From Sandaracinus amylolyticus (GTDB lineage Bacteria > Myxococcota_A > Polyangia > Polyangiales > Sandaracinaceae): 64,000 nucleotides of DNA. Where the stretch lies: the NCBI RefSeq assembly GCF_021631985.1, contig NZ_CP070225.1, positions 8,742,001 through 8,806,000 of the forward strand, read 5' to 3'. The translations under genes and the position numbers were made by a program. Shown piece by piece: positions 1-64,000 of this stretch (positions are counted from its first letter, which is position 1; the number at the start of each line of letters is the position of its first letter). The notes beneath the pieces were generated by a model. It worked only from the letters and a program-made list of their open reading frames with translations, was not told the origin of the DNA and searched no databases.

Positions 1-76
1 TCGAGCCGTGCCGCGAGACCAGCGCGATCGTCGTGGTGTCCCCGATGAGCCCGTAGTCTTCGATCGCGGCAGGCAT
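1..76 (-). CDS. GH15 family glycoside hydrolase (glucoamylase/trehalase-like), 5' end only
   Basis: Only the first 25 codons lie in the window; the gene runs off the left edge on the minus strand. The peptide begins MPAAIEDYGLIGDTTTIALV, which is the characteristic amino terminus of bacterial glycoside hydrolase family 15 proteins (glucoamylase or trehalase type, releasing glucose from alpha-glucans). A GGAGG Shine-Dalgarno lies 6 bases before the ATG. It is divergent from the glucose dehydrogenase at 171, which fits a glucose-yielding role. The identification rests on a short segment, so the substrate cannot be given. Confidence 0.7.
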   Translation of the reverse strand, partial: MPAAIEDYGLIGDTTTIALVSRHGS

Positions 77-170
77 GGAAAGCCTCCATGCGTACGGCCC
101 TTGGCGTCGCAAGCGGCGCGCCTCGACGGCACGTCGGATGCCTCGCGCTGCACGAGCACGAGGAGACGAC

Positions 171-1256
171 ATGCGAGCGCTGGCGGTCTTTCCTGGACGA
201 CGTGAGCTCTCGACGATCGACGTTCCGGCGCCGCAGCGACGAGGCGAGCGCGACGTGACGGTGCGCATCCGCGAGGTCGGCATCTGCGGGACCGATCGCG
301 AGATCTGCGAGCTCCAACACGGAACCCCGCCCGCCGGCAGCGAGCGGCTCGTCCTCGGCCACGAAGCGCTGGGCGAGGTCGTCGAGGTGAGCTCCGGCGT
401 CCGCACGCTGCACCCCGGCGATCTCGTCGCGCTGACGGTACGCCGCCCCTGCGACGTGCCCACGTGCGTCGCGTGCCGCGCCGGCCGTCAGGACTTCTGC
501 GTCACGGGGCGCTTCGTCGAGCGCGGGATCAAGGGCGCCGACGGCTACCTGACCGAGCGTGTCGTCGAGGACGAGCGCTACCTCGTGCGCGTGCCGCATC
601 GCCTCGCCGACGTCGGGGTCCTGGTCGAGCCGCTCACCATCGCCGCGAAGGCCGCGGTGGACCTCGACGCGATCCTGCGGCGTTATCCGTGGGAGCCGAT
701 CGGCCTGCGAGCGCTCGTGCTCGGCGCCGGTCCGATCGGCCTGCTCGCCGCGATGATGCTCGTCGCGAGAGACATGGAGACGTTCGTGTACTCGCTCGAG
801 CCCGCCGACGGTGATCGCGCGCAGCTCACGCGCTCCTTCGGCGCCGAGTACGTGTCGGCGCGCGACACGCCGCTCGCCGAGCTCGCTTCGCGCATCGGCG
901 TCACGGACGTCGTCTTCGAGGCGGTGGGCACCGCGAAGGTCGCGTTCGGTGCGCTCGCTGCGCTCGCGCCGAACGGCGTGTTCATCCTGAGCGGCGTGCC
1001 CGGCGGAAAGCGACCGATCGAGATCGATCTCGACGGGATCATGCGCGACATCGTGCTGAAGAACCAAGTGCTCTTCGGCACCGTCAACGCGTCGCGCTCG
1101 GCGTTCGAGGCCGCGGTCCGACAGCTCGAGCAGTTCATGGGTCTCTTCCCCGACGCGGTCCGAGGCTTGATCACCCGACGCGCGAAGCTCGACGAAGCGC
1201 CGGATCTCCTGCGCCGGCCGAGCGGCATCAAGTCGGTGGTGACGCTCGCAGCGTGA
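171..1256 (+). CDS. Zinc-dependent glucose 1-dehydrogenase-like MDR oxidoreductase
   Basis: 361-residue medium-chain dehydrogenase, closest in layout to archaeal-type glucose 1-dehydrogenases, which oxidise glucose to gluconolactone with NAD(P). Visible features are the catalytic-zinc Cys39 (GICGTD), the His64-Glu65 pair (GHE), four structural-zinc cysteines (94, 99, 102, 110), Glu153 (VEP) and the nucleotide-binding GAGPIG at 185-190. I chose the ATG at 171 rather than an upstream ATG at 75 because AGGAG sits 6 bases before it and similarity begins there. The adjacent GH15 gene and the downstream sugar-acid-dehydratase-like gene suggest a non-phosphorylative glucose oxidation route; this is inference. 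The exact substrate could be another aldose or polyol. Confidence 0.8.
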   Translation: MRALAVFPGRRELSTIDVPAPQRRGERDVTVRIREVGICGTDREICELQHGTPPAGSERLVLGHEALGEVVEVSSGVRTLHPGDLVALTVRRPCDVPTCVACRAGRQDFCVTGRFVERGIKGADGYLTERVVEDERYLVRVPHRLADVGVLVEPLTIAAKAAVDLDAILRRYPWEPIGLRALVLGAGPIGLLAAMMLVARDMETFVYSLEPADGDRAQLTRSFGAEYVSARDTPLAELASRIGVTDVVFEAVGTAKVAFGALAALAPNGVFILSGVPGGKRPIEIDLDGIMRDIVLKNQVLFGTVNASRSAFEAAVRQLEQFMGLFPDAVRGLITRRAKLDEAPDLLRRPSGIKSVVTLAA

Positions 1257-1406
1257 TCGCGGGAGGCGCGCGCGCGACTGCCGAGGCAGGTCGTCACGCG
1301 GGCACGTCGGCCGAGCACGAGACGCGGGGCGGCACGACGAATGCGTTCGGTCCCGGCCCGTGGGACAGCCGATGTCGGAGGAATCCGCGGAGCGCTGGAT
1401 CGAGTG

Positions 1407-4262
1407 ATGGCCTTGGATCCGCGCAGCCTCAGGAGCCAGCAGCTCCGCAGGGTCAACTTCCAGGGCGACTCGCTCCGCATGGGGATGAACTGGACCGAGG
1501 AGGATCTCGCCAAGCCGCAGATCCTCGTCGACAGCGCCTACGGCATGGGCCACCCCGGGACGTTCCACTTCCGGCCGCTCATCGAGGAGATCTCGAACGG
1601 CGTCTTCGAGGCCGGCGGGAAGCCCGGCGTCTTCACCGTCAGCGACATCTGCGACGGAGTCGTGCAGGCGACGAGCGGGATGAGCTACTCGCTCGTGTCG
1701 CGCGACGTGATGGCCGCGATGGTCGAGATCCACGCGCTCGGGCACCCGCACGACGGCATGGTGCTGCTCTCGGGGAACGACAAATCGGTACCGGCTCACC
1801 TCATCGCGATCGCCCGCTGCAATCTCCCCGCGATCCACGTGCCCGGAGGGACGCAGCTCAACGCGCCCGACTACTTCACGTCGAACAAGCTCTGGCCCCT
1901 CGGCATGCACGTCCAGCGCGGCGACAGCGCTCACGAGGAGCTCGTCGAGCGGCAGAAGAACGCGTGCCCGACGTGCGGCGCGTGCCAGTTCATGGGCTCG
2001 GCGTCGACGGGACAGGTGCTCGCCGAGGCGCTCGGCCTCGCGCTCCCGGGCTCCGCGTTGATCCCGGTCCCGCTGACGATGCATCTGCGCTACGCGCGCG
2101 CCGCCGGGAAGCAGATCCTGCAGCTCGTCGCGAACGATCTCCGCCCGCGCGAGATCCTCACGCGGAAGGCGTTCGAGAACGCCGTCGCGATCCACGCCGC
2201 GGTCGGCGGCTCGACGAACGCGCTCCTCCACGTGCCCGCGGCCGCGCGCGAGCTCGGGATCCATCTCGACGTCGACGACTTCGATCGGATCCACCGGCGC
2301 GTGCCCGTCATCGCGAACGTGAAGACGACCGGGAAATATCCGGTCGAGTACTTCTATTACGCGGGCGGCGTCCCGAGGGTGATGCTGGAGATCCGCGACC
2401 TCCTCCACCTCGACTGCATGACGGTGACCGGCAAGACGCTCGGCGAGAACCTCGACGAGCTCGAGCGCTCGTTCTTCTTCGAGGAGCGCCTCGGCTACCT
2501 GCGCAACTACCGCATCCCGCCGACGGAGATCATCCGACCGCGCGCGGAGCCGTTCTGCGTCGAGGGTGGGATCGCGATCCTGCGCGGGAACATCGCGCCG
2601 GAGGGCGCCATGATCAAAGCGTTCTCCGTCCCTCCAGAGATGCGCGTCCACATCGGTCCCGCTCGCGTCTTCGATCGCGAGACCGCGTGCCTCGATGCGC
2701 TGAAGCGACGCGAGATCGAACCGGGCGACGTGATGGTCATCCGGTACGAGGGGCCGCGCGCCAACGGCATGCCCGAGATGTACTTCGCCTCGGCCGTCCT
2801 CGACGCGGATCCCGTGCTCGGCCCGACGACCGCGCTCGTGACCGACGGGCGCTACTCGGGCGCGATGAAGGGCCCGTGCATCGGTCACGTCTCGCCCGAG
2901 GCCGCCGACGGAGGACCGATCGCGCTGGTCGAGGAAGGCGATCTCGTCGCGATCGACATCCCGCGGCGCGAGCTCGCGCTCGTCGGCCTCCACGGACGCC
3001 GCGCGACCGAGGGGGAGGTCGCGCGCGCATTGGCGGAGCGGCGCGCTCGGTGGAGGCCTCCGCCGCCGCGCCACGACACCGGCATCCTGTCGCTCTTCGC
3101 GCGCGTCGCGAGCTCGGCGTCGACCGGCGCGTCGCTGACGCTGACGCCGGCCGACCACGACGGCCCGCCGGCGGCGATCGGCCCCGTCGACGACGGCGTG
3201 TCTCCCGCTGGCGCGCAGGCGGCTCCCCTCGACCCGACACGCTGGGACTGGCGCGCTCCGGCGCGGGTGAAGGTGGTCGTCCTCGACTACGACTTCGGCG
3301 ACATCGAGGTCGAGCGATCGATCATCGAGGGCGCAGGCTTCGAGCTCGTCGGCGCCCAGTGCAAGAGCGAGGACGAGGTCATCGACGTCGCTCGCGACGC
3401 CTACGGCGTGCTCTGCCAGTACGCGCACGTCGGCGCGCGCGCGATCGATGCCCTCACGCACTGCCGCGTCATCGCGCGCTACGGCACCGGAGTCGACATC
3501 GTCGACGTCGACGCCGCGACCGAGCACGGGATCCAGGTGACCAACGCGCCGAACGAGTGGTGCTCCGACGAGGTGGCCGACCACGCCGTCTCGCTCTGGT
3601 TGGCGGCCGCTCGGAAGATCCCGACGTACGACGCGGCCACGCGACGTGGCGAGTGGAAGTGGCAGACCGGCAAGCCGATCGGACGGCTGCGCGGGCGCGT
3701 CTTCGGACTCCTCTCGTTCGGCGCGATCGCGCGCTCGATCGCCGATCGCGCGCGGCCGTTCGGGGTCGAGCTGTGGGCGCACGATCCCTTCCTCGACGGC
3801 GAGGTGATCCGCGCGCACGGAGTGAAGCCGGTCTCCTTCGCGGAGCTGGTCGCGGGCTCCGACTACCTCGTCATCCAGTCGCCGCTCACGAGCGAGACGC
3901 GCGGCCTGTTCGGCGAGGACGTCCTCCGCAGCATGAAGCGCAGCGCGATCCTCGTGAACACGGCGCGCGGGCCCATCGTGCCCGATCACGTGCTCCACCG
4001 CGCTCTCACGGAAGGATGGATCGCGGGCGCCGCGCTCGACGATCTCGAGGAGGAGCCGGCGAAGAGCCGTGACTGGCGGCCCGACAATCCGCTCCTCGCG
4101 CTCGACAACGTGATCGTGACGCCGCACGCGGCGTACTACTCCGAGGAGTCGATCCACATGGTGCGCAGCATCGCGGCGAGCGAGGTCGTGCGCGTGCTGA
4201 CGGGACATCGCCCGAGCTCCCCGGTGAACGTCGTCGAGGAGCCCGAGCGCGACAGCGCATGA
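1407..4262 (+). CDS. IlvD/Edd-family dehydratase fused to a D-2-hydroxyacid dehydrogenase
   Basis: 951-residue two-domain fusion. Residues 1 to about 575 are an IlvD/Edd dehydratase, the family that dehydrates dihydroxy acids or sugar acids; recognisable blocks include GNDKSVPAHL, CGACQFMGSASTGQ and TDGRYSGAMKGP. After a roughly 45-residue Pro/Ala linker, residues 622-951 are a D-isomer 2-hydroxyacid dehydrogenase with Arg (NTARGP), Glu (EEEP) and His (TPHAA) of the catalytic triad. Family members normally ligate a Fe-S cluster with three cysteines; here the first two positions read GHPG instead of a PC motif and NDK instead of CDK, and only the CGAC cysteine remains. The Rossmann fingerprint is SFGAIA rather than GxGxxG. 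It follows the glucose dehydrogenase by 150 bases. The start could also be 1341. The substrate is unknown. Confidence 0.8.
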   Translation: MALDPRSLRSQQLRRVNFQGDSLRMGMNWTEEDLAKPQILVDSAYGMGHPGTFHFRPLIEEISNGVFEAGGKPGVFTVSDICDGVVQATSGMSYSLVSRDVMAAMVEIHALGHPHDGMVLLSGNDKSVPAHLIAIARCNLPAIHVPGGTQLNAPDYFTSNKLWPLGMHVQRGDSAHEELVERQKNACPTCGACQFMGSASTGQVLAEALGLALPGSALIPVPLTMHLRYARAAGKQILQLVANDLRPREILTRKAFENAVAIHAAVGGSTNALLHVPAAARELGIHLDVDDFDRIHRRVPVIANVKTTGKYPVEYFYYAGGVPRVMLEIRDLLHLDCMTVTGKTLGENLDELERSFFFEERLGYLRNYRIPPTEIIRPRAEPFCVEGGIAILRGNIAPEGAMIKAFSVPPEMRVHIGPARVFDRETACLDALKRREIEPGDVMVIRYEGPRANGMPEMYFASAVLDADPVLGPTTALVTDGRYSGAMKGPCIGHVSPEAADGGPIALVEEGDLVAIDIPRRELALVGLHGRRATEGEVARALAERRARWRPPPPRHDTGILSLFARVASSASTGASLTLTPADHDGPPAAIGPVDDGVSPAGAQAAPLDPTRWDWRAPARVKVVVLDYDFGDIEVERSIIEGAGFELVGAQCKSEDEVIDVARDAYGVLCQYAHVGARAIDALTHCRVIARYGTGVDIVDVDAATEHGIQVTNAPNEWCSDEVADHAVSLWLAAARKIPTYDAATRRGEWKWQTGKPIGRLRGRVFGLLSFGAIARSIADRARPFGVELWAHDPFLDGEVIRAHGVKPVSFAELVAGSDYLVIQSPLTSETRGLFGEDVLRSMKRSAILVNTARGPIVPDHVLHRALTEGWIAGAALDDLEEEPAKSRDWRPDNPLLALDNVIVTPHAAYYSEESIHMVRSIAASEVVRVLTGHRPSSPVNVVEEPERDSA

Positions 4263-4266
4263 GCGA

Positions 4267-5520
4267 TCACGCGCTCAGCTGCTCGGCGAACGCCTGACGA
4301 TCGAGCTCGGTCCACGAGCGCGTGATGCGCCCGCCGCGCAGCTCGAAGAAGCTCATCCCGCGGTGCGTGATCGTTCGTCCGGTCGGCGCGAACGTGCGGA
4401 ACGTCCCGCGGTGGGTGCCCGACCACGACCACCGCACCGCGACGCGATCGCCCTGCGCGATCACCTCGTCGAGCACGTACTGGATGTCGGGGAACCCGCC
4501 GCGCAGCGTGTCCACCAGCGCGCCGAACGACGCCGGCCCGCGCCCGCCCTGCGGGCCCTCGTAGTCGGCGGCGAAGAGCTCGGGGAGCAGCTCGGTGCGC
4601 CGCTGGTTCACGACCTCGTCGAACACCCGCCGCACCACGCTGCTCGCATCGCTCGGCGCGAGTCCACGGCGCAGCACCTCTTCGAGCGTCACGCGCCCGC
4701 GCACCGTGCGCCCCGCGCCCTCGTAGGCGAGCAGCCCGCGCGCGGCGCCTTCGCTCAGCTCGCGGAACAGCGACGCGACGTTCTCCGACATCCCGGTGCT
4801 CGTCAGCGCGGGCACGATCGCGTCGATCGGCACCACCCGCGCCGTCACCTCGCGACCCAGGATCTCCGACGCGATCGCCGCGGCCTCGACGAAGCTGCGA
4901 TCCCGCGGACCGCGCACCTCGACGATCTCGGTCGCGCTCGGGGGCGCGAGCAGCGCGTCCGCCGCGACGTCGCCGAGATCGTGCGCCGCGACCATCGGCA
5001 TCGCGAAGCTCTCGCCGCCGCCGAGCACCGGCAGCACTCCGTCGCTGCGCATCGGATGGGCGCTCGCGAGCAGGTTCTCCATGAAGAACGGCGCGCGCAC
5101 GAACGTGAAGCGCGTCCCGCCGACCGCGCGCAGCGCGACCTCGGCCTGATGGCTGAGCCGCGTGGGCCCGGTGCCCGCCTCGTGCTGCGCGCCCACCGAC
5201 GAGAGGAACACCGCGTGCGGCACCTTCGCGCGCCGCAGCCCCTCGACGTAGCCCGCGACGATCGAGCGGCTCTTCGCGAGCAGATCGCGCGCCTGCAGAT
5301 CGGGCGGCACGATCAGGTACGCGCCCTCCGCGCCCTCGAGCGCGCGCGCGACGAGCGCCGCGTCGGTGACGTCGCCCACCACGAGCTCGGCGCCCTTCGC
5401 CGCGAGCGCCGCGCCCTTGTCGCGATCGCGCACCACCGCGCGCACCTTCGCGCCCGCCGCGAGCAGGCGCTCCACGACGACCGATCCCGTGTTCCCCGTG
5501 GCTCCGAAGACAGTGAGCAT
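4267..5520 (-). CDS. NmrA-type NAD(P)-binding protein with C-terminal SnoaL-like domain
   Basis: 417 residues. The amino-terminal ~285 residues are an atypical short-chain dehydrogenase/NmrA-like fold beginning with FGATGNTGS (residues 5-13), as in NAD(P)H-sensing or quinone-reductase-like proteins. The last ~130 residues form a SnoaL/nuclear-transport-factor-2-like domain of the ester-cyclase type, with GDRVAVRWSWSGTHRG and PTGRTITHRG blocks. The start has GGAGAG about 8 bases upstream. It is divergent from the LysR regulator at 5597 and is a likely target of it. NmrA-SnoaL fusion is uncommon and the reaction is not known. Confidence 0.8.
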   Translation of the reverse strand: MLTVFGATGNTGSVVVERLLAAGAKVRAVVRDRDKGAALAAKGAELVVGDVTDAALVARALEGAEGAYLIVPPDLQARDLLAKSRSIVAGYVEGLRRAKVPHAVFLSSVGAQHEAGTGPTRLSHQAEVALRAVGGTRFTFVRAPFFMENLLASAHPMRSDGVLPVLGGGESFAMPMVAAHDLGDVAADALLAPPSATEIVEVRGPRDRSFVEAAAIASEILGREVTARVVPIDAIVPALTSTGMSENVASLFRELSEGAARGLLAYEGAGRTVRGRVTLEEVLRRGLAPSDASSVVRRVFDEVVNQRRTELLPELFAADYEGPQGGRGPASFGALVDTLRGGFPDIQYVLDEVIAQGDRVAVRWSWSGTHRGTFRTFAPTGRTITHRGMSFFELRGGRITRSWTELDRQAFAEQLSA

Positions 5521-5563
5521 CTCGTTCTCTCCTTCGATGCGCTCACCGTGCCTCCCGGCTCGT

Positions 5564-5580
5564 CATGCGGCCAATGCATG
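5564..5580. promoter_or_regulatory. Candidate LysR operator in the divergent promoter region
   Basis: CATGC-7 nt-GCATG inverted repeat within the 76-base gap between the NmrA-like gene and the divergent LysR gene. LysR regulators commonly bind short dyads in such gaps and control the divergent neighbour. The assignment is positional inference; the dyad is short. Confidence 0.35.
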
Positions 5581-5596
5581 CGAGGATATGACCTTC

Positions 5597-6496
5597 ATGC
5601 ACGAAGTGGATGACGCTCCGAGCCTCGATCTGTTGCGCTGCTTCGTCACCCTGCACCGCGAGCGGCACCTCTCGCGCGCCGCGATCCGCCTCGGCCTGAG
5701 CCAGCCCGCGATGAGCCGCGCGCTCACCCGGATGCGCGAGTCGTTCGGCGATCCGCTCTTCGTGCGCACCCCGCGCGGGATGGTCCCGACCGCGCGCGCC
5801 GACGAGCTCGCGCCGCGGGTGGTCGCGGTGCTCGAGGCCGCCGCCGCGCTGGTGCGCCCGACCGAGCTCGATCCGGCGCAGCTCACGCGCACGTTCACCG
5901 TCGCGACCTCGGGCTTCGTCGACGCGCTGCTCCTGCCTCGGCTCACCCCGCTCCTGCTGCGCGAGGCGCCGGGCGTGGCGATCACCACCCGGCCGGTCGC
6001 CGACGATCTCGCGGAGTCGCTCGCGAGCGGGCGCGTCGATCTGATGATCGGCGTCGGCGACGGCGTGCCGCGCGACGCCCATCGCACCCGGCTCTACGAG
6101 GAGAGCTGGGTCTGCGCGGTGCGGCAGGATCATCCCGACGTGGGCAAGCGCCTGACCCTCGAGCGCTTCGTGAAGCTCCCGCACCTCCTGGTCGCGCCGG
6201 GAGGGAACCCCGGCAGCCACGTCGATCGTGCGCTCGCTGCGCGCGGGCTCGCGCGGCGCGTCGTGGTGCGCATCCACGCGTTCGCGCCGGCGCCCGCGAT
6301 CGTCGCCAGCTCGGACCTCGTGGTCACTGCGCCGCGCCGGGTGATCGAGCCGCTCGCCCGCCCGTTCGGGCTGCGCCTCTTCCCGACGCCGATCGAGATT
6401 CCGAGCTCGACCATCGTCGCAGCGTGGCACCCGCGGGCCCAGGACGATCCCGCCCACGCCTGGTTCCGCACCGCGCTGGTCACCGCGGTGCGGTGA
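5597..6496 (+). CDS. LysR-family transcriptional regulator
   Basis: 299-residue LysR regulator. An amino-terminal winged helix (about residues 8-66, with LSRAAIRLGLSQPAMSRALT) is followed by a periplasmic-binding-protein-like effector domain. ATGs at 5588 and 5597 are both possible; GAGG at 5582-5585 is too close to 5588, so I chose 5597. The gene is divergent from the NmrA-SnoaL gene, the usual arrangement for a LysR regulator and its target. The inducer is unknown. Confidence 0.85.
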   Translation: MHEVDDAPSLDLLRCFVTLHRERHLSRAAIRLGLSQPAMSRALTRMRESFGDPLFVRTPRGMVPTARADELAPRVVAVLEAAAALVRPTELDPAQLTRTFTVATSGFVDALLLPRLTPLLLREAPGVAITTRPVADDLAESLASGRVDLMIGVGDGVPRDAHRTRLYEESWVCAVRQDHPDVGKRLTLERFVKLPHLLVAPGGNPGSHVDRALAARGLARRVVVRIHAFAPAPAIVASSDLVVTAPRRVIEPLARPFGLRLFPTPIEIPSSTIVAAWHPRAQDDPAHAWFRTALVTAVR

Positions 6497-6497
6497 G

Positions 6498-6525
6498 CCG
6501 TTCCGCATGTTCCATCATGGAACGG
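6498..6525. promoter_or_regulatory. Nested palindrome upstream of the RIC gene, candidate operator
   Basis: GTTCCATCATGGAAC at 6509-6523 is a perfect 7-bp dyad around one central base. An outer CCGTTCC (6498-6504) is also complementary to GGAACGG (6519-6525). It lies just after the LysR stop codon and about 45 bases upstream of a sigma-54-like promoter, the kind of position used by an enhancer-binding activator. There is no T-tract, so it is not a good terminator. The binding protein is unknown. Confidence 0.5.
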
Positions 6526-6565
6526 GACGCTCGGCCGATCTCCGCGTTTTGCCCACGAATTGCGC

Positions 6566-6581
6566 TGGCACCTCCGCTGCA
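6566..6581 (+). promoter_or_regulatory. Candidate sigma-54 (-24/-12) promoter
   Basis: TGGCACCTCCGCTGCA matches the sigma-54 consensus TGGCACG-N4-TTGCW with the invariant GG and GC at the right spacing. It ends 12 bases before the GGAGG ribosome site of the RIC gene, so the predicted leader would be very short. Consistent with an RpoN-dependent, signal-activated operon, but unproven. Confidence 0.5.
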
Positions 6582-6605
6582 CTGATGGAGCGCGGAGGAT
6601 CCGAA

Positions 6606-7277
6606 ATGAGCATCGACGTCTCCCAGCCCGTGGCCGATCTCGTGACCGCGCACCCCGAGCTCGCGGCGGTGCTCCAGCGCCACCGCATCGACTTCTGCTG
6701 CCGCGGCACCCGTCCGCTGCGCGACTGGTGCGCCGATCGCGGGCTCGACACGACCTCGGTCGCGCGCGAGCTCGAGGCGGCGATCGCGTCGCGCGTCCCG
6801 AGCGACGACGATCCGCGCGCGCTCTCGACCCCGGCGCTCGCCCAGCACATCGTCGCGCGCCATCACGGGTACCTGCGCGAGGCGCTGCCCTTCCTCGTGC
6901 CGCTCGCCGCGAAGGTCGCGCGGGTCCACGGCGATCGTGATCTCCGCCTCGTCGAGCTGCGCACGATCGTCGAAGAGCTCGACGCGTCGCTGCGCCCTCA
7001 CCTCGAGCGCGAGGAGCTCGATCTCTTCGCGCCGATTGCGCGCGGCGAGCGCGTCCCCCAGCGCGAGCTGGACGCGATGCGCGAGGAGCACCTCGGCGTG
7101 GGCGCGCTGCTCGAGCGCATGCGCGAAGCGGCCCGCGACTACGTCGTGCCCGAGGGCGCGTGCCGCAGCTGGACCACGCTGCTCCGCGAGCTCGAGACGC
7201 TCGAGCGCGACGTGCTGGTGCACGTCCACCTCGAGAACCACGTGCTCGCGCCGCGGCTCGAGAGAGAGGCGTCGTGA
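6606..7277 (+). CDS. ytfE: RIC-type iron-sulfur/di-iron centre repair protein (ScdA/YtfE-like)
   Basis: 223 residues, the usual length of the RIC (repair of iron centres) family. The amino-terminal DUF542 domain carries the FCCRG motif (Cys31-Cys32), followed by a hemerythrin-like four-helix domain with repeated HxxxE-type ligands (HHGYLRE, HLEREE, EEHLG, HVHLENH). Family members donate iron or repair clusters after nitric oxide or peroxide damage. GGAGG sits 7 bases before the ATG. It heads an apparent operon: the next gene overlaps by 4 bases, and an alternative oxidase follows. Confidence 0.88.
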   Translation: MSIDVSQPVADLVTAHPELAAVLQRHRIDFCCRGTRPLRDWCADRGLDTTSVARELEAAIASRVPSDDDPRALSTPALAQHIVARHHGYLREALPFLVPLAAKVARVHGDRDLRLVELRTIVEELDASLRPHLEREELDLFAPIARGERVPQRELDAMREEHLGVGALLERMREAARDYVVPEGACRSWTTLLRELETLERDVLVHVHLENHVLAPRLEREAS

Positions 7278-7777
7278 CCACCACGCTGCGCGCGCTGATC
7301 GAGGAGGAGCACCGCGAGATGGACGTGCTGCTCGCGCGCTCCGACGCGGGCGGCGTGCTCGATCTCGAGGCGTTCGAGGAGCTCCGCGCGCGGCTGCTGC
7401 GGCACATCGCGATCGAGGAGAAGCTGATCCTCGCCCAGGTGCGCGCGGTGCGCGGCGGTGAGCCCATCGAGGGCGCGCGGCGGGTGCGGGTCGAGCACGG
7501 CGCGATCGCGTCGCTGCTCGTCGGCACGCCCGATGTCGCGCTGGTGGACGAGCTCCGCACGCTGCTCGCCGCGCACGAGGCGTTCGAGGAGCAGGGCCTC
7601 TACGCCGCGTGCGAGGAGATCCTCGGCCCGGAGCGCGCGCTCGACATCGCGCATCGCGCGCGCACCTACCCGGTGATCCCGGTCGCGAAGCACTTCGACG
7701 GGCCGCTGGTGCCGCGCACCGCGGCCGACGCGCTGCGCGGCGCGGCCCGGATGAAGTTCGCCGCGGGCGGACGATGA
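7274..7777 (+). CDS. Hemerythrin-domain protein
   Basis: 168-residue protein starting with GTG that overlaps the RIC stop by 4 bases (GTGA), implying translational coupling. Histidine and glutamate pairs spaced as in hemerythrin-like helical bundles are visible: EEEHREMD near residue 12, LRHIAIEEK near 45, VEHGAIA and AAHEAFEEQ. A di-iron or oxygen/NO-binding role is likely from family and context; the ligands have not been aligned. A C-terminal extension of about 40 residues (PVAKHFDGP and after) is outside the bundle. Confidence 0.75.
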   Translation: MTTTLRALIEEEHREMDVLLARSDAGGVLDLEAFEELRARLLRHIAIEEKLILAQVRAVRGGEPIEGARRVRVEHGAIASLLVGTPDVALVDELRTLLAAHEAFEEQGLYAACEEILGPERALDIAHRARTYPVIPVAKHFDGPLVPRTAADALRGAARMKFAAGGR

Positions 7778-7840
7778 CCTCAGATCCCGGGAGACGACGA
7801 CCAGCGCGACCTGCCAGTCGCGACGAGAGGAGAGATCGTC

Positions 7841-8524
7841 ATGGACGACACGCTCGAACGGCGCGCCGAGGCGCGCCGCGACGAAGAGGTGCGCACGCTG
7901 AGTGCCCCTCGCATCCGCCACGGCCTCGCGGCCCGCGCGCTCTTCGCGGTGATGGACCTCGTGTACGGCCGCGCCGCGAGCCTCGTGAAGTTCCGCGTGC
8001 TCGAGGTGATCGCCCGCGTGCCCTACCAGGCCTGGGAGAACGTCGGGTACGTCGCGATCACCCACACGTATCGCGACCCCGATGCGCCCTCGCGCATCTT
8101 CGGTGCGGTGAGCGAGAGCCGCGCCCAGCAGGACAACGAGCAGTGGCACCTGCTGCTGCTCGAAGAGCTCTGCGCGCGACGCGGAGCGCGCGAGACGTGG
8201 CTGCTCCACCGCGCGATCCCGCAGCTGCTCGCGATGTTCTACTACCACCTGAGCTGGCTGCTCTACGTGCTGCACCCCGCCTGGAGCTACGCGCTCAACC
8301 GCGACTTCGAGGACCACGCCGAGCGCGAGTACATGGCGTTCGTCGCCGCCCACCCCGAGCTCGAGCACGAGCCCTTCGCGTCGCGCTACGAGGCCGAGTA
8401 CGGGCGCTACCTGAGCGTCGCCGACCTGCTGCGCCAGATCGCGCTCGACGAGCGCGAGCACAAGCTCGAGAGCGAGGCCCGCATCCCGTCGCCGCGCTTC
8501 GGGCTCGAGGTGGCTCAGCGATAG
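7841..8524 (+). CDS. aox: Alternative oxidase (di-iron ubiquinol oxidase)
   Basis: 227 residues, like compact bacterial alternative oxidases. All expected carboxylate/histidine di-iron ligands can be traced: Glu55 (VLEVIARVP), Glu100 and His103 (NEQWHL), Glu157 (FEDHAEREY), and Glu204 with His207 (DEREH). A hydrophobic hairpin around 122-152 would bind the membrane. The enzyme oxidises ubiquinol with oxygen without pumping protons and is typically resistant to cyanide and nitric oxide. A strong GAGGAGAG lies upstream of the ATG. Placement after the RIC and hemerythrin genes suggests a nitric-oxide tolerant respiration module. Confidence 0.85.
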   Translation: MDDTLERRAEARRDEEVRTLSAPRIRHGLAARALFAVMDLVYGRAASLVKFRVLEVIARVPYQAWENVGYVAITHTYRDPDAPSRIFGAVSESRAQQDNEQWHLLLLEELCARRGARETWLLHRAIPQLLAMFYYHLSWLLYVLHPAWSYALNRDFEDHAEREYMAFVAAHPELEHEPFASRYEAEYGRYLSVADLLRQIALDEREHKLESEARIPSPRFGLEVAQR

Positions 8525-9663
8525 GGATCGAAGCGCGCCGACGGCTCGAGCGACGCGTTCATCCGCCGGATCTCTTCGGGTGAGTACGCATCCGCGTGAC
8601 CGACCGGCAGGCTCTCGCGGATGAACGCCTCGATGACGCCTCGCGCACCGCCGTCGCCTCCGCCCTCGTCGACGTCGCGCCAGAGCTCGAACAGCTGACG
8701 GCGACGCTGGGCGGCGGGGCTCTCCTCCGCCCAGAGGCGCGCGAGGCGACCGCGGAGCCGTCGCAGGGCCGCGGCCATCTCGCGCTCGCGCGCCTGCCGC
8801 TCGAGGCGCTCGATGAGCTCGGCGTTGTCGTCCTCGAACCGCTGCCGCTCGGCGGCGTAGGGGTCGCCGCCCTGCGCCCGCGTGATCGCGTCGTTCAGGT
8901 CGAACCTTCCCTGCGGCGCGACTCCATCGGTCTGGATCGGCGGGCGATCTTCGTAGCGCACCTGCCCGTCCGCGGTGATCACGGCGGTGAACGCGTGGTG
9001 CTCGCGCACGTAGGTGCCGTCGGGCCGAGGCCGCGCGGTGAGGCGCTCGCGCTGGGTGAACGACTTCGTCATCGCCTCCGCCCGGAGCGACCCGCTCAGC
9101 TCTTGCTCGACCTCGCGCTCGCTGCGCGGCCGGAGATCGTCTCCGGCCCTCGATGCGCTCGCTGGGGCCGAGCGCATCGAGGGCGCGCCCTCGACGACGA
9201 ACGCGCTCCGCGCGACGGCCGCGGGATCGAAGATCCGTCGCTCGCGCTCGCGACGCTCGGCGTCGGTCTCGACCGGCGGTCGGAGCGGCGCGTCGAGCGG
9301 TGTCGAGGGCGCTTCGGGCGTCTCGACGACGACGACCGAGGGCCCTGGGTCGAACGGAACGTCTTCGCGGGCGCGCGCAGCACGCCGCGGAGGCGCGCTC
9401 GTCTCCTCGTGCGCGGTGTCGGCGGTTTCCTCGGCACGCGGCACCTCACGCGCGATCGAGGGGCGCGCTTCCGCGATCTCGAACGTGACCTCGTGGGGCG
9501 CTCGCGGCGGAGGCTGGATCGCCGATGCGCGCGGCGCGAAGGCGAGGGCGAGCACGACGCATCCGTGGATCGCCGCCGATCCGAGGAGCGATGTCGCGAG
9601 CCGCCCGCGCGCTGGATGCATCGGTGGCGATGGTGGGGTCACGCGCGAGACGCGCGCAACCAC
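8515..9663 (-). CDS. TonB-like single-pass periplasmic protein
   Basis: 382 residues from a GTG start (an ATG at 9621 is possible). An amino-terminal membrane anchor (about residues 20-45) is followed by a Pro/Glu/Arg-rich spacer and then a charged helical region. The short VITADGQVRYEDRPP segment resembles TonB-like proteins of Polyangia, but I do not see a classical TonB C-terminal domain. The gene converges with the alternative oxidase and overlaps its last 10 bases. Function not assigned. Confidence 0.55.
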   Translation of the reverse strand: MVARVSRVTPPSPPMHPARGRLATSLLGSAAIHGCVVLALAFAPRASAIQPPPRAPHEVTFEIAEARPSIAREVPRAEETADTAHEETSAPPRRAARAREDVPFDPGPSVVVVETPEAPSTPLDAPLRPPVETDAERRERERRIFDPAAVARSAFVVEGAPSMRSAPASASRAGDDLRPRSEREVEQELSGSLRAEAMTKSFTQRERLTARPRPDGTYVREHHAFTAVITADGQVRYEDRPPIQTDGVAPQGRFDLNDAITRAQGGDPYAAERQRFEDDNAELIERLERQAREREMAAALRRLRGRLARLWAEESPAAQRRRQLFELWRDVDEGGGDGGARGVIEAFIRESLPVGHADAYSPEEIRRMNASLEPSARFDPYR

Positions 9664-9753
9664 GGCCGAGCGATCCGCGTTCGTGGTCGTGGCAGTTGCG
9701 CATCACGGGGACGAGATGCTCCATGACGCGCACTCCAGCCAGGATGGTCATTC

Positions 9754-10725
9754 ATGAGCTCCGCACGAGCCGCCGCGACACCGAGCGTGTTCACCCATCA
9801 GACCCGCGCCGAGTGGGGCCGCGCGGTGATCGCGGAGGCGCTCCCCGATCGCACCAAGTACGTGTTCGAGCATGCGGGTGAACGAACGTTCATGAATGGC
9901 CACACCGCGATCCGCGAGCTCGAGCTGCCCGAAGGAGAGCGCGAGTCGCTCGCGAAGCAGCTGCTGCGCCGCCAGGCGCCGGCGACCGCGGGCGCGAAGA
10001 AGAAGTCGTCGCGCGCGAAGAGCGCGCCCGAGGCCGCGCCCGCCGAGCCCGCGATCACGTTCGAGCGGCAGCAGGCGATCTTCGCCGCGCGCTTCGCCGG
10101 TGGGTTCACCGACGCGAAGTACACGCGCGAGGAGCGCGGGACGCTCGACGGAGAGGAGCGCAACGTCGACGCGCTGATCGCGCTCGCGCGCCAGCTGCTC
10201 TCGGTGGAGCGGCTCGACGCGGCGCTCGCGCGCGGCGCGCACGAAGAGATCTTCGCCGACGCGACGAAGGTGCTGGCGGCGACCGATCCGCTCGCGTTCC
10301 CCAAGCCCGATCGCCCGGCGTTCCAGAAGGTGCCGGAGAGCGCGCACCCCGAGGTCGCGCGCGCGCTGCGCGAGCTCCTGCACGGCAGCGCGGCCTACGA
10401 GCGGCGCTTCGACGACTTCGTGCGCGCGTTGGGCGCGGGGCACGCGCCGTGGACCATCGCGACGATCTTCTCGGCGGCGGTGCACCCCGACGCGCACGTG
10501 CTGGTGAAGCCGACGGTGAGCCAGCGTCAGGCGCGCGCGCTCGCGCTCCCGGCGCCGCCGATCGGCGCGCCCTCCGGCGCCGCGTACGCGATGCACCTCG
10601 CGGTCGCACGCGCGCTGCGCGATCGGCTCGTCGCGGCAGGGCACACGCCGCGCGATCTCTTCGACGTGTACACCTACGAGTGGCGCACGCTCAGCAAGGG
10701 CGCGCTCGCGTCGGCCTCGAGCTGA
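9754..10725 (+). CDS. Hypothetical protein with N-terminal Tudor/CarD-like (DUF3553-type) segment
   Basis: 323 residues, cytoplasmic in appearance. Residues ~13-60 read like the small beta-barrel found in DUF3553/CarD-type proteins (FTHQTRAEWGRAVIAE ... YVFEHAGERTF). A Lys/Ala-rich linker (about 75-95) precedes a helical region with no recognised domain. AGGA precedes the ATG. The domain call is inference from pattern. The stop is followed 5 bases later by a copy of the dispersed hairpin repeat. A second Tudor-like protein occurs at 19343. Confidence 0.65.
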   Translation: MSSARAAATPSVFTHQTRAEWGRAVIAEALPDRTKYVFEHAGERTFMNGHTAIRELELPEGERESLAKQLLRRQAPATAGAKKKSSRAKSAPEAAPAEPAITFERQQAIFAARFAGGFTDAKYTREERGTLDGEERNVDALIALARQLLSVERLDAALARGAHEEIFADATKVLAATDPLAFPKPDRPAFQKVPESAHPEVARALRELLHGSAAYERRFDDFVRALGAGHAPWTIATIFSAAVHPDAHVLVKPTVSQRQARALALPAPPIGAPSGAAYAMHLAVARALRDRLVAAGHTPRDLFDVYTYEWRTLSKGALASASS

Positions 10726-10730
10726 TCCTC

Positions 10731-10820
10731 TGCCGGAGTGCTCGTCCCGCCGGTCCCGGACGGGAGCGCGCGAAGCGCGCGGACGGTAGGGACCGGCGGG
10801 CGAGCCGATTTTTCGACAGT
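10731..10820 (+). repeat. Dispersed hairpin repeat, copy A
   Basis: Starts 5 bases after the stop codon at 10725. Arms GCTCGTCCCGCCGGTCCC and GGGACCGGCGGGCGAGC pair over 17 bp with one bulge, enclosing a smaller GCGCGC-type hairpin. The tail is CGATTTTTCGACAG. It lies between convergent genes, so it may also act as a terminator. Confidence 0.75.
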
Positions 10821-10827
10821 CTTCGAG

Positions 10828-11175
10828 TCACAGACCGAGCTGGGTCAGCGCGAGGGCGACCGCGGCGGGCAGCGCCTGGATGAACAGGATGCTGCGCTTC
10901 GCGGTCGCCGCGCCGTACACGCCGACGACGATCACGAAGAGCAGCAGCACCGACGCGGCCGCGGTCTGCCCGGTGAGCGCAGCCCACGCGAGCGCGGCGC
11001 CGAGCGCGCCGTTGTAGACACCCTGGTTGCCCGCGAGCACGCGCGTCGTCTCGGCCTGCTCGGCCGTCTGCGCGAACATCTTGCGCACCCGCGGTGTGGT
11101 CCAGAGGAACGTCTCGAGGGCCATGAAGCCGACGTGCAGCAGCGCGACCAAGAGCGTGGCGGCGAGCGAGAGCAT
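10828..11175 (-). CDS. DUF1304-type small membrane protein
   Basis: 115 residues with four predicted membrane segments, matching the DUF1304 family in length and in blocks such as FMALETFLWTTPRVR and NQGVYNGALGAALAW. The role is unknown for the family. The upstream region contains a perfect dyad (11196-11217) that would overlap its promoter, and a TetR gene on the same strand ends at that dyad. It is probably repressed by that TetR protein. Confidence 0.82.
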   Translation of the reverse strand: MLSLAATLLVALLHVGFMALETFLWTTPRVRKMFAQTAEQAETTRVLAGNQGVYNGALGAALAWAALTGQTAAASVLLLFVIVVGVYGAATAKRSILFIQALPAAVALALTQLGL

Positions 11176-11195
11176 GCCGCACTTATGGATCGAAG

Positions 11196-11217
11196 TTCTT
11201 GAGCGGTCGATCAAGAA
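11196..11217. promoter_or_regulatory. Candidate TetR operator for the DUF1304 gene
   Basis: TTCTTGA-8 nt-TCAAGAA, a perfect 7-bp dyad in a GC-rich background. It covers the end of the TetR gene and the 35-base gap before the DUF1304 gene, where a promoter would lie (CATAAG-like -10 near the ATG). Assignment to the TetR protein is inference. Confidence 0.6.
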
Positions 11218-11768
11218 TCGTCGGACGCGTCGTCTGCGAGCAATCCGGTGGCCTCGAGCGCGCGCCGCGCGACGCGCTTCACCCGCGCGCTCGAGACACC
11301 GCTGCGCATCATCACGTGGATCGACGTCACCGCGGCCGCGAGCAGCGCGGCGTCGTCCTTCGCGCGCTCGCCGCGCTCGCGCAGGCAGAGCGCGAAGAAG
11401 TCCTCCATCGCGCGGAGGCGCCCCGCGACGAGCTCCTGTCCCTGCGGATCGAGCAGCGGATGCTCGACCGCGCTCGTCACCAGCAGACATCCCTTGCCGC
11501 GCCGCGAGGGCGCGGTGATCGCGCGGAGCCACCCGCGGATCGCGTCGTGGCTCGGCGCGGCGGGCAGGCCCTGCGACGCGAGGTAACGCTCGATCGCGCG
11601 ATGGAAGCACGCTTCCTTGCTGGTGAACGCGGCGTAGAAGCTGCCGGGCTGGATGCCCATCGCGTCGCAGAGCTGGCGCACCGAGGTCGATGCGTAGCCG
11701 CGCTCCCAGAAGAGGCGCACGGCGACGTCGAGCGCGCCGTCGACGTCGAAGTCTCGCGGTCTGGCCAC
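11211..11768 (-). CDS. TetR-family transcriptional regulator
   Basis: 185 residues. The helix-turn-helix occupies about residues 10-55 (YASTSVRQLCDAMGI then GSFYAAFTSKEA), followed by a ligand-binding helical domain. It resembles regulators that pair with small membrane proteins or efflux genes. It is on the same strand as, and immediately upstream of, the DUF1304 gene. The ligand is unknown. Confidence 0.85.
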   Translation of the reverse strand: MARPRDFDVDGALDVAVRLFWERGYASTSVRQLCDAMGIQPGSFYAAFTSKEACFHRAIERYLASQGLPAAPSHDAIRGWLRAITAPSRRGKGCLLVTSAVEHPLLDPQGQELVAGRLRAMEDFFALCLRERGERAKDDAALLAAAVTSIHVMMRSGVSSARVKRVARRALEATGLLADDASDDS

Positions 11769-11793
11769 CTGCGCGTTCTACTCCACGTCGCGA

Positions 11794-13065
11794 TCAGCGG
11801 CCCATCACGATGCCGACGCGCGGGGTCTCGCCGCGCTGCCCGGGCGCGCCGCAGAGCCGCGCGCTGCCGGAGGCGATCGAGGACGTCGAGGTCTCGCATC
11901 CGGCCGCGGTGGTCGCGCCGATGCCGAACCACCCGTGGAGCTGATCGCACGCCGAGGTCCGCCCCGCGACGACGCCGAGGCGCACCTGGAACGTGCCGAG
12001 GCTCGCGTTCACGCCGCTCTCGCAGGCGGTCGGCACGTTGACCGAGACCTGCAGCATCGTGCGCAGCGCGGACGCCGAGGTGCGGAACGTCGCGGTGCCC
12101 GCGGTGACGATGTCGCGCAGCGGCGCGGCGCCGGTGCCGTCGAGCTCGGTGATCGCCCACTGCCTCGCGCCGTTGGTGTCCGCGAGCGCGATGCGCAACG
12201 TGGTGACCGGCACGTGCCAGTACGCGCGAGAGAGCGCGTCGGCGTAGGCCAGGTCGTTCGTGCCGAGCGGCATCGGCTCGGGGCTCGTCCACGCGGCCGC
12301 GCCGAAGCCCAGCACGCCATCGGGCGTGACCTTCGCGAGCAGGGTCCAGCCTCCGTCGTCCTCGCTCGTCTCGCAGTAGACGTCGAAGGGCGCGATCGGT
12401 CCGGCGCCATCGGGGTCGATCGTGTAGACGCCGCTCGCGCTGCCCGCGGGGAGCGCGGAGCACGCGGGCAGCGTGCCCCCGCCGTCGATCACGCCCGAGT
12501 CGATGGTGCCGGAGTCGATCGCGCCGCCGTCGATCGCGCCGCCGTCGACCGCGCCGCCGTCGATCGCGCCGCCGTCGATCGCGCCCGCGTCGACCAGCTC
12601 GGTGCCCGGCTCGACGTCGGGCAGGCTCATCGGGTCCACGTCGCGCGAGTCGCAGCCACCCGCGATGCAGGTGAGCCCCGCGGTGCACTCGATGTCCACG
12701 CAGCTCGCGGAGAGCACGACGCGCAGCAGCTTCGAGGTCCGGGGCACGAACGAGGTCTGCACCTCGCGCGTGACGATCACCGTACCGTCCTCGCGCCGGC
12801 CCTCGAGCACGAGGTGCACCTGGCGCGACGCGTCTCCGTCGCGCGGCGCCACGACGAACGAGAACGGAATGCTCACACGCTCGTTGGGGTCGGGCGCGGC
12901 GAGCGAGAACGTGTGCTCGCCCTCGCCGTTCACGACCGCGCGCACGTCGGCGAGCGGCTCGGGGATCGCGAGGTCGCTCTCGACGACCACGATCAACATC
13001 GCTGGATCGTCGGTGCACGCCGAGAGGAGGAGGAGGAGGGCCCAGGCCACGACACGACGAGCCAT
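11794..13065 (-). CDS. Lipoprotein with C-terminal fibrinogen-like domain
   Basis: 423 residues. The start at 13065 gives a clear lipoprotein signal (MARRVVAWALLLLLSAC, lipobox cysteine at 17). The middle contains a Cys-rich block and about eight tandem DGGAI-type pentapeptides forming a flexible linker. The last ~200 residues begin like a fibrinogen-related domain (CSALPAGSASGVYTIDPDG, then GGWTLLAKV). Such domains bind glycans or proteins at surfaces. Probably an outer-membrane-anchored surface protein; the partner is unknown. Confidence 0.75.
   Translation of the reverse strand: MARRVVAWALLLLLSACTDDPAMLIVVVESDLAIPEPLADVRAVVNGEGEHTFSLAAPDPNERVSIPFSFVVAPRDGDASRQVHLVLEGRREDGTVIVTREVQTSFVPRTSKLLRVVLSASCVDIECTAGLTCIAGGCDSRDVDPMSLPDVEPGTELVDAGAIDGGAIDGGAVDGGAIDGGAIDSGTIDSGVIDGGGTLPACSALPAGSASGVYTIDPDGAGPIAPFDVYCETSEDDGGWTLLAKVTPDGVLGFGAAAWTSPEPMPLGTNDLAYADALSRAYWHVPVTTLRIALADTNGARQWAITELDGTGAAPLRDIVTAGTATFRTSASALRTMLQVSVNVPTACESGVNASLGTFQVRLGVVAGRTSACDQLHGWFGIGATTAAGCETSTSSIASGSARLCGAPGQRGETPRVGIVMGR
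12481..12594 (-). repeat. 15-bp tandem repeat coding Asp-Gly-Gly-Ala-Ile linker
   Basis: In-frame repeats of a GCCGTCGATCGCGCC-type unit (plus strand) encode DGGAI/DSGTI pentapeptides inside the fibrinogen-like lipoprotein. A slippage-prone, linker-encoding tract. Confidence 0.8.
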
Positions 13066-13154
13066 CGCGCCCGAGGCTACACCGCGCGGAGCGGTCCTGC
13101 GCGATCCCCGGCGCGAGCACGGCTGCGAGGGACCCGTGGTACACATCGCGCCCA

Positions 13155-16005
<2,851 letters not shown>

Positions 16006-16016
<11 letters not shown>

Positions 16017-16308
16017 GGCCTCGAAGGACGCCGCGCACGAACGGGAGGAACCCTTCCCGTCCGGACGCGAGGTCCTTCATGTGCACCGTCGTCGCGTCGC
16101 TCAGGCGGAAGATCTCGCCGACGAGCTCGAGCCGCGTCTCGAGCGGGAGCGCGCCACCGATGAACACGTGATCGATCGTCGTGCGCGCGAACACCGCGCG
16201 CAGGTCTTCGATGTTCGTGCCGACGCTGACCGTGAGGCCGGGCTGCTCGATCTGGGCGCGCGCTGCGTCGACGGTCGCGGCCCGCAGGCCCAACAGAAGG
16301 ATGTTCAT
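16006..16308 (-). CDS. Small hypothetical protein, receiver-like fold
   Basis: 100 residues with alternating beta/alpha pattern (MNILLLGL, IDHVFIGGALP). It resembles a response-regulator fold but lacks a phosphoacceptor aspartate at the expected site. A GAGGGAA ribosome site precedes the ATG. It follows the membrane gene at 16337 on the same strand with a 28-base gap and could be cotranscribed. Function unknown. Confidence 0.6.
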
Positions 16309-16336
16309 GATTCCCTCGTCCGCTGCGGAGAGCCTG

Positions 16337-16999
16337 TCACGTCGCCGGCGCGATCACGCGTCGCCGGCGGAGCAGACCGACCACGGTCAGCGTCACGACG
16401 ATCTGCACCGCGACGAGCAACACGACGAACGTGGGTCGTCCCGCGAGCAGCTCCTCGGGCCCCGGGATGCCGGGCACGAAGAACGAGAGGCTCGTCACGT
16501 TGAAGAAGACGATCGCCGCGAGCAGGCGCCAGTCACCGCGATGGATCCGCCACGCGAGCACGCCGTAGCCGAGCTCGAGCGCGAACGCCGCGAGCGGCCA
16601 CGATCCGTAGAGATCGATCCCGAGCATCACGCGACTGCCGGGATGGAGCGCGAGATCGGGCGCGTGCGTGAGCACGTCGAGCACGAAGTGCGACGCGACG
16701 CCGAGCCCGATCGCCGCGGCGAACCGGGCACGACGCGTCGCGATCCACGCGATCGCCGCACCGGCGATCGAGAGCACGATCGCGCCGAGCGCCGAGTGAG
16801 AGAACGGCATGTGCGCGAGGTGGATGTCGCCCACCGCGTGCACGACGGGCTCGGTCGTCGTGGACTCCACGCCCATCAGGTTCAGAACGACCCACAAGAG
16901 CTCGCTGGCCTGCACCGAGAGCAGCAGCCAGGGCATCGGGACCTCGGGATAACGGCGCTCGAGCACGAGCGCGGTCGCAGCATGGCTGATCGCGAACAT
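16337..16999 (-). CDS. YdjM/DUF457-type membrane-bound metal-dependent hydrolase-like protein
   Basis: 220 residues, with about five membrane segments. Conserved His/Asp positions typical of the YdjM (LexA-regulated, membrane-bound hydrolase-like) group are present: ISHAATALV near the start, MPFSHSALG near residue 70 and SHFVLDVLTHAPD near 105. It is followed by the small gene at 16006. A candidate TetR operator lies 20-36 bases upstream of its ATG, matching one before the TetR gene at 17057, so it is probably controlled by that regulator. Confidence 0.7.
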   Translation of the reverse strand: MFAISHAATALVLERRYPEVPMPWLLLSVQASELLWVVLNLMGVESTTTEPVVHAVGDIHLAHMPFSHSALGAIVLSIAGAAIAWIATRRARFAAAIGLGVASHFVLDVLTHAPDLALHPGSRVMLGIDLYGSWPLAAFALELGYGVLAWRIHRGDWRLLAAIVFFNVTSLSFFVPGIPGPEELLAGRPTFVVLLVAVQIVVTLTVVGLLRRRRVIAPAT

Positions 17000-17019
17000 C
17001 TCCGATTTCCTTCTATCGA

Positions 17020-17035
17020 GTGAGCGCTTGCTAAC
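17020..17035. promoter_or_regulatory. Candidate TetR operator before the membrane hydrolase gene
   Basis: GTGAGCGCTTGCTAAC, near-palindromic with one mismatch between arms and closely similar to GTTAGCGCGCGCTAAC at 17651. It is flanked by ATCGAGT/ACTCGAT arms. Located in the promoter gap between the membrane gene and the end of the TetR gene. Confidence 0.65.
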
Positions 17036-17056
17036 TCGATGGCCGAACGACGAGCC

Positions 17057-17638
17057 TCACCGGAACGCCCGGACGAAGAGCTCGGTCATCTCGTCGATCC
17101 ACCGCCGTGCCGGGCCCTCGATGCCGCGCAGGTAGAGCATGCGCGCGAGCTGGGCGAGGGTGCCGGTGACGAGCACGATCAGCGCGTCCTCCGAGGCCGT
17201 GGCGCTCTCGGGGCGCTCGCGCGCCAGCCGCCGCACCAGCCCGGGGATCGTGGTGCGCCGCACGTGCTCCGGCACCTGGGGCCAGAACCGGTGGAGGTGG
17301 TCGTGGACGAACACCACCGCTTCCGGCGATTCCTCGTAGAATTCGAGGAATCCGGTGACGAACGCGCGCAGGCGCTCGTCGAGCGTGTGGGCGCGGCGGA
17401 GCTCTCCCTCGAGGCGGATCACGAGCTCGCGATAGCAGGCGCCGAACAGGTAGAGCGCGAGCTCGTCCTTGCTGGCGAAGTGCTTGTAGAGCGCGGGGTT
17501 GGTGTAGCCCGCCGCCGCCGCGATGTCGCGGATGGTGGTCTCGAGCAGGCCCTTCTGGGTGAAGAGCCGCAGCGCCTCGACGAGGATGCGCCTCTTGGCG
17601 GGCGCATCGCCCTCTCCGGTGAAGAACGTCTCGTCCAT
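17057..17638 (-). CDS. TetR-family transcriptional regulator
   Basis: 193 residues from the ATG at 17638; an upstream in-frame start at 17677 would place a palindromic operator inside the coding region and is less likely. The helix-turn-helix is in about residues 15-60 (LETTIRDIAAAAGYTNPALYKHF). It is upstream of the membrane hydrolase gene on the same strand, and both promoters carry a similar 16-bp palindrome, supporting autoregulation and control of the neighbour. Confidence 0.85.
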   Translation of the reverse strand: MDETFFTGEGDAPAKRRILVEALRLFTQKGLLETTIRDIAAAAGYTNPALYKHFASKDELALYLFGACYRELVIRLEGELRRAHTLDERLRAFVTGFLEFYEESPEAVVFVHDHLHRFWPQVPEHVRRTTIPGLVRRLARERPESATASEDALIVLVTGTLAQLARMLYLRGIEGPARRWIDEMTELFVRAFR

Positions 17639-17650
17639 CGCGATCGGACA

Positions 17651-17666
17651 GTTAGCGCGCGCTAAC
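17651..17666. promoter_or_regulatory. Candidate TetR autoregulatory operator
   Basis: GTTAGCGCGCGCTAAC is a perfect 16-bp palindrome 12 bases upstream of the TetR ATG. The related site at 17020 lies before the neighbouring membrane gene. Confidence 0.7.
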
Positions 17667-17675
17667 GACAGAGTC

Positions 17676-17700
17676 AAAGAAAAAGCCGCGCGGACGCGGC
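17676..17700 (-). terminator. Intrinsic terminator of the FAD oxidase gene
   Basis: On the minus strand GCCGCG-4 nt-CGCGGC is followed by TTTTTCTTT. It begins 11 bases after the stop of the FAD oxidase gene and insulates the TetR promoter. This is the clearest rho-independent terminator in the window. Confidence 0.85.
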
Positions 17701-17711
17701 TCTCTCTCGGA

Positions 17712-19115
17712 TCAGAACAACGCGGGCGGGAAGTGACGGATCATGAGATCGCGCGCGTAGCGCGCCGAGTGCTCGACCGTCTCGAAGCTCAGCGTGCTGC
17801 CCACGTAGTACGTGTGGTTCTCGCCCTGGAGCGACTCGACGCGCTCGTAGAACCCGCCGCGCAGCGCCTCGGTGCTCACGTGCGGGAAGTAGTCCCACTC
17901 CTGCCGGAGCTGCAGCGCGCCGAAGCGCCCACCGCGCGCCGCGACGTCGGCCGCGAGCGTCGCGGTGATCGAGTCGTACGACGAGCTCCAGTCGGCGATC
18001 TGGTACGCGACCATCAGCGGCGACTGATCGCGGCTCGCCCACACGTTCACGTGGTCGATCATCTCGGGGAACGCGTTGTCGTGGAAGAAGAGCACGCTCT
18101 CGCGCGGCAGATCCTGCGCGGTGAACGCGCTGAAGAAGTAGCGCTCGCTCTCGACCTGCGAGAAGAGCTCGTCCTCTTCGTCGGTGAGCGGCATGAAGTC
18201 GCCGACGCGATTGAGCGCGACCGAGACGATGACCTCGTCGAACTCGTAGCGTCGCGTGCCGTTGATCGTGATCTCGATCGGCGCGCCGCGGCGCGACGAG
18301 CGACGGGTGATCGACGTCACCTCGGAGTTCAGCCGCACGTCGAGCTCGCCGGCGACCGCCTCCCAGATCGACTGATAGCCCGTGGGGAACGTGTAGTACG
18401 GCGCCTGCTGCAGGCCGCGCTCACCGCCGAGCTTCACCAGCCACGGGATGAGCTTCATGAAGTACATCGCGGGCGCGTCCTCGTAGTACGCGTACCCGAA
18501 GCCCACCATCACGCTGCGCACGAGCTCGGCGATCGGCGTGATGCCGTTCCGCTCCGCGAACTCGTCGAAGGGCAGATCGAGCTCGTCGGGCAGATACGCG
18601 AAGCCGCTCAGGTTCAGCTGCGCGAACCGCGCCTGGACCCCGGCGTACGCGACGAGCGCGCCGATCAGCTCGAGCTGCGAGTAGCGGCTCGAGAGGAACG
18701 ACTCCGCGGAGTGCACCACGCCCTGATCGAGGATGCCGCGATCGGTCTGGTACTCCTCGTACGGAATGCCGTAGCGATCCGCGAGGCCGAGCACGAGGTG
18801 GTAGTCCGGCGACGCGAACACCGCGCCGAGCTCGGTCACCCGACCCCCGGCGCGCAGCGAGTGCACCTTGCCGCCGACGCGATCCTCACGCTCGAACACC
18901 GTCACGTTGCGATACCCGAGATCGCGCAGTGTCTGCGCCGCGGTGAGGCCCGAGGGGCCCGCGCCCACGACCGCGATGCGCATCGATCGCCGCGGCCACA
19001 CGAGCTCTTCGGCGTTCGTGTCGAGCGCGTCTTCCTCCTCGGGCGTGGCCGCGCAGCTCGCGACACCGAGACCGAGCAGCAGGATGCAGGTCAGACGAAA
19101 GACGGATTGGATCAC
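17712..19115 (-). CDS. Lipoprotein FAD-dependent amine-oxidase-type oxidoreductase
   Basis: 467 residues. A Sec-type lipoprotein signal ends in GVASC (cysteine 21). The mature part starts with a dinucleotide-binding fold ([13 protein letters not shown] about 49-61, then [14 protein letters not shown]), as in flavin-containing amine oxidases and related protoporphyrinogen/phytoene-type enzymes. The substrate is not evident. A GGGAGGG ribosome site lies upstream of the ATG and a strong terminator follows. An exported flavoprotein with a Sec lipobox, rather than a Tat signal, is unusual. Confidence 0.8.
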
Positions 19116-19213
19116 GGGCGCCCTCCCGTGACGAGCATAGAGAGGCGCTCCCCGTCTCGATCCCGGGTCGATGATTGTTTAATCAACGATTAATCGCGCC
19201 GTGATCGGAGTGC

Positions 19214-19300
19214 CCAAAATCGGCTCGCTGGCGCAGGGCTCTCCCGTCCACGTGCTCCGCACGCTCCCGTGCGTGCCCTGCGCCAGCGAGCACTCCAGCT
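19214..19300 (-). repeat. Dispersed hairpin repeat, copy B (inverted)
   Basis: Minus-strand copy with perfect 17-bp arms GCTCGCTGGCGCAGGGC/GCCCTGCGCCAGCGAGC and the conserved CGATTTT-like tail. Arm sequence differs from copy A, but both arms have changed together. It lies between divergent genes, unlike the other copies. Confidence 0.7.
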
Positions 19301-19342
19301 GGAGTGATCACGCGATCGGGATGGCGTAGGCTCGCGCGCCTC

Positions 19343-20032
19343 ATGACGGACCCGTCGAAGCGGCGCGACGACGCCGCGGTGTGGATCGAGCCGGTGCTGC
19401 TGGCGTGCGTCGAGGATCGGCGCTTCTTCGAGGAGCTCGCGCCCGAGCCGCGCGCCCTGGTGACGCTGTGGGCGATGCGCGCCGAGGTGCAACGACGTGG
19501 GCTCGCACACTTCGTCGACGACGTGCCCGACTGGGTCGTGAAGGACGTGCCGCGCGCGGCGGAGTCGATCGGCGAGGTCGCGCTCGCGGAGCCGTTCGCC
19601 GCGCTGCTGCCGGCGCTGAAGCGCGGCCGCGCCGGGCGCTTCTCGAGCAAGGGCGTGGAGTGGAGCGCGCACGCGGGGATCGAGCCGATCGTCGCGCGCA
19701 TCGGTGATGCGCTGATCGAGCGCGTGCTCGCGTCGAAGCGCGCGTTCGGTGCGGTGCGGGCGCGCGCCGAGACGATCCACGCCGACGCGCGCGCCGCGCA
19801 CAAGCGCGAGGCCGAGGCGGCACAGGAGAGCGCGAAGGCGAAGGTGCGCTCGCGCTTCGACGGGCTGCGTGACAAGGCGCGCCCGTGGTCGATGCAGACG
19901 CGCTTCGCGGTGGAGGACGCGGTCTCGCACGCGAAGTTCGGCGTGGGTCGAGTGCGCGCGCTGGTGCCGCCGAACAAGATCGAGGTCGAGTTCGAGGACG
20001 GCTCGATCCGCACGATGCTGCACGCGGGCTGA
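19343..20032 (+). CDS. Hypothetical protein with C-terminal DUF3553/Tudor-like motif
   Basis: 229 residues from the ATG at 19343. The amino-terminal part is helical and unrecognised, and the middle is a Lys/Arg/Ala-rich coiled segment (about 145-185). The last ~40 residues (VSHAKFGVGRVRALVPPN then VEFEDGS) match the HxxFGxGxV pattern of DUF3553/CarD-like small beta-barrels, which in other proteins contact nucleic acid or RNA polymerase. This is inference from pattern; the function is unknown. Confidence 0.65.
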   Translation: MTDPSKRRDDAAVWIEPVLLACVEDRRFFEELAPEPRALVTLWAMRAEVQRRGLAHFVDDVPDWVVKDVPRAAESIGEVALAEPFAALLPALKRGRAGRFSSKGVEWSAHAGIEPIVARIGDALIERVLASKRAFGAVRARAETIHADARAAHKREAEAAQESAKAKVRSRFDGLRDKARPWSMQTRFAVEDAVSHAKFGVGRVRALVPPNKIEVEFEDGSIRTMLHAG

Positions 20033-20091
20033 GCGTCGCGAGACTCGGGCGTGGCCCTTGCTCGACCGAGACGCGCTGCACGAGGTGCGTC

Positions 20092-20517
20092 GTGGACGTC
20101 GAGATCATCGTCGCTCTGATCGGCGTCGTCGGGAGTCTCCTGACGACCATCATCGGGGCGTTGCTCAACCGCCGTCGCGGTGACGAGGGCGCGGCGCCCC
20201 AGGTACGGCGCGGGCGGCGCGCGCGCGTGCCCGACGACGTGCCCGCGCGGTTCGGCCCGGGATCGCTCGCGCTGCTCGCGATCGCCGGGTTCCTCGGGTT
20301 CACCGGGGCAGCGATGGTCCTCTACGTCGTCCTGAGCTTCATCACGAGCGTCTTCGTCGCGCTCCAGGGCAACAGCCCGCGCCCCGACCTCTCCGGCATC
20401 CCGTTCGTCCCGTTCTTGCCGCTGGGGTTCGGGCTCGCGTTCGCGGGAATCGTGGTCGCGTGGATCGCGGCGTTCGCCGCGCAGGTGTCGATGGGGCGCG
20501 AGCGCGAGGCGCACTGA
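20092..20517 (+). CDS. Small membrane protein
   Basis: 141 residues from a GTG at 20092 with GAGG 6 bases upstream. Three hydrophobic segments (about 3-23, 55-82 and 106-132) are separated by a basic Arg-rich stretch. No family recognised. A pair of hairpin repeats begins 3 bases after its stop. Confidence 0.65.
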   Translation: MDVEIIVALIGVVGSLLTTIIGALLNRRRGDEGAAPQVRRGRRARVPDDVPARFGPGSLALLAIAGFLGFTGAAMVLYVVLSFITSVFVALQGNSPRPDLSGIPFVPFLPLGFGLAFAGIVVAWIAAFAAQVSMGREREAH

Positions 20518-20520
20518 GCC

Positions 20521-20610
20521 CTGCGAGAGTGCTCGTCCCGCCGGTCCCGGACGGGAGCGCGCGGAGCGCGCGGACGGTAGGGCCCGGCGGGCGAGCCGAT
20601 TTTCGGCAGC
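20521..20610 (+). repeat. Dispersed hairpin repeat, copy C
   Basis: Begins 3 bases after the stop of the small membrane protein. Same architecture as copy A, with one arm mismatch. A shortened copy follows directly. Confidence 0.75.
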
Positions 20611-20611
20611 C

Positions 20612-20668
20612 CCTGCCGGAGTGCTCGTCCCTCCGGGGCTCCGGCGGGCGAGCCGATTTTCGACAGTC
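20612..20668 (+). repeat. Dispersed hairpin repeat, copy D (short)
   Basis: Tandem short copy with arms GCTCGTCCCTCCGG and CCGGCGGGCGAGC and the conserved CGATTTTCGACAG tail; the inner hairpin of full copies is missing. Confidence 0.7.
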
Positions 20669-20688
20669 ACTGACGCCCTTCGGGGCGC

Positions 20689-21981
20689 ATGGGATCGGGT
20701 GTGGAGAGCACACGGCGCGAGCGCTTCGCGTGGTGTCTGTTCGACTTCGCGAACAGCGCGTTCCCGACGATCGCGATCACCGCGTTCGGTGCGCCGTACT
20801 TCGAGGCGGTGCTCGTCGGCGATCGCGGGCTCGCGCTCGGTGGCCTCCGATTGAGCGGCACGTCCGCGTGGGCGATCGCAGTCGCGCTCTCGATGGCGAT
20901 CGTCGTCGTGACCTCGCCGGTGATGGGCGCGATCGCGGACCGCGGGCGCAAGCGATCGCTGCTCGCGCTCTACGTCGCGGTGTGCGCGATCGCGACGGCC
21001 GCGCTCGGCTTCGTGCCTCCCGGCTCGGGGCTGCTCGCGATCGGGATCTTCGTGATCGCGAACGTCGCGTTCGAGGGCGCGTACGTGTTCTACAACGCGT
21101 TCCTCACCGAGCTGGTGCCGAGCGATCGCGTGGGACGCCTCTCGGGCTACGGCTGGGCGCTCGGGTACGTCGGCGGGCTCGCCGCGCTCTTCGTGGTGCG
21201 GCCGCTCCTGCCGAGCGACTACCACGCGGCCGAGGCCGCGCGCGGAGCCCAGGTGTTCTTCGTCGTCGCGGGCTGGTACGCGCTCTTCTCGCTGCCGACG
21301 CTGATCGTGCTGCGCGATCGCGCGGCGCCGGCACCGATCACCCGCGCGCTGGCGCGCGACGCGATCGCCCAGGTGCGCTCGACCATCGCGCGCGCTCGAG
21401 CCCACCGCACGATCGCGATCTTCCTCGTCGCGTACCTGCTCTACACCGACGCGCTCGACACCACGATCCACTTCACCGGCATCTACGCGCGGCGCGTCCT
21501 CGGGTTCACGCCCGACGACAACGTGCGGCTCTTCCTCGTGCTCAACGTGATCGCCGCGCCGGGCGCGGTGGTGCTCGGTGTGCTCGCCGATCGCGCGGGC
21601 GCGAAGCGCGCGATCCAGGTCGCGCTCGTGATCTGGTGCGCGGTGATCGTGCTCGCGGTGCGCGCCTACGACGCGGCGAGCTTCTGGCCGGCCGCGATCC
21701 TCGCGGCGATCGCGATCGGCGCGACCCAGTCCGCGAGCCGCGCGATGATGGCCCGCCTCGCACCGCCCGGCAGAACCGGCGAGTTCATGGGCTTCCTCGC
21801 GCTCTCGGGGCGCGCCTCCGCGATCGTCGGCCCGCTGATCTACGGCGCCGCGTCGAGCGCGTTCGCCGATCCCGCCGATCCCGGTCGCGGCGATCGCATC
21901 GCGCTCGTGATCATCGGCTTGCTCTTCCCGCTCGCGATGCTGGTGCTCCGCCGCGTGGAGGAGCCGCGCCGATCAGAATGA
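20689..21981 (+). CDS. UMF1-type MFS transporter
   Basis: 430 residues with about 12 membrane segments. The amino-terminal WCLFDFANSAFPTI motif and AITAFGAPYF block are typical of the UMF1/Atg22-like major-facilitator group. The substrate is unknown. The gene overlaps the end of the convergent gene at 21973 by 9 bases. Confidence 0.85.
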   Translation: MGSGVESTRRERFAWCLFDFANSAFPTIAITAFGAPYFEAVLVGDRGLALGGLRLSGTSAWAIAVALSMAIVVVTSPVMGAIADRGRKRSLLALYVAVCAIATAALGFVPPGSGLLAIGIFVIANVAFEGAYVFYNAFLTELVPSDRVGRLSGYGWALGYVGGLAALFVVRPLLPSDYHAAEAARGAQVFFVVAGWYALFSLPTLIVLRDRAAPAPITRALARDAIAQVRSTIARARAHRTIAIFLVAYLLYTDALDTTIHFTGIYARRVLGFTPDDNVRLFLVLNVIAAPGAVVLGVLADRAGAKRAIQVALVIWCAVIVLAVRAYDAASFWPAAILAAIAIGATQSASRAMMARLAPPGRTGEFMGFLALSGRASAIVGPLIYGAASSAFADPADPGRGDRIALVIIGLLFPLAMLVLRRVEEPRRSE

Positions 21982-22668
21982 CTGCATCCCGATCTCGAGC
22001 CCGCCCATGATCATCACCTCGCGCTCGAGGAACGTGAGGTGGAAGAACGACGCGGCCACGAGCCCGCGCCGCTCGTAGGGCCCGCCTCCGGTCGCCGCCG
22101 AGATCCGCATCTCGATGCCGGGCCCGAAGCCCGCAGCCTGCATCGCCCGGTCGGGGCCGCTGGTCGACGTGCCTTGCCGTCCGACCGCCCGCGTCACCCC
22201 CAGTTCGGGCGTCGTCCGCTCCGGCCCGTCCACCTTGACGATCATCGCGTCGATCGAGGGACCGATGCCGAGCTGCAGCGTGTCCCACAGCGTCATCTCG
22301 GCCACCGCCGAGAGCGAGAGATGGAGCGGGAGATCGGGGCTCACGCAGCCGCGCAGGATGCCGACTCCCGCGATGTCGTCGGTCTGCACGCCGACCTGCG
22401 CCGACCCGAGGAGCGCCCACGTGGTCGCGTCGAACGTCTGCGACTCGCCGGTGCGCACCCAGTCCGCGAAGTCGCCGTCGCGGATCTCCCAGACCGGCAC
22501 GTCGATCCACAACGCCGTCGCCCCGAGCGCACCGACCGCGAACGCCCAGCGGAGCCGGATCTCGTCGCGGCCCCCGACCTCGCGCTCGACGGGCTCCACC
22601 TGCGCGCGCGCAGGCACCGCCGTCGCCAACCACAGCGTCGCGAGGACGCACGCGAAACGCGCCAGCAT
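21973..22668 (-). CDS. Secreted/outer-membrane-like protein coupled to a PEGA gene
   Basis: 231 residues. Signal peptide cleaved near ARAQ (residues 21-23), then a beta-rich mature region resembling small myxobacterial outer-membrane or periplasmic proteins. No named family. Its ATG overlaps the upstream PEGA gene stop by one base (TGATG), so the two are translationally coupled and probably act together at the envelope. Confidence 0.65.
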   Translation of the reverse strand: MLARFACVLATLWLATAVPARAQVEPVEREVGGRDEIRLRWAFAVGALGATALWIDVPVWEIRDGDFADWVRTGESQTFDATTWALLGSAQVGVQTDDIAGVGILRGCVSPDLPLHLSLSAVAEMTLWDTLQLGIGPSIDAMIVKVDGPERTTPELGVTRAVGRQGTSTSGPDRAMQAAGFGPGIEMRISAATGGGPYERRGLVAASFFHLTFLEREVMIMGGLEIGMQSF

Positions 22669-24089
22669 CAGAAGCTCCCCGCGATCTCGAGCGAGCCCGG
22701 CCCGAGCGACACCCGCACCGACGCGCTCTCGCGCACCTGCGCCTCGTTGCCCGAGTCGAGCAACATCCCGCCGCCGACGAACGCGAGCACGCCGCCCACG
22801 AACCCTCCGAGGCCGACCAGCACCCAGAGCCCGCTGTTCGTCTGCTCGAAGAACGAGAAGTCCGACGCGCCCGAGCAACCGCCCAGCGTGCACTCCTCCT
22901 CCGCCGCGAGCCGCTCGGCCTTGCTGCCGATGAGCACGCCCGCGAGCACTGCCGACCCGAAGAGCAATCCGCTGCCGGTCAGCGCGACGATCCACGCGTT
23001 CTGCACGTTCTCGCGGTGTTGCGCGAGGCGCTGATCGAGATCGACCCACTCGAGCTCGGGCGCCACGGTGCGCACCGTGCCCGCCTCGAGATCGAGCGTG
23101 TGGCGGTAGGGGCGGCGATCGGGGACGAGCAGCTCGAGCTCGTGTCGTCCCTCGGGGAGCACGAGCTCCTCGCGGACCTCGACCTCCTCGCCGTCGATCG
23201 CGATGCGGAGCGGCGTCACCGGCGTGCGCAGCCGGACGCGCGCGGTGCCGCTCTCGTCGGTGCGCAGCACGCTGAGCGTGACGTCGACCTCTTCCTGCTC
23301 CGCGGTCGCGACGTCGACCTCGCGCGAGACCGGCTCGTAGCCGGAGCGCGTCGCGACGACGGTGTGGCGTCCGGGGTCGACCTCGACGGTGTCGGGCAGT
23401 GGCGTCTCGCCGACCTCGCGACCATCGATCGCCACGTGGATGCCGGGGACACGCGACGTGACGCGGATCCGACCGCGCACGACCGGAGTGCGCTCGAGCG
23501 CGGCACGCACGCGCGCGGTGAGCCCGCCCGCGACCCGCACCGTCTCGCGGAACGTCTCGTGGCCGGGCGCGCGCAGCTCGACCAGCACCGTGCCCGCGGT
23601 GACCCGCATCGGGCTGCCCGACGCCGCGACCGACGACGCCGAACCGACCTCCACGCCGTCGATCCACACCATCGCGCTCGCGGGCGTCGCCTCGATCACG
23701 ATGAACGCGATGCGCGCGCGCTGTCGGCGCAGCTCCGCCTCCACCGCGGCGCGACGATCGGGCGCGAGCTGCGGCATCTCGCGCAGGTACTGCTCGAACG
23801 CCTCGACCGACTCCACCGCGCGGCCCAGCGACGCGTAGACCTGCCCGAGGTTGAACAGCACCTGCGGCGCGGGCGCGACCTCGTAGGCGCGACGGAACTC
23901 GACGAGCGCCTGATCGAGCAGGCCCTCGTCGTAGAGCTCGAGGGCGCGCTCGAAGCGCTCGCGGGCCTCGGCCCGGGCCTCGCGTGATGGCTCCGCGTCC
24001 TGTGCGGCCGCTGCGCTCGGGGTCGTCAGCATCGCGATCGCGAGCAACGCGATGCCGAGGGTGGAGCAGCTCCGAGAGGCGAGTGGCAC
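22668..24089 (-). CDS. TPR and PEGA repeat membrane protein
   Basis: 473 residues. Signal peptide (about 1-29), TPR-like helical repeats (about 45-115), then three PEGA-type beta domains (about 132-200, 206-270 and 275-345) with characteristic GxHxVxxxxxGYEPVS blocks, and two hydrophobic segments near 370-390 and 415-445. PEGA domains are common in myxobacterial surface proteins. Coupled to the secreted protein at 21973. The molecular role is unknown. Confidence 0.8.
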   Translation of the reverse strand: MPLASRSCSTLGIALLAIAMLTTPSAAAAQDAEPSREARAEARERFERALELYDEGLLDQALVEFRRAYEVAPAPQVLFNLGQVYASLGRAVESVEAFEQYLREMPQLAPDRRAAVEAELRRQRARIAFIVIEATPASAMVWIDGVEVGSASSVAASGSPMRVTAGTVLVELRAPGHETFRETVRVAGGLTARVRAALERTPVVRGRIRVTSRVPGIHVAIDGREVGETPLPDTVEVDPGRHTVVATRSGYEPVSREVDVATAEQEEVDVTLSVLRTDESGTARVRLRTPVTPLRIAIDGEEVEVREELVLPEGRHELELLVPDRRPYRHTLDLEAGTVRTVAPELEWVDLDQRLAQHRENVQNAWIVALTGSGLLFGSAVLAGVLIGSKAERLAAEEECTLGGCSGASDFSFFEQTNSGLWVLVGLGGFVGGVLAFVGGGMLLDSGNEAQVRESASVRVSLGPGSLEIAGSF

Positions 24090-24178
24090 GCGTTCCGTCC
24101 GTGGTGATCGAGGTCGAGAACGGCGGAGCCTGTTCCCGACACGACCACCGCGCCACCGGAGGTGCGCGCACGTCGGTG

Positions 24179-25102
24179 TCAGCCGAAATGGACTGCGGAG
24201 ACCTGGGTGCCCATCAGGATCGACGAATAAGGAACGGTTCCGCGATCATCGCCCGCTGCGCCCGCGATCACCATGAGCGGGAGCAGGTGCTCCTCGCGCG
24301 GATGGCAGAGCCGGGCGGAGGGCGCGCGGTCCCACGCCACGAGCGCCGCATCGCGTGCCGCCGGCTCGAGCGCGACGGTCTCGCGCATCCACGCGTCGAA
24401 CGCGACCGAGGGCGCGCGCGCCGCGGGGGAGCCGAAGCCGCGCATGTTGTGGAAGCTCATCCCGCTGCCGACGATCAGCACGCCCTCGTCGCGCAGCGGG
24501 CGCAGCGCGCGCCCGATCGCGAGGTGCGACGCGGGATCGAGATCGCGGCGCATCGAGAGCTGGACCGTCGGGATGTCGGCCTCGGGGAACGTGACCTTGA
24601 GCGGCACGAACGTGCCGTGATCGTAGCCGCGGTGTGCGTCCTCGGCGGAGTCGATCCCCGCCGCCGAGAGCAGCGCGCGCACCCGCGCCGCGAGCTGGGG
24701 ATCGCCGGGCGCGGGCCAGGTGATCTCGTACGACTCGGGCGGGAACCCGTAGTAGTCGTAGAGCATCGGCGGGTGCTCCGAGGTCGTCACCGTCGGGATC
24801 CGCTCCTCCCAGTGCGCGGAGATCACGAGCATCGCCCGCGGGCGCTGGGGCGCGAGCTGCGCGAGCCCCCGGAGGTACGTCGCGAGCGCGGCCCACTCCG
24901 CGGGATCGCCGAACCCCAGCTCGACGAAGGGCCAGGGCCCGCCGCCGTGGGGGATGTACGCCACCGGCATCCGCGTCCCGCCGCCGCTCGTCATCGCTCG
25001 AACCTCCTGCGACGCCGGTGCGCACGCCGCGAGCACGAGCCCCGCGCTCGCCGTGCCCAGCAGCGCACGTCGCGTCATCCGGTTGTCGTGGTCGTCGCTC
25101 AT
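24179..25102 (-). CDS. DODA-type extradiol dioxygenase with Tat-lipoprotein signal
   Basis: 307 residues. The start gives a twin-arginine signal (R11-R12, RRALLGTASAGLVL) ending in an AAC lipobox (Cys27). The remaining region matches the LigB/DODA (4,5-DOPA extradiol dioxygenase, YgiD-like) family: metal-binding histidines are suggested by PHGGGPWPF, SAHWEE, YDHGTFVPL and SGMSFHN. Family members open aromatic rings or act on related phenolic substrates, normally in the cytoplasm. An exported lipoprotein form is unusual. Overlapping longer open frames upstream are antisense to the FHA gene. Confidence 0.78.
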   Translation of the reverse strand: MSDDHDNRMTRRALLGTASAGLVLAACAPASQEVRAMTSGGGTRMPVAYIPHGGGPWPFVELGFGDPAEWAALATYLRGLAQLAPQRPRAMLVISAHWEERIPTVTTSEHPPMLYDYYGFPPESYEITWPAPGDPQLAARVRALLSAAGIDSAEDAHRGYDHGTFVPLKVTFPEADIPTVQLSMRRDLDPASHLAIGRALRPLRDEGVLIVGSGMSFHNMRGFGSPAARAPSVAFDAWMRETVALEPAARDAALVAWDRAPSARLCHPREEHLLPLMVIAGAAGDDRGTVPYSSILMGTQVSAVHFG

Positions 25103-25303
25103 CTTCGCAGAGACGCTGTACGCCGGCGGGGCGCCGCCGGGAAGGCGCACCCCGCGCAAGTCTGCGTTGCGCGCACGGGAACGGATGCGACGCAAGCCTT
25201 GGATCCGCCTTGACTCTCGGTGCGCGTTCCTGGTTCGATGCGTCCGTCCCGGCCCCAGGCCGTCACGCCCATCGGCACGCGCGAGAGGACCCGCAGACAC
25301 ACC

Positions 25304-27574
25304 ATGTTCTCCGTCGTCATCACCGAGAAGGGCGGCGCCCAGCGCCGTCTCGACTTCGACAAGAACGAAGTCACGATCGGCCGCGTCCAAGGCAACGACA
25401 TCATCCTGCCGAAGGGCAACGTCTCGAAGCGGCACTCCCGGATCGTCCTCAAGGACAACCGCTTCATCGTCGTCGACCTCAAGAGCACCAACGGCACGTA
25501 CGTCAACGGCCGGAAGATCACCTCGCCCCTCGTCGTGAAGTCGGGGGACAAGATCTACATCGGCGACTTCATCCTCACGCTCGAGGAGGCCGCGGGCGCA
25601 GGGATGGGCGCGTCGCCGGGCGGGTCGCACGAGGGTGCGGCGATGGGCGCTCCGCCGCCCGCGATGCAGCCCCCCACGCCGATGGCGTCGCCGCAGATGT
25701 CGCCGCCGCCGCAGATGTCCCCGGCGCCGCAGATGTCGCCGCCGATGTCGCCGCCGCAGATGTCGGCGCCGCCGCAGATGTCGCCCGCGCCGCAGATGTC
25801 GCCGCCGCCGCAGATGTCGGCGCCGATGCCCGCGCCGCAGATCTCGGTCCCGCAGCCGCAGATGTCGCCCGCGCCGCAGATGTCGCCGGCGCCGCAGATG
25901 TCGCCGCCCCCGATGGCCCAGGCCGTCGCGTCGTCCCCCGCCGTCGCGGTCGGTGGCGATCGCCGCCCCCCGCCGCTGCGCTCGGCGCCTCCGCCGCCCC
26001 GCCAGCCCACGATGACGGCGGGAGGCATGGGCGCACCGCCCCCGCTGCCGGGCCGCCCCGAGCCCGCGCCGCGCGTCCCCTCGGAGCCGCCGCCCGCGGC
26101 GCGCGAGGCCGATCGCTACCCGCTCGACGAGGAGCCGGCCGACGAGACGATGGCGCCCTCGCCGCGCGTCGTCGCGAACGCCCGTCCCACCGCCGCGCCG
26201 GTCCGTGAAGCCGCGCCCGCGCGCAACGACTTCGCGCCGCCGCCCGCCAAGGAGGCCGCCCGCGTCGAGCCGCAGACCGAGGCGCCGCCCGCGCGTGCGC
26301 AGCAGGTCGCGGTGCACACGCCGGCGCTCGCCGCGCCGATCCCCGAGTCGCGCCCGATCACCGCGCCGCTCGCCGCGCCGTCGCCGGTCGCGCAGCTGCG
26401 CCGCGCAGCGGTTCCGCGCGCCCGCGACGTGCGCGATCCGCTCGGCCACGTCCTCGCGACCCTCGCCGAGACCATCGACGTCGGCTCGCTCGTGCCGCCC
26501 GAGGCGATCCCGGCGGATCGCTGGCGCGAGGCGCGCTCGGCCGTCGACGCGGCGATCGCGCGCCTCGAGCGCGAAGGCGGCACCGCGGGTGATCGCGACG
26601 CGCTCGCGGGCTCGGCGGTGCAGGAGGCGCTCGGCCTCGGCCCGCTCGCCGCGCTCCTCGACGATCCGGGCGTGCTCGAGATCGTGGTGGAGGGGCCGGG
26701 CTCGATCCTCGTCGATCGCGGCGCGGGGCTGACCGCGGCGCCGGGACGTTTCTCGTCCGCGGATCAGCTGGTCACGATCGTCGGCCGCCTCGTGGTGCGC
26801 GGCGGTGGCTCGTTCGACGCGAGCCAGGCGATGCACGAGGCGACGCTGCCCGATGGCGCGCACCTCGTCGCGGTGCTGCCGCCGGTCGCGCTGCGCGGCC
26901 CGGTGATCGAGGTGCGCCGCACCGGCCGCGCGCCGGTGACCGGCGAGACCCTCGTGCAGCAGGGCGTGCTCAGCAGCGAGATGTTGGCGACGCTGCGCGC
27001 CGCGGTGAGCGCGCGTCGCAACGTCGTCGTGATCGGCGCGAGCGAGCTCGGCGTCGGCACGGTGGTCTCGATGCTCGCGAACCTCGCGGACGACGACGAT
27101 CGCGTGCTCGCGATCGAGGCCTCGCCCGAGCTGGCGCTCGCCGCGTCGCACGCGGTGCGTCTCGGCGCGAGCTCGAGCGTGTCCCTCGCCCAGCTGATCG
27201 CCCACGCGCCGCGGTTGCGCGCCGATCGCGTCGTCATCGACGGAGCGAGCGGCCCCGAGACCCGCGAGGCGCTGCTCCTGCTCGCGTCGCGCGGCGCGGG
27301 CACGGTGCTCGGCGTGCGCAGCGCGCCGACCGGCTCGGCGCTCGATCACCTCGAGGCGCTCGCGGGCCTCGGCGGTGGCGCGGACACGCTCGGTCGCCTC
27401 ATCGCGTCGGCGGTCCACGTCGTCGTGAAGCTCGGTCGCGACGCCAACGGCGTGCGCCGCGTGGTCTCGATCGCCGAGGTCACGAGCGACGAAGGGATCC
27501 CGACGGCGCAGGACCTCTGGGTCCACACCGGCGAGTTCCACGCGACCGGGAACAAGGCGACCTTCCAGTCCTGA
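25304..27574 (+). CDS. FHA domain protein with degenerate CpaF/T2SS-E-like ATPase
   Basis: 756 residues from the ATG at 25304. Residues 1-95 are an FHA phosphopeptide-binding domain (VTIGRVQGND, NVSKRHSRI, LKSTNGTYVNG). Residues about 105-380 are Pro/Met/Ala-rich low complexity with PQMSP repeats. The last ~370 residues resemble a CpaF/TadA secretion ATPase, but the Walker A position reads IGASELGVGTV rather than GxxGxGKT, so ATP hydrolysis is doubtful. It may be a signalling adaptor to a secretion or pilus system; no pilus genes are nearby. Confidence 0.72.
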   Translation: MFSVVITEKGGAQRRLDFDKNEVTIGRVQGNDIILPKGNVSKRHSRIVLKDNRFIVVDLKSTNGTYVNGRKITSPLVVKSGDKIYIGDFILTLEEAAGAGMGASPGGSHEGAAMGAPPPAMQPPTPMASPQMSPPPQMSPAPQMSPPMSPPQMSAPPQMSPAPQMSPPPQMSAPMPAPQISVPQPQMSPAPQMSPAPQMSPPPMAQAVASSPAVAVGGDRRPPPLRSAPPPPRQPTMTAGGMGAPPPLPGRPEPAPRVPSEPPPAAREADRYPLDEEPADETMAPSPRVVANARPTAAPVREAAPARNDFAPPPAKEAARVEPQTEAPPARAQQVAVHTPALAAPIPESRPITAPLAAPSPVAQLRRAAVPRARDVRDPLGHVLATLAETIDVGSLVPPEAIPADRWREARSAVDAAIARLEREGGTAGDRDALAGSAVQEALGLGPLAALLDDPGVLEIVVEGPGSILVDRGAGLTAAPGRFSSADQLVTIVGRLVVRGGGSFDASQAMHEATLPDGAHLVAVLPPVALRGPVIEVRRTGRAPVTGETLVQQGVLSSEMLATLRAAVSARRNVVVIGASELGVGTVVSMLANLADDDDRVLAIEASPELALAASHAVRLGASSSVSLAQLIAHAPRLRADRVVIDGASGPETREALLLLASRGAGTVLGVRSAPTGSALDHLEALAGLGGGADTLGRLIASAVHVVVKLGRDANGVRRVVSIAEVTSDEGIPTAQDLWVHTGEFHATGNKATFQS
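25690..25915 (+). repeat. PQMSP-coding low-complexity repeats
   Basis: Degenerate CAGATGTCGCCGCCG-type units (15-18 bp) in frame within the FHA-ATPase gene, encoding PQMSPPP repeats. Coding repeat, not a CRISPR array: no constant repeat/unique spacer structure. Confidence 0.85.
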
Positions 27575-27586
27575 CGGCCGTGCGCG

Positions 27587-27635
27587 AGCCCACGATCGGG
27601 CTGGATCAGCGATGATCCGCCCCGATCCGTGGGCT
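27587..27635. terminator. Compound hairpin after the FHA-ATPase gene
   Basis: AGCCCACG-ATCGGG pairs with CCCGAT-CCGTGGGCT (one bulge), enclosing a second GGATCA-GCGA-TGATCC hairpin. It lies 12 bases after the stop. There is no strong U-tract, so it may be an attenuator or processing structure rather than a classic terminator. Confidence 0.55.
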
Positions 27636-27669
27636 TGACGCAATTGACGCGTCGCGTTACCCCCGCCGC

Positions 27670-28476
27670 ATGGAGGTGTCCATGCAGAGCCTGTGGGAGG
27701 CGATCGATCGCCGTCGGGAGGACGTCGTCGCGCGAGGCAGCGCGTACGTGCGCGATCACGTCATCGTTCGGCGCACGCGCGAGACGGGCGCCCAGCTGCT
27801 CGGCCGCGCGGAGCGCGAGGCCACGAAGCTCCAGACCACGATCGCGTCGCGCCGCGGCGTGCTCAACGGCAAGCCGATCGAGAAGCTCGAGCGTCGTGTG
27901 CTGACGACGATCGAGACCGTGCTCGAGCGCGTCGGTCTGCAGCTGCGCGACCGCATCCAGCGCCTGACGCCGGGCGCGAAGATCACCGCGATCGAGCCCG
28001 AGACGGCGGCGCAGCCCGAGGACGCGACGCTCGTCGACGAGAGCGAGGCGCGCGCCGACGCGCCCGCGCGTGCGGCTGCCCGTGCGCCGAAGAAGAAGCG
28101 CATCCGCGTCGCGGTCGAGGACGCGGCCACGCCTTCGGAGACCGTGAGCGTCGAGCCGGAGGCAGCGCCGGTGCGCAAGACGTCGAACGGCCACGCGGCG
28201 CCCAAGCGCATCGCGAAGCCGCTCGCGACGAAGCCCGAGCGTCCGGCCGCGCGCCGCGGCACCAAGGCCGCAGCCGCCGCGAAGGCGTCGACGCGCTGGG
28301 TCGGCAAGGCCGCGGACGCCGAGGTCGACCAGCTCTCGGAGCTCTCGGCGAAGGCGCTCCTCGCGCGCATCCCCGAGCTCGACGAGGCGTCGTGCCGGGC
28401 GCTCCTCGCGCGCGAGAAGGACGGCAAGAAGCGCAAGACGATCGTCGACGCGCTCGCCGCTCGTCTTCCTTCCTGA
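27670..28476 (+). CDS. Hypothetical basic protein with histone H1-like middle region
   Basis: 268 residues. The amino-terminal ~110 residues are helical; the middle (about 115-210) is Lys/Ala/Pro-rich (KKKRIRVAVE, AAPKRIAKPLATKPER), like histone H1-type linkers. The C-terminal ~50 residues (SAKALLARIPELDEASCRA) look like a helical domain similar to helix-hairpin-helix or SAP-like segments. Cytoplasmic and possibly nucleic-acid-associated; not assigned. Confidence 0.6.
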   Translation: MEVSMQSLWEAIDRRREDVVARGSAYVRDHVIVRRTRETGAQLLGRAEREATKLQTTIASRRGVLNGKPIEKLERRVLTTIETVLERVGLQLRDRIQRLTPGAKITAIEPETAAQPEDATLVDESEARADAPARAAARAPKKKRIRVAVEDAATPSETVSVEPEAAPVRKTSNGHAAPKRIAKPLATKPERPAARRGTKAAAAAKASTRWVGKAADAEVDQLSELSAKALLARIPELDEASCRALLAREKDGKKRKTIVDALAARLPS

Positions 28477-28704
28477 AGCGCGAGCTCGTCCCGGGGTGTC
28501 GCACGGCGCGCACGCCGCGAACGCTGCTTCACGGCGGCGCTCGTGGGGTCGCGCTCGTCCGCGTGAAGATCGCGTGCGTCGCGTGCGTCCTCGGGCTGCG
28601 GGGAGGCAGGGCATCTTCTTGCAGGGGTGCCGCCCCGCATGGTTCGATGGCCTTCCTTTTCGACGGACGGATGTCCGTCGCGCCCGCGCTTCGGAGAGCA
28701 ACGC

Positions 28705-30456
28705 ATGCGAACGAGTCGGTGGCTCCTCGGTCTCGTCCTCCTGATCGGCGCGATGGCGCTCGCGGGAGGCTGTCGCTCACGTCGTGCGGTGAGCGGCGTC
28801 GTGACGAGCGGAGGTGAGCGACCGCGCGGGGGCACGGTGCAGGTCGGCGGTGGGACCGAGGTCGCGCACGGCTCGCCGCGCGAGCAGCTCGAGCAGTACG
28901 ACCGCCTGCTGCGCGCGCAGCAGTACGTGCCGGTCGGGCCCGCGACCCACGGCACGCTGCAGCCCAACGGCATCACCGCGTACATGATCGACGTGCAGCG
29001 CGGCCACTGTTACTCGGTCGCGCTCTTCGGCGCGCAGGGCACCGACGTGAACCTCGTGATGCTCGATCCCGCGGGACGCGCGATCGGCCACGACGTGCGC
29101 CCCGACGAGCACCCGTGGGTCAGCTTCTGCGCGGCGCGCCCCGGGCGCTTCGTCGCGCGCATCCAGATGGCGCGCGGGCAGGGCGAGTTCTTCTTCGCGC
29201 CGTACTTCGTGCGCGGCCGTCAGCCGGTCGATCTCGCCGGGTTCTTCGGTGGCGCCGCGAGCGGCCCGCAGGTCGCGCAGATCGACGAGGGCACGACGCA
29301 GCGCCTCGCGGCGCTCGATCAGCAGATGTCGAGCCAGCGCTACCAGCGCATCGGCGACCCCAGCGGCCTCCTGCTGCGCAACCGCGAGGAGCGCGTGTTC
29401 GCGCTCTCGCTCGAGCAGGGTCGCTGCTACTCGTTCGCGACGCTCGGCGGGCCGGGCACGACCGACACCGACGTGTTCCTGCAGGACGGCTCGGGTCAGC
29501 GCCTGCAGGCCGACACGCGCACCGATCGCGACGCGATGGTGCAGTACTGCGCGCCCGACGACGGCAACTACACGCTGCAGGTGCGCAACTTCGGCGGTGA
29601 GGGCCCGGTGTTCACCGTCGCGTACGCGCAGCAGGTCGCGGGTCAGGCGCAGGCGAGCGAGCCGGTGGTGCCGGTGATCGCGACGACGTCGAGCGCGGGC
29701 GCGGGGCTCGACGAGAACTTCGCGCTGCTCGACGCCGACATGCGCGCGCGCGGCTACGAGAGCCTCGGCGAGTCGCAGCGGGGTCAGCTCGCGGAGGGCG
29801 GCGAGCAGTCGTACGCGGTCTCGCTCGAGGGCGGCAAGTGCTACGCGATCCTCGCGGTGGGCGACTCGGGCGTGCGGGACATGTCGCTCTCGCTGCGCGA
29901 CGCGGCGGGGCGCGAGGTGGATCGCGACGAGGCCGGCGATGCGCGACCGACCGCGCGCGTGTGCCCCGAGCAGACGGGCAACTACACGATGGCCGTGCGG
30001 ATGGTGAGCGGCACCGGCGGCTACGTGTACGCGGCGTATCGCTGGCCGCGCGGCACGCGCCTCGGTGATCTCGCGGGCATCCTCTACGTGCGTCTCGCCG
30101 AGGTCACGGCGCTGCTCAACGTCGAAGGGTTCCTGCCGGATCCCGGCTACTCGCTCGATCGCGGGCGGCTGCGCCGCGAGGGCCAGACCGCGACCCACTC
30201 GGTGCAGCTGAGCGGCGGGCAGTGCTACTCGATCGTCGTGGTGGGCGGCGAGGGCGTGCGCGACCTCGACGTGGCGCTCTCGCAGGGCGCGACGCAGGTC
30301 GCGTCGGACGTGGGCGCGCGGAACGCGTTCCCGAGCGTGCGCCACTGCGCGAGCACCGACGGGCAGTTCACGGTGACCGTGAGCGCAGCCTCGGGCGCGG
30401 GCGACTACGTCTATCAGATCTTCTCGCAGCAGGGCGGACAGGGCGTCGGGCAGTAG
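28705..30456 (+). CDS. Lipoprotein of four Cys-containing beta repeats
   Basis: 583 residues from an ATG giving a lipoprotein signal (LLGLVLLIGAMALAGGC, cysteine 23). The mature protein has four copies of a ~130-residue unit: each has a GHCYSVAL/GRCYSFAT-type strand, a D-rich loop, and a second cysteine before GxFxxx(V/I) (CAARPGRF, CAPDDGNY, CPEQTGNY, CASTDGQF). The paired cysteines may form disulfides. It resembles pre-peptidase C-terminal (PPC)-like beta folds; no catalytic domain is attached. A surface adhesion or matrix role is plausible but unproven. A large hairpin follows. Confidence 0.72.
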   Translation: MRTSRWLLGLVLLIGAMALAGGCRSRRAVSGVVTSGGERPRGGTVQVGGGTEVAHGSPREQLEQYDRLLRAQQYVPVGPATHGTLQPNGITAYMIDVQRGHCYSVALFGAQGTDVNLVMLDPAGRAIGHDVRPDEHPWVSFCAARPGRFVARIQMARGQGEFFFAPYFVRGRQPVDLAGFFGGAASGPQVAQIDEGTTQRLAALDQQMSSQRYQRIGDPSGLLLRNREERVFALSLEQGRCYSFATLGGPGTTDTDVFLQDGSGQRLQADTRTDRDAMVQYCAPDDGNYTLQVRNFGGEGPVFTVAYAQQVAGQAQASEPVVPVIATTSSAGAGLDENFALLDADMRARGYESLGESQRGQLAEGGEQSYAVSLEGGKCYAILAVGDSGVRDMSLSLRDAAGREVDRDEAGDARPTARVCPEQTGNYTMAVRMVSGTGGYVYAAYRWPRGTRLGDLAGILYVRLAEVTALLNVEGFLPDPGYSLDRGRLRREGQTATHSVQLSGGQCYSIVVVGGEGVRDLDVALSQGATQVASDVGARNAFPSVRHCASTDGQFTVTVSAASGAGDYVYQIFSQQGGQGVGQ

Positions 30457-30479
30457 CGCTCGTCGCGGACATCGCGTGC

Positions 30480-30522
30480 CGAGAGATGTCCGTTCCCCGG
30501 CGCGGGGAACGGCCATCTCTCG
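30480..30522. terminator. Long bidirectional hairpin between convergent genes
   Basis: CGAGAGATG and CATCTCTCG pair around an inner GTTCCCCG/CGGGGAAC stem, 17 bp in total with symmetric 3-nt internal loops. It lies 24 bases after the four-repeat lipoprotein stop and upstream (plus strand) of the end of the convergent membrane gene. Likely transcription end structure for both; no U-tract. Confidence 0.6.
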
Positions 30523-30630
30523 TCCGTCCGACGAGCTACATCGTTCGCGTGCACGGGTGTCCGATCCACGCAGGAGAGAATCGATCGGACCGGAGGCGAC
30601 GAGCCGCGGTGCCCGCGCGCTCGCCCGGCG

Positions 30631-32331
30631 TCAGGGCTGACCGCTCTCGCCTTCGGCGAGCGGCGCCAATGCCGATGCGGCCTCCACGATCGTGTCGGCG
30701 AGCACGGCGTCGAGGCCGGGAGCTCCGAGCCGTTGCTGCTCGCGCATGGCGTCGAGCGCGAGCAGCTCGGCGGCGCGGTCTCCGCGGTGGTGCGCCACCC
30801 AGAATGCGCGGGCGGCGTCGAGGAGCTCGCCGGGATCGCGGTCGCGCAGCCCGGGTGGCACGCCGTCGGCGTCGGCGCAGGGCGCGCGCCGCGTCACGTC
30901 GATTCGCGGGACCACGAGGTCGACGTCGAGCACTGCGTCGCCGGGCGCGGCGCACAGGAACGCGGCGTGTCTCGGCTCGAGCGTGACCAAGCGGAACGAG
31001 CGCCCGGGGTGCAGCCACGCGAGCATCCTGCTGTGCCCGCTCTGGCCGTCGATCAGGCCGACGTAGAAGTCGCTGTCGCACTCCGCCCGGTAGCGCTCGG
31101 ACTCGACGAACACGACGGGAACGATCCCGGTGTGGCGGCGTGTCGCGTCGGCGACCGCGCGCTCGATCGACGCCGCGTCGTCTCGGAGCCAGCGCCGATC
31201 CCACGTGAACGCGTCGCCGACCACGATGATCGCCAGGCACGCCGCGCCCACGTTGGCGGCGACGAGCGCCGCGCGACCGGAGCTCGCCGCGCGCTCGAGC
31301 GCGCGGAGCGGTAGGTCCAGCAACGCGGCGGTCAGCAGCGCTGGGCCGAGGTTGGCGAGGCTCATGAAGTACGGGTTGTGGTAGCTCGCCATCAGCACGA
31401 ACGGCGCGTACGCGACCACCGCCCACGCGACCGCGAGCGCGACCACGCGGGCCATCGCGACGACCCCCACCGGCTCCTGCCGCCACCGCAGGTAGATCGC
31501 AGCCGTGACGATCGAGAGCGTCAGGAGCCCGCCGAAGCGCCCGAGCCACTCGCTCGCGATCGACCGCCAGAAGAACGCCGTGCTGGGCCCGATCGCCTCG
31601 AGCACGATCGCGTGCGTGCCGCGCGCCGCGCCCGAGAAGAGCGCGGCGCGAGCACCGAGGAGCCCGAGGAAGGCGAGCACGAACAGCACGGCGGACCGCG
31701 TTCGGAAGAACGCCAACGACGCCGGGACGCCGTCACGGAAGACCCGCACGACCGCGAGCAGCGGCAGCGTGACCACCACGATCTCGTGGGTGACGAAGCC
31801 GAGCGCGAGGAGCGGCAGCGACACCGCGAGCCGCGGCTGTGGGCGCGTCGTCTCGATCAGCAGCGCCAGCACGACGACGCGCCCCTGCACCGCCTCGACG
31901 GAGGCGAGTGAGTCGAGGCAGGCAGCGGTGGACGCGGTGAAGAAGCCGGCGAGGGCGGCGATGACGGCAACTCGAACCGACGCTCCGAGCTGGACGAAGA
32001 GGCGCGCCGCGAGCGGGATCGAGACCAAGTGGAACAGCAAGCAGGCGACCGCGATGGGCCGTGGGTCCACGCCGAAGAGTCGTCGCGACGCGGCGAAGAG
32101 CAGCACCGACGTGAGCCGGACCGTCTCGGAGCCACGGAGCTCCGCGACGAAGCGATCGAGCGCCGCGCCGCGCTCGAGCCAGGTCCAGTCGTTGAAGAGG
32201 AACGGCGTCGAGAGCTGCAACCACGAGAACCGCACAAGGGCGACCGCGATGACCAGCGCGGTCACGGCGAGCCCGAGGCGGAGTGGTCCCTCCGCGTCGC
32301 GTCGTGGGTCGAGGTGTGGAGGTGCGCTCAC
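30631..32331 (-). CDS. Polytopic membrane protein, glycosyltransferase-like
   Basis: 566 residues with about 10-12 membrane segments (AVTALVIAVALVRFSW near the start) and a C-terminal soluble domain of ~170 residues. The pattern is like the GT-C or PMT-like membrane glycosyltransferases, including an early NDWTWLERG segment. No diagnostic metal-binding motif was confirmed, so the enzyme class is tentative. Convergent with the four-repeat lipoprotein. Confidence 0.6.
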   Translation of the reverse strand: MSAPPHLDPRRDAEGPLRLGLAVTALVIAVALVRFSWLQLSTPFLFNDWTWLERGAALDRFVAELRGSETVRLTSVLLFAASRRLFGVDPRPIAVACLLFHLVSIPLAARLFVQLGASVRVAVIAALAGFFTASTAACLDSLASVEAVQGRVVVLALLIETTRPQPRLAVSLPLLALGFVTHEIVVVTLPLLAVVRVFRDGVPASLAFFRTRSAVLFVLAFLGLLGARAALFSGAARGTHAIVLEAIGPSTAFFWRSIASEWLGRFGGLLTLSIVTAAIYLRWRQEPVGVVAMARVVALAVAWAVVAYAPFVLMASYHNPYFMSLANLGPALLTAALLDLPLRALERAASSGRAALVAANVGAACLAIIVVGDAFTWDRRWLRDDAASIERAVADATRRHTGIVPVVFVESERYRAECDSDFYVGLIDGQSGHSRMLAWLHPGRSFRLVTLEPRHAAFLCAAPGDAVLDVDLVVPRIDVTRRAPCADADGVPPGLRDRDPGELLDAARAFWVAHHRGDRAAELLALDAMREQQRLGAPGLDAVLADTIVEAASALAPLAEGESGQP

Positions 32332-32418
32332 GTCGCCCGGGAAAGTACCGCCCGCGCCGCGGGCTTGGAACCGGCGCCCGCGCCGCCAGCTCGGACCCCG
32401 AGTGTCCGGTCGTTCGCG

Positions 32419-33393
32419 TCAGCCCGCCCGCAGCAGCATCACGAGCCCGGCGATGCTCACCGCGAGCACGATCGCCGCGAGCGCGTAGATCACGATCTCC
32501 GCGGTGCCCATCTTCGGCGCGACCGGCGGGAGCGTGGGCGTGCTCCTCGGCGCGACGACCTCGGGCTCGCCGGTGGGCGCTTCGGGATCGTCGGCCGGCG
32601 CCGTCTCGCTCGTCGCCGTGACCACCGGCTCGAGCGGAGGCGGCTCGGGCATCGCCTCGTCGGGCGCTTGCTCCGCCGCGCGCAGCGCGCTCTCGGTCGG
32701 GTCCTCGTAGACCAACACCGTCGCGCCGATCACCAGCTCGTCGCGATCGACCAGGCGCTTCTCGGGCAGCGCGCGCTCGTTGACCACGAGGCCGTTCTTG
32801 CTGCCGCGATCGCGCGCGATCACGCCGTCGAGATCGACCACCAGATCGACGTGCTCGCGCGACGCATCGGCGTCGGAGAGCACGAGGTCGCAGGTGTCGG
32901 CGCGACCGATCACCAGACGCGCCGGCGGCGGCGGGATCTCGAGCACCACGCCTTCCTGCGCGCCGTTCATCACGACCACGCGCGCGCTCGTCGACGTGCT
33001 CGCGCCGAGCACCTCGCGCAGCAACCGCCGCGCGAGCGACGACGTGCGCTCGGCGTTCGCCGTGGACGTGACCGGCACGCCCTCCTTCCACGAGAGCACG
33101 AACGCGCCGATCTCGATGCGATCCCCATCGCGCAGCGGCTTCGCGCGCTCCGGCACCAGCTTCGTGCCCTGCACGCGCGTCCCGTTCGTCGCGCCGTGAT
33201 CGACGATCACGTAGCGCCCCGCGCGCAGCTCGATCGTCGCGTGCCGCGTGCTCACCGACGTGTGCGGCAGACGAACGTCCGCGCCTGCTCCGCGCCCGAT
33301 CAGGATCCGATCCTGATCGAACTCGTAGACCGCGTCCTCCTGCCCGACGCCCGTCCCGCGCTCGCGCGGGCTCACCGAAAGCCGCACGCCCAT
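32419..33393 (-). CDS. Double FHA-domain membrane protein
   Basis: 324 residues. Two FHA domains (about 25-95, with IGRGAGADV and VSTRHATIE, then about 140-210, with IGRADTCDL and SREHVDL) bind phosphothreonine peptides, followed by a Pro/Glu linker and one C-terminal membrane segment (about 298-320). Longer upstream frames are antisense to the PilZ gene. It is divergent from the PilZ protein at 33517, and both end in or contain a membrane segment, suggesting a shared signalling pathway; no Ser/Thr kinase gene is in the window. Confidence 0.82.
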   Translation of the reverse strand: MGVRLSVSPRERGTGVGQEDAVYEFDQDRILIGRGAGADVRLPHTSVSTRHATIELRAGRYVIVDHGATNGTRVQGTKLVPERAKPLRDGDRIEIGAFVLSWKEGVPVTSTANAERTSSLARRLLREVLGASTSTSARVVVMNGAQEGVVLEIPPPPARLVIGRADTCDLVLSDADASREHVDLVVDLDGVIARDRGSKNGLVVNERALPEKRLVDRDELVIGATVLVYEDPTESALRAAEQAPDEAMPEPPPLEPVVTATSETAPADDPEAPTGEPEVVAPRSTPTLPPVAPKMGTAEIVIYALAAIVLAVSIAGLVMLLRAG

Positions 33394-33516
33394 GCGACGA
33401 GGGCCGAACCTGCGCCGTGTGGCGCGCGCGGTCAAATGATCCGCCACGCGCCCTGTCGGAAACTGGACGGCGATCGATCGCTCGGGCTTTCTCCGGCTCG
33501 GAGACAGGAGCCTCAC

Positions 33517-35355
33517 ATGGAAGCGCAGATCGAACGCCGCTCGTACGGTCTTCCCCGGATGCCCGTCGACCTTCTCGTCGAGCTCTCGAACGAGGGCGAC
33601 GACGAGGTGTTCGAGGCAGACGCGGTCGACCTCGGGCCAGGCGGGATCGGCCTCCGCGCCGCGGTGCTGCCCGAGGTCGGGCAGCGGCTGCGCTGTCGCT
33701 TCGAGGTGCCGGGCGCCGTCGAGGCGTGCGAGGCGCAGGGCGAGGTCGTGTGGGCCGCCGACGCGGGCCGCTGGAGCGGGAGCTTCGGCGTGCGCTTCGA
33801 CGGGCTCGATGCGCGCGCCGCCGAGGCGCTCGACGCGATCGCGCCTGCGCCGGTCGAAGACCCCGGCACGCCCGAGGAGCTGCGCGCGCCGCGCATCGTG
33901 AAGGTGCGCCTCGATGGCGTCGCGAGCGCGATCGAGGGCGAGATCGCGAGCGAGGGCGGCGAGTCGATCTCGATCGAGCAGGCGATGCCGTTCCTGCAGA
34001 TCGGGCGTGGCGCCGAGATCGACGATGGCGGCGCGAAGGTGCGCGCGGTGCTGGAGCGCGTGCGGCTGCGCGTCGAGAACGGGACGCCGCGTCTCGTGCT
34101 CGAGCTCGCGCCGGAGACCGCGCCCGCCGAAGCACCGAGCGCCGATGCGACGATCCAGGACGAGCCGCTCGAGTCGCTGATCGCGCGCGCGAAGGACGAC
34201 GAGGAGTCGCTGCCCGACGCGTCGATCGAGCGCGCACCGATCGAGCGGCGCGAGCCCTCGAAGAAGATCGCCGCGCCGACCAAGGTGCGCCGCGAGCGCG
34301 AGGCGCCGCGGGTGATCGCGCGCGAGGAGATCGCGGCCTCCGAGCCCGCGGCCGACGAGGAAGCGCCGATCGTGATCAAGGCGCGCGCCTTCGCGGCGCA
34401 GGCGCGGCCCGCGCTCGCGAGCGGATGGGCGAAGACCAAGTCGTTCTCGGCGCTCGTCGTCGCGCGCTCGGGCCCCTGGCTCGTGCGGGTGCGCGACGCG
34501 ATCGTCGCGGCGTGGCGTGCTCTCGCGTCGCGCGTCGCCGTGCGCGCGCCGCGTCTCGCGCCGATGCTCGGTCAGCCGGCGCGCCGTCGCACCACCTCCG
34601 CGCCGCCGGTCGCGACCGCGGCGCAGCCGGTGCGTCGTGCGCGCGGCGCGGCGCCGGTCGTCGAGGCGCCCGCGAAGGGCCGTGCCCGCGGCATGGCGAT
34701 CGGCGCGATCGCGATCGTCGCGGTCGGTCTCGCGGTGTACGGCCTCGCATCGCGCCCCGAGGCGCCGAGCGACGAGATCGACGTGCATCGCCCGGTCGAC
34801 GTGCCGGCCGCGCTGCCGGCGACGCCGACCCTCGCGGTGCCGGTGACGGTGCCCGAGACCTACGAGCCGATCGCGCCTCCCGAGCCGGTCGCGGCCGCGC
34901 CGACGCCGGGCTGGGATCGCGCGATGCCCGAGCCCGCGACCGCCGCGGGCCCGATCGCGGCGCCGAGCTATCCGTCGATCGACGATCGCCGCGAGGTCGT
35001 CGTGCCGGCCGAGGACGAGCCCGCGACCACGACGACGACGACGACCGCGACGCGCAGCATGGAGTTCGGCGCGGCGAGCGTGGAGCGCGGCCGCACCACC
35101 GCGCTGCGCATGAGCGCGCCGGTGCAGTCGATCGAGGGCCTCGCGGATGCAGGCGGGTTCACGGTGACGGTGCACGGCGCGCTCTCGCTCGACCGCGCCG
35201 CGCCGCTCGCCGCCGCGAACTCCGCGATCGAGCGCGCGTCGATCATCAACCGCGGTGATCACTGCGTGCTGACGATCCGCTTCGTCACCGGGCGCACCCC
35301 GCCCTACCGCGTGGTCGCGAACGGCACGTCGCTCGAGGTCACCTTCGGGCGGTGA
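33517..35355 (+). CDS. PilZ domain protein with transmembrane segment and AMIN-like C terminus
   Basis: 612 residues; ACAGGAG lies about 6 bases before the ATG. Residues 1-115 resemble a PilZ domain (cyclic-di-GMP effector), including RRSYGLPRMPVDL and VDLGPGGIGLRA. A long acidic/basic linker is followed by a membrane segment (about 393-412, IGAIAIVAVGLAVYGL), a Pro/Thr-rich periplasmic tract and a C-terminal beta segment (VTVHGALSLDRAAPLA and on) that resembles AMIN-type domains. Divergent from the FHA membrane protein. May transmit cyclic-di-GMP state across the inner membrane; this is inference. Confidence 0.72.
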   Translation: MEAQIERRSYGLPRMPVDLLVELSNEGDDEVFEADAVDLGPGGIGLRAAVLPEVGQRLRCRFEVPGAVEACEAQGEVVWAADAGRWSGSFGVRFDGLDARAAEALDAIAPAPVEDPGTPEELRAPRIVKVRLDGVASAIEGEIASEGGESISIEQAMPFLQIGRGAEIDDGGAKVRAVLERVRLRVENGTPRLVLELAPETAPAEAPSADATIQDEPLESLIARAKDDEESLPDASIERAPIERREPSKKIAAPTKVRREREAPRVIAREEIAASEPAADEEAPIVIKARAFAAQARPALASGWAKTKSFSALVVARSGPWLVRVRDAIVAAWRALASRVAVRAPRLAPMLGQPARRRTTSAPPVATAAQPVRRARGAAPVVEAPAKGRARGMAIGAIAIVAVGLAVYGLASRPEAPSDEIDVHRPVDVPAALPATPTLAVPVTVPETYEPIAPPEPVAAAPTPGWDRAMPEPATAAGPIAAPSYPSIDDRREVVVPAEDEPATTTTTTTATRSMEFGAASVERGRTTALRMSAPVQSIEGLADAGGFTVTVHGALSLDRAAPLAAANSAIERASIINRGDHCVLTIRFVTGRTPPYRVVANGTSLEVTFGR

Positions 35356-35358
35356 GCC

Positions 35359-35422
35359 CCTGCCGGAGTGCTCGTCCCGCCGGTCCCGGATGGGAGCGCG
35401 CGGGCGAGCCGAGCTTCGACAG
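35359..35422 (+). repeat. Dispersed hairpin repeat, copy E (truncated)
   Basis: Begins about 3 bases after the PilZ gene stop. Keeps the CTGCCGGAGTGCTCG start and the CGAGCCGAGCTTCGACAG end but has lost most of one arm and the inner hairpin. Confidence 0.6.
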
Positions 35423-35523
35423 CTTTCGAGCCGGTCACGTTCGTCGGCCTCGTCGCCACGTGATCTCGGGCGCGCGGGGAAGAACGAGAGATCGCGCGCC
35501 CGTTCCGTACGTCCGAGAGGGCC

Positions 35524-36891
35524 TTGCACCGCGATACCAACTCCACGAGCGCGAGCGAACGTCGAGGGAGCAGCTTCTCGGCGCGTCTGCTCGCGCCGTT
35601 CGCGTCGGTGCGCGCCGACGAAGCGCCCACGGTGCTCCTGATGGCGGCGCAGGCGTTCGTCCTGCTCACCGTCTACTACCTGCTCAAGCCGGTGCGCGAG
35701 TCGTGGATCCTCCCCGGCGGCGCCGAGCTCAAGACGTACGCCGCTGCGGTGCAGGCGATCGCGCTGGTCGGCGTCGCCAAGGGGTACGACGTGCTCGCGC
35801 GCCGGGTGCGTCGCGATCGGCTGGTCGCGATCGCGACCACGATCGCGATCGTGTGCCTCGTCGCGTTCCACGCGGCGTCGCAGGCGGGCCTCGACGTGGG
35901 CCTCGCGTTCTATCTCTGGCTGGGCGCGTTCCAGCTCCTGCTGATCGCGCAGTTCTGGTCGTTCGCGAGCGATCTCTACACGCCGGAGCAGGGCCGTCGT
36001 CTCTTCGCGGTCCTCGGCGCGGGCGCGGCGATCGGATCGGTGTGCGGTGCCCAGATCGCGCGCGTGGTGATGCGCGTCGTCGAGACGCCCTCCACGCTCC
36101 TGCTCGCCGCGGCCGCGCTCTTGCTCGCGGTGCCGGTGCTGACCTCGATCGCGCACCGGCGTCATGCGCCCTCGCGCCGTGCGCGAGATGCTGCGCCGCC
36201 CGCGCCGGTCGCGGTGCCCGAGCCCGCCGATCGCGGCGTCGTCGCGCGCGTGCTGGGCGATCCCTACCTGCGCCTCGTCGCGCTGTTCACGGTGCTGCTC
36301 AACGCGATCGCGACGCTCGGCGAGTACGCGCTCGATCGTTCGCTGCTCGATGCCGCGGCGATCGCCGTCGCGCACCACGAGTCGCCGAGCGTCGAGCACT
36401 ACGTCGGTGCGTTCAAGGCCGACTACTACTCGGCGATCAACGCGGTGGTGCTCGTGCTGCAGCTCTTCGCGGTGTCGCGGGTGCTGACGGTCTACGGCGA
36501 GCGCGCCGCCCTCGCGATCATGCCGGTGTTCGTCGTCGCGAGCGCGATCGTCACCCTCGGCGCGTCGATGGTGCTCCCGATGCTCGCGGTGCTCGCGACC
36601 GCGCGGGTGGTCGAGAACGGCCTGATGCACTCGGTGCAGAGCACCGCGCGACAGACGCTCTTCCTCGTCGCGACGCGCGACGGACGCTGGAGCGGCAAGG
36701 CGTTCATCGACACCGTGACGTGGCGTGCCGGCGACGTGCTCGGCGCGATCTCGGTCGCGGTGCTCGCGTGGTGCGGCGCCGGCACGAGCGCGGTGATCGC
36801 GCTCGTCGGCGTGCTCGGCGTCACCTGGTTGCTCGTGGTCGCAGCGTTGGGCCGAGAGCACCGCGCCCGCGTCGCGCTCGCGCGCGGCTGA
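35524..36891 (+). CDS. Npt1/Npt2-like nucleotide carrier (ADP/ATP translocase family)
   Basis: 455 residues from a TTG start (GAGAGGG about 4 bases upstream); an ATG at 35641 is possible. About 11 membrane segments. The YYLLKPVRESWIL segment near residue 52 matches the plastid/chlamydial-type NTT family that exchanges nucleotides. Free-living bacteria carry divergent relatives whose substrates are unknown. No nucleotide-parasitism context is present here. Confidence 0.7.
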   Translation: MHRDTNSTSASERRGSSFSARLLAPFASVRADEAPTVLLMAAQAFVLLTVYYLLKPVRESWILPGGAELKTYAAAVQAIALVGVAKGYDVLARRVRRDRLVAIATTIAIVCLVAFHAASQAGLDVGLAFYLWLGAFQLLLIAQFWSFASDLYTPEQGRRLFAVLGAGAAIGSVCGAQIARVVMRVVETPSTLLLAAAALLLAVPVLTSIAHRRHAPSRRARDAAPPAPVAVPEPADRGVVARVLGDPYLRLVALFTVLLNAIATLGEYALDRSLLDAAAIAVAHHESPSVEHYVGAFKADYYSAINAVVLVLQLFAVSRVLTVYGERAALAIMPVFVVASAIVTLGASMVLPMLAVLATARVVENGLMHSVQSTARQTLFLVATRDGRWSGKAFIDTVTWRAGDVLGAISVAVLAWCGAGTSAVIALVGVLGVTWLLVVAALGREHRARVALARG

Positions 36892-36942
36892 TCGGAAGAT
36901 CAACCGCAGAGGACCGCAGAGAAGGCGAATTCTCGCGGCGGC

Positions 36943-38732
<1,790 letters not shown>

Positions 38733-38733
<1 letters not shown>

Positions 38734-40754
38734 CAGCGCCCCGTGCCTTCCTTCGCCTCGTCGCCGGTCGCGGCGTCGAGGTCGAGGATCTTCTGCGCGC
38801 CCACGTACGACTTCGTCTCGTAGCGCGTGATCTTGCCGATCTTCCGCACGATCTCCGCCATACGCTCGCCCTCGCGGACGATCACGCTCGCGTAGTGGTG
38901 CTCCGGCGCCGCCGGATCGAGCTTCCTCGCGAGGAGCTGTGCGTAGTTGATCACGCTGGTGAGCGGCTGGTTGAGCTCGTGCGCCGTGGTGCCCGCGAGC
39001 TCCGCGATCAGCGCCTGCTTCTCGGTGACCGCGAGCTTCTGCTGAGCCTGCATCAAACGTTCTTCGACACGCAGCTTCTCGCGCAGGTCCGTGAAGATCC
39101 CGACCGAGGCGAAGGGCTTCCCCCGCCCGTCGTAGATCATCGCGGCGCTCAGGTTGATCGGGATGCGCCGGCCGTGACGATCCGCGGCGTCGAAGCGCAC
39201 GCTCTCGAGACGCCCCGGGCCTCCGTGCTGCGGCGAGCGGATCATGCGCATGACCTCCTGCGCGCCGCCCGGCGGATAGAGGTCGGTGACGTGGCGCTGG
39301 CCGATCACCTCGTCCGCGGTCCAGCCGTAGATGCGCTCGGCGCCGCTGTTGAAGAGCAGGATGTTGCCCTTCAGATCGCTGGCGATGATCGCGTCGACGC
39401 TCGCGTCGATCAGCGACTCGAGGAAGTCCTTCGTCTTCGCCAGCTCGGCCGCGGTCTCGCGCTCCTCGCTCACGTCGCGGAACGAGAAGAGCACCGCGCC
39501 TTCGCCCTCGAGCAGCGACGCGAACGCGCAGGAGACGACGCGCACCTCGCCGTCCTTGCGATCGAGGCGGAGATCGACGCCCTGCGGGTAGTGCCCTTCG
39601 CGCACGCCCGCCCAGATCTCGACCATCGCCTTGCGATCGCCGGGATGGATGATCGAGAGCAGCGAGCGGCCGCGCACGTCGTCCTCGGTCACGCCGGCGA
39701 TCTCGTACGCACGCGGGTTCGCGAAGAGCAGTTGCCCGTCGGGGTCGACCGCGGCGAGACCGTCGGCCGCGCTCGTGAAGAGGTTCGCGTAGCGCTTGAG
39801 CGCGCGCAGGCGTCGCTCGGCCTCGAAGCGCGCGAAGTTCACCTGCTGCGTCTGATCGCGCAGCGTCTGCATGATGCGCGCGTTGCGCAGCGCGACCGCG
39901 GTCGCGTTGGCGACGATCTGACAGAAGTCGACCTCGCGCGGCTCGAGCGTGCCGCGGCGCTGGGCGGCGCGCAGGAAGAGCACGCCCATCGCCTCTTCCT
40001 GCCAGACGATCGGGAGCAGCGTGAGCGCGCCGAGCGCGCCCTCGGGCACGCTCCCGCGCACGCCCTCGAGCACCGGGTGCGTCGAGGCATCGCGGATCGT
40101 GAGCGCCTGACGGGTGCGCAGGACCTCGAGGATCTCGGGGTATTTCTCGAGATCGATCCGCAGGTTCTGGATGCCCTGATCGTCGCTCGCGGCGACGACG
40201 TAGCCGACGTGGCGGCTCTCGGCCTCGGGCGCGAGCACGATCGAGACGCGATCGACGTTCACGACCTCGGCGATGCGCCGGACGACCGTGTAGAGGATGT
40301 CGCTGAAGTCGAGCGCGGACGCGAGCGTCTGCGTGAGCTCGAGCATCGCCTTCGCGTCGCGCTCCTTGTGCGCGAGCGCGGTGATCGTCTCGTAGATGCG
40401 CAGCTGCGCGCGGATGCGCCACGCGAGCTCGGGCTCCTGCGAGGGCCATCGAAGCACGTCGTCGGCGCCCGACTCGAGCAGCGAGTCGGCGCGCACACCG
40501 TCGGACGTGACCGCGAGGATCGGGAGATCGGTGCCCGCCTGGGTCGCGCGCACCGCGCGCACCCGCGTCTCGCCCTCGGGCGCGCCGACGATCACGACCG
40601 CGACGTCGGGCGCCGCGACCTCGGTGCGCATCTGCTCGAGCGTGTCGAAGGTGCGGACCCGCAGGCCGAGCTCGCGCGCACAGGTCGCGATCGCGGCTCG
40701 ACGCGCGGCGTCGGGATCGCCCAGGAGCACTTCGAGCGTACGCGCGTCGGACAC
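38733..40754 (-). CDS. Pseudo-receiver/GAF/PAS-PAS/HisKA protein lacking an ATPase domain
   Basis: 673 residues from a GTG start. Order: pseudo-receiver (1-115) in which the usual phosphoacceptor strand reads VVIVGAP; GAF (about 145-300); two PAS domains (about 320-430 and 440-560); and a HisKA region with AELAGTTAHELNQPLTSV. It stops about 75 residues after the H box with no N or G boxes, so it cannot itself bind ATP. Its stop overlaps the ATG of the complete kinase at 36943, which could phosphorylate it. Confidence 0.78.
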
Positions 40755-40892
40755 GTCGGGCGGAATGGTACCAGGGATACGGGACGGCTGCTTCTTGGGG
40801 CGTGAGGAGGGAGCGAACGACCGTGCACGAGCACGTGACACGTGCTCTCCCGTTCCTGGTCCGCCCTCGACGTGCGACGTACCATCGCGGCG

Positions 40893-42008
40893 ATGTTCGG
40901 GGCCGTGCGTGTGGCGTCGGTGGTGCTCGCCCTCGGGGCGATCACGACGATGGTGCGCGCGCAGGACGAGGTGCTGCTGCCCTCCGAAGAGGCCGGTCTC
41001 GACGACGAGGGGCCCGCGCGGCTCGCGCCGCCGATCGCGCCGCGCGTCGCGGTGGTGCTGCTCCCCGCGGGGCCCGACGTCGATCCCGCGATGACCGACG
41101 CGCTCACCGAGCTGCTGATCGCCGGGGTCGCCGCGCGCGGTGAGGGCCTGCAGATCGTCGGCAAGGAAGAGCTCCAGGTGCAGCTCGAGCGCGACGACGC
41201 GGAGACCGCGCGCTGCATCGAGAGCGCGGCGTGCCTCGGGCGCCTCGGCGCGCTGCTCGACGTGCGCGAGATCATCGCGGGCACGCTCGCGGCGCGCGTG
41301 GACGCGAACGGCGCTGCGTCGTGGGCGTTCGATCTCCATCGCCTCGACGTGCGCGACGGAGAGCAGCTCGGGCGCGTGTTCCGCGAGGTGAGCGGCGATC
41401 TCGACGCGCTGCTGCGTGCGCTCGAGGAGTCGATCCCCGAGCTCTACGCGCGACGCGTGCAGCCAGGACGGCTCGTGGTCCGCGCGACCGTGCAGGGCGC
41501 GGCGGTGACGCTCGACGGCGCGGCAATCGGCGTGTTCGAAGGTGCGCCGCTGCGGCGCGAGACGGTCGAGCCGGGCACCCACGTGCTGCAGGTCGAGGCT
41601 CCGGGGTTCCGCGCGTTCGAGCGATCGGTCGAGGTCGAAGAGGGCGCGACGCTCATGATCGACGCGGTGCTCGAGCGCGCGGGCGGCTGGACGCCGTCGC
41701 CGCTCGTCTGGGTGGGCGGCGCGATCGCGATCGCGTCGACGACCGCAGCGATCGCGTTCGGTGTCGCGTCGCAGGCCGAGCCCAGCGGCGACGTGTCGAT
41801 GCGCGACGCGGTCGAGCAGTTCTATCCGGCGCGCGATGCCGAGGCGATGGCGGCGAACGTGCTGCTCGGCATCGCGGGCGGAGGCGCGATCGCGGTCGCG
41901 GTGGGCCTCGCGATCTCGGGGGTCGACGATGCGCCGCGCGAGCGCGCGACGGCATGGGTCGCGCCGGTCGCCGGCGGCGTCGCCGCGGGCGTCGCGGGGC
42001 GGTTCTGA
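40893..42008 (+). CDS. PEGA-domain membrane protein
   Basis: 371 residues from the ATG at 40893. Signal peptide (to about ARAQ, residue 24), a TolB-like or FlgO-type alpha/beta amino-terminal domain (about 40-185), one PEGA domain (about 190-260, GRLVVRATVQGAAVTLDGA) and two hydrophobic segments (about 270-290 and 320-345). The stop is 1 base before the Cys-rich lipoprotein start, so the two are coupled. Envelope function; specifics unknown. Confidence 0.75.
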   Translation: MFGAVRVASVVLALGAITTMVRAQDEVLLPSEEAGLDDEGPARLAPPIAPRVAVVLLPAGPDVDPAMTDALTELLIAGVAARGEGLQIVGKEELQVQLERDDAETARCIESAACLGRLGALLDVREIIAGTLAARVDANGAASWAFDLHRLDVRDGEQLGRVFREVSGDLDALLRALEESIPELYARRVQPGRLVVRATVQGAAVTLDGAAIGVFEGAPLRRETVEPGTHVLQVEAPGFRAFERSVEVEEGATLMIDAVLERAGGWTPSPLVWVGGAIAIASTTAAIAFGVASQAEPSGDVSMRDAVEQFYPARDAEAMAANVLLGIAGGGAIAVAVGLAISGVDDAPRERATAWVAPVAGGVAAGVAGRF

Positions 42009-42009
42009 C

Positions 42010-43146
42010 GTGCGCGGGTGGTCGATCGCGGTGCTCGCGCTCTGCGCGGTCGGGTGCAGCGTGGAGCGGCCGAGCGATCTGCTGACGCGCCTCTGGACCT
42101 GCGAGGTCCAGGAGGACTGTCTCGAGGGCTGGCGCTGCGCCGATCGCAGCGTGCTCGGCGAGGACTTCTGTCGTCCGGCGTGCGACCCCGCGGATCCCTC
42201 GTCGTGCGACGGGCACTGCACGCGCAGTGGAGAGTGCCTGGCGCGCTGCACGTTGCTCGGAGACGGAGCGACGGAGTGCCCCGACGGGCACGCGTGTGTC
42301 CGCACCGATCTGCTCTCGGGCGAGGGTGTCTGTCATCCGGTCGAGACGTGCTCTCGATCCGACGAGTGCGCGCAGGGCACGCGCTGCTTCAACGACGTGT
42401 TCGATCTGCCGCCGGTGCTGCCCGGTGTGTCGTACGCGTCCGATCAGCTCTATTGCGTCGCGGTGCCCGACGAGATGATGCGCTGTCCGACGGGCTATCT
42501 CGTCGCGCCGGCAGTGGGCGATTCGCCCGCGACGTGCCTGCCGCGCTGCGACAGCGCGGGATCGCGGTGTCCGCCCGATCTCACGTGCCTGCGCGAGCTC
42601 GGATACCTGTTCTCGCAGCCGGGCGCGAGCGCGTGTTATCCGGGCTATTGGGGCCTTCCCTGCGACGACGACGCGCAGTGTCTGCTCGGTCGTTGTCTCG
42701 CGATCGGCGAAGGACGTCGTGCCTGCACCTATGGCTGCGGCGAGGCCGATCGGGTGTTCGGCGGCGACGGATGCGAGGCGCTCGAGGACGCATCGCGCGG
42801 CCTGCGGCTCGACGCGCTCGAGGTGCGCTGCCTCGAGACCGACGGACACGACGTGTGCGCACCGCTCGGCACCACCGGCGCGCCGTGCAACGACGACATG
42901 CGCTGTGCCGAGGGGCTCGAGTGTCGCCCCTTCCTCGCGGGCGCGACGATCGTGCGGTTCTGCTCGCGCGATTGTGCGAGCGACGCCGAGTGCAACGACA
43001 CGCGCGCACCGCTCACCGCGTACTGCGCGCCGAGCGCGGGCGGCGGGAGCTGTCTGCCGCGCAGCTTCGAGGGCGGAGGCTGCGAGCGCGCCGAGCAGTG
43101 TCGGCTCGGGCTGATCTGTCGCGAGAACGTGTGCGTCGCGCCGTGA
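42010..43146 (+). CDS. Cys-rich lipoprotein
   Basis: 378 residues from a GTG. Lipoprotein signal VLALCAVGC (cysteine 16). Mature part contains many C-x(n)-C units (CEVQEDCLEGWRC, CSRSDECAQGTRC, CDDDAQCLLGRC), a pattern common in myxobacterial secreted Cys-rich proteins and probably disulfide-bonded. Translationally coupled to the PEGA protein. No enzymatic motif. Confidence 0.75.
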   Translation: MRGWSIAVLALCAVGCSVERPSDLLTRLWTCEVQEDCLEGWRCADRSVLGEDFCRPACDPADPSSCDGHCTRSGECLARCTLLGDGATECPDGHACVRTDLLSGEGVCHPVETCSRSDECAQGTRCFNDVFDLPPVLPGVSYASDQLYCVAVPDEMMRCPTGYLVAPAVGDSPATCLPRCDSAGSRCPPDLTCLRELGYLFSQPGASACYPGYWGLPCDDDAQCLLGRCLAIGEGRRACTYGCGEADRVFGGDGCEALEDASRGLRLDALEVRCLETDGHDVCAPLGTTGAPCNDDMRCAEGLECRPFLAGATIVRFCSRDCASDAECNDTRAPLTAYCAPSAGGGSCLPRSFEGGGCERAEQCRLGLICRENVCVAP

Positions 43147-43183
43147 ACGGAAGCGGCACGGCGTGTAGATCGGTTGGGCGAGG

Positions 43184-44020
43184 ATGAGCGGGATGGAGAA
43201 GCGGAGCGCGGCGCCGATCGGCGTGTTCGACTCGGGGCTCGGAGGTCTCACCGTGGTCCGCGCGATCGCGGAGGCGCTGCCGGGCGAAGAGCTCGTGTAC
43301 CTCGGTGACACCGCGCGCGTGCCCTACGGCACTCGCAGCGCGCACACCGTGATCCGCTACGCGCGCGGCTGCGGTGCGCTGCTCGCGAAGCACGGGATCA
43401 AGATGCTCGTCGTCGCGTGCAACACGGTGAGCGCGGTGGCGCTCGACCACCTGCGCGTCGAGCTCGACATGCCGGTGCTCGGCGTGATCGAGCCGGGCGC
43501 GCGCGCCGCAGTGCGCGCGTCGAAGAGCGGGCGCATCGGCGTGATCGCGACCGCGGGCACCGTCGGGAGCGGCGCGTACCCGCGCGCGGTCGCGAGCTTC
43601 GAGACCCGCGCCGAGGTGAAGCAGCTCCCGGCACCGCTCCTCGTGCCGCTCGCGGAAGAGGGATGGCTCGATGGTGAGGTGCCGACCCTCGTGGTGCGAC
43701 GCTATCTCGAGGACCTGATGCGCGGTGACGCGCAGATCGACGCGCTCGTGCTCGGGTGCACCCACTATCCGCTCCTCAGCGGCGTGATCCACGACGAGGC
43801 GGCGCGGGTCGCGGGTCGCGAGATCGCGATCGTCGACAGCGGCGTCGCCGCGGCGGGCGAGCTCGACGAGACGCTGCGCGCCCGCGGCCTCCTGCGCGAA
43901 GGCGCGCCGGGTGGTCTGAAGCTGATGGTCACCGATCGCCCGGGTCGCTTCGCCGAGGTCGCGGCGCGCTTCCTCGGTCGCGACCTCGACGGCCTCGAGG
44001 TCGAGCAGGTCGACCTGTAG
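43184..44020 (+). CDS. murI: Glutamate racemase
   Basis: 278 residues. MurI converts L- to D-glutamate for peptidoglycan. The two catalytic cysteines are in VVACNTVSA (Cys79) and GCTHYP (Cys192); FDSGLGG at 15-21 and GDTARVPYG at 41-49 are also family hallmarks. The ATG at 43184 or 43193 could be used. It is the clearest housekeeping gene in the window and has a small gap to the flippase gene. Confidence 0.95.
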   Translation: MSGMEKRSAAPIGVFDSGLGGLTVVRAIAEALPGEELVYLGDTARVPYGTRSAHTVIRYARGCGALLAKHGIKMLVVACNTVSAVALDHLRVELDMPVLGVIEPGARAAVRASKSGRIGVIATAGTVGSGAYPRAVASFETRAEVKQLPAPLLVPLAEEGWLDGEVPTLVVRRYLEDLMRGDAQIDALVLGCTHYPLLSGVIHDEAARVAGREIAIVDSGVAAAGELDETLRARGLLREGAPGGLKLMVTDRPGRFAEVAARFLGRDLDGLEVEQVDL

Positions 44021-44071
44021 CCCATCGCGGGATTCCTACGCGCGACGCGTGCTCATGTGGCCCCGAGCGAC

Positions 44072-45556
44072 ATGAGCGCGACACCTCACGACCCTCGCGA
44101 CGTGACCGACCACGTGCAGCGCGCGCGTCGCGCCGCCGTGATCGCGCTCGCCGGATACGCCGCGAGCAAGGTCCTCGTCTTCATCTCGAGCCCACTGCTC
44201 TCGTACCTCATCGCGCCCGACGTGCGCGGGCTCGTCGAGCTCGTGAACCCGATCGTGATCGGCATCGAGCTCGTGAGCGATCTCGGGATCGGCCCTGCGA
44301 TCATCCAGAGCCAGCGCGGCGCGGATCGCACCTTCCTCGGCGTCGCGTGGACGATCCAGGCGGTGCGCGGCGCGATGCTCTCGCTCGTCGTGTGCGCCCT
44401 CGCGTGGCCCTACGCGGAGATCACCGGACACCCCGAGCTCGCGCAGATCCTGCCGGTCGCGGGGCTCGCCGCGCTCGGCAGTGGTCTGCTCTCGACGAAG
44501 ATCCTCACGACCAGCCGCGAGCTCGCGATCGGTCGGCTCACCGCGGTCGAGCTCGGCGCGCAGGTCGTCGGCTTCGCGGTGAAGATGATCTGGGCCTCCT
44601 ACAGCCCGACCGCGTGGTCGCTCGTCGGCGGCGGCCTCTCGATCATCTTCACCAAGCTGGTGCTCAGCCACGCGCTGCTCCCCGGCGCGCTCGATCGTCC
44701 GCGCTGGGATCCCGCGATCGCGCGCGAGCTCGCGCGCTTCGGTCGATGGGTGCTCGCGAGCACGCTCCTCACGTTCCTCACCGGCCACGCCGATCGCTGG
44801 ATCTTCGGAGCGCTGATCCCGCTCGGCATGCTCGGGCTCTTCGGCAATGCCGCGGTGATCGCCGCGCTGCCGGTCGAGGTGGTCGGACAGCTCGCGGGGC
44901 GCGTCGTGTTCCCGCTCTACGCGCGCGTGCTGCAGAGCGGCGGCGATCTCGCGCCGGTGTTCCAGCGCGCGCGGCGCCCGCTGCTCGTGCTCGGCGGCTG
45001 GGCGATCGCGGGGCTCGTCGCGGGCGCGCCCACCGCGATGCGCTTGCTCTGGGACGAGGCGTGGTGGGGCTCGGGATGGATGATCCAGATCCTCGTGTTC
45101 GCGTCGTGGTTCCGCCTCTGCGAGACGACGAACGGCGCGGCGCTGCTCGCGCGTGGCGAGCCGCGCTGGCTCGCCGCGGGATCGCTCGCGAAGCTGATCG
45201 CGATGTGCATCGCGATCCCGATCGGGCACGCGATGGGTGGGTTCCTCGGCGCGCTCCTCGCGTACGCGTCGACCGAGGTCGTGCGCTACGTGGTCTCGGT
45301 GTGGGCGACCTCGCGCCTCGGGCTGCACGCGGGACTGCGCGACGACGTCGCGGGCACCTTGCTGGTCGCCGCGACCGGCGTCGGGGGATGGCAGATCGCG
45401 GAGCGCGTGCGGGCGTGGGGCGTGCCCGTGCTCGCCGAAGCAGCGCTCGTCGCGATCGTGGTCACGCTCGCGTGGGCACCGCTCGCGATGCCCGCGGTGA
45501 TGTCGATCGTCCGCGAGCGACGCGCGCGCTCGGCGCTCGCACCGGCGCGCGCGTGA
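44072..45556 (+). CDS. Wzx-type polysaccharide flippase
   Basis: 494 residues with about 12-14 membrane segments. The amino terminus (ALAGYAASKVLVFISSPLL) and length fit the MATE-like polysaccharide/lipid-oligosaccharide flippase family. The GTG at 44057 is an alternative start. The nearby GT2 glycosyltransferase (convergent) suggests surface polysaccharide export. Substrate unknown. Confidence 0.8.
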   Translation: MSATPHDPRDVTDHVQRARRAAVIALAGYAASKVLVFISSPLLSYLIAPDVRGLVELVNPIVIGIELVSDLGIGPAIIQSQRGADRTFLGVAWTIQAVRGAMLSLVVCALAWPYAEITGHPELAQILPVAGLAALGSGLLSTKILTTSRELAIGRLTAVELGAQVVGFAVKMIWASYSPTAWSLVGGGLSIIFTKLVLSHALLPGALDRPRWDPAIARELARFGRWVLASTLLTFLTGHADRWIFGALIPLGMLGLFGNAAVIAALPVEVVGQLAGRVVFPLYARVLQSGGDLAPVFQRARRPLLVLGGWAIAGLVAGAPTAMRLLWDEAWWGSGWMIQILVFASWFRLCETTNGAALLARGEPRWLAAGSLAKLIAMCIAIPIGHAMGGFLGALLAYASTEVVRYVVSVWATSRLGLHAGLRDDVAGTLLVAATGVGGWQIAERVRAWGVPVLAEAALVAIVVTLAWAPLAMPAVMSIVRERRARSALAPARA

Positions 45557-45569
45557 CGCGGGTCGATCA

Positions 45570-45655
45570 AACTCGGCTCTCCCACTCCGGTCCCTGCCGT
45601 CCGCGTGCTCCGCCCGCTCCCGTACGGGCCCTGCGCGGGAGAGCACTCCCGCCGG
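45570..45655 (-). repeat. Dispersed hairpin repeat, copy F (inverted)
   Basis: Minus-strand copy starting 4 bases after the stop of the GT2 gene. Outer arms GCTCTCCC/GGGAGAGC are compensated relative to copy A; the inner arm is degenerate. The tail GCCGAGTTTGATCGAC corresponds to the conserved GCCGATTTT tail. Confidence 0.65.
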
Positions 45656-45658
45656 TGA

Positions 45659-46615
45659 TCACGCCGCAGCGCGCTCGAGCGTGATCGGCGGGGCGGCAGG
45701 GCCGAGCGTGTCGCGGAGCTGCTCGCTCAGCGCGACGAGCTGCTCGCCGGCCTCGCGTCCTCGGCTCGCCACGATGCGCGCCGCGATCTCCGCGGTCGCC
45801 GTCGCCAGCACCGCGCGCGCCCAGATCCGGCCGAACGCGCCGTAGCGCTTCTCGTAGTACGCCTCGCGGTCGCGGTTCCACACGATGTTGCGCTCGCGTC
45901 GCCGCGCGCGGCGGGTGGAGCCGCCTTCCTCGTGGACCACCTCGGCGTCCGCGAGGTAGCGGATGCGCCGGCCTCGCTCCCAGAGCCGGAAGCAGAGATC
46001 GACGTCGTTGAAGTAGAGGCTCATCCGCGGATCGAACCCGCCGATCTCCTCCCAGTCGCGGCGCCGCACCACGAAGCACGAGGTCGGCGGCTGCTCGACG
46101 TCGCGGCTCTGCTCGTGATCGAAGTCGTCCATCCGACTGCGCGCGATGATCCAGCTCCCCGGCGGCACGCGCCCGAGCGCCGTCGAGTGCGCGAGCGCGG
46201 TCGCGAGCGTCGGGAAGCGCGCGCAGGTGCGACGCACCTCGCCGAGCGTGCCCACGAGCTTGGGGCTCGCCGCGGCGTACCCGAGGTTCGTGTCGAGGAA
46301 GCGGACGAGGCGATCGAGCGCGCCTGGACGCACGAGCGCGTCGGAATTGAGCAGCCCGATGTAGCGACCCCGCGCGCGCTCCGCGCCCTGGTTGTTCGCG
46401 TACGCGTAGAGCAGGTTGCGCTTGTTGCGGACGAGCTCCACCTCGGGATGCTCGCGCGCGACGCGATCGGCGGTCCCGTCCTCGCTCGCGTTGTCCACCA
46501 CGATGATCTGGCGGCGCAGCGAGGTGCGGTCGGCGCGGAGCGCGCGCAAGCACGCGGCCGTCATGTCGCAGGTGTTCCACGACACGATCACGATCGAGAG
46601 GTCGACGTGCCTCAA
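45659..46615 (-). CDS. GT2-family glycosyltransferase
   Basis: 318 residues from a TTG with GGAAGGAG 8 bases upstream. The amino-terminal GT-A nucleotide-sugar fold (DLSIVIVSWN at 4-13, IIVVDNASEDGT near 36 and GLLNSDALVRPG near 85) matches rhamnosyl/galactosyltransferase-like family 2 enzymes. The FNDVDLCFRLWERG and later blocks fit the acceptor part. The sugar and acceptor are unknown. Convergent with the flippase. Confidence 0.85.
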   Translation of the reverse strand: MRHVDLSIVIVSWNTCDMTAACLRALRADRTSLRRQIIVVDNASEDGTADRVAREHPEVELVRNKRNLLYAYANNQGAERARGRYIGLLNSDALVRPGALDRLVRFLDTNLGYAAASPKLVGTLGEVRRTCARFPTLATALAHSTALGRVPPGSWIIARSRMDDFDHEQSRDVEQPPTSCFVVRRRDWEEIGGFDPRMSLYFNDVDLCFRLWERGRRIRYLADAEVVHEEGGSTRRARRRERNIVWNRDREAYYEKRYGAFGRIWARAVLATATAEIAARIVASRGREAGEQLVALSEQLRDTLGPAAPPITLERAAA

Positions 46616-46721
46616 ACCGAGGGCTCCTTCCCGTGGCCCGTTGCACGCGTGATGCGTACATCGACCACGAGAGGGACCTAGCCGCATCCCGCGTGATACC
46701 GAGTCTCCGTGCCCCGAGACC

Positions 46722-47633
46722 TCACGCCCGCGGACGGGCGATCAGCGTGAGCTCGATGCGGCGGTTCATCCGGCGGCCCCGCACCGTCCCGTTGTCACCG
46801 ACCGGGCGGAACTCCGAGTAGCCCGCCGCGGCGAGGCGCTCCCCGGGGATCGAGCACTGATCGGACAAGAAGCGCACCACGTTGGTGGCGCGCGCGGTGG
46901 AGAGCTCCCAGTTCGTCGCGAAGCGCTCGAGCGCGTCGCCGGTGAGCGGCGTCGAGTCGGTGTGGCCCTCGACCTGGATGAGTCGGTCCTCCATCCGCGC
47001 GAGCGAGGTCGCGACGCGGCGCAGGAGCGCCTGACCGCGGTCGCTGAGCTCGGCGCGTCCCGGCGCGAAGAGGATCTGATCCGCGAGCCGCACCGCGACG
47101 CGACCCTCGCCCTGCGAGACCGTGACGTCACCGGCCGCGATCTCGCTGCGCAGCTGCTCGGTGAGCTGATCGTGCATCGCCTGCAGCGCGCCGATGCGCG
47201 CGTCGCGCTCCGCGACCGCGCCTGCGAGCTCCTGCTCGCGCGAGCGCAGCGCGTCGCGCTCGGCGGTGATCGCATCGCGCTCGGTGCGCAGCGCGTCGCG
47301 CTCGGTGGTGAGCGCCGCGAGCGCGGCGGTCGCTTCGTCGCGCACCCGCGTCGCGCCGTCGAGCTCGGTCGCGAGCCGCTCGCGCTCCGCCGCGAGCGGC
47401 TGGTGGATCTGCGAGACGAACACCGCGCCACCGCACAACAGGGCGACGAGCACGAGGATCAGCGTCCAGCGGAAGTTGCGCTCGCCGTTGCCGCGCTTGG
47501 TCTCGAGCTCGATCGTCGGCGGGTTGTCGTGCGCGTCGGCGTCGCGCGTTGGCGCCTGACCGGTCGGCGGACGATGCGCGGGCTGCGGCGCGCGAGGACG
47601 CGTGGGCTCGATGGGCCTGGGTGCAGTCGTCAT
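46722..47633 (-). CDS. OmpA/MotB-like peptidoglycan-binding protein
   Basis: 303 residues. A Pro-rich cytoplasmic amino terminus, one membrane segment (about 55-75), a long coiled coil (about 80-155, with repeated ERDALR units) and an OmpA-like C-terminal domain (about 165-300) with the VEGHTDSTPLTGDA block that binds peptidoglycan. No partner channel gene is nearby. The unusual inner-membrane/coiled-coil layout resembles MotB or ZapA-like cell-envelope spacers. Confidence 0.8.
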   Translation of the reverse strand: MTTAPRPIEPTRPRAPQPAHRPPTGQAPTRDADAHDNPPTIELETKRGNGERNFRWTLILVLVALLCGGAVFVSQIHQPLAAERERLATELDGATRVRDEATAALAALTTERDALRTERDAITAERDALRSREQELAGAVAERDARIGALQAMHDQLTEQLRSEIAAGDVTVSQGEGRVAVRLADQILFAPGRAELSDRGQALLRRVATSLARMEDRLIQVEGHTDSTPLTGDALERFATNWELSTARATNVVRFLSDQCSIPGERLAAAGYSEFRPVGDNGTVRGRRMNRRIELTLIARPRA

Positions 47634-47851
47634 GGCGCCGAGCTTGAGCAACCCCGCGCGGAGGTTTCCACCGCACAGCCGCGACGATGGGCGCGCGTGT
47701 GCCGCGCGATCGCTGCGTTGCCTACGTGCTCCGCGCCGCAGCCGTGGAATGCACGTTTCCAATCGAACGTGAACCCGCGCGCCGGCGTCCCCACTGGACG
47801 CTCCGCCACCGCGCGGGCTACGACGTGACGACGAACGAGGGGAGCGCACGA

Positions 47852-49375
47852 GTGACCGAGCACGTCGACGTGATGATCGTGGGCGCCGGCCTGTCGGGGA
47901 TCGGCGCGGCCTGGCATCTGCGCGACCGCTGTCCCGATCACAGCTACGTGATCCTCGAGGCGCGCGAGGCGATCGGCGGCACCTGGGATCTCTTCCGCTA
48001 TCCCGGGATCCGATCCGACTCCGACATGTTCACGCTCGGCTACGCGTTCCGGCCGTGGCGCGATCAGAAGGCGATCGCCGACGGTCCCTCGATCCTCGAG
48101 TACGTGCGCGAGACGGCGCGCGAGAGCGGGATCGATCGGCACATCCGGTTCCGACATCGCGTGAAGCACGCGTCGTGGTCGAGCGAGGACGCGCGCTGGA
48201 CGGTCGAGGCCGAGCGCGAGGACGGCGAGATCGCGCGCTTCACGTGCAGCTTCCTGTGGATGTGCTCGGGCTACTACGACTACGCCGAGGGCTACACCCC
48301 GGAATTCCCGGGCACCGAGCGCTTCGGCGGGCAGATCGTGCACCCGCAATTCTGGAGCGACGACCTCGACTACGCGGGCAAGCGCGTGGTCGTGATCGGC
48401 AGCGGCGCGACCGCGATGACGCTGGTGCCCGAGCTCGCGAAGAAGGCCGCGCACGTGACGATGCTGCAGCGCTCGCCGACGTACGTCGTGTCGCTGCCCG
48501 CCGAGGACGCGCTCGCGAACTTCCTGCGCGAGCACCTGCCCGAGCACGTCGCGTACGGCATCACGCGCTGGAAGAACGTGCTCCTGAGCATGGCGTTCTA
48601 TCAGTTCGCGCGTCGCGCACCGGAGCGCGCGAAGAAGCGGATCGTGTCGCTCATCCAGAAGGAGCTCGGCGCGGAGTACGACGTCGCGACCCACTTCACG
48701 CCCAAGTACAAGCCGTGGGATCAGCGCCTGTGCCTGGTGCCCGACGGCGATCTCTTCATCGCGCTGCGCGAGGGGCGCGCGTCGGTCGTCACCGATCACA
48801 TCGAGACGTTCACCGAGAAGGGCATCCGACTGCGCTCGGGGCAGGAGCTCGAGGCCGATCTGATCGTCACCGCGACCGGGCTCAAGCTGCAGTTCCTCGG
48901 CGGCATGGAGCTCGACATCGACGGCGAGCGTCTCGAGCCCACCAAGACGATGAACTACAAGGGCGTGATGCTGAGCGACGTGCCGAACCTCGCGTGCACG
49001 TTCGGCTACACGAACGCGTCGTGGACGCTCAAGGCGGATCTCACCGCGGAGTACGTCTGCCGCCTCTTGGGCCGCATGCGCGAGACCGGCGCGAACGTCT
49101 GCACGCCGCGGCTGCGCGACGCGGAGATCGGCGAGGAGCCGTTCCTGAACCTCACGTCGGGCTACGTGCAGCGCGCGCTCGCGCACCTGCCGAAGCAGGG
49201 ATCGCGCAGGCCCTGGAAGCTCTACCAGAACTACGCGCTCGACATCCTCTTCCTGCGTCATGGCGACATCGACGACGGAACGATCGAGCTGACGAGCACG
49301 CCCGCGCGTCGCGAGGAGCCGAAGCGCCGGCTCGGACCGATGGCGCGCGCAGTGCGCGCGGTCGCCTCGCGCTGA
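47852..49375 (+). CDS. Flavin-containing Baeyer-Villiger-type monooxygenase
   Basis: 507 residues from a GTG with GAGGGGAG about 8 bases upstream; an earlier GTG at 47825 is possible. FAD fold GAGLSG at 11-16, then GGTWDLFRYPGIRSDS and VVVIGSGATAMTLVPELA (NADPH fold). The segment FGGQIVHPQFW fits the Baeyer-Villiger fingerprint FxGxxxHxxxW. Such enzymes oxidise ketones to esters or lactones with NADPH and oxygen. The substrate is unknown. A hairpin repeat begins just after the stop. Confidence 0.85.
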   Translation: MTEHVDVMIVGAGLSGIGAAWHLRDRCPDHSYVILEAREAIGGTWDLFRYPGIRSDSDMFTLGYAFRPWRDQKAIADGPSILEYVRETARESGIDRHIRFRHRVKHASWSSEDARWTVEAEREDGEIARFTCSFLWMCSGYYDYAEGYTPEFPGTERFGGQIVHPQFWSDDLDYAGKRVVVIGSGATAMTLVPELAKKAAHVTMLQRSPTYVVSLPAEDALANFLREHLPEHVAYGITRWKNVLLSMAFYQFARRAPERAKKRIVSLIQKELGAEYDVATHFTPKYKPWDQRLCLVPDGDLFIALREGRASVVTDHIETFTEKGIRLRSGQELEADLIVTATGLKLQFLGGMELDIDGERLEPTKTMNYKGVMLSDVPNLACTFGYTNASWTLKADLTAEYVCRLLGRMRETGANVCTPRLRDAEIGEEPFLNLTSGYVQRALAHLPKQGSRRPWKLYQNYALDILFLRHGDIDDGTIELTSTPARREEPKRRLGPMARAVRAVASR

Positions 49376-49379
49376 GCCC

Positions 49380-49472
49380 TTGCCGGAGTGCTCGTCCCGC
49401 AGGTCCCGGACGGGTGCGCGCGAAGCGCGCGGACGGTAAGGGACCGGCGGGCGAGCCGATTTTGCGACAGCC
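49380..49472 (+). repeat. Dispersed hairpin repeat, copy G
   Basis: Begins 4 bases after the monooxygenase stop. Same arms as copy A, except for one arm mismatch (A for C), and the CGATTTTGCGACAG tail. Confidence 0.75.
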
Positions 49473-49489
49473 CTTGAGTCTCCCGCCGA

Positions 49490-52400
49490 TCAGAGGCTGA
49501 GGGCGTCGAGCGTGAGGCCTCGCGTGTCCTCCACCAGCTCGGCGCACATGGGCTCGAGCCCCGCCACGAGCTCGGTGCAGCGCTCGATGCCGCCGTGGAT
49601 GGCCGCATCTTCGAGCGCCGACGCGAGCGCTCCGGCGACGGTCGAGAACGCGGAGAGGGTGCCGTGGAGCATGTGCGCGGCTTCCCTCAGGCGCGGCCGA
49701 TCTCGGTCACGAAGCGCCGACCGGGTACGCGCCATGTGATCGGGAAGGCTCCGTCGAAACACGGCGCAGAGCCTCTCGAGGACGGCCGGATGCCCCCCGC
49801 ACGCCCGCAGGATCGCCCTCGGATCGAGGACGCGCGACTCCCGGCGCTTCATCGGCGGAAGGTGAGCTGCCATCCGCTCGATCGCGGTCCACAGGGCCTC
49901 GACCTCGATCGGCTTGGACAGGAAGTCGTCCATCCCCGCAGCGAGGGCCTCCTCGCGATCGCGCTTCGACGACCGCGCCGTCAGGGCGATGATCGGCAGG
50001 TGCTCGTTCGTTCCGCGCTCGTGCTGGCGGATCGCCTGCACGACCTCGAAGCCGTCCATCTCGGGCATGTGCAGATCGAGGAGCATCAGGTCGAAGGTCG
50101 CGCCGGGCCTCGTGGCGAGCTCGAGCGCGGTCCGACCATCGCTCGCGAGCTCGACGCGGTGTCCACGCCGGCCGAGCAGCTCCTCGAGGAGCGTCACGTT
50201 CAGCTCGTTGTCTTCGGCCACCAGGATGTGCAGCGAGCGCGCACGCGCGTGCGGCACAGCCGCTTCGGCGTCGACGACGACCTCTTCGCTCCGACCCGGC
50301 TTCGAAGACCGGGCGATTCGAGCGGCGAACGAGAACGTGCTGCCTCGGCCGAGCTCGCTGTCCACGGTGATCCGACCGCCCATCAGCGCCGCGAGCCGAG
50401 CGGAGATGGTCAACCCGAGCCCCGTCCCGCCGAACTGCCGGGTCGTCGACGCGTCCGCCTGCTCGAAGGCGCGGAAGATGGCCGCGTGCTTCTCGCGCGG
50501 GATGCCGATTCCCGTGTCGCGCACCGTGAAGAGCAAGGGCACCGCCGCGGAGTCGGCAGGGGCCGTCGGATCGATCATGACCTGGACGGCGACCTCGCCC
50601 CGCGTGGTGAACTTGATCGCGTTGGCGAGGAGGTTCGTCAGCACCTGACGCACGCGGCCCGCATCCCCGTGATAGCCGTCGGGCACGTCCTGGTGCACGT
50701 CGCAGATCAGCTCCAGGCCCTTGCGTCGCGCGCGCACGACGAGCGCGCCCACGGTCTCTCCGACGGCGGCGCGGAGAGAGAAATCGGCAGGATCGAGCGC
50801 GAGCATGCCGGCGTCGATCTTCGAAAAGTCGAGCAGGTCGTCGATGATGTGGAGCAGGTTCCTCGCGGCCATCTTCACGGTCGAGAGGAGCTGTTTCTGG
50901 TGGGCCGTCTCGGAGGCGTCGAGCGCCAGCTCGGTCATCCCGAGGATCGCATTCATCGGAGTGCGGATCTCGTGGCTGACGTTCGCGAGGAACTCGTCCT
51001 TGGCGCGATTGGCCGACTCGGCCGCTTCCCGCGCCAGCTGCAGCTCCGCCTCGATCCGCTTGATCTCGGTGATGTCGAATTGCGTGCCGAGCAGTCGCGT
51101 CGGTCTCCCCTGAGCATCACGGACGGCGCGTGCGCGGGTGAGGAGCCACCCGATCGAGCCGTCTTCGCGACGGGTGCGGAACTCCGACTCCAGCTGCCCC
51201 GATCCGCCACTGAGATAGGCGACGGTCTCGGCATACGTGCGCGCGAGGTCGTCGGGGTGGATCGAGTACGCGGTCGCGCTCGCGTAGTCGACGGGGGCCG
51301 TCATCGGATCGAACCCGGCCATCTCCCAGGCGTTCGCCACCCGGATCGTCGCGCCCTCGAGCGTGCCGTTGGGCAGATCGATCTCGTAGATGCCGGTGTT
51401 GGATCCGGCGATCGCGAGCGCGAGGCGCTCGTTCGTCTCGTGCAGATCCTCTTCCAGCTTCTTTCGCTCGGTGACGTCCTGGAGGATGGCGAGGACGCGG
51501 GCCGGCTCTCCGGTCGGCGCGCGGAGCATCACGGAGTACGTGAGATGGCTCCAGGCAACGGATCCGTCGCGCCGCAGGTACTGCCGATCGAACGAGTGCT
51601 TCTCGACCTCCCCGTCGAGGATCTGGCGCATGCGCGCGCGGGCCCCCTCGATGTCGTCGGGAAGCAGATCGAGGAACGTTCGTCCGAGGAGCTCTTCGCG
51701 GGAGTACTCCGAGAGCCGGCTGAACGTGTCGTTGATCTCGAGGATGCGGCCCTCTGCGTCGAGGAGGAGCATCCCCACCGCTGCGTTCTCGAACGTCGCG
51801 CGGAAGCGCTGCTCGCTCTCGCGGAGCACCTGCTCCGCCCGCACGCGCTCGGTGATGTCGATGGTGATGCCCGTGAAGCGGGTGGCTCGCGCGGTCGTCG
51901 GGTCGCGCTGAGCGACTCCGCGTGCGAGGAGCCAACGCTCGGAGCCGTCCTTGTGCTGGGCGCGGTGCACGCGCTCCCACTCCCGGCCCGTCCCGTCGAG
52001 GTGGGCTTGCAGGCTCGCCGCGGCGTGATCCTGGTCTTCGGCGAAGAAGAGCGCGACGACGGCGGCGAGGTCAGCCGTCCTGTCGTCGCCCGCGTAGCCG
52101 AGGAGCTGGAACACGTTCGTGTACGTCGCACGGCCGATCGCGCCATCGACGATGTCGTAGTCCCAAGTGCACGCCGTCGAGCCGAGGATCGAGAGCTCGA
52201 GCCGCTCTCGATTCCGGCGTGCTTCTTCCTCGGCCGCCTTGAGGGCCGTGACGTCGACGCTCGTCCCGACGAAGCTGCGCGGAGCGCCATCGGCGTCGCG
52301 CGTGACGATGCCGCGCGCGAGGTTCCAGTGGATCGATCCGTCGTGGTGCCGGACGCGGTACTCGGCTTCGAAGGTCGGGGTGTCGCCGCGGATGCACGCC

Positions 52401-53464
52401 TCGAGCACGGCCATCACGGAGGGCTGGTCCTCTTGGAGCACGACCAGCCCGAGGCTCGCCGAGAACGTGCTCGGGACCGTCGCGGGATCGTAGCCGAGCG
52501 ACTCCCAGACGTTGAGGAAGGTCGCTCGCGCGTCGTCGATCTGGCTGTCGACGAAGTCGAACTGCCAGACGTAGACCCTCGAGAGTGTCGTCGCGAGCTC
52601 GAGCAGCAACGTTGCCCGCCGCGTCTCCTCCTCCGCCTGCTTCTGGGCCGTGATGTCGACGGTGGTGCTGATGAAGCGGAGCGGCTTGCCCTCGGGGCTC
52701 CGGATGACGCGACCGTGCACGCAACGCCACCGAGGTGAACCGTCGGGGGAGACGTTCGCTCGATACTCGAAGCGCACCTCGTCCCTCTGCCCTCGGATGC
52801 ACTCGTCGATCGCGGCGGTCAGCGGCTCCCGGTGCTCCGGCGCGAGGACTTCCATGAGGGCATCCCAACGCACGCCCACGACACCCAGGCTGCGCAGGCG
52901 CGCGGTCCAGGAGAAGTACTCGAGCACGCGCCCCTGCATGATCGAGTCGCCGTGGAGCTCCCAGGTCCAGATCGACATGTCCGAGCCGCGGAGCGCGAAC
53001 TCGATCGTCTCGCGCAGCTGGCGTCTCTCCTCCTCGCCGCGCCTCTCGACGCTGATGTCGATCGAGATCGCGCGCAGCGCCGAGGGCTCGCCGCTCGGGT
53101 GGCGGGAGACGGTCCCGCGGATGCGTCGCCAGCGGATCGACCCATCGGGGAGCGTGAGCGAGTGCTCGGTCTCGAAGTCCGGAGTCGTTCCGTCGGCGCA
53201 CGCCTCGATGGCCCGGATGCACTCGTCTCGGTCGCGGACGCCGACTCCGTCCTGCGCGAGCACCGCCGACAGCGTCGGCCACGCGCTCGTGTCGTCCGAC
53301 CGGAGATCGTCGTCGGGCACCTGGCGGCAGCTCGCCGCCGCGCCGTCGACGAAGACGAACTCCCAGGGCGTCAGCCCGCTGGCCTCCTTCGCCCGCCGGA
53401 GCTGGTCTTCGAGCTTTCGTACGCGCGCTTCGAGGCGCTCGTGGTGGAGGGCAGGCGCAGACAA
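49490..53464 (-). CDS. Multi-PAS hybrid histidine kinase with receiver and Hpt domains
   Basis: About 1324 residues from a proposed TTG; the start is uncertain. Amino-terminal coiled segment, then about six PAS/PAC modules (repeated DGSIRW/DGSERW motifs and VDIT-type PAC ends), HisKA (FLANVSHEIRTPMNAILGM), HATPase (NLLANAIKFT, DTGIGIP, GGTGLGLTI), a receiver (LMLLDLHMPEMDG) and a C-terminal Hpt domain with AAHMLHGTLSAF. A complete His-Asp-His phosphorelay in one protein. The upstream intergenic region holds a large perfect dyad. Confidence 0.85.
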   Translation of the reverse strand: MSAPALHHERLEARVRKLEDQLRRAKEASGLTPWEFVFVDGAAASCRQVPDDDLRSDDTSAWPTLSAVLAQDGVGVRDRDECIRAIEACADGTTPDFETEHSLTLPDGSIRWRRIRGTVSRHPSGEPSALRAISIDISVERRGEEERRQLRETIEFALRGSDMSIWTWELHGDSIMQGRVLEYFSWTARLRSLGVVGVRWDALMEVLAPEHREPLTAAIDECIRGQRDEVRFEYRANVSPDGSPRWRCVHGRVIRSPEGKPLRFISTTVDITAQKQAEEETRRATLLLELATTLSRVYVWQFDFVDSQIDDARATFLNVWESLGYDPATVPSTFSASLGLVVLQEDQPSVMAVLEACIRGDTPTFEAEYRVRHHDGSIHWNLARGIVTRDADGAPRSFVGTSVDVTALKAAEEEARRNRERLELSILGSTACTWDYDIVDGAIGRATYTNVFQLLGYAGDDRTADLAAVVALFFAEDQDHAAASLQAHLDGTGREWERVHRAQHKDGSERWLLARGVAQRDPTTARATRFTGITIDITERVRAEQVLRESEQRFRATFENAAVGMLLLDAEGRILEINDTFSRLSEYSREELLGRTFLDLLPDDIEGARARMRQILDGEVEKHSFDRQYLRRDGSVAWSHLTYSVMLRAPTGEPARVLAILQDVTERKKLEEDLHETNERLALAIAGSNTGIYEIDLPNGTLEGATIRVANAWEMAGFDPMTAPVDYASATAYSIHPDDLARTYAETVAYLSGGSGQLESEFRTRREDGSIGWLLTRARAVRDAQGRPTRLLGTQFDITEIKRIEAELQLAREAAESANRAKDEFLANVSHEIRTPMNAILGMTELALDASETAHQKQLLSTVKMAARNLLHIIDDLLDFSKIDAGMLALDPADFSLRAAVGETVGALVVRARRKGLELICDVHQDVPDGYHGDAGRVRQVLTNLLANAIKFTTRGEVAVQVMIDPTAPADSAAVPLLFTVRDTGIGIPREKHAAIFRAFEQADASTTRQFGGTGLGLTISARLAALMGGRITVDSELGRGSTFSFAARIARSSKPGRSEEVVVDAEAAVPHARARSLHILVAEDNELNVTLLEELLGRRGHRVELASDGRTALELATRPGATFDLMLLDLHMPEMDGFEVVQAIRQHERGTNEHLPIIALTARSSKRDREEALAAGMDDFLSKPIEVEALWTAIERMAAHLPPMKRRESRVLDPRAILRACGGHPAVLERLCAVFRRSLPDHMARTRSALRDRDRPRLREAAHMLHGTLSAFSTVAGALASALEDAAIHGGIERCTELVAGLEPMCAELVEDTRGLTLDALSL

Positions 53465-53546
53465 GGTGGGTTCGCCGGCTCCGGCGTCGCAGCGCCGAGC
53501 AAGCGACAGGCCAGCACGCAGGACGCCCGGTCTCGTCAGCGGAGAG

Positions 53547-53583
53547 GGGCCAATAGTTGGTCCGAGTGACCAACTATTGGCCC
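53547..53583. repeat. Perfect 16-bp inverted repeat upstream of the hybrid kinase
   Basis: GGGCCAATAGTTGGTC pairs exactly with GACCAACTATTGGCCC across a 5-base loop (CGAGT), with an AT-rich core in a GC-rich region. It lies 83 bases upstream of the proposed kinase start and upstream of the AddB-like gene, so it could be an operator; TTTTT follows about 10 bases later on the plus strand. Confidence 0.75.
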
Positions 53584-53648
53584 GGGCGGCAGCTTTTTGG
53601 GCGCCGCGACCGCCGACGGCGTGCGGGACGACTTCGTTGGCCGGGAGG

Positions 53649-53787
53649 ACTTCGGTTGCCCTTCCTGGATTTGAAGTCCAGTCGGGGCAACTTCGGTTGT
53701 CGTTCCCTGGACTTGAAATCCAGTTTCGACGATCGCGATCGTCGTTCCGGGCCCTGAAATCGCCGGGCCATGATCGCGATCGTCCCC
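53649..53787. repeat. Degenerate 41-42 bp tandem repeats with stem-loops
   Basis: Three units (53649, 53690 and 53732) plus a partial fourth, each about 41-42 bp. Each of the first two carries a CTGGA-7 nt-TCCAG stem, and the third carries GGCCC...GGGCC, with a TTGAA-like loop. They occupy the gap between the hybrid kinase and AddB-like genes, together with the large dyad; no convincing gene was seen in the 53465-53899 gap. Function unknown. Confidence 0.65.
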
Positions 53788-53899
53788 GCGCGATTCCACC
53801 GCGTTCCACGGCGACCCAGCTCGTCGCCGCCCGCCCTGCGGCGCACGCTCGTGTCGCGTGCTCGCGCGCGGCACCCACGTGCGAGACTGCGGACCCCTG

Positions 53900-56800
53900 A
53901 TGGATCGAAGGCTGATCGAGAGCGAGAGCGCGGCCTCGCGCGTGGCCAGCGCGGCCGCGTGGCTCGGCGCGCGTCGCGCGTCGCCGGTGTGGATCGTCGG
54001 CGCGCGTCGCGAGCCGGTGGACGTGCTGGTGCGTCGCGTCGCGTACGAGCAGGGCGCGGCGCTCGCTTGGGACCGCACCACGCTCGACGCGCTCGCGGGG
54101 CGCATCGCGGCGCGCGCGCTCGCGCGTCGGGGGCTCACACCGGTCGCGGGCACCGCGGTCGAGGCGCTCTGCGCGCGACTGCTGCATCGCATGCGGGCGC
54201 GAGAGCCGGCGCGGCTCGGTCGCTATGCCGCGATCGCCGATCGACCGGGGCTGCCCCGCGCGCTCGCGTCGACGCTCGAGGAGCTCGCGCATGCCGATCT
54301 CGCGCCCGAGGTGGTGCGCGCGCACGCCCCCGACCTTGCGGCGATCTACGCGGCCTATCGCGACGAGCTGCCGGCGCTCGGGCTCGCGGATCGCGCGACG
54401 GTGCTCGAGCACGCGACCGCGACGCTGCGCGAGGGCCGCGCGGTCGACGCCGATCGTGCGGTGCTGCTGCTCGACGTGCGGGTGCGATCGCGGCTCGAGG
54501 CCGATCTCGTGGCGGCACTGATCGCGCGCGCACCGAGCGCGCTGGTGACGATCCCGCGAGGCGACGAGCGCACCCGCGCGCTGCTCTGCGAGCGCATCGA
54601 TCTCGCGATCGAGAGCGCGACGCACGAGGTCGAGGTCGCGCCGGCGCTGCGCGCGCTGCAGGCACGCATCTTCGAGGACGCGCGCGAAGCAGTCGCGAAC
54701 GACGAAGCGGTCGAGATCCTCTCGGCGCCGGGCGAGAGCCGCGAGTGCGTGGAGATCGGGCGGCGCGTGCTCACCGCGGCGCGCGAGGGGACGCGCTTCG
54801 ATCGCATGGCGGTGCTGCTCCGTGCGCCCGAGCGCTACGGCGTGCACCTCGCGGAGGCGTTCCGTCGCGCCGGCATTCCCGCGTCGTTCAGCCGCGGTGC
54901 ACGTCGCCCCGATCCGACCGGTCGCGCACTGCTGGCGCTGCTCGCGTGCGCTGCCGAGGGGCTCTCGGCGCGGGCGTTCGGCGAGTACCTGTCGCTCGGC
55001 GTGGTGCCCGATGCCGAGGGCGGCGCGCCGCCCGGCGCGAAGGGCGCGCGTGCGCGCTTCGTGCCCGCCGACGAAGAGCTCGCGGCGACCGAGGACGAGG
55101 GCGACGACGAGAGCGGGCTCGCGCCGATCGACGAGGACGCGTACGACGAGAGCGCGCCGGTGCGCGTCGGCACGCTGCGCGCGCCGCGCCGGTGGGAGCA
55201 GCTGATCGTCGAGGCCGCGGTGATCGGCGGGCGCGATCGCTGGGCGCGCCGCATCGAGGGCGCGATCGCCGGCGCGCGCCGCGCCCGCGCGGATCTCGAA
55301 GATCCCGATGACGTCGAGGGCCGCCGCCACGCGCGCCGCATCGCCGATCTCGAGGCGCTGCGCGACTTCGCGCTGCCGCTGATCGACGCGCTCGCGACGC
55401 TCCCCGCGCGTGCGACGTGGGCCGCGTGGATCGACGCGCTCTCCGCGCTCGCGACCCGCGCGCTGCGTGATCCGCGCCGTGTGCTCGCGGTGCTCGCATC
55501 GCTCGCGCCGATGGGCGACGTGGGCCCGGTCGATCTCGCCGAGGTGCGCACCGTGCTCACGCCGCGCCTCCGTGAAGAGCCGGCGCGCGTCGCGAGCGAA
55601 GAGAGCGTCGGTCAGGTGCTCGTGTGCACGATCGAGGAGGCACGCGGCCGAGAGCTCGACGTGGTGTTCGTGCCCGGGCTCGCGGAGAAGCTCTTCCCCG
55701 CGAAGGTCGTCGAAGATCCGCTCCTGCTCGACGCGACGCGCGAGGCGATCTCCGACGCACTGATCACCCGTCGCGAGCGCGGCGCGGAAGAGCGCCTCGC
55801 GCTGCGCATCGCGCTCGGCGCGGCGAGCAAGCGCGTCGTCGCGTCGATCCCGCGCATCGACGTGGAGCGCGCGCGGCCGCGGGTGCCTTCGTTCTACGCG
55901 CTCGAGATCGCGCGTGCGATCGAGGGGCGCCTGCCTTCGTACGAAGAGCTCGGACGTCGCGCCGAGATCGCGGGCGCGGCGCGCCTCGGATGGCCGGCGC
56001 CCGATCACCCCGAGCTCGCGATCGACGCGGCGGAGCACGACCTCTCGGTGCTCGGCGCGCTCGTCGATCTCCCGCCCAAGGCGCGGATCGGGCGCGCGGC
56101 GTACCTCGTGGCGGCGAGCCCGATCGTCGCGCGCGCGCTGCGTGCTCGGTGGGCGCGCTGGGACAAGAAGCGCTGGCGCCCGCAGGACGGAATGGTGGAG
56201 CCCGAGGAGGGCGTGCGCGCGATCCTCGCCGAGCATCGCCTCGATCGCCGTGCGTACTCCGCGACCGCGCTCGAGAGCTTCGCGATGTGCCCCTACAAGT
56301 TCTATCTGCGCACGATCATCCGGCTCGAGCCGCGCGAGGTGCCCGAGCCGCTCGAGATGCTCGACCCCGCGCAGCGCGGGACGCTGGTGCACGCGGCGCA
56401 GTTCCGCTTGCTGGTGCGCCTGCGCGAGGAGGGTGCGCTGCCGCTCGTTCCGGCGTCGCTCGAGCACGCGCTCGTGGTGCTCGACGAAGAGCTCGATCGC
56501 GTCGCGCGCACCACCGCGGAGGAGCTCGCGCCCGCGATCCCGAAGGTGTGGGAGGACACGCTCGCCGCGGTGCGCCAGGACCTGCGCGAGTGGCTGCATC
56601 GCATGAGCGAAGATCCGAGCTGGGTCCCTTCGCGCTTCGAGCTCGCGTTCGGCATCCCCGCCGGCGACGAGCGCGACGCGGCGAGCCTGCACGACCCCGT
56701 GCCGCTGTCCATCGGCATGCGCCTGCGCGGTGCGATCGATCTCGTGGAAGAGCGCGAGGGCTCGCTGCGCGCGACCGATCACAAGACCGGCAGCGCATGG

Positions 56801-57163
56801 ACCAAGCCCGGCCAGCGCGTGATGGGTGGCGAGAAGCTCCAGCCCATCCTCTACGCGCTCGCGCTCGAGGCGATCTTCCCGGAGCGCACGGTGTGGGGCG
56901 GGCGTCTCTACTACTGCACCGACAAGGGCCGCTACACCGAGGTCGAGGTCCCGCTCGACGACGACTCGCGCGCTGCGATCACGAAGGTGACCACGACGAT
57001 CGATCAGCACGTGCGCGACGGGTTCCTCCCGCCCGCGCCGAGCGAGAAGGCGTGCAGCTTCTGCGACTACGCGGTGATCTGCGGCCCGCACGAGCGTCGT
57101 CGCACGATGCGCAAGGAGGGTGATCGCCTGGTCGGCATCGACTCGCTGCGGAGGATGCCGTGA
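53900..57163 (+). CDS. addB: AddB-like nuclease subunit with iron-sulfur nuclease domain
   Basis: 1087 residues. The amino-terminal two thirds are a divergent helicase-like region without a convincing Walker A (the position reads IVGARREPVDV). The C-terminal RecB-type nuclease has IDLVEE and TDHKTG (the D/ExK motif), and four cysteines (797, 1052, 1055, 1061) in the C-x254-C-x2-C-x5-C pattern of the AddB iron staple. The start at 53900 follows the first convincing similarity. It overlaps the next gene by 4 bases. Probably acts in recombinational repair of double-strand breaks. Confidence 0.78.
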   Translation: MDRRLIESESAASRVASAAAWLGARRASPVWIVGARREPVDVLVRRVAYEQGAALAWDRTTLDALAGRIAARALARRGLTPVAGTAVEALCARLLHRMRAREPARLGRYAAIADRPGLPRALASTLEELAHADLAPEVVRAHAPDLAAIYAAYRDELPALGLADRATVLEHATATLREGRAVDADRAVLLLDVRVRSRLEADLVAALIARAPSALVTIPRGDERTRALLCERIDLAIESATHEVEVAPALRALQARIFEDAREAVANDEAVEILSAPGESRECVEIGRRVLTAAREGTRFDRMAVLLRAPERYGVHLAEAFRRAGIPASFSRGARRPDPTGRALLALLACAAEGLSARAFGEYLSLGVVPDAEGGAPPGAKGARARFVPADEELAATEDEGDDESGLAPIDEDAYDESAPVRVGTLRAPRRWEQLIVEAAVIGGRDRWARRIEGAIAGARRARADLEDPDDVEGRRHARRIADLEALRDFALPLIDALATLPARATWAAWIDALSALATRALRDPRRVLAVLASLAPMGDVGPVDLAEVRTVLTPRLREEPARVASEESVGQVLVCTIEEARGRELDVVFVPGLAEKLFPAKVVEDPLLLDATREAISDALITRRERGAEERLALRIALGAASKRVVASIPRIDVERARPRVPSFYALEIARAIEGRLPSYEELGRRAEIAGAARLGWPAPDHPELAIDAAEHDLSVLGALVDLPPKARIGRAAYLVAASPIVARALRARWARWDKKRWRPQDGMVEPEEGVRAILAEHRLDRRAYSATALESFAMCPYKFYLRTIIRLEPREVPEPLEMLDPAQRGTLVHAAQFRLLVRLREEGALPLVPASLEHALVVLDEELDRVARTTAEELAPAIPKVWEDTLAAVRQDLREWLHRMSEDPSWVPSRFELAFGIPAGDERDAASLHDPVPLSIGMRLRGAIDLVEEREGSLRATDHKTGSAWTKPGQRVMGGEKLQPILYALALEAIFPERTVWGGRLYYCTDKGRYTEVEVPLDDDSRAAITKVTTTIDQHVRDGFLPPAPSEKACSFCDYAVICGPHERRRTMRKEGDRLVGIDSLRRMP

Positions 57164-60100
57164 CCAGCCTCCCCGCCGATCACGAGGCGCGCGCCCGCAT
57201 CGCGAACGACCACGCGACGTCGCTCTTGGTCGAGGCCGCGGCGGGCACCGGCAAGACCACCGCGCTGGTGACGCGCCTGGTCTCGATGCTGCGCACCGGC
57301 GCGTGCGAGCTGCGCGGCGTCGTCGCGATGACGTTCACCGACAAGGCCGCGGGCGAGATGACGCTGCGCCTGCGCGCCGCGCTCGAAGAGGCGCGCGCCG
57401 AGGCGAACGACGAGACCGAGCGTGCCCGCGCGGAGCGCGCGCTCGAGCAGCTCGAGACCGCGCGGGTGGGCACGATCCACGGCTTCTGCGCCGACTTGTT
57501 GCGCGAGCGGCCGGTCGAGGCGGGCGTCGATCCCAGCTTCTCGGTGCTCGCCGACGACGAGTCCGACGCGCTCGTGCAGCGGGCGATCGGCGACGAGCTC
57601 GGCACCGCGCTCGCGACGCCCGGCGAAGGGATCCGCCGCCTGCTCCGCCGCACCAGCCGGGAGCAGGAGACCGCGCGCGAGCGCCTGCGCGACGCGGTGC
57701 GCACGCTGATCGAGCATCGTGATCACCCCACGCCGTGGCGTCGTGATCCCTTCGATCGGGATGCCGCGATCGACACGATCCTGATCGACTTCGCCGAGCT
57801 CGCGGCGCTCGCGCCGAAGGCGACGACGCCCAGCGACTGGTGCGCGAAGAGTCTGTTGCTCTTCCAGCGCTTCATGGGCGACGTCGAGGTGCGCGAGCGG
57901 ACGCTGCCGCGCGATCACGATGGGCTCGAGGCCGCGCTGGTCGACGTCGCGCGCAAGAAGGAGTGGGGCTGGAAGGGCGCCGGGAAATTCTTCGCGCCCG
58001 GCGTGCTGCGCGCCGACGTGCTCGCGAAGCGCGACGCGCTGAAGGCGAAGCTCGACGCGTTCCTCGTCGCGGCCGATGCCGATCTCGCCGCGTGCCTGTG
58101 GCGGGATCTGCGGCCGATCGTGCTGCGCTACGAGGTGCTCAAGGAGCGTGCCGGCGCGCTGGACTTCCTCGATCTCCTGCTCGGGGTGCGTCGCCTGCTG
58201 GTCGAGCACGCGGAGGTGCGGCGCGAGCTCCAGACGCGCTTCACCCACGTCTTCGTCGACGAGCTGCAGGACAGCGATCCGGTGCAGATCGACGTGGTGC
58301 TGCTGCTCGCGTCGGACGATCCGACGATCGCCGATCCCACCAAGGTGCGCCCGGTGCCGGGCAAGCTCTTCCTGGTCGGCGATCCCAAGCAGAGCATCTA
58401 TCGGTTCCGCCGCGCCGACATCGCGAGCTATCGGCTGCTCCGAGCGCAGCTCGAGCGCGCGGGCGTGCCGGTGCTGCACCTCTCGACGAGCTTTCGCTCG
58501 CTGCCCGGAATCCAGCGGGTGATCAACGCCGCGTTCGAGCCCGCGATGCAGAGCGCGCCCGCGGGCGTGCAGGCCGAGCACGTCGCGCTCACCGAGTGGC
58601 GCGCGCCCGAAGAGAAGCGGCCCAGCGTGATCGCGCTCGGCATCCCGCGCCCCTACGACAAGACCGAGAAGATCACGAAGGGCGCGATCGAAGCGTCGAC
58701 GCCCGACGCGGTCGCGGCGTTCGTCGCGTGGCTGGTGCGCGAGAGCGGATGGACGGTGATCGATCCGGTCACGAGCGAGCCCACGAGGGTCGCGCCGCGC
58801 CACGTGTGTCTGCTCTTCCGGCGTCAGGTCGGGTGGAACGACAGCGACGTGGTGCGCCCGTATCTGCGCGGGCTCGAGGCGCGACGCGTGCCGCACGTGT
58901 GGGTCGGCGGGCGATCGTTCCACGAGCGCGAGGAGATCATCGGCCTGCGCGCGATCGCGTCGGCGATCGAGTACCCCGACGACGCGCTCGCAGTGTATGC
59001 CGCGCTGCGCGGCCCCTTCCTCGCGCTGACCGATGCGGAGCTCTTGCTCTATCGCGATCGCGTCGGGCCGCTGCACCCGATGTCGAAGGTCGCGCTCGAC
59101 TCGGTGGAGACCGCGCTGCGCCCGGTCGCCGAGGCGCTGCACCTGCTGCGTGATCTGCACCTCGGTCGGAATCGACATCCGATCGCCGACACCTTCGCGC
59201 GCTTCTTCGATGCGACGCGCGCGCATGCGGCGCTCGCCCTCGCGCACGGCGGCGAGCAGGTGCTCGCGAGCGCGAGCCGCATCCTCGATCTCGCGCGACG
59301 TTTCGATGCGCGCGGCGCGCTCTCGTTCCGCGGTTTCGTCGAGCTGCTCGAGGACCAAGCGGAGCGCGGCGAGGGCGCGGGCGGCGGCGAGAGCCCGAGC
59401 GGCGAAGAGGGCCAAGAGGGCGTGCGCGTGATGACGGTGCACAAGGCCAAGGGCCTCGAGTTCCCCGTCGTCGTGCTCTGCGATCCCACCGCGTCGACCG
59501 GCAGCTACGCGGATCGCTGGATCGATCCCAGCAAGGGCGAGGCGTTCTTCAAGCTCGCGGGGCTCACGCCGATCGAGCTGCGCGAGCGCGACGAGGCGGT
59601 GGTCGCCGCGAACGAGGCCGAGATCGTGCGCGTGACCTACGTCGCGGCGACCCGCGCTCGCGACCTCCTGGTGATCCCCGCGTGCGGCGATGCGCCGTTC
59701 GACGAGGGCTGGCTCGCGGTGATGAACCGCGCGATCTACCCGCCCCAGAGCGACTGGCGGAAGGGCGACGGGCGCGCGCCGGGGTGCCCGGCGTTCGGCG
59801 ACGAGTCGGTGGTGTCGCGCTCGTTCGACGCCGAGAGCGCGGGCACGCAGTCGGTGAAGCCGGGGCTGCATCGATCGGTCGGCGTGGTGTGGTGGGATCC
59901 GCGCACCCTGCCGCTCGACGAGGAGCCCGCCGACGGACTGCGCAGCGACGACGTGCTGCGCGCGACGGGCGGCGTCGACGACGGGATGCGCGCCCACCGC
60001 GCGTGGCTCGACGCGCGCGCCACGGCGATCGAGGACGGCGCGATCCCGACGATCCTCGCCTCGACGGTGAGCCAGCTCGCGCGCACGCCGCGCGGTGAGG

Positions 60101-60564
60101 ACGAGGCGCCGCACCTCGAGCGCGTGATGTGTGCTGTGAGCACACGACCGACGGGACGCCGCATCGACGCGCTGTTCCGCAGCGCGCTCGCGCTCCTGCA
60201 GGCGGGCGATGGAGACGACGTCATCGCCGCGATGGTGCGGGCGCGGGCGCGGGCGATCGGCGCCGATGCCGACGAAGAGGGCGCGGTCGTCGACGCGCTG
60301 CGCGCGCTGGTGCGTCACCCGTGGATCGCGAGCGCGAGACCGGCCGCGCGCGCGGTGCCGATCGTCGCGCCCGACGAGCGCGGGGTGATCGTCGAGGGGA
60401 CGATCGACCTGGTGCGCGAGGACGCGGGCACGCTGATGGTGGTGCGCATCGTGATGAGCGAGGGCGACCCCAGCGAGGCCCAGCGCGCCGAGGCGACGAT
60501 CCTCGCCGATGCGCTGCGCGGGACGACGAAGCGCACCGTGCGTGCGGCGCTCCTGGTGGTGTGA
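57160..60564 (+). CDS. addA: AddA-like UvrD/RecB helicase subunit
   Basis: 1134 residues from a GTG overlapping the AddB-like stop (GTGA). Superfamily 1 helicase motifs are intact: AAAGTGKTTAL near residue 26, TFTDKAAGEM, VDELQDSDP, GDPKQSIYRFRRADI, MTVHKAKGLEFPVVV and VTYVAATRARDLLV. At the C terminus, where AddA normally has a RecB-type nuclease, GTIDLV is followed by VVRIVMSE and no D/ExK is visible. So this subunit appears to be a helicase only, with cutting left to the AddB-like subunit. Confidence 0.8.
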   Translation: MTSLPADHEARARIANDHATSLLVEAAAGTGKTTALVTRLVSMLRTGACELRGVVAMTFTDKAAGEMTLRLRAALEEARAEANDETERARAERALEQLETARVGTIHGFCADLLRERPVEAGVDPSFSVLADDESDALVQRAIGDELGTALATPGEGIRRLLRRTSREQETARERLRDAVRTLIEHRDHPTPWRRDPFDRDAAIDTILIDFAELAALAPKATTPSDWCAKSLLLFQRFMGDVEVRERTLPRDHDGLEAALVDVARKKEWGWKGAGKFFAPGVLRADVLAKRDALKAKLDAFLVAADADLAACLWRDLRPIVLRYEVLKERAGALDFLDLLLGVRRLLVEHAEVRRELQTRFTHVFVDELQDSDPVQIDVVLLLASDDPTIADPTKVRPVPGKLFLVGDPKQSIYRFRRADIASYRLLRAQLERAGVPVLHLSTSFRSLPGIQRVINAAFEPAMQSAPAGVQAEHVALTEWRAPEEKRPSVIALGIPRPYDKTEKITKGAIEASTPDAVAAFVAWLVRESGWTVIDPVTSEPTRVAPRHVCLLFRRQVGWNDSDVVRPYLRGLEARRVPHVWVGGRSFHEREEIIGLRAIASAIEYPDDALAVYAALRGPFLALTDAELLLYRDRVGPLHPMSKVALDSVETALRPVAEALHLLRDLHLGRNRHPIADTFARFFDATRAHAALALAHGGEQVLASASRILDLARRFDARGALSFRGFVELLEDQAERGEGAGGGESPSGEEGQEGVRVMTVHKAKGLEFPVVVLCDPTASTGSYADRWIDPSKGEAFFKLAGLTPIELRERDEAVVAANEAEIVRVTYVAATRARDLLVIPACGDAPFDEGWLAVMNRAIYPPQSDWRKGDGRAPGCPAFGDESVVSRSFDAESAGTQSVKPGLHRSVGVVWWDPRTLPLDEEPADGLRSDDVLRATGGVDDGMRAHRAWLDARATAIEDGAIPTILASTVSQLARTPRGEDEAPHLERVMCAVSTRPTGRRIDALFRSALALLQAGDGDDVIAAMVRARARAIGADADEEGAVVDALRALVRHPWIASARPAARAVPIVAPDERGVIVEGTIDLVREDAGTLMVVRIVMSEGDPSEAQRAEATILADALRGTTKRTVRAALLVV

Positions 60565-60775
60565 GGGTCGAACGCCAGCGCTTCGGCGAGAGGCGCGGGG
60601 TGGTGGGGGCGTCGGCTTGGTAGAAGTCGCCCAAGCCCTCGTGCCACGACGTGATGACGATGCTGGGCGTCTCGCAGGGCGACAACATCGACCGCGGGAC
60701 CGTGCAGCCGTATTGACGGCACGAGGGCGCTCCACGACGCAGCCATCGTGGGCACCCTCGTCCTCGCGGCGCGAT
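60565..60775. other. Gap with possible gene remnant
   Basis: No complete gene is seen. On the plus strand a short frame ending with CHDVMTMLGVSQGDNIDRGT and then VQPY before a stop at 60714-60716 looks protein-like but has no valid upstream reading frame. It could be the tail of a decayed gene or chance. No terminator was identified. Confidence 0.3.
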
Positions 60776-63181
60776 TCAGCGCGTTCGACCGATCAGGCCG
60801 CCGCCGCCGCCGAGCGGATCGAGCACCGTACTGATCACGCGCTGAGGCCGGCGGACCGGATATCTCTCTCGCGCGACCCGCAAGAGATCGTGGAAGTCGC
60901 GCGAGCCCGGGGCGATTCTGCGTAGCGCGACCGGCTCACGCGCCGCCACGGCCTCGGGGATCGGGATGCTCGGTCGATCGGTGCGCGGCGCCGCGAGCGA
61001 GAGCAGCGGCTCGACGTCGTTCGCCTCGCGCACTCGCGCGCCGAGGTCCGGCGGGTTGGCGGCGCAGAAGCGGCGCACGATCGTCTTCAGGATCGACGTG
61101 TGATCGAGCACGTTGTCGAACGCGCGGCGCCGCTCGACCCACGGCGAGATCACGAAGCCCGGGACCCGCGGGCCGTACTCGTCGACGCCGCACACGTCGA
61201 CGGCGGCCGGCGGTTTCACGTGGTCGTAGAACCCGCCGTGCTCGTCGTAGGTGAGCAAGAACAGCGTCTTGTCCCACTTCGGCCCGCGCATCAGCGCGTC
61301 GACGACTCGGCCGACGAAGCGCTGTCCGTTCCGCACGTCCGCCGGAGGATGGTCGTCGTTGCCCGGAGGAACGTCGATGTAGTCGGGATCGAGGAACGCG
61401 ACCGAGGGCAGCGTGCCGGCCGCGACGTCCTCGAAGAAGCGGGTCGCCGGCAGCACGTTCTCGACGTCGCCGAGGAAGTTGTGGAAGAGGCGCAGGAAAC
61501 AATAGCCGTGCTCGTAATATCTCCAGCTCACGCCTCGCGACTTCAGATGATCGAAGATGGTCTTCGCGAGCACCGGCGCGAATAGATCGAGATCGGGATT
61601 GTCGTACTCGAATCGCCCGAACGAGTCGCGATTGAGGCGTCCGGTGACCGTGTAGAACCGATTCGGCCAGGTCGGCCCGGGATGCGCGGAGAACCAGCGG
61701 TTGCAGACCGCGAACTCCTCCGCGAGGAGGGAGTACACCGGGAGCTGAGCACCGGTGTGATATCCCATCACCGATCCCAAATCCGCCCCGCGCGACTCGT
61801 ATCGATGGGCGAAGTCGGCGACGAAACCGCCCATGTCGCCCTGCACCTGATTCAGCACGCAGTCGAAGTCGTGACAGGGACTGTGCTCGAACGTCGTCGA
61901 CGCGAGCGGCGCGGGCGTGTAGACGCGCGACTTGTACACGTTGCGCTCGTCGCCGCGATATCCGTCGATGTCTGCGCGGCCGGCGAGGCGCAGGTGGCCG
62001 AGCATGTGATCGAAGGATCGATTCTCCATCATCACGACGACGATGTGCTCGATCTTCGAGAGATTGCCCGGGACGAGAGGCGGCTGCGGGGTCTCGGGGA
62101 AAGGATCGACGAGCGTGCCGACCGCGGGCTCGACATAGGTGATCACGATGTCGGTGCCGTCGAGGCCCACGTCGCGCACGTCCCAGAGCCCGCCGATCAG
62201 CCAGCGCGTGAGGACCTTCGACATCGTGTGCTGGAGATCGATCGCGAGCAGCGCCTCGGTTCCCTTGCTCTCCAGCGTCTCTTTGACCTTCTGCCGCGCG
62301 ATTCCGTTCGGCCCGTTGTTGAGCGTCGCCTTCACGTCGGCAGTGACGGTCGGTCGGACACCGACCATCCCCGTTCCCCCGAACGAGGTGCGCACGAGCG
62401 CGAATTGCACTCGTAGCTCGAGCTTCTGGAGGTCGACGTCGCCGAAGTTGTTGAGTCGGATCTCGACGCCATCGGTCTCGAACCCGAGCTCCACGGTGAT
62501 CGCCGCGGTCTCGAGCGAGCTCGACCCCGGACGATTGACGATGATGGCGTCGATCTCGATCGAGTTGGAGTTGAGGTCGTGGATCGATATGTCGGGATTG
62601 AAGGGGCCGGGAAGGTCAGCCTCCAGGTGCCCGAGGTCTTTGACGAGTGGCGGAATCCCGTGGAGCTCGGCGAGATCACGCGCGATCGTCACGCGGAGCT
62701 CGTGCCCGTGCACCCGCAGCTGCACGAGCGGGTCGCGCCGGTCGTTCACGAATTCGTCGAACTTGCGGCGGAAGAACGCGAGCGGGAGGCGGCGCGAGAG
62801 AATCGATCGCTGGCTCGTATAGCGGACCTCGATCACGCACTCACGCTCACGCGCGCTCCCGTTCTTCACCCGCACCGAGTAGTTCGACGCGAGCTCGGGC
62901 ACTGCGTAGGTCATGGACCCGTGCCCGGTCGCGACGACGGTCGCGCCCCGTACGATCTCGACGTCGAGCTCGATCTCGCGGACGACGGGCTCCGGCTCGA
63001 CGTAGTCGTCTCCTGGCCTCGGGCGCGGGCGCGGGCGCGGGCGTGGCGGCGTCTCCTCGACGACGGCAAATGCCCGCACTGTGAGCGGCCCCGGCGCGAC
63101 CGGCGGCAACGCGAACGACTCGCCGCCCCGCGGGCCGATCGGGCCCCCGAGGGTCGTGGTCAACACGGCGTAACTCGGCAT
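60776..63181 (-). CDS. Phospholipase C/phosphoesterase-family protein with N-terminal beta region
   Basis: 801 residues from the ATG at 63181; GGAGGAG lies 7 bases upstream. The C-terminal ~450 residues are a phosphoesterase of the phospholipase C/acid phosphatase (PF04185-type) family: HIVVVMMENRSFDHMLGHL, HSPCHDFDC, HPGPTWPNRFY and TYDEHGGFYDHV are typical active-site blocks. About 350 residues of beta-rich sequence precede it. I see no signal peptide, so export may need another route or the protein is cytoplasmic. Lipid or phosphoester substrate is not resolved. Confidence 0.8.
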   Translation of the reverse strand: MPSYAVLTTTLGGPIGPRGGESFALPPVAPGPLTVRAFAVVEETPPRPRPRPRPRPGDDYVEPEPVVREIELDVEIVRGATVVATGHGSMTYAVPELASNYSVRVKNGSARERECVIEVRYTSQRSILSRRLPLAFFRRKFDEFVNDRRDPLVQLRVHGHELRVTIARDLAELHGIPPLVKDLGHLEADLPGPFNPDISIHDLNSNSIEIDAIIVNRPGSSSLETAAITVELGFETDGVEIRLNNFGDVDLQKLELRVQFALVRTSFGGTGMVGVRPTVTADVKATLNNGPNGIARQKVKETLESKGTEALLAIDLQHTMSKVLTRWLIGGLWDVRDVGLDGTDIVITYVEPAVGTLVDPFPETPQPPLVPGNLSKIEHIVVVMMENRSFDHMLGHLRLAGRADIDGYRGDERNVYKSRVYTPAPLASTTFEHSPCHDFDCVLNQVQGDMGGFVADFAHRYESRGADLGSVMGYHTGAQLPVYSLLAEEFAVCNRWFSAHPGPTWPNRFYTVTGRLNRDSFGRFEYDNPDLDLFAPVLAKTIFDHLKSRGVSWRYYEHGYCFLRLFHNFLGDVENVLPATRFFEDVAAGTLPSVAFLDPDYIDVPPGNDDHPPADVRNGQRFVGRVVDALMRGPKWDKTLFLLTYDEHGGFYDHVKPPAAVDVCGVDEYGPRVPGFVISPWVERRRAFDNVLDHTSILKTIVRRFCAANPPDLGARVREANDVEPLLSLAAPRTDRPSIPIPEAVAAREPVALRRIAPGSRDFHDLLRVARERYPVRRPQRVISTVLDPLGGGGGLIGRTR

Positions 63182-63644
63182 GAATGTCTCCTCCGAGTAC
63201 GCGGGTAACATACGAGGGAGCTTTGCCGACAGTCTCCGGGGCGGGACGGGAGCAGCTCGGATCAGAGCGCGCAGCGCGAGAAGGTCGGGGTCTGCCGACA
63301 CCGTCGTGCTCTGCTCCGCGCACGCGACCGTCAGCGCACGCCGCCCGGCCGGGTCTGCGCCATCGCTCCAAGAGCCTCGAGGCGAACGCGCCGTGGCCCG
63401 ACCACCGGGTCACGTCGGATGTCACCCGACACGCTTCCGTGATTGCGTCACAGATCGCATCGCACCCGCGCGATCCGTAGGGCTTCCCGCGGACTCGCAA
63501 CGCGGCGGTGATACGCCGCCCTTCGCGTGCGTACCTACGTGTCCCCTCCCATGCGCTCCTTCGCCCGCGCTTTGCGCGTGTGCGCGCGGTGCGCGTCGTG
63601 CGTGTGGGGGAGGGCGCGCGCGGGGCTCACGTATCGAAACGACG
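63182..63644. other. Intergenic region upstream of divergent genes
   Basis: 463 bases without a supported gene between the phosphoesterase and the repeat protein. It holds both promoters, a GCGGCG-6 nt-CGCCGC hairpin at 63502-63519, and a G-rich tract near 63606. Short open frames here lack family similarity. Confidence 0.5.
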
Positions 63645-64000
63645 ATGCCTCGCCACCTGCTCACCGCGCTCGCACTCGTCGTGTCGTTCTCCGCGTTCAC
63701 CGGCGTCGCGCGCGCCGACATCACGATCTATCGCGACGGCTCGCGCTGGGCGGTGATCGAGGACGACGGCGACGTGTACGTGAACGGCTCGCGCGCCGGC
63801 GTGATCGAGGACGACGGCGACGTGTACGTGAACGGCTCGCGCGTCGGGCTGGTCGAGAGCGACGGCGACATCTACCGCGACGGCTCGCGCATCGGGCAGA
63901 TCGAGAGCGACGGCGATCTCTACGTGAACGGCTCGCGCGTCGGACAGATCGAGAACGACGGCGACATCTACCGCAACGGATCGCGGTGGGGTCAGGCGCA
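63645..64000 (+). CDS. Secreted 16-residue-repeat protein, 5' part
   Basis: The reading frame is open from the ATG at 63645 to the right edge (118 codons). Signal peptide cleaved near VARA (residue 24), then a run of 16-residue units of the form GSRxGxIExDGDxYxN. The encoded beta-strand repeat has one Asp-Gly turn per unit. No database family was confirmed. The C terminus lies outside the window. Confidence 0.7.
   Translation, partial: MPRHLLTALALVVSFSAFTGVARADITIYRDGSRWAVIEDDGDVYVNGSRAGVIEDDGDVYVNGSRVGLVESDGDIYRDGSRIGQIESDGDLYVNGSRVGQIENDGDIYRNGSRWGQA
63729..64000 (+). repeat. 48-bp tandem coding repeat
   Basis: At least five in-frame 48-bp units (GSRWAVIEDDGDVYVN, GSRAGVIEDDGDVYVN and variants) inside the secreted repeat protein, continuing past the window edge. 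The first residues of the unit and the DGD core are most conserved. Confidence 0.8.

Follow-up and report, generated by a model that had tools for sequence, protein, structure and literature searches.

A ric-hhe-aox gene unit in Sandaracinus amylolyticus as a candidate operon of a short, GAF-less sigma-54 activator, with nitric oxide as its most likely signal

In Sandaracinus amylolyticus, the genes for an iron-centre repair protein (RIC), a hemerythrin-domain protein (HHE) and a divergent bacterial alternative oxidase (AOX) stand in a row behind a conserved operator-like site and a sigma-54 promoter-like element. The reading favoured here, and judged reasonably probable, is that ric-hhe-aox forms an operon under one sigma-54 promoter and owes its activation to a short, dedicated sigma-54 activator (referred to as EBP) encoded 22 kb away, the signal most likely being nitric oxide (NO) or nitrosative damage. 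According to this proposal, a rise in NO or nitrosative damage would activate the EBP, which would bind an operator of three half-sites ahead of RIC and have ric-hhe-aox transcribed from the sigma-54 promoter, while probably limiting its own synthesis via an operator across its own start codon. RIC would then repair or re-supply iron centres, the HHE protein may bind iron, O2 or NO, and AOX would sustain quinol oxidation while NO blocks the haem-copper oxidases. The genes lie in a stretch of 64,000 nucleotides (the window; contig NZ_CP070225.1, positions 8,742,001 to 8,806,000), to whose first letter the positions below refer unless prefixed by C1.

The three genes are consecutive and point in the same direction over 6606-8524 of the plus strand, with ric at 6606-7277 (ATG start, 223 aa), hhe at 7274-7777 (GTG start, 167 aa) and aox at 7841-8524 (ATG start, 227 aa). 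The stop of ric and the start of hhe overlap by 4 bases (GTGA), and 63 bases separate hhe from aox. Both the common direction and the 4-base overlap had been reported in a preliminary description of this DNA, whose gene coordinates hold, as does its mention of an FCCRG motif, which is present in the 223-residue RIC protein. A probable ribosome-binding site of RIC, GGAGGA at 6594-6599 on the plus strand, can be read directly in the sequence. The start given for RIC in the list of open reading frames, ATG 6507, was rejected in favour of ATG 6606 because the sigma-54 element would then be contained in the longer frame. The stretch 6400-8700 showed neither a terminator-like nor a sigma-70-like site, and ric, hhe and aox most likely constitute one operon-like unit, predicted to be co-transcribed. 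The sister genome G155 has kept the gene order with proteins 90-93% identical, giving Ka/Ks values of 0.18 for RIC, 0.30 for HHE and 0.14 for AOX. Beyond aox, a long open reading frame on the opposite strand (8515-9663), known from the open reading frame list alone, overlaps the end of the AOX gene.

RIC belongs to the RIC/ScdA/YtfE type of di-iron repair proteins, with Pfam matches to ScdA_N (59.5 bits, cut-off 32.5) and Hemerythrin (58.4 bits, cut-off 25.3) and with residues 6-217 aligning with the solved ScdA and YtfE. Its score against TIGR03652 FeS_repair_RIC is 198.5 bits over model positions 1-215 of 216, which falls 6.2 bits short of the cut-off of 204.7. Two more RIC-like matches, weaker and 35-37% identical, are found elsewhere in the host genome. 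HHE matches Pfam Hemerythrin with 31.5 bits (cut-off 25.3) and shows an H, HxxxE, H, HxxxE pattern when read by eye; its single-sequence fold prediction was poor (pLDDT 53) and was left unused. Since HHE directly follows RIC not only in the window but also in G155 and at loci L074, L075, L081 and L227, RIC and HHE form a recurrent pair, and AOX is the addition.

The match of AOX to the Pfam AOX model (PF01786) is low but above threshold (28.1 bits, cut-off 22.7), and a comparison with NCBIfam gave no match. It is the only protein of the host genome to match the Pfam model, and a C-terminal remnant of a second AOX copy is present at C1:9959591. Residues E55, E100, H103, E157, E204 and H207 are invariant among 30 aligned sequences, which agrees with the earlier statement that the di-iron ligands are intact, and so is Y164, seven residues past E157. 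We take these residues to be equivalent to the di-iron ligands and the catalytic tyrosine (helix-3 glutamate +7) of T. brucei AOX. A direct sequence search against solved structures returned nothing meaningful, only chance matches, so that structural identity was settled by fold comparison. The predicted model (pLDDT 93, pTM 0.90) found T. brucei AOX in all 14 Foldseek matches with E <=0.001, and VIA-align superposed it on that enzyme over 199 residues with a Z of 19.6 and an rmsd of 2.6 Å, the next listed protein reaching 12.9. As modelled, the product of 7841-8524 has the AOX fold. It shares with T. brucei AOX this fold, the ligand pattern and the tyrosine after the helix-3 glutamate, but is shorter, 15-18% identical and of a bacterial lineage with relatives in many phyla, including Omnitrophota, Elusimicrobia, Rokubacteria and Nitrospira moscoviensis (182 loci found, of which the 80 listed are 51-66% identical). 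AOX may oxidise quinol in a cyanide- and NO-insensitive manner.

Upstream of RIC, immediately behind the stop of a LysR gene at 6496, lies the operator-like site GTTCCGCATGTTCCATCATGGAAC (6500-6523, plus strand), which consists of the half-site GTTCC, 4 bases and the perfect palindrome GTTCCATCATGGAAC (6509-6523) and is a probable binding site of the EBP. It is followed by the sigma-54 -24/-12 promoter-like element TGGCACCTCCGCTGCA (6566-6581, plus strand), which reads TGGCAC-CTCCG-CTGCA with GG-N10-GC spacing and departs from TGGCAC-N5-TTGCW at 1 position (shuffle frequency 0.003). In the 10.96 Mb host genome, TTCCATNATGGAA occurs exactly in 2 copies, one before RIC and the other across the 5′ end of the EBP gene (C1:8725309-8726316, minus strand), with about 0.004 copies of a 15-mer expected from the base composition of the window. 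Sites with at most 2 mismatches to it number 31 in this genome, as against 2 for the reversed control. Both palindrome copies are kept in G155, where they are 16 kb apart. The LysR gene itself (5597-6496, plus strand) was placed outside the unit from arrangement alone, and was set aside as its regulator because it is divergent from an NmrA-SnoaL gene at 4267-5520.

Across the 240 genomes of the host's class, the exact palindrome GTTCCATNATGGAAC has 8 sites in 6 genomes, the pattern read backwards being found in 1 genome, and 6 of the 8 stand in front of RIC and/or at an EBP start. The sites in G071 (L019) and G172 (L021) look like chance occurrences, with no RIC, HHE, AOX or EBP in the 3 kb fetched. 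A wider comparison took in 40 upstream regions, namely that of the window and those of 39 fetched RIC loci (the strongest and some weaker ones). A close relative of the EBP (57-67% identical) is divergently adjacent to RIC, within about 320 bases, at 12 of these loci; at three others it lies farther off (22 kb in the window, 16 kb in G155, about 2.5 kb in G221), and it is absent from the remaining 25, six of which have another sigma-54 activator of 40-46% identity. An operator with no more than 3 mismatches in 14 positions is found upstream of RIC at 11 of the 12 EBP-adjacent loci and at all 3 displaced ones, but at 2 of the 25 without EBP; at the twelfth adjacent locus (L078) it sits at the EBP end of a long spacer. 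The corresponding figures for a sigma-54 element with up to 2 mismatches are 12/12, 3/3 and 11/25. Operator-like sites also precede EBP-linked RIC genes of other families.

The EBP genes themselves carry the operator at their start in 19 of 22 cases (shuffle frequency 0 to 0.007), the exceptions being L085, L224 and L227. At L084 the operator covers the start codon, because the only possible EBP start there is the ATG contained in the half-site ATGGAAC. Such a position across the EBP start suggests negative autoregulation. These figures also bear on a very improbable alternative, in which a different regulator, such as the LysR encoded upstream, occupies the palindrome and the EBP shares it only as a co-target. 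The LysR gene does end next to the site, and EBP binding is itself a prediction, but the site tracks the EBP across families, as the contrast between EBP starts and RIC upstream regions lacking EBP makes plain.

The EBP combines a Sigma54_activat domain (235.9 bits) with an AAA lid and a Fis-type HTH (HTH_8, 49.9 bits), and its GAFTGA loop can be read in the sequence. No GAF domain was detected in a Pfam scan at E 0.01, in which the NorR of L104, serving as control, does show GAF. Instead, some 35 residues carrying a CxxC motif precede the AAA domain, and CxxC is found in all 22 EBP members with the N-terminus at hand (in L227 the motif reads CEICQL, not CxxCG). With the NorR model NF003451, the EBP scores 307.4 bits, under the cut-off of 476, which none of the 78 matches to this model in the host genome attains. 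Canonical NorR proteins of the same class, at L104 (adjoining RIC; 668 bits) and L082 (about 3.4 kb from RIC; 506 bits), resemble the EBP as sigma-54 activators beside or near RIC, but differ in having the GAF domain, exceeding the NorR cut-off and lying on a branch of the tree separate from the EBP clade. The conserved site GTTCCATNATGGAAC follows GT-N11-AC and does not have the GT-N7-AC spacing of the NorR operator consensus, as stated in the available part of PMC1274295. By these comparisons the EBP is not NorR, and the operon is most likely under a NorR-like but separate activator.

A profile of the EBP N-terminus (51 residues) compared with 377 genomes of the phylum gave 22 matches in 21 genomes, of which 15 cover the CxxC and the other 7 begin at position 19 or later. 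Among the 15 CxxC-covering matches, nine adjoin RIC, two are the host-genus pair at 16-22 kb from RIC, one (G048) is divergent from norC-norB-norQ, and one (G171, a second copy) has NnrS 3 kb off. In G082 and G107 no NO gene was recognised near the EBP; the operator-bearing RIC of G082 lies on a different contig (L081). It is possible, and is offered here as a speculation, that NO-sensing sigma-54 activators include a second class, independent of NorR and represented by the EBP. In this class, CxxC knuckles at the N-terminus, paired from one subunit to the next, would hold an iron or iron-sulphur centre, which NO would destroy or nitrosylate. In many Myxococcota such activators would stand in for NorR with its GAF-iron sensor, and in one genus they would have captured AOX.

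The company of the EBP clade is what ties it to NO. In G048, norB and norC match the P. aeruginosa cNOR (E 4.6e-113 and 1.2e-28, respectively), and norC is preceded by an operator (3 mismatches, shuffle frequency 0.006) and a sigma-54 element (1 mismatch, 0.003). In G389, a member of another class, the EBP gene and a RIC gene truncated at the edge of the contig lie tail to tail, and a nirK matching copper nitrite reductase (E 2.1e-120) is about 2 kb away. Near EBP loci, a DUF2249-hemerythrin protein, an FeS-assembly-type protein, CopD and Rrf2 also score over their cut-offs. The host has its own norB, which shares 76% identity with the G048 one, but the fetched 4.3 kb contain neither the operator (5 or more mismatches) nor a sigma-54 element (over 2 mismatches), so that the regulon here may be just the operon and the EBP. 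A search for NnrS gave no match in the host genome, and none in the control genomes either.

An unlikely alternative keeps the same regulator and operon and replaces the signal by iron release, oxidative stress or an oxygen shift, so that the locus would be an iron/oxygen management unit of three di-iron proteins. All three products do belong to di-iron families, and at one EBP locus, L222, an EncFtn gene of ferritin-like type is present, with no NO gene recognised. Against this speaks the position of the EBP clade in other genomes, opposite norCBQ in one and next to RIC, 2 kb from nirK, in another.

The place of AOX in the unit depends on a wider comparison. RIC was found in at least 53 of the 240 class genomes (at least 80 matches; 12 first-look candidates were scored in most genomes) and AOX of the window's kind in 11. 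Both occur together in 2, G000 and G155, each of the host genus, where 2.4 would be expected by chance; AOX therefore has no general tie to RIC, and the co-occurrence that the preliminary description had suggested looking for in other Polyangia is confined, among these 240 genomes, to one genus. The genus has a third genome in the set, G216, and there RIC, AOX and the exact palindrome are all missing. At the wider AOX loci, RIC was present in 0 of 10, and among AOX loci from other organisms it was found in the fetched DNA of 1 of 80 (80 of the 182 found), namely L188 of Aquihabitans at about 3 kb. No NO gene was recognised among the recurring neighbours of these 80 loci, a weak result given by clustered open reading frames judged by eye on their first 110 residues. 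The earlier idea of an NO survival system consequently survives in part: the link to NO is supported by the EBP clade beside RIC, norCBQ and nirK (2 kb off), all outside the three-gene segment to which it referred, but the module of three genes is not conserved.

Such a distribution lends something to the rather doubtful view that AOX is a passenger, acquired horizontally, inserted behind ric-hhe and read through, which would serve ordinary quinol overflow or other oxidation. The chance-level co-occurrence with RIC, the spread of AOX relatives over many phyla with RIC nearby in 1 of the 80 loci (of 182), and a second AOX copy elsewhere in the genome of G155 all fit it. It is opposed by the NO-controlled AOX known from Vibrio fischeri (and predicted in the available part of PMC1274295), by the Ka/Ks of 0.14, which means that AOX is under purifying selection, and by a locus of G231 in which AOX comes after an EBP relative and a sigma-54 element with 1 mismatch (shuffle frequency 0.001). 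This is the 1 of 80 AOX loci (of 182 found) with an EBP close by (L185, the same record as L113), and also the 1 of 10 wider AOX loci whose sigma-54 element has fewer than 3 mismatches. The operator was not found within 300 bases upstream of the G231 AOX (7 mismatches), and the EBP next to it, for which the contig does not extend to the N-terminus, branches as a sister of the CxxC clade, outside it.

Two studies by Dunn (2010 and 2018) reportedly deal, by their titles, with the NO-controlled or NsrR-linked AOX of Vibrio fischeri. In the available part of PMC1274295, V. fischeri aox is predicted to be under NsrR; the likeness to the window is a bacterial AOX under an NO-responsive regulator, as we infer for the window, but NsrR acts as a repressor, belongs to the Rrf2 family and recognises a different site, and a RIC-HHE-AOX operon is not described in that part. 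In Ralstonia eutropha, the NO-responsive sigma-54 activator NorR controls norA(ric)-norB from a sigma-54 promoter preceded by three copies of its operator (PMC1274295, PMC9268430, both as available in part). The system described here shares with it a sigma-54 activator, a RIC gene and three operator copies, the NO response being a feature of R. eutropha, but its EBP lacks GAF, its site is GTTCCATNATGGAAC, and its operon has AOX instead of NorB. For NorR2 of Vibrionales, too, a site is predicted at the gene that encodes it (PMC1274295, available part). Since NorR-controlled norA and NsrR-linked AOX are already in print, the operon of the window is of a known kind. A literature search, with most subscription journals outside its range, found no description of a GAF-less CxxC sigma-54 activator of RIC, of its operator, or of a RIC-HHE-AOX operon.

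The regulators of RIC described so far include NsrR, DnrD, NorR and SrrAB, among others (PMC9268430, available part), and the GAF-less EBP with its operator is, on sequence grounds, a well-supported candidate for a further one in Myxococcota. If the EBP responds to NO, its sensing must differ from that of NorR, and a new mechanism would be testable with one small protein. If true, the host genus would be a second lineage, besides Vibrio fischeri, with a bacterial AOX under NO control.

Outside the class of the host, an alternative oxidase (AOX) gene lies near a gene for the iron-centre repair protein RIC in the actinobacterial genome of Aquihabitans sp. G128 (L188), where about 3 kb separate the two and the RIC gene is 37% identical. 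A second AOX paralogue is present as an intact open reading frame in the sister genome G155 (L115, G155:C1:8281168-8281773), with no Pfam family matched at E 1e-5, whereas the genome containing the window (G000) has only a C-terminal remnant (L118, G000:C1:9959591-9959782).

In the window, upstream of the LysR gene (5597-6496, plus strand), Pfam places an IlvD/Edd-type dehydratase fused to a D-2-hydroxyacid dehydrogenase in a 973-residue open reading frame (1341-4262, plus strand), each above its cut-off. A fusion of an NmrA-like NAD-binding protein with a SnoaL-like domain is encoded divergently to the LysR gene (4267-5520, minus strand).

At locus L222 of genome G107, a sigma-54 activator with an N-terminal CxxC (EBP) is accompanied by the operator; no NO gene was recognised in its vicinity, and the 3′ end of the activator gene has a gene for a ferritin-like EncFtn protein close by. 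A membrane protein recurs in the RIC/EBP vicinity (L079, 3000-4523; L087, 1973-3718), with no Pfam match in the tested part of the L079 copy. Canonical GAF-type NorR genes adjoin or neighbour RIC at L104 and L082, both from the same class as the host. Two kinds of sigma-54 activator in this class thus appear to have one target type, RIC, in common.
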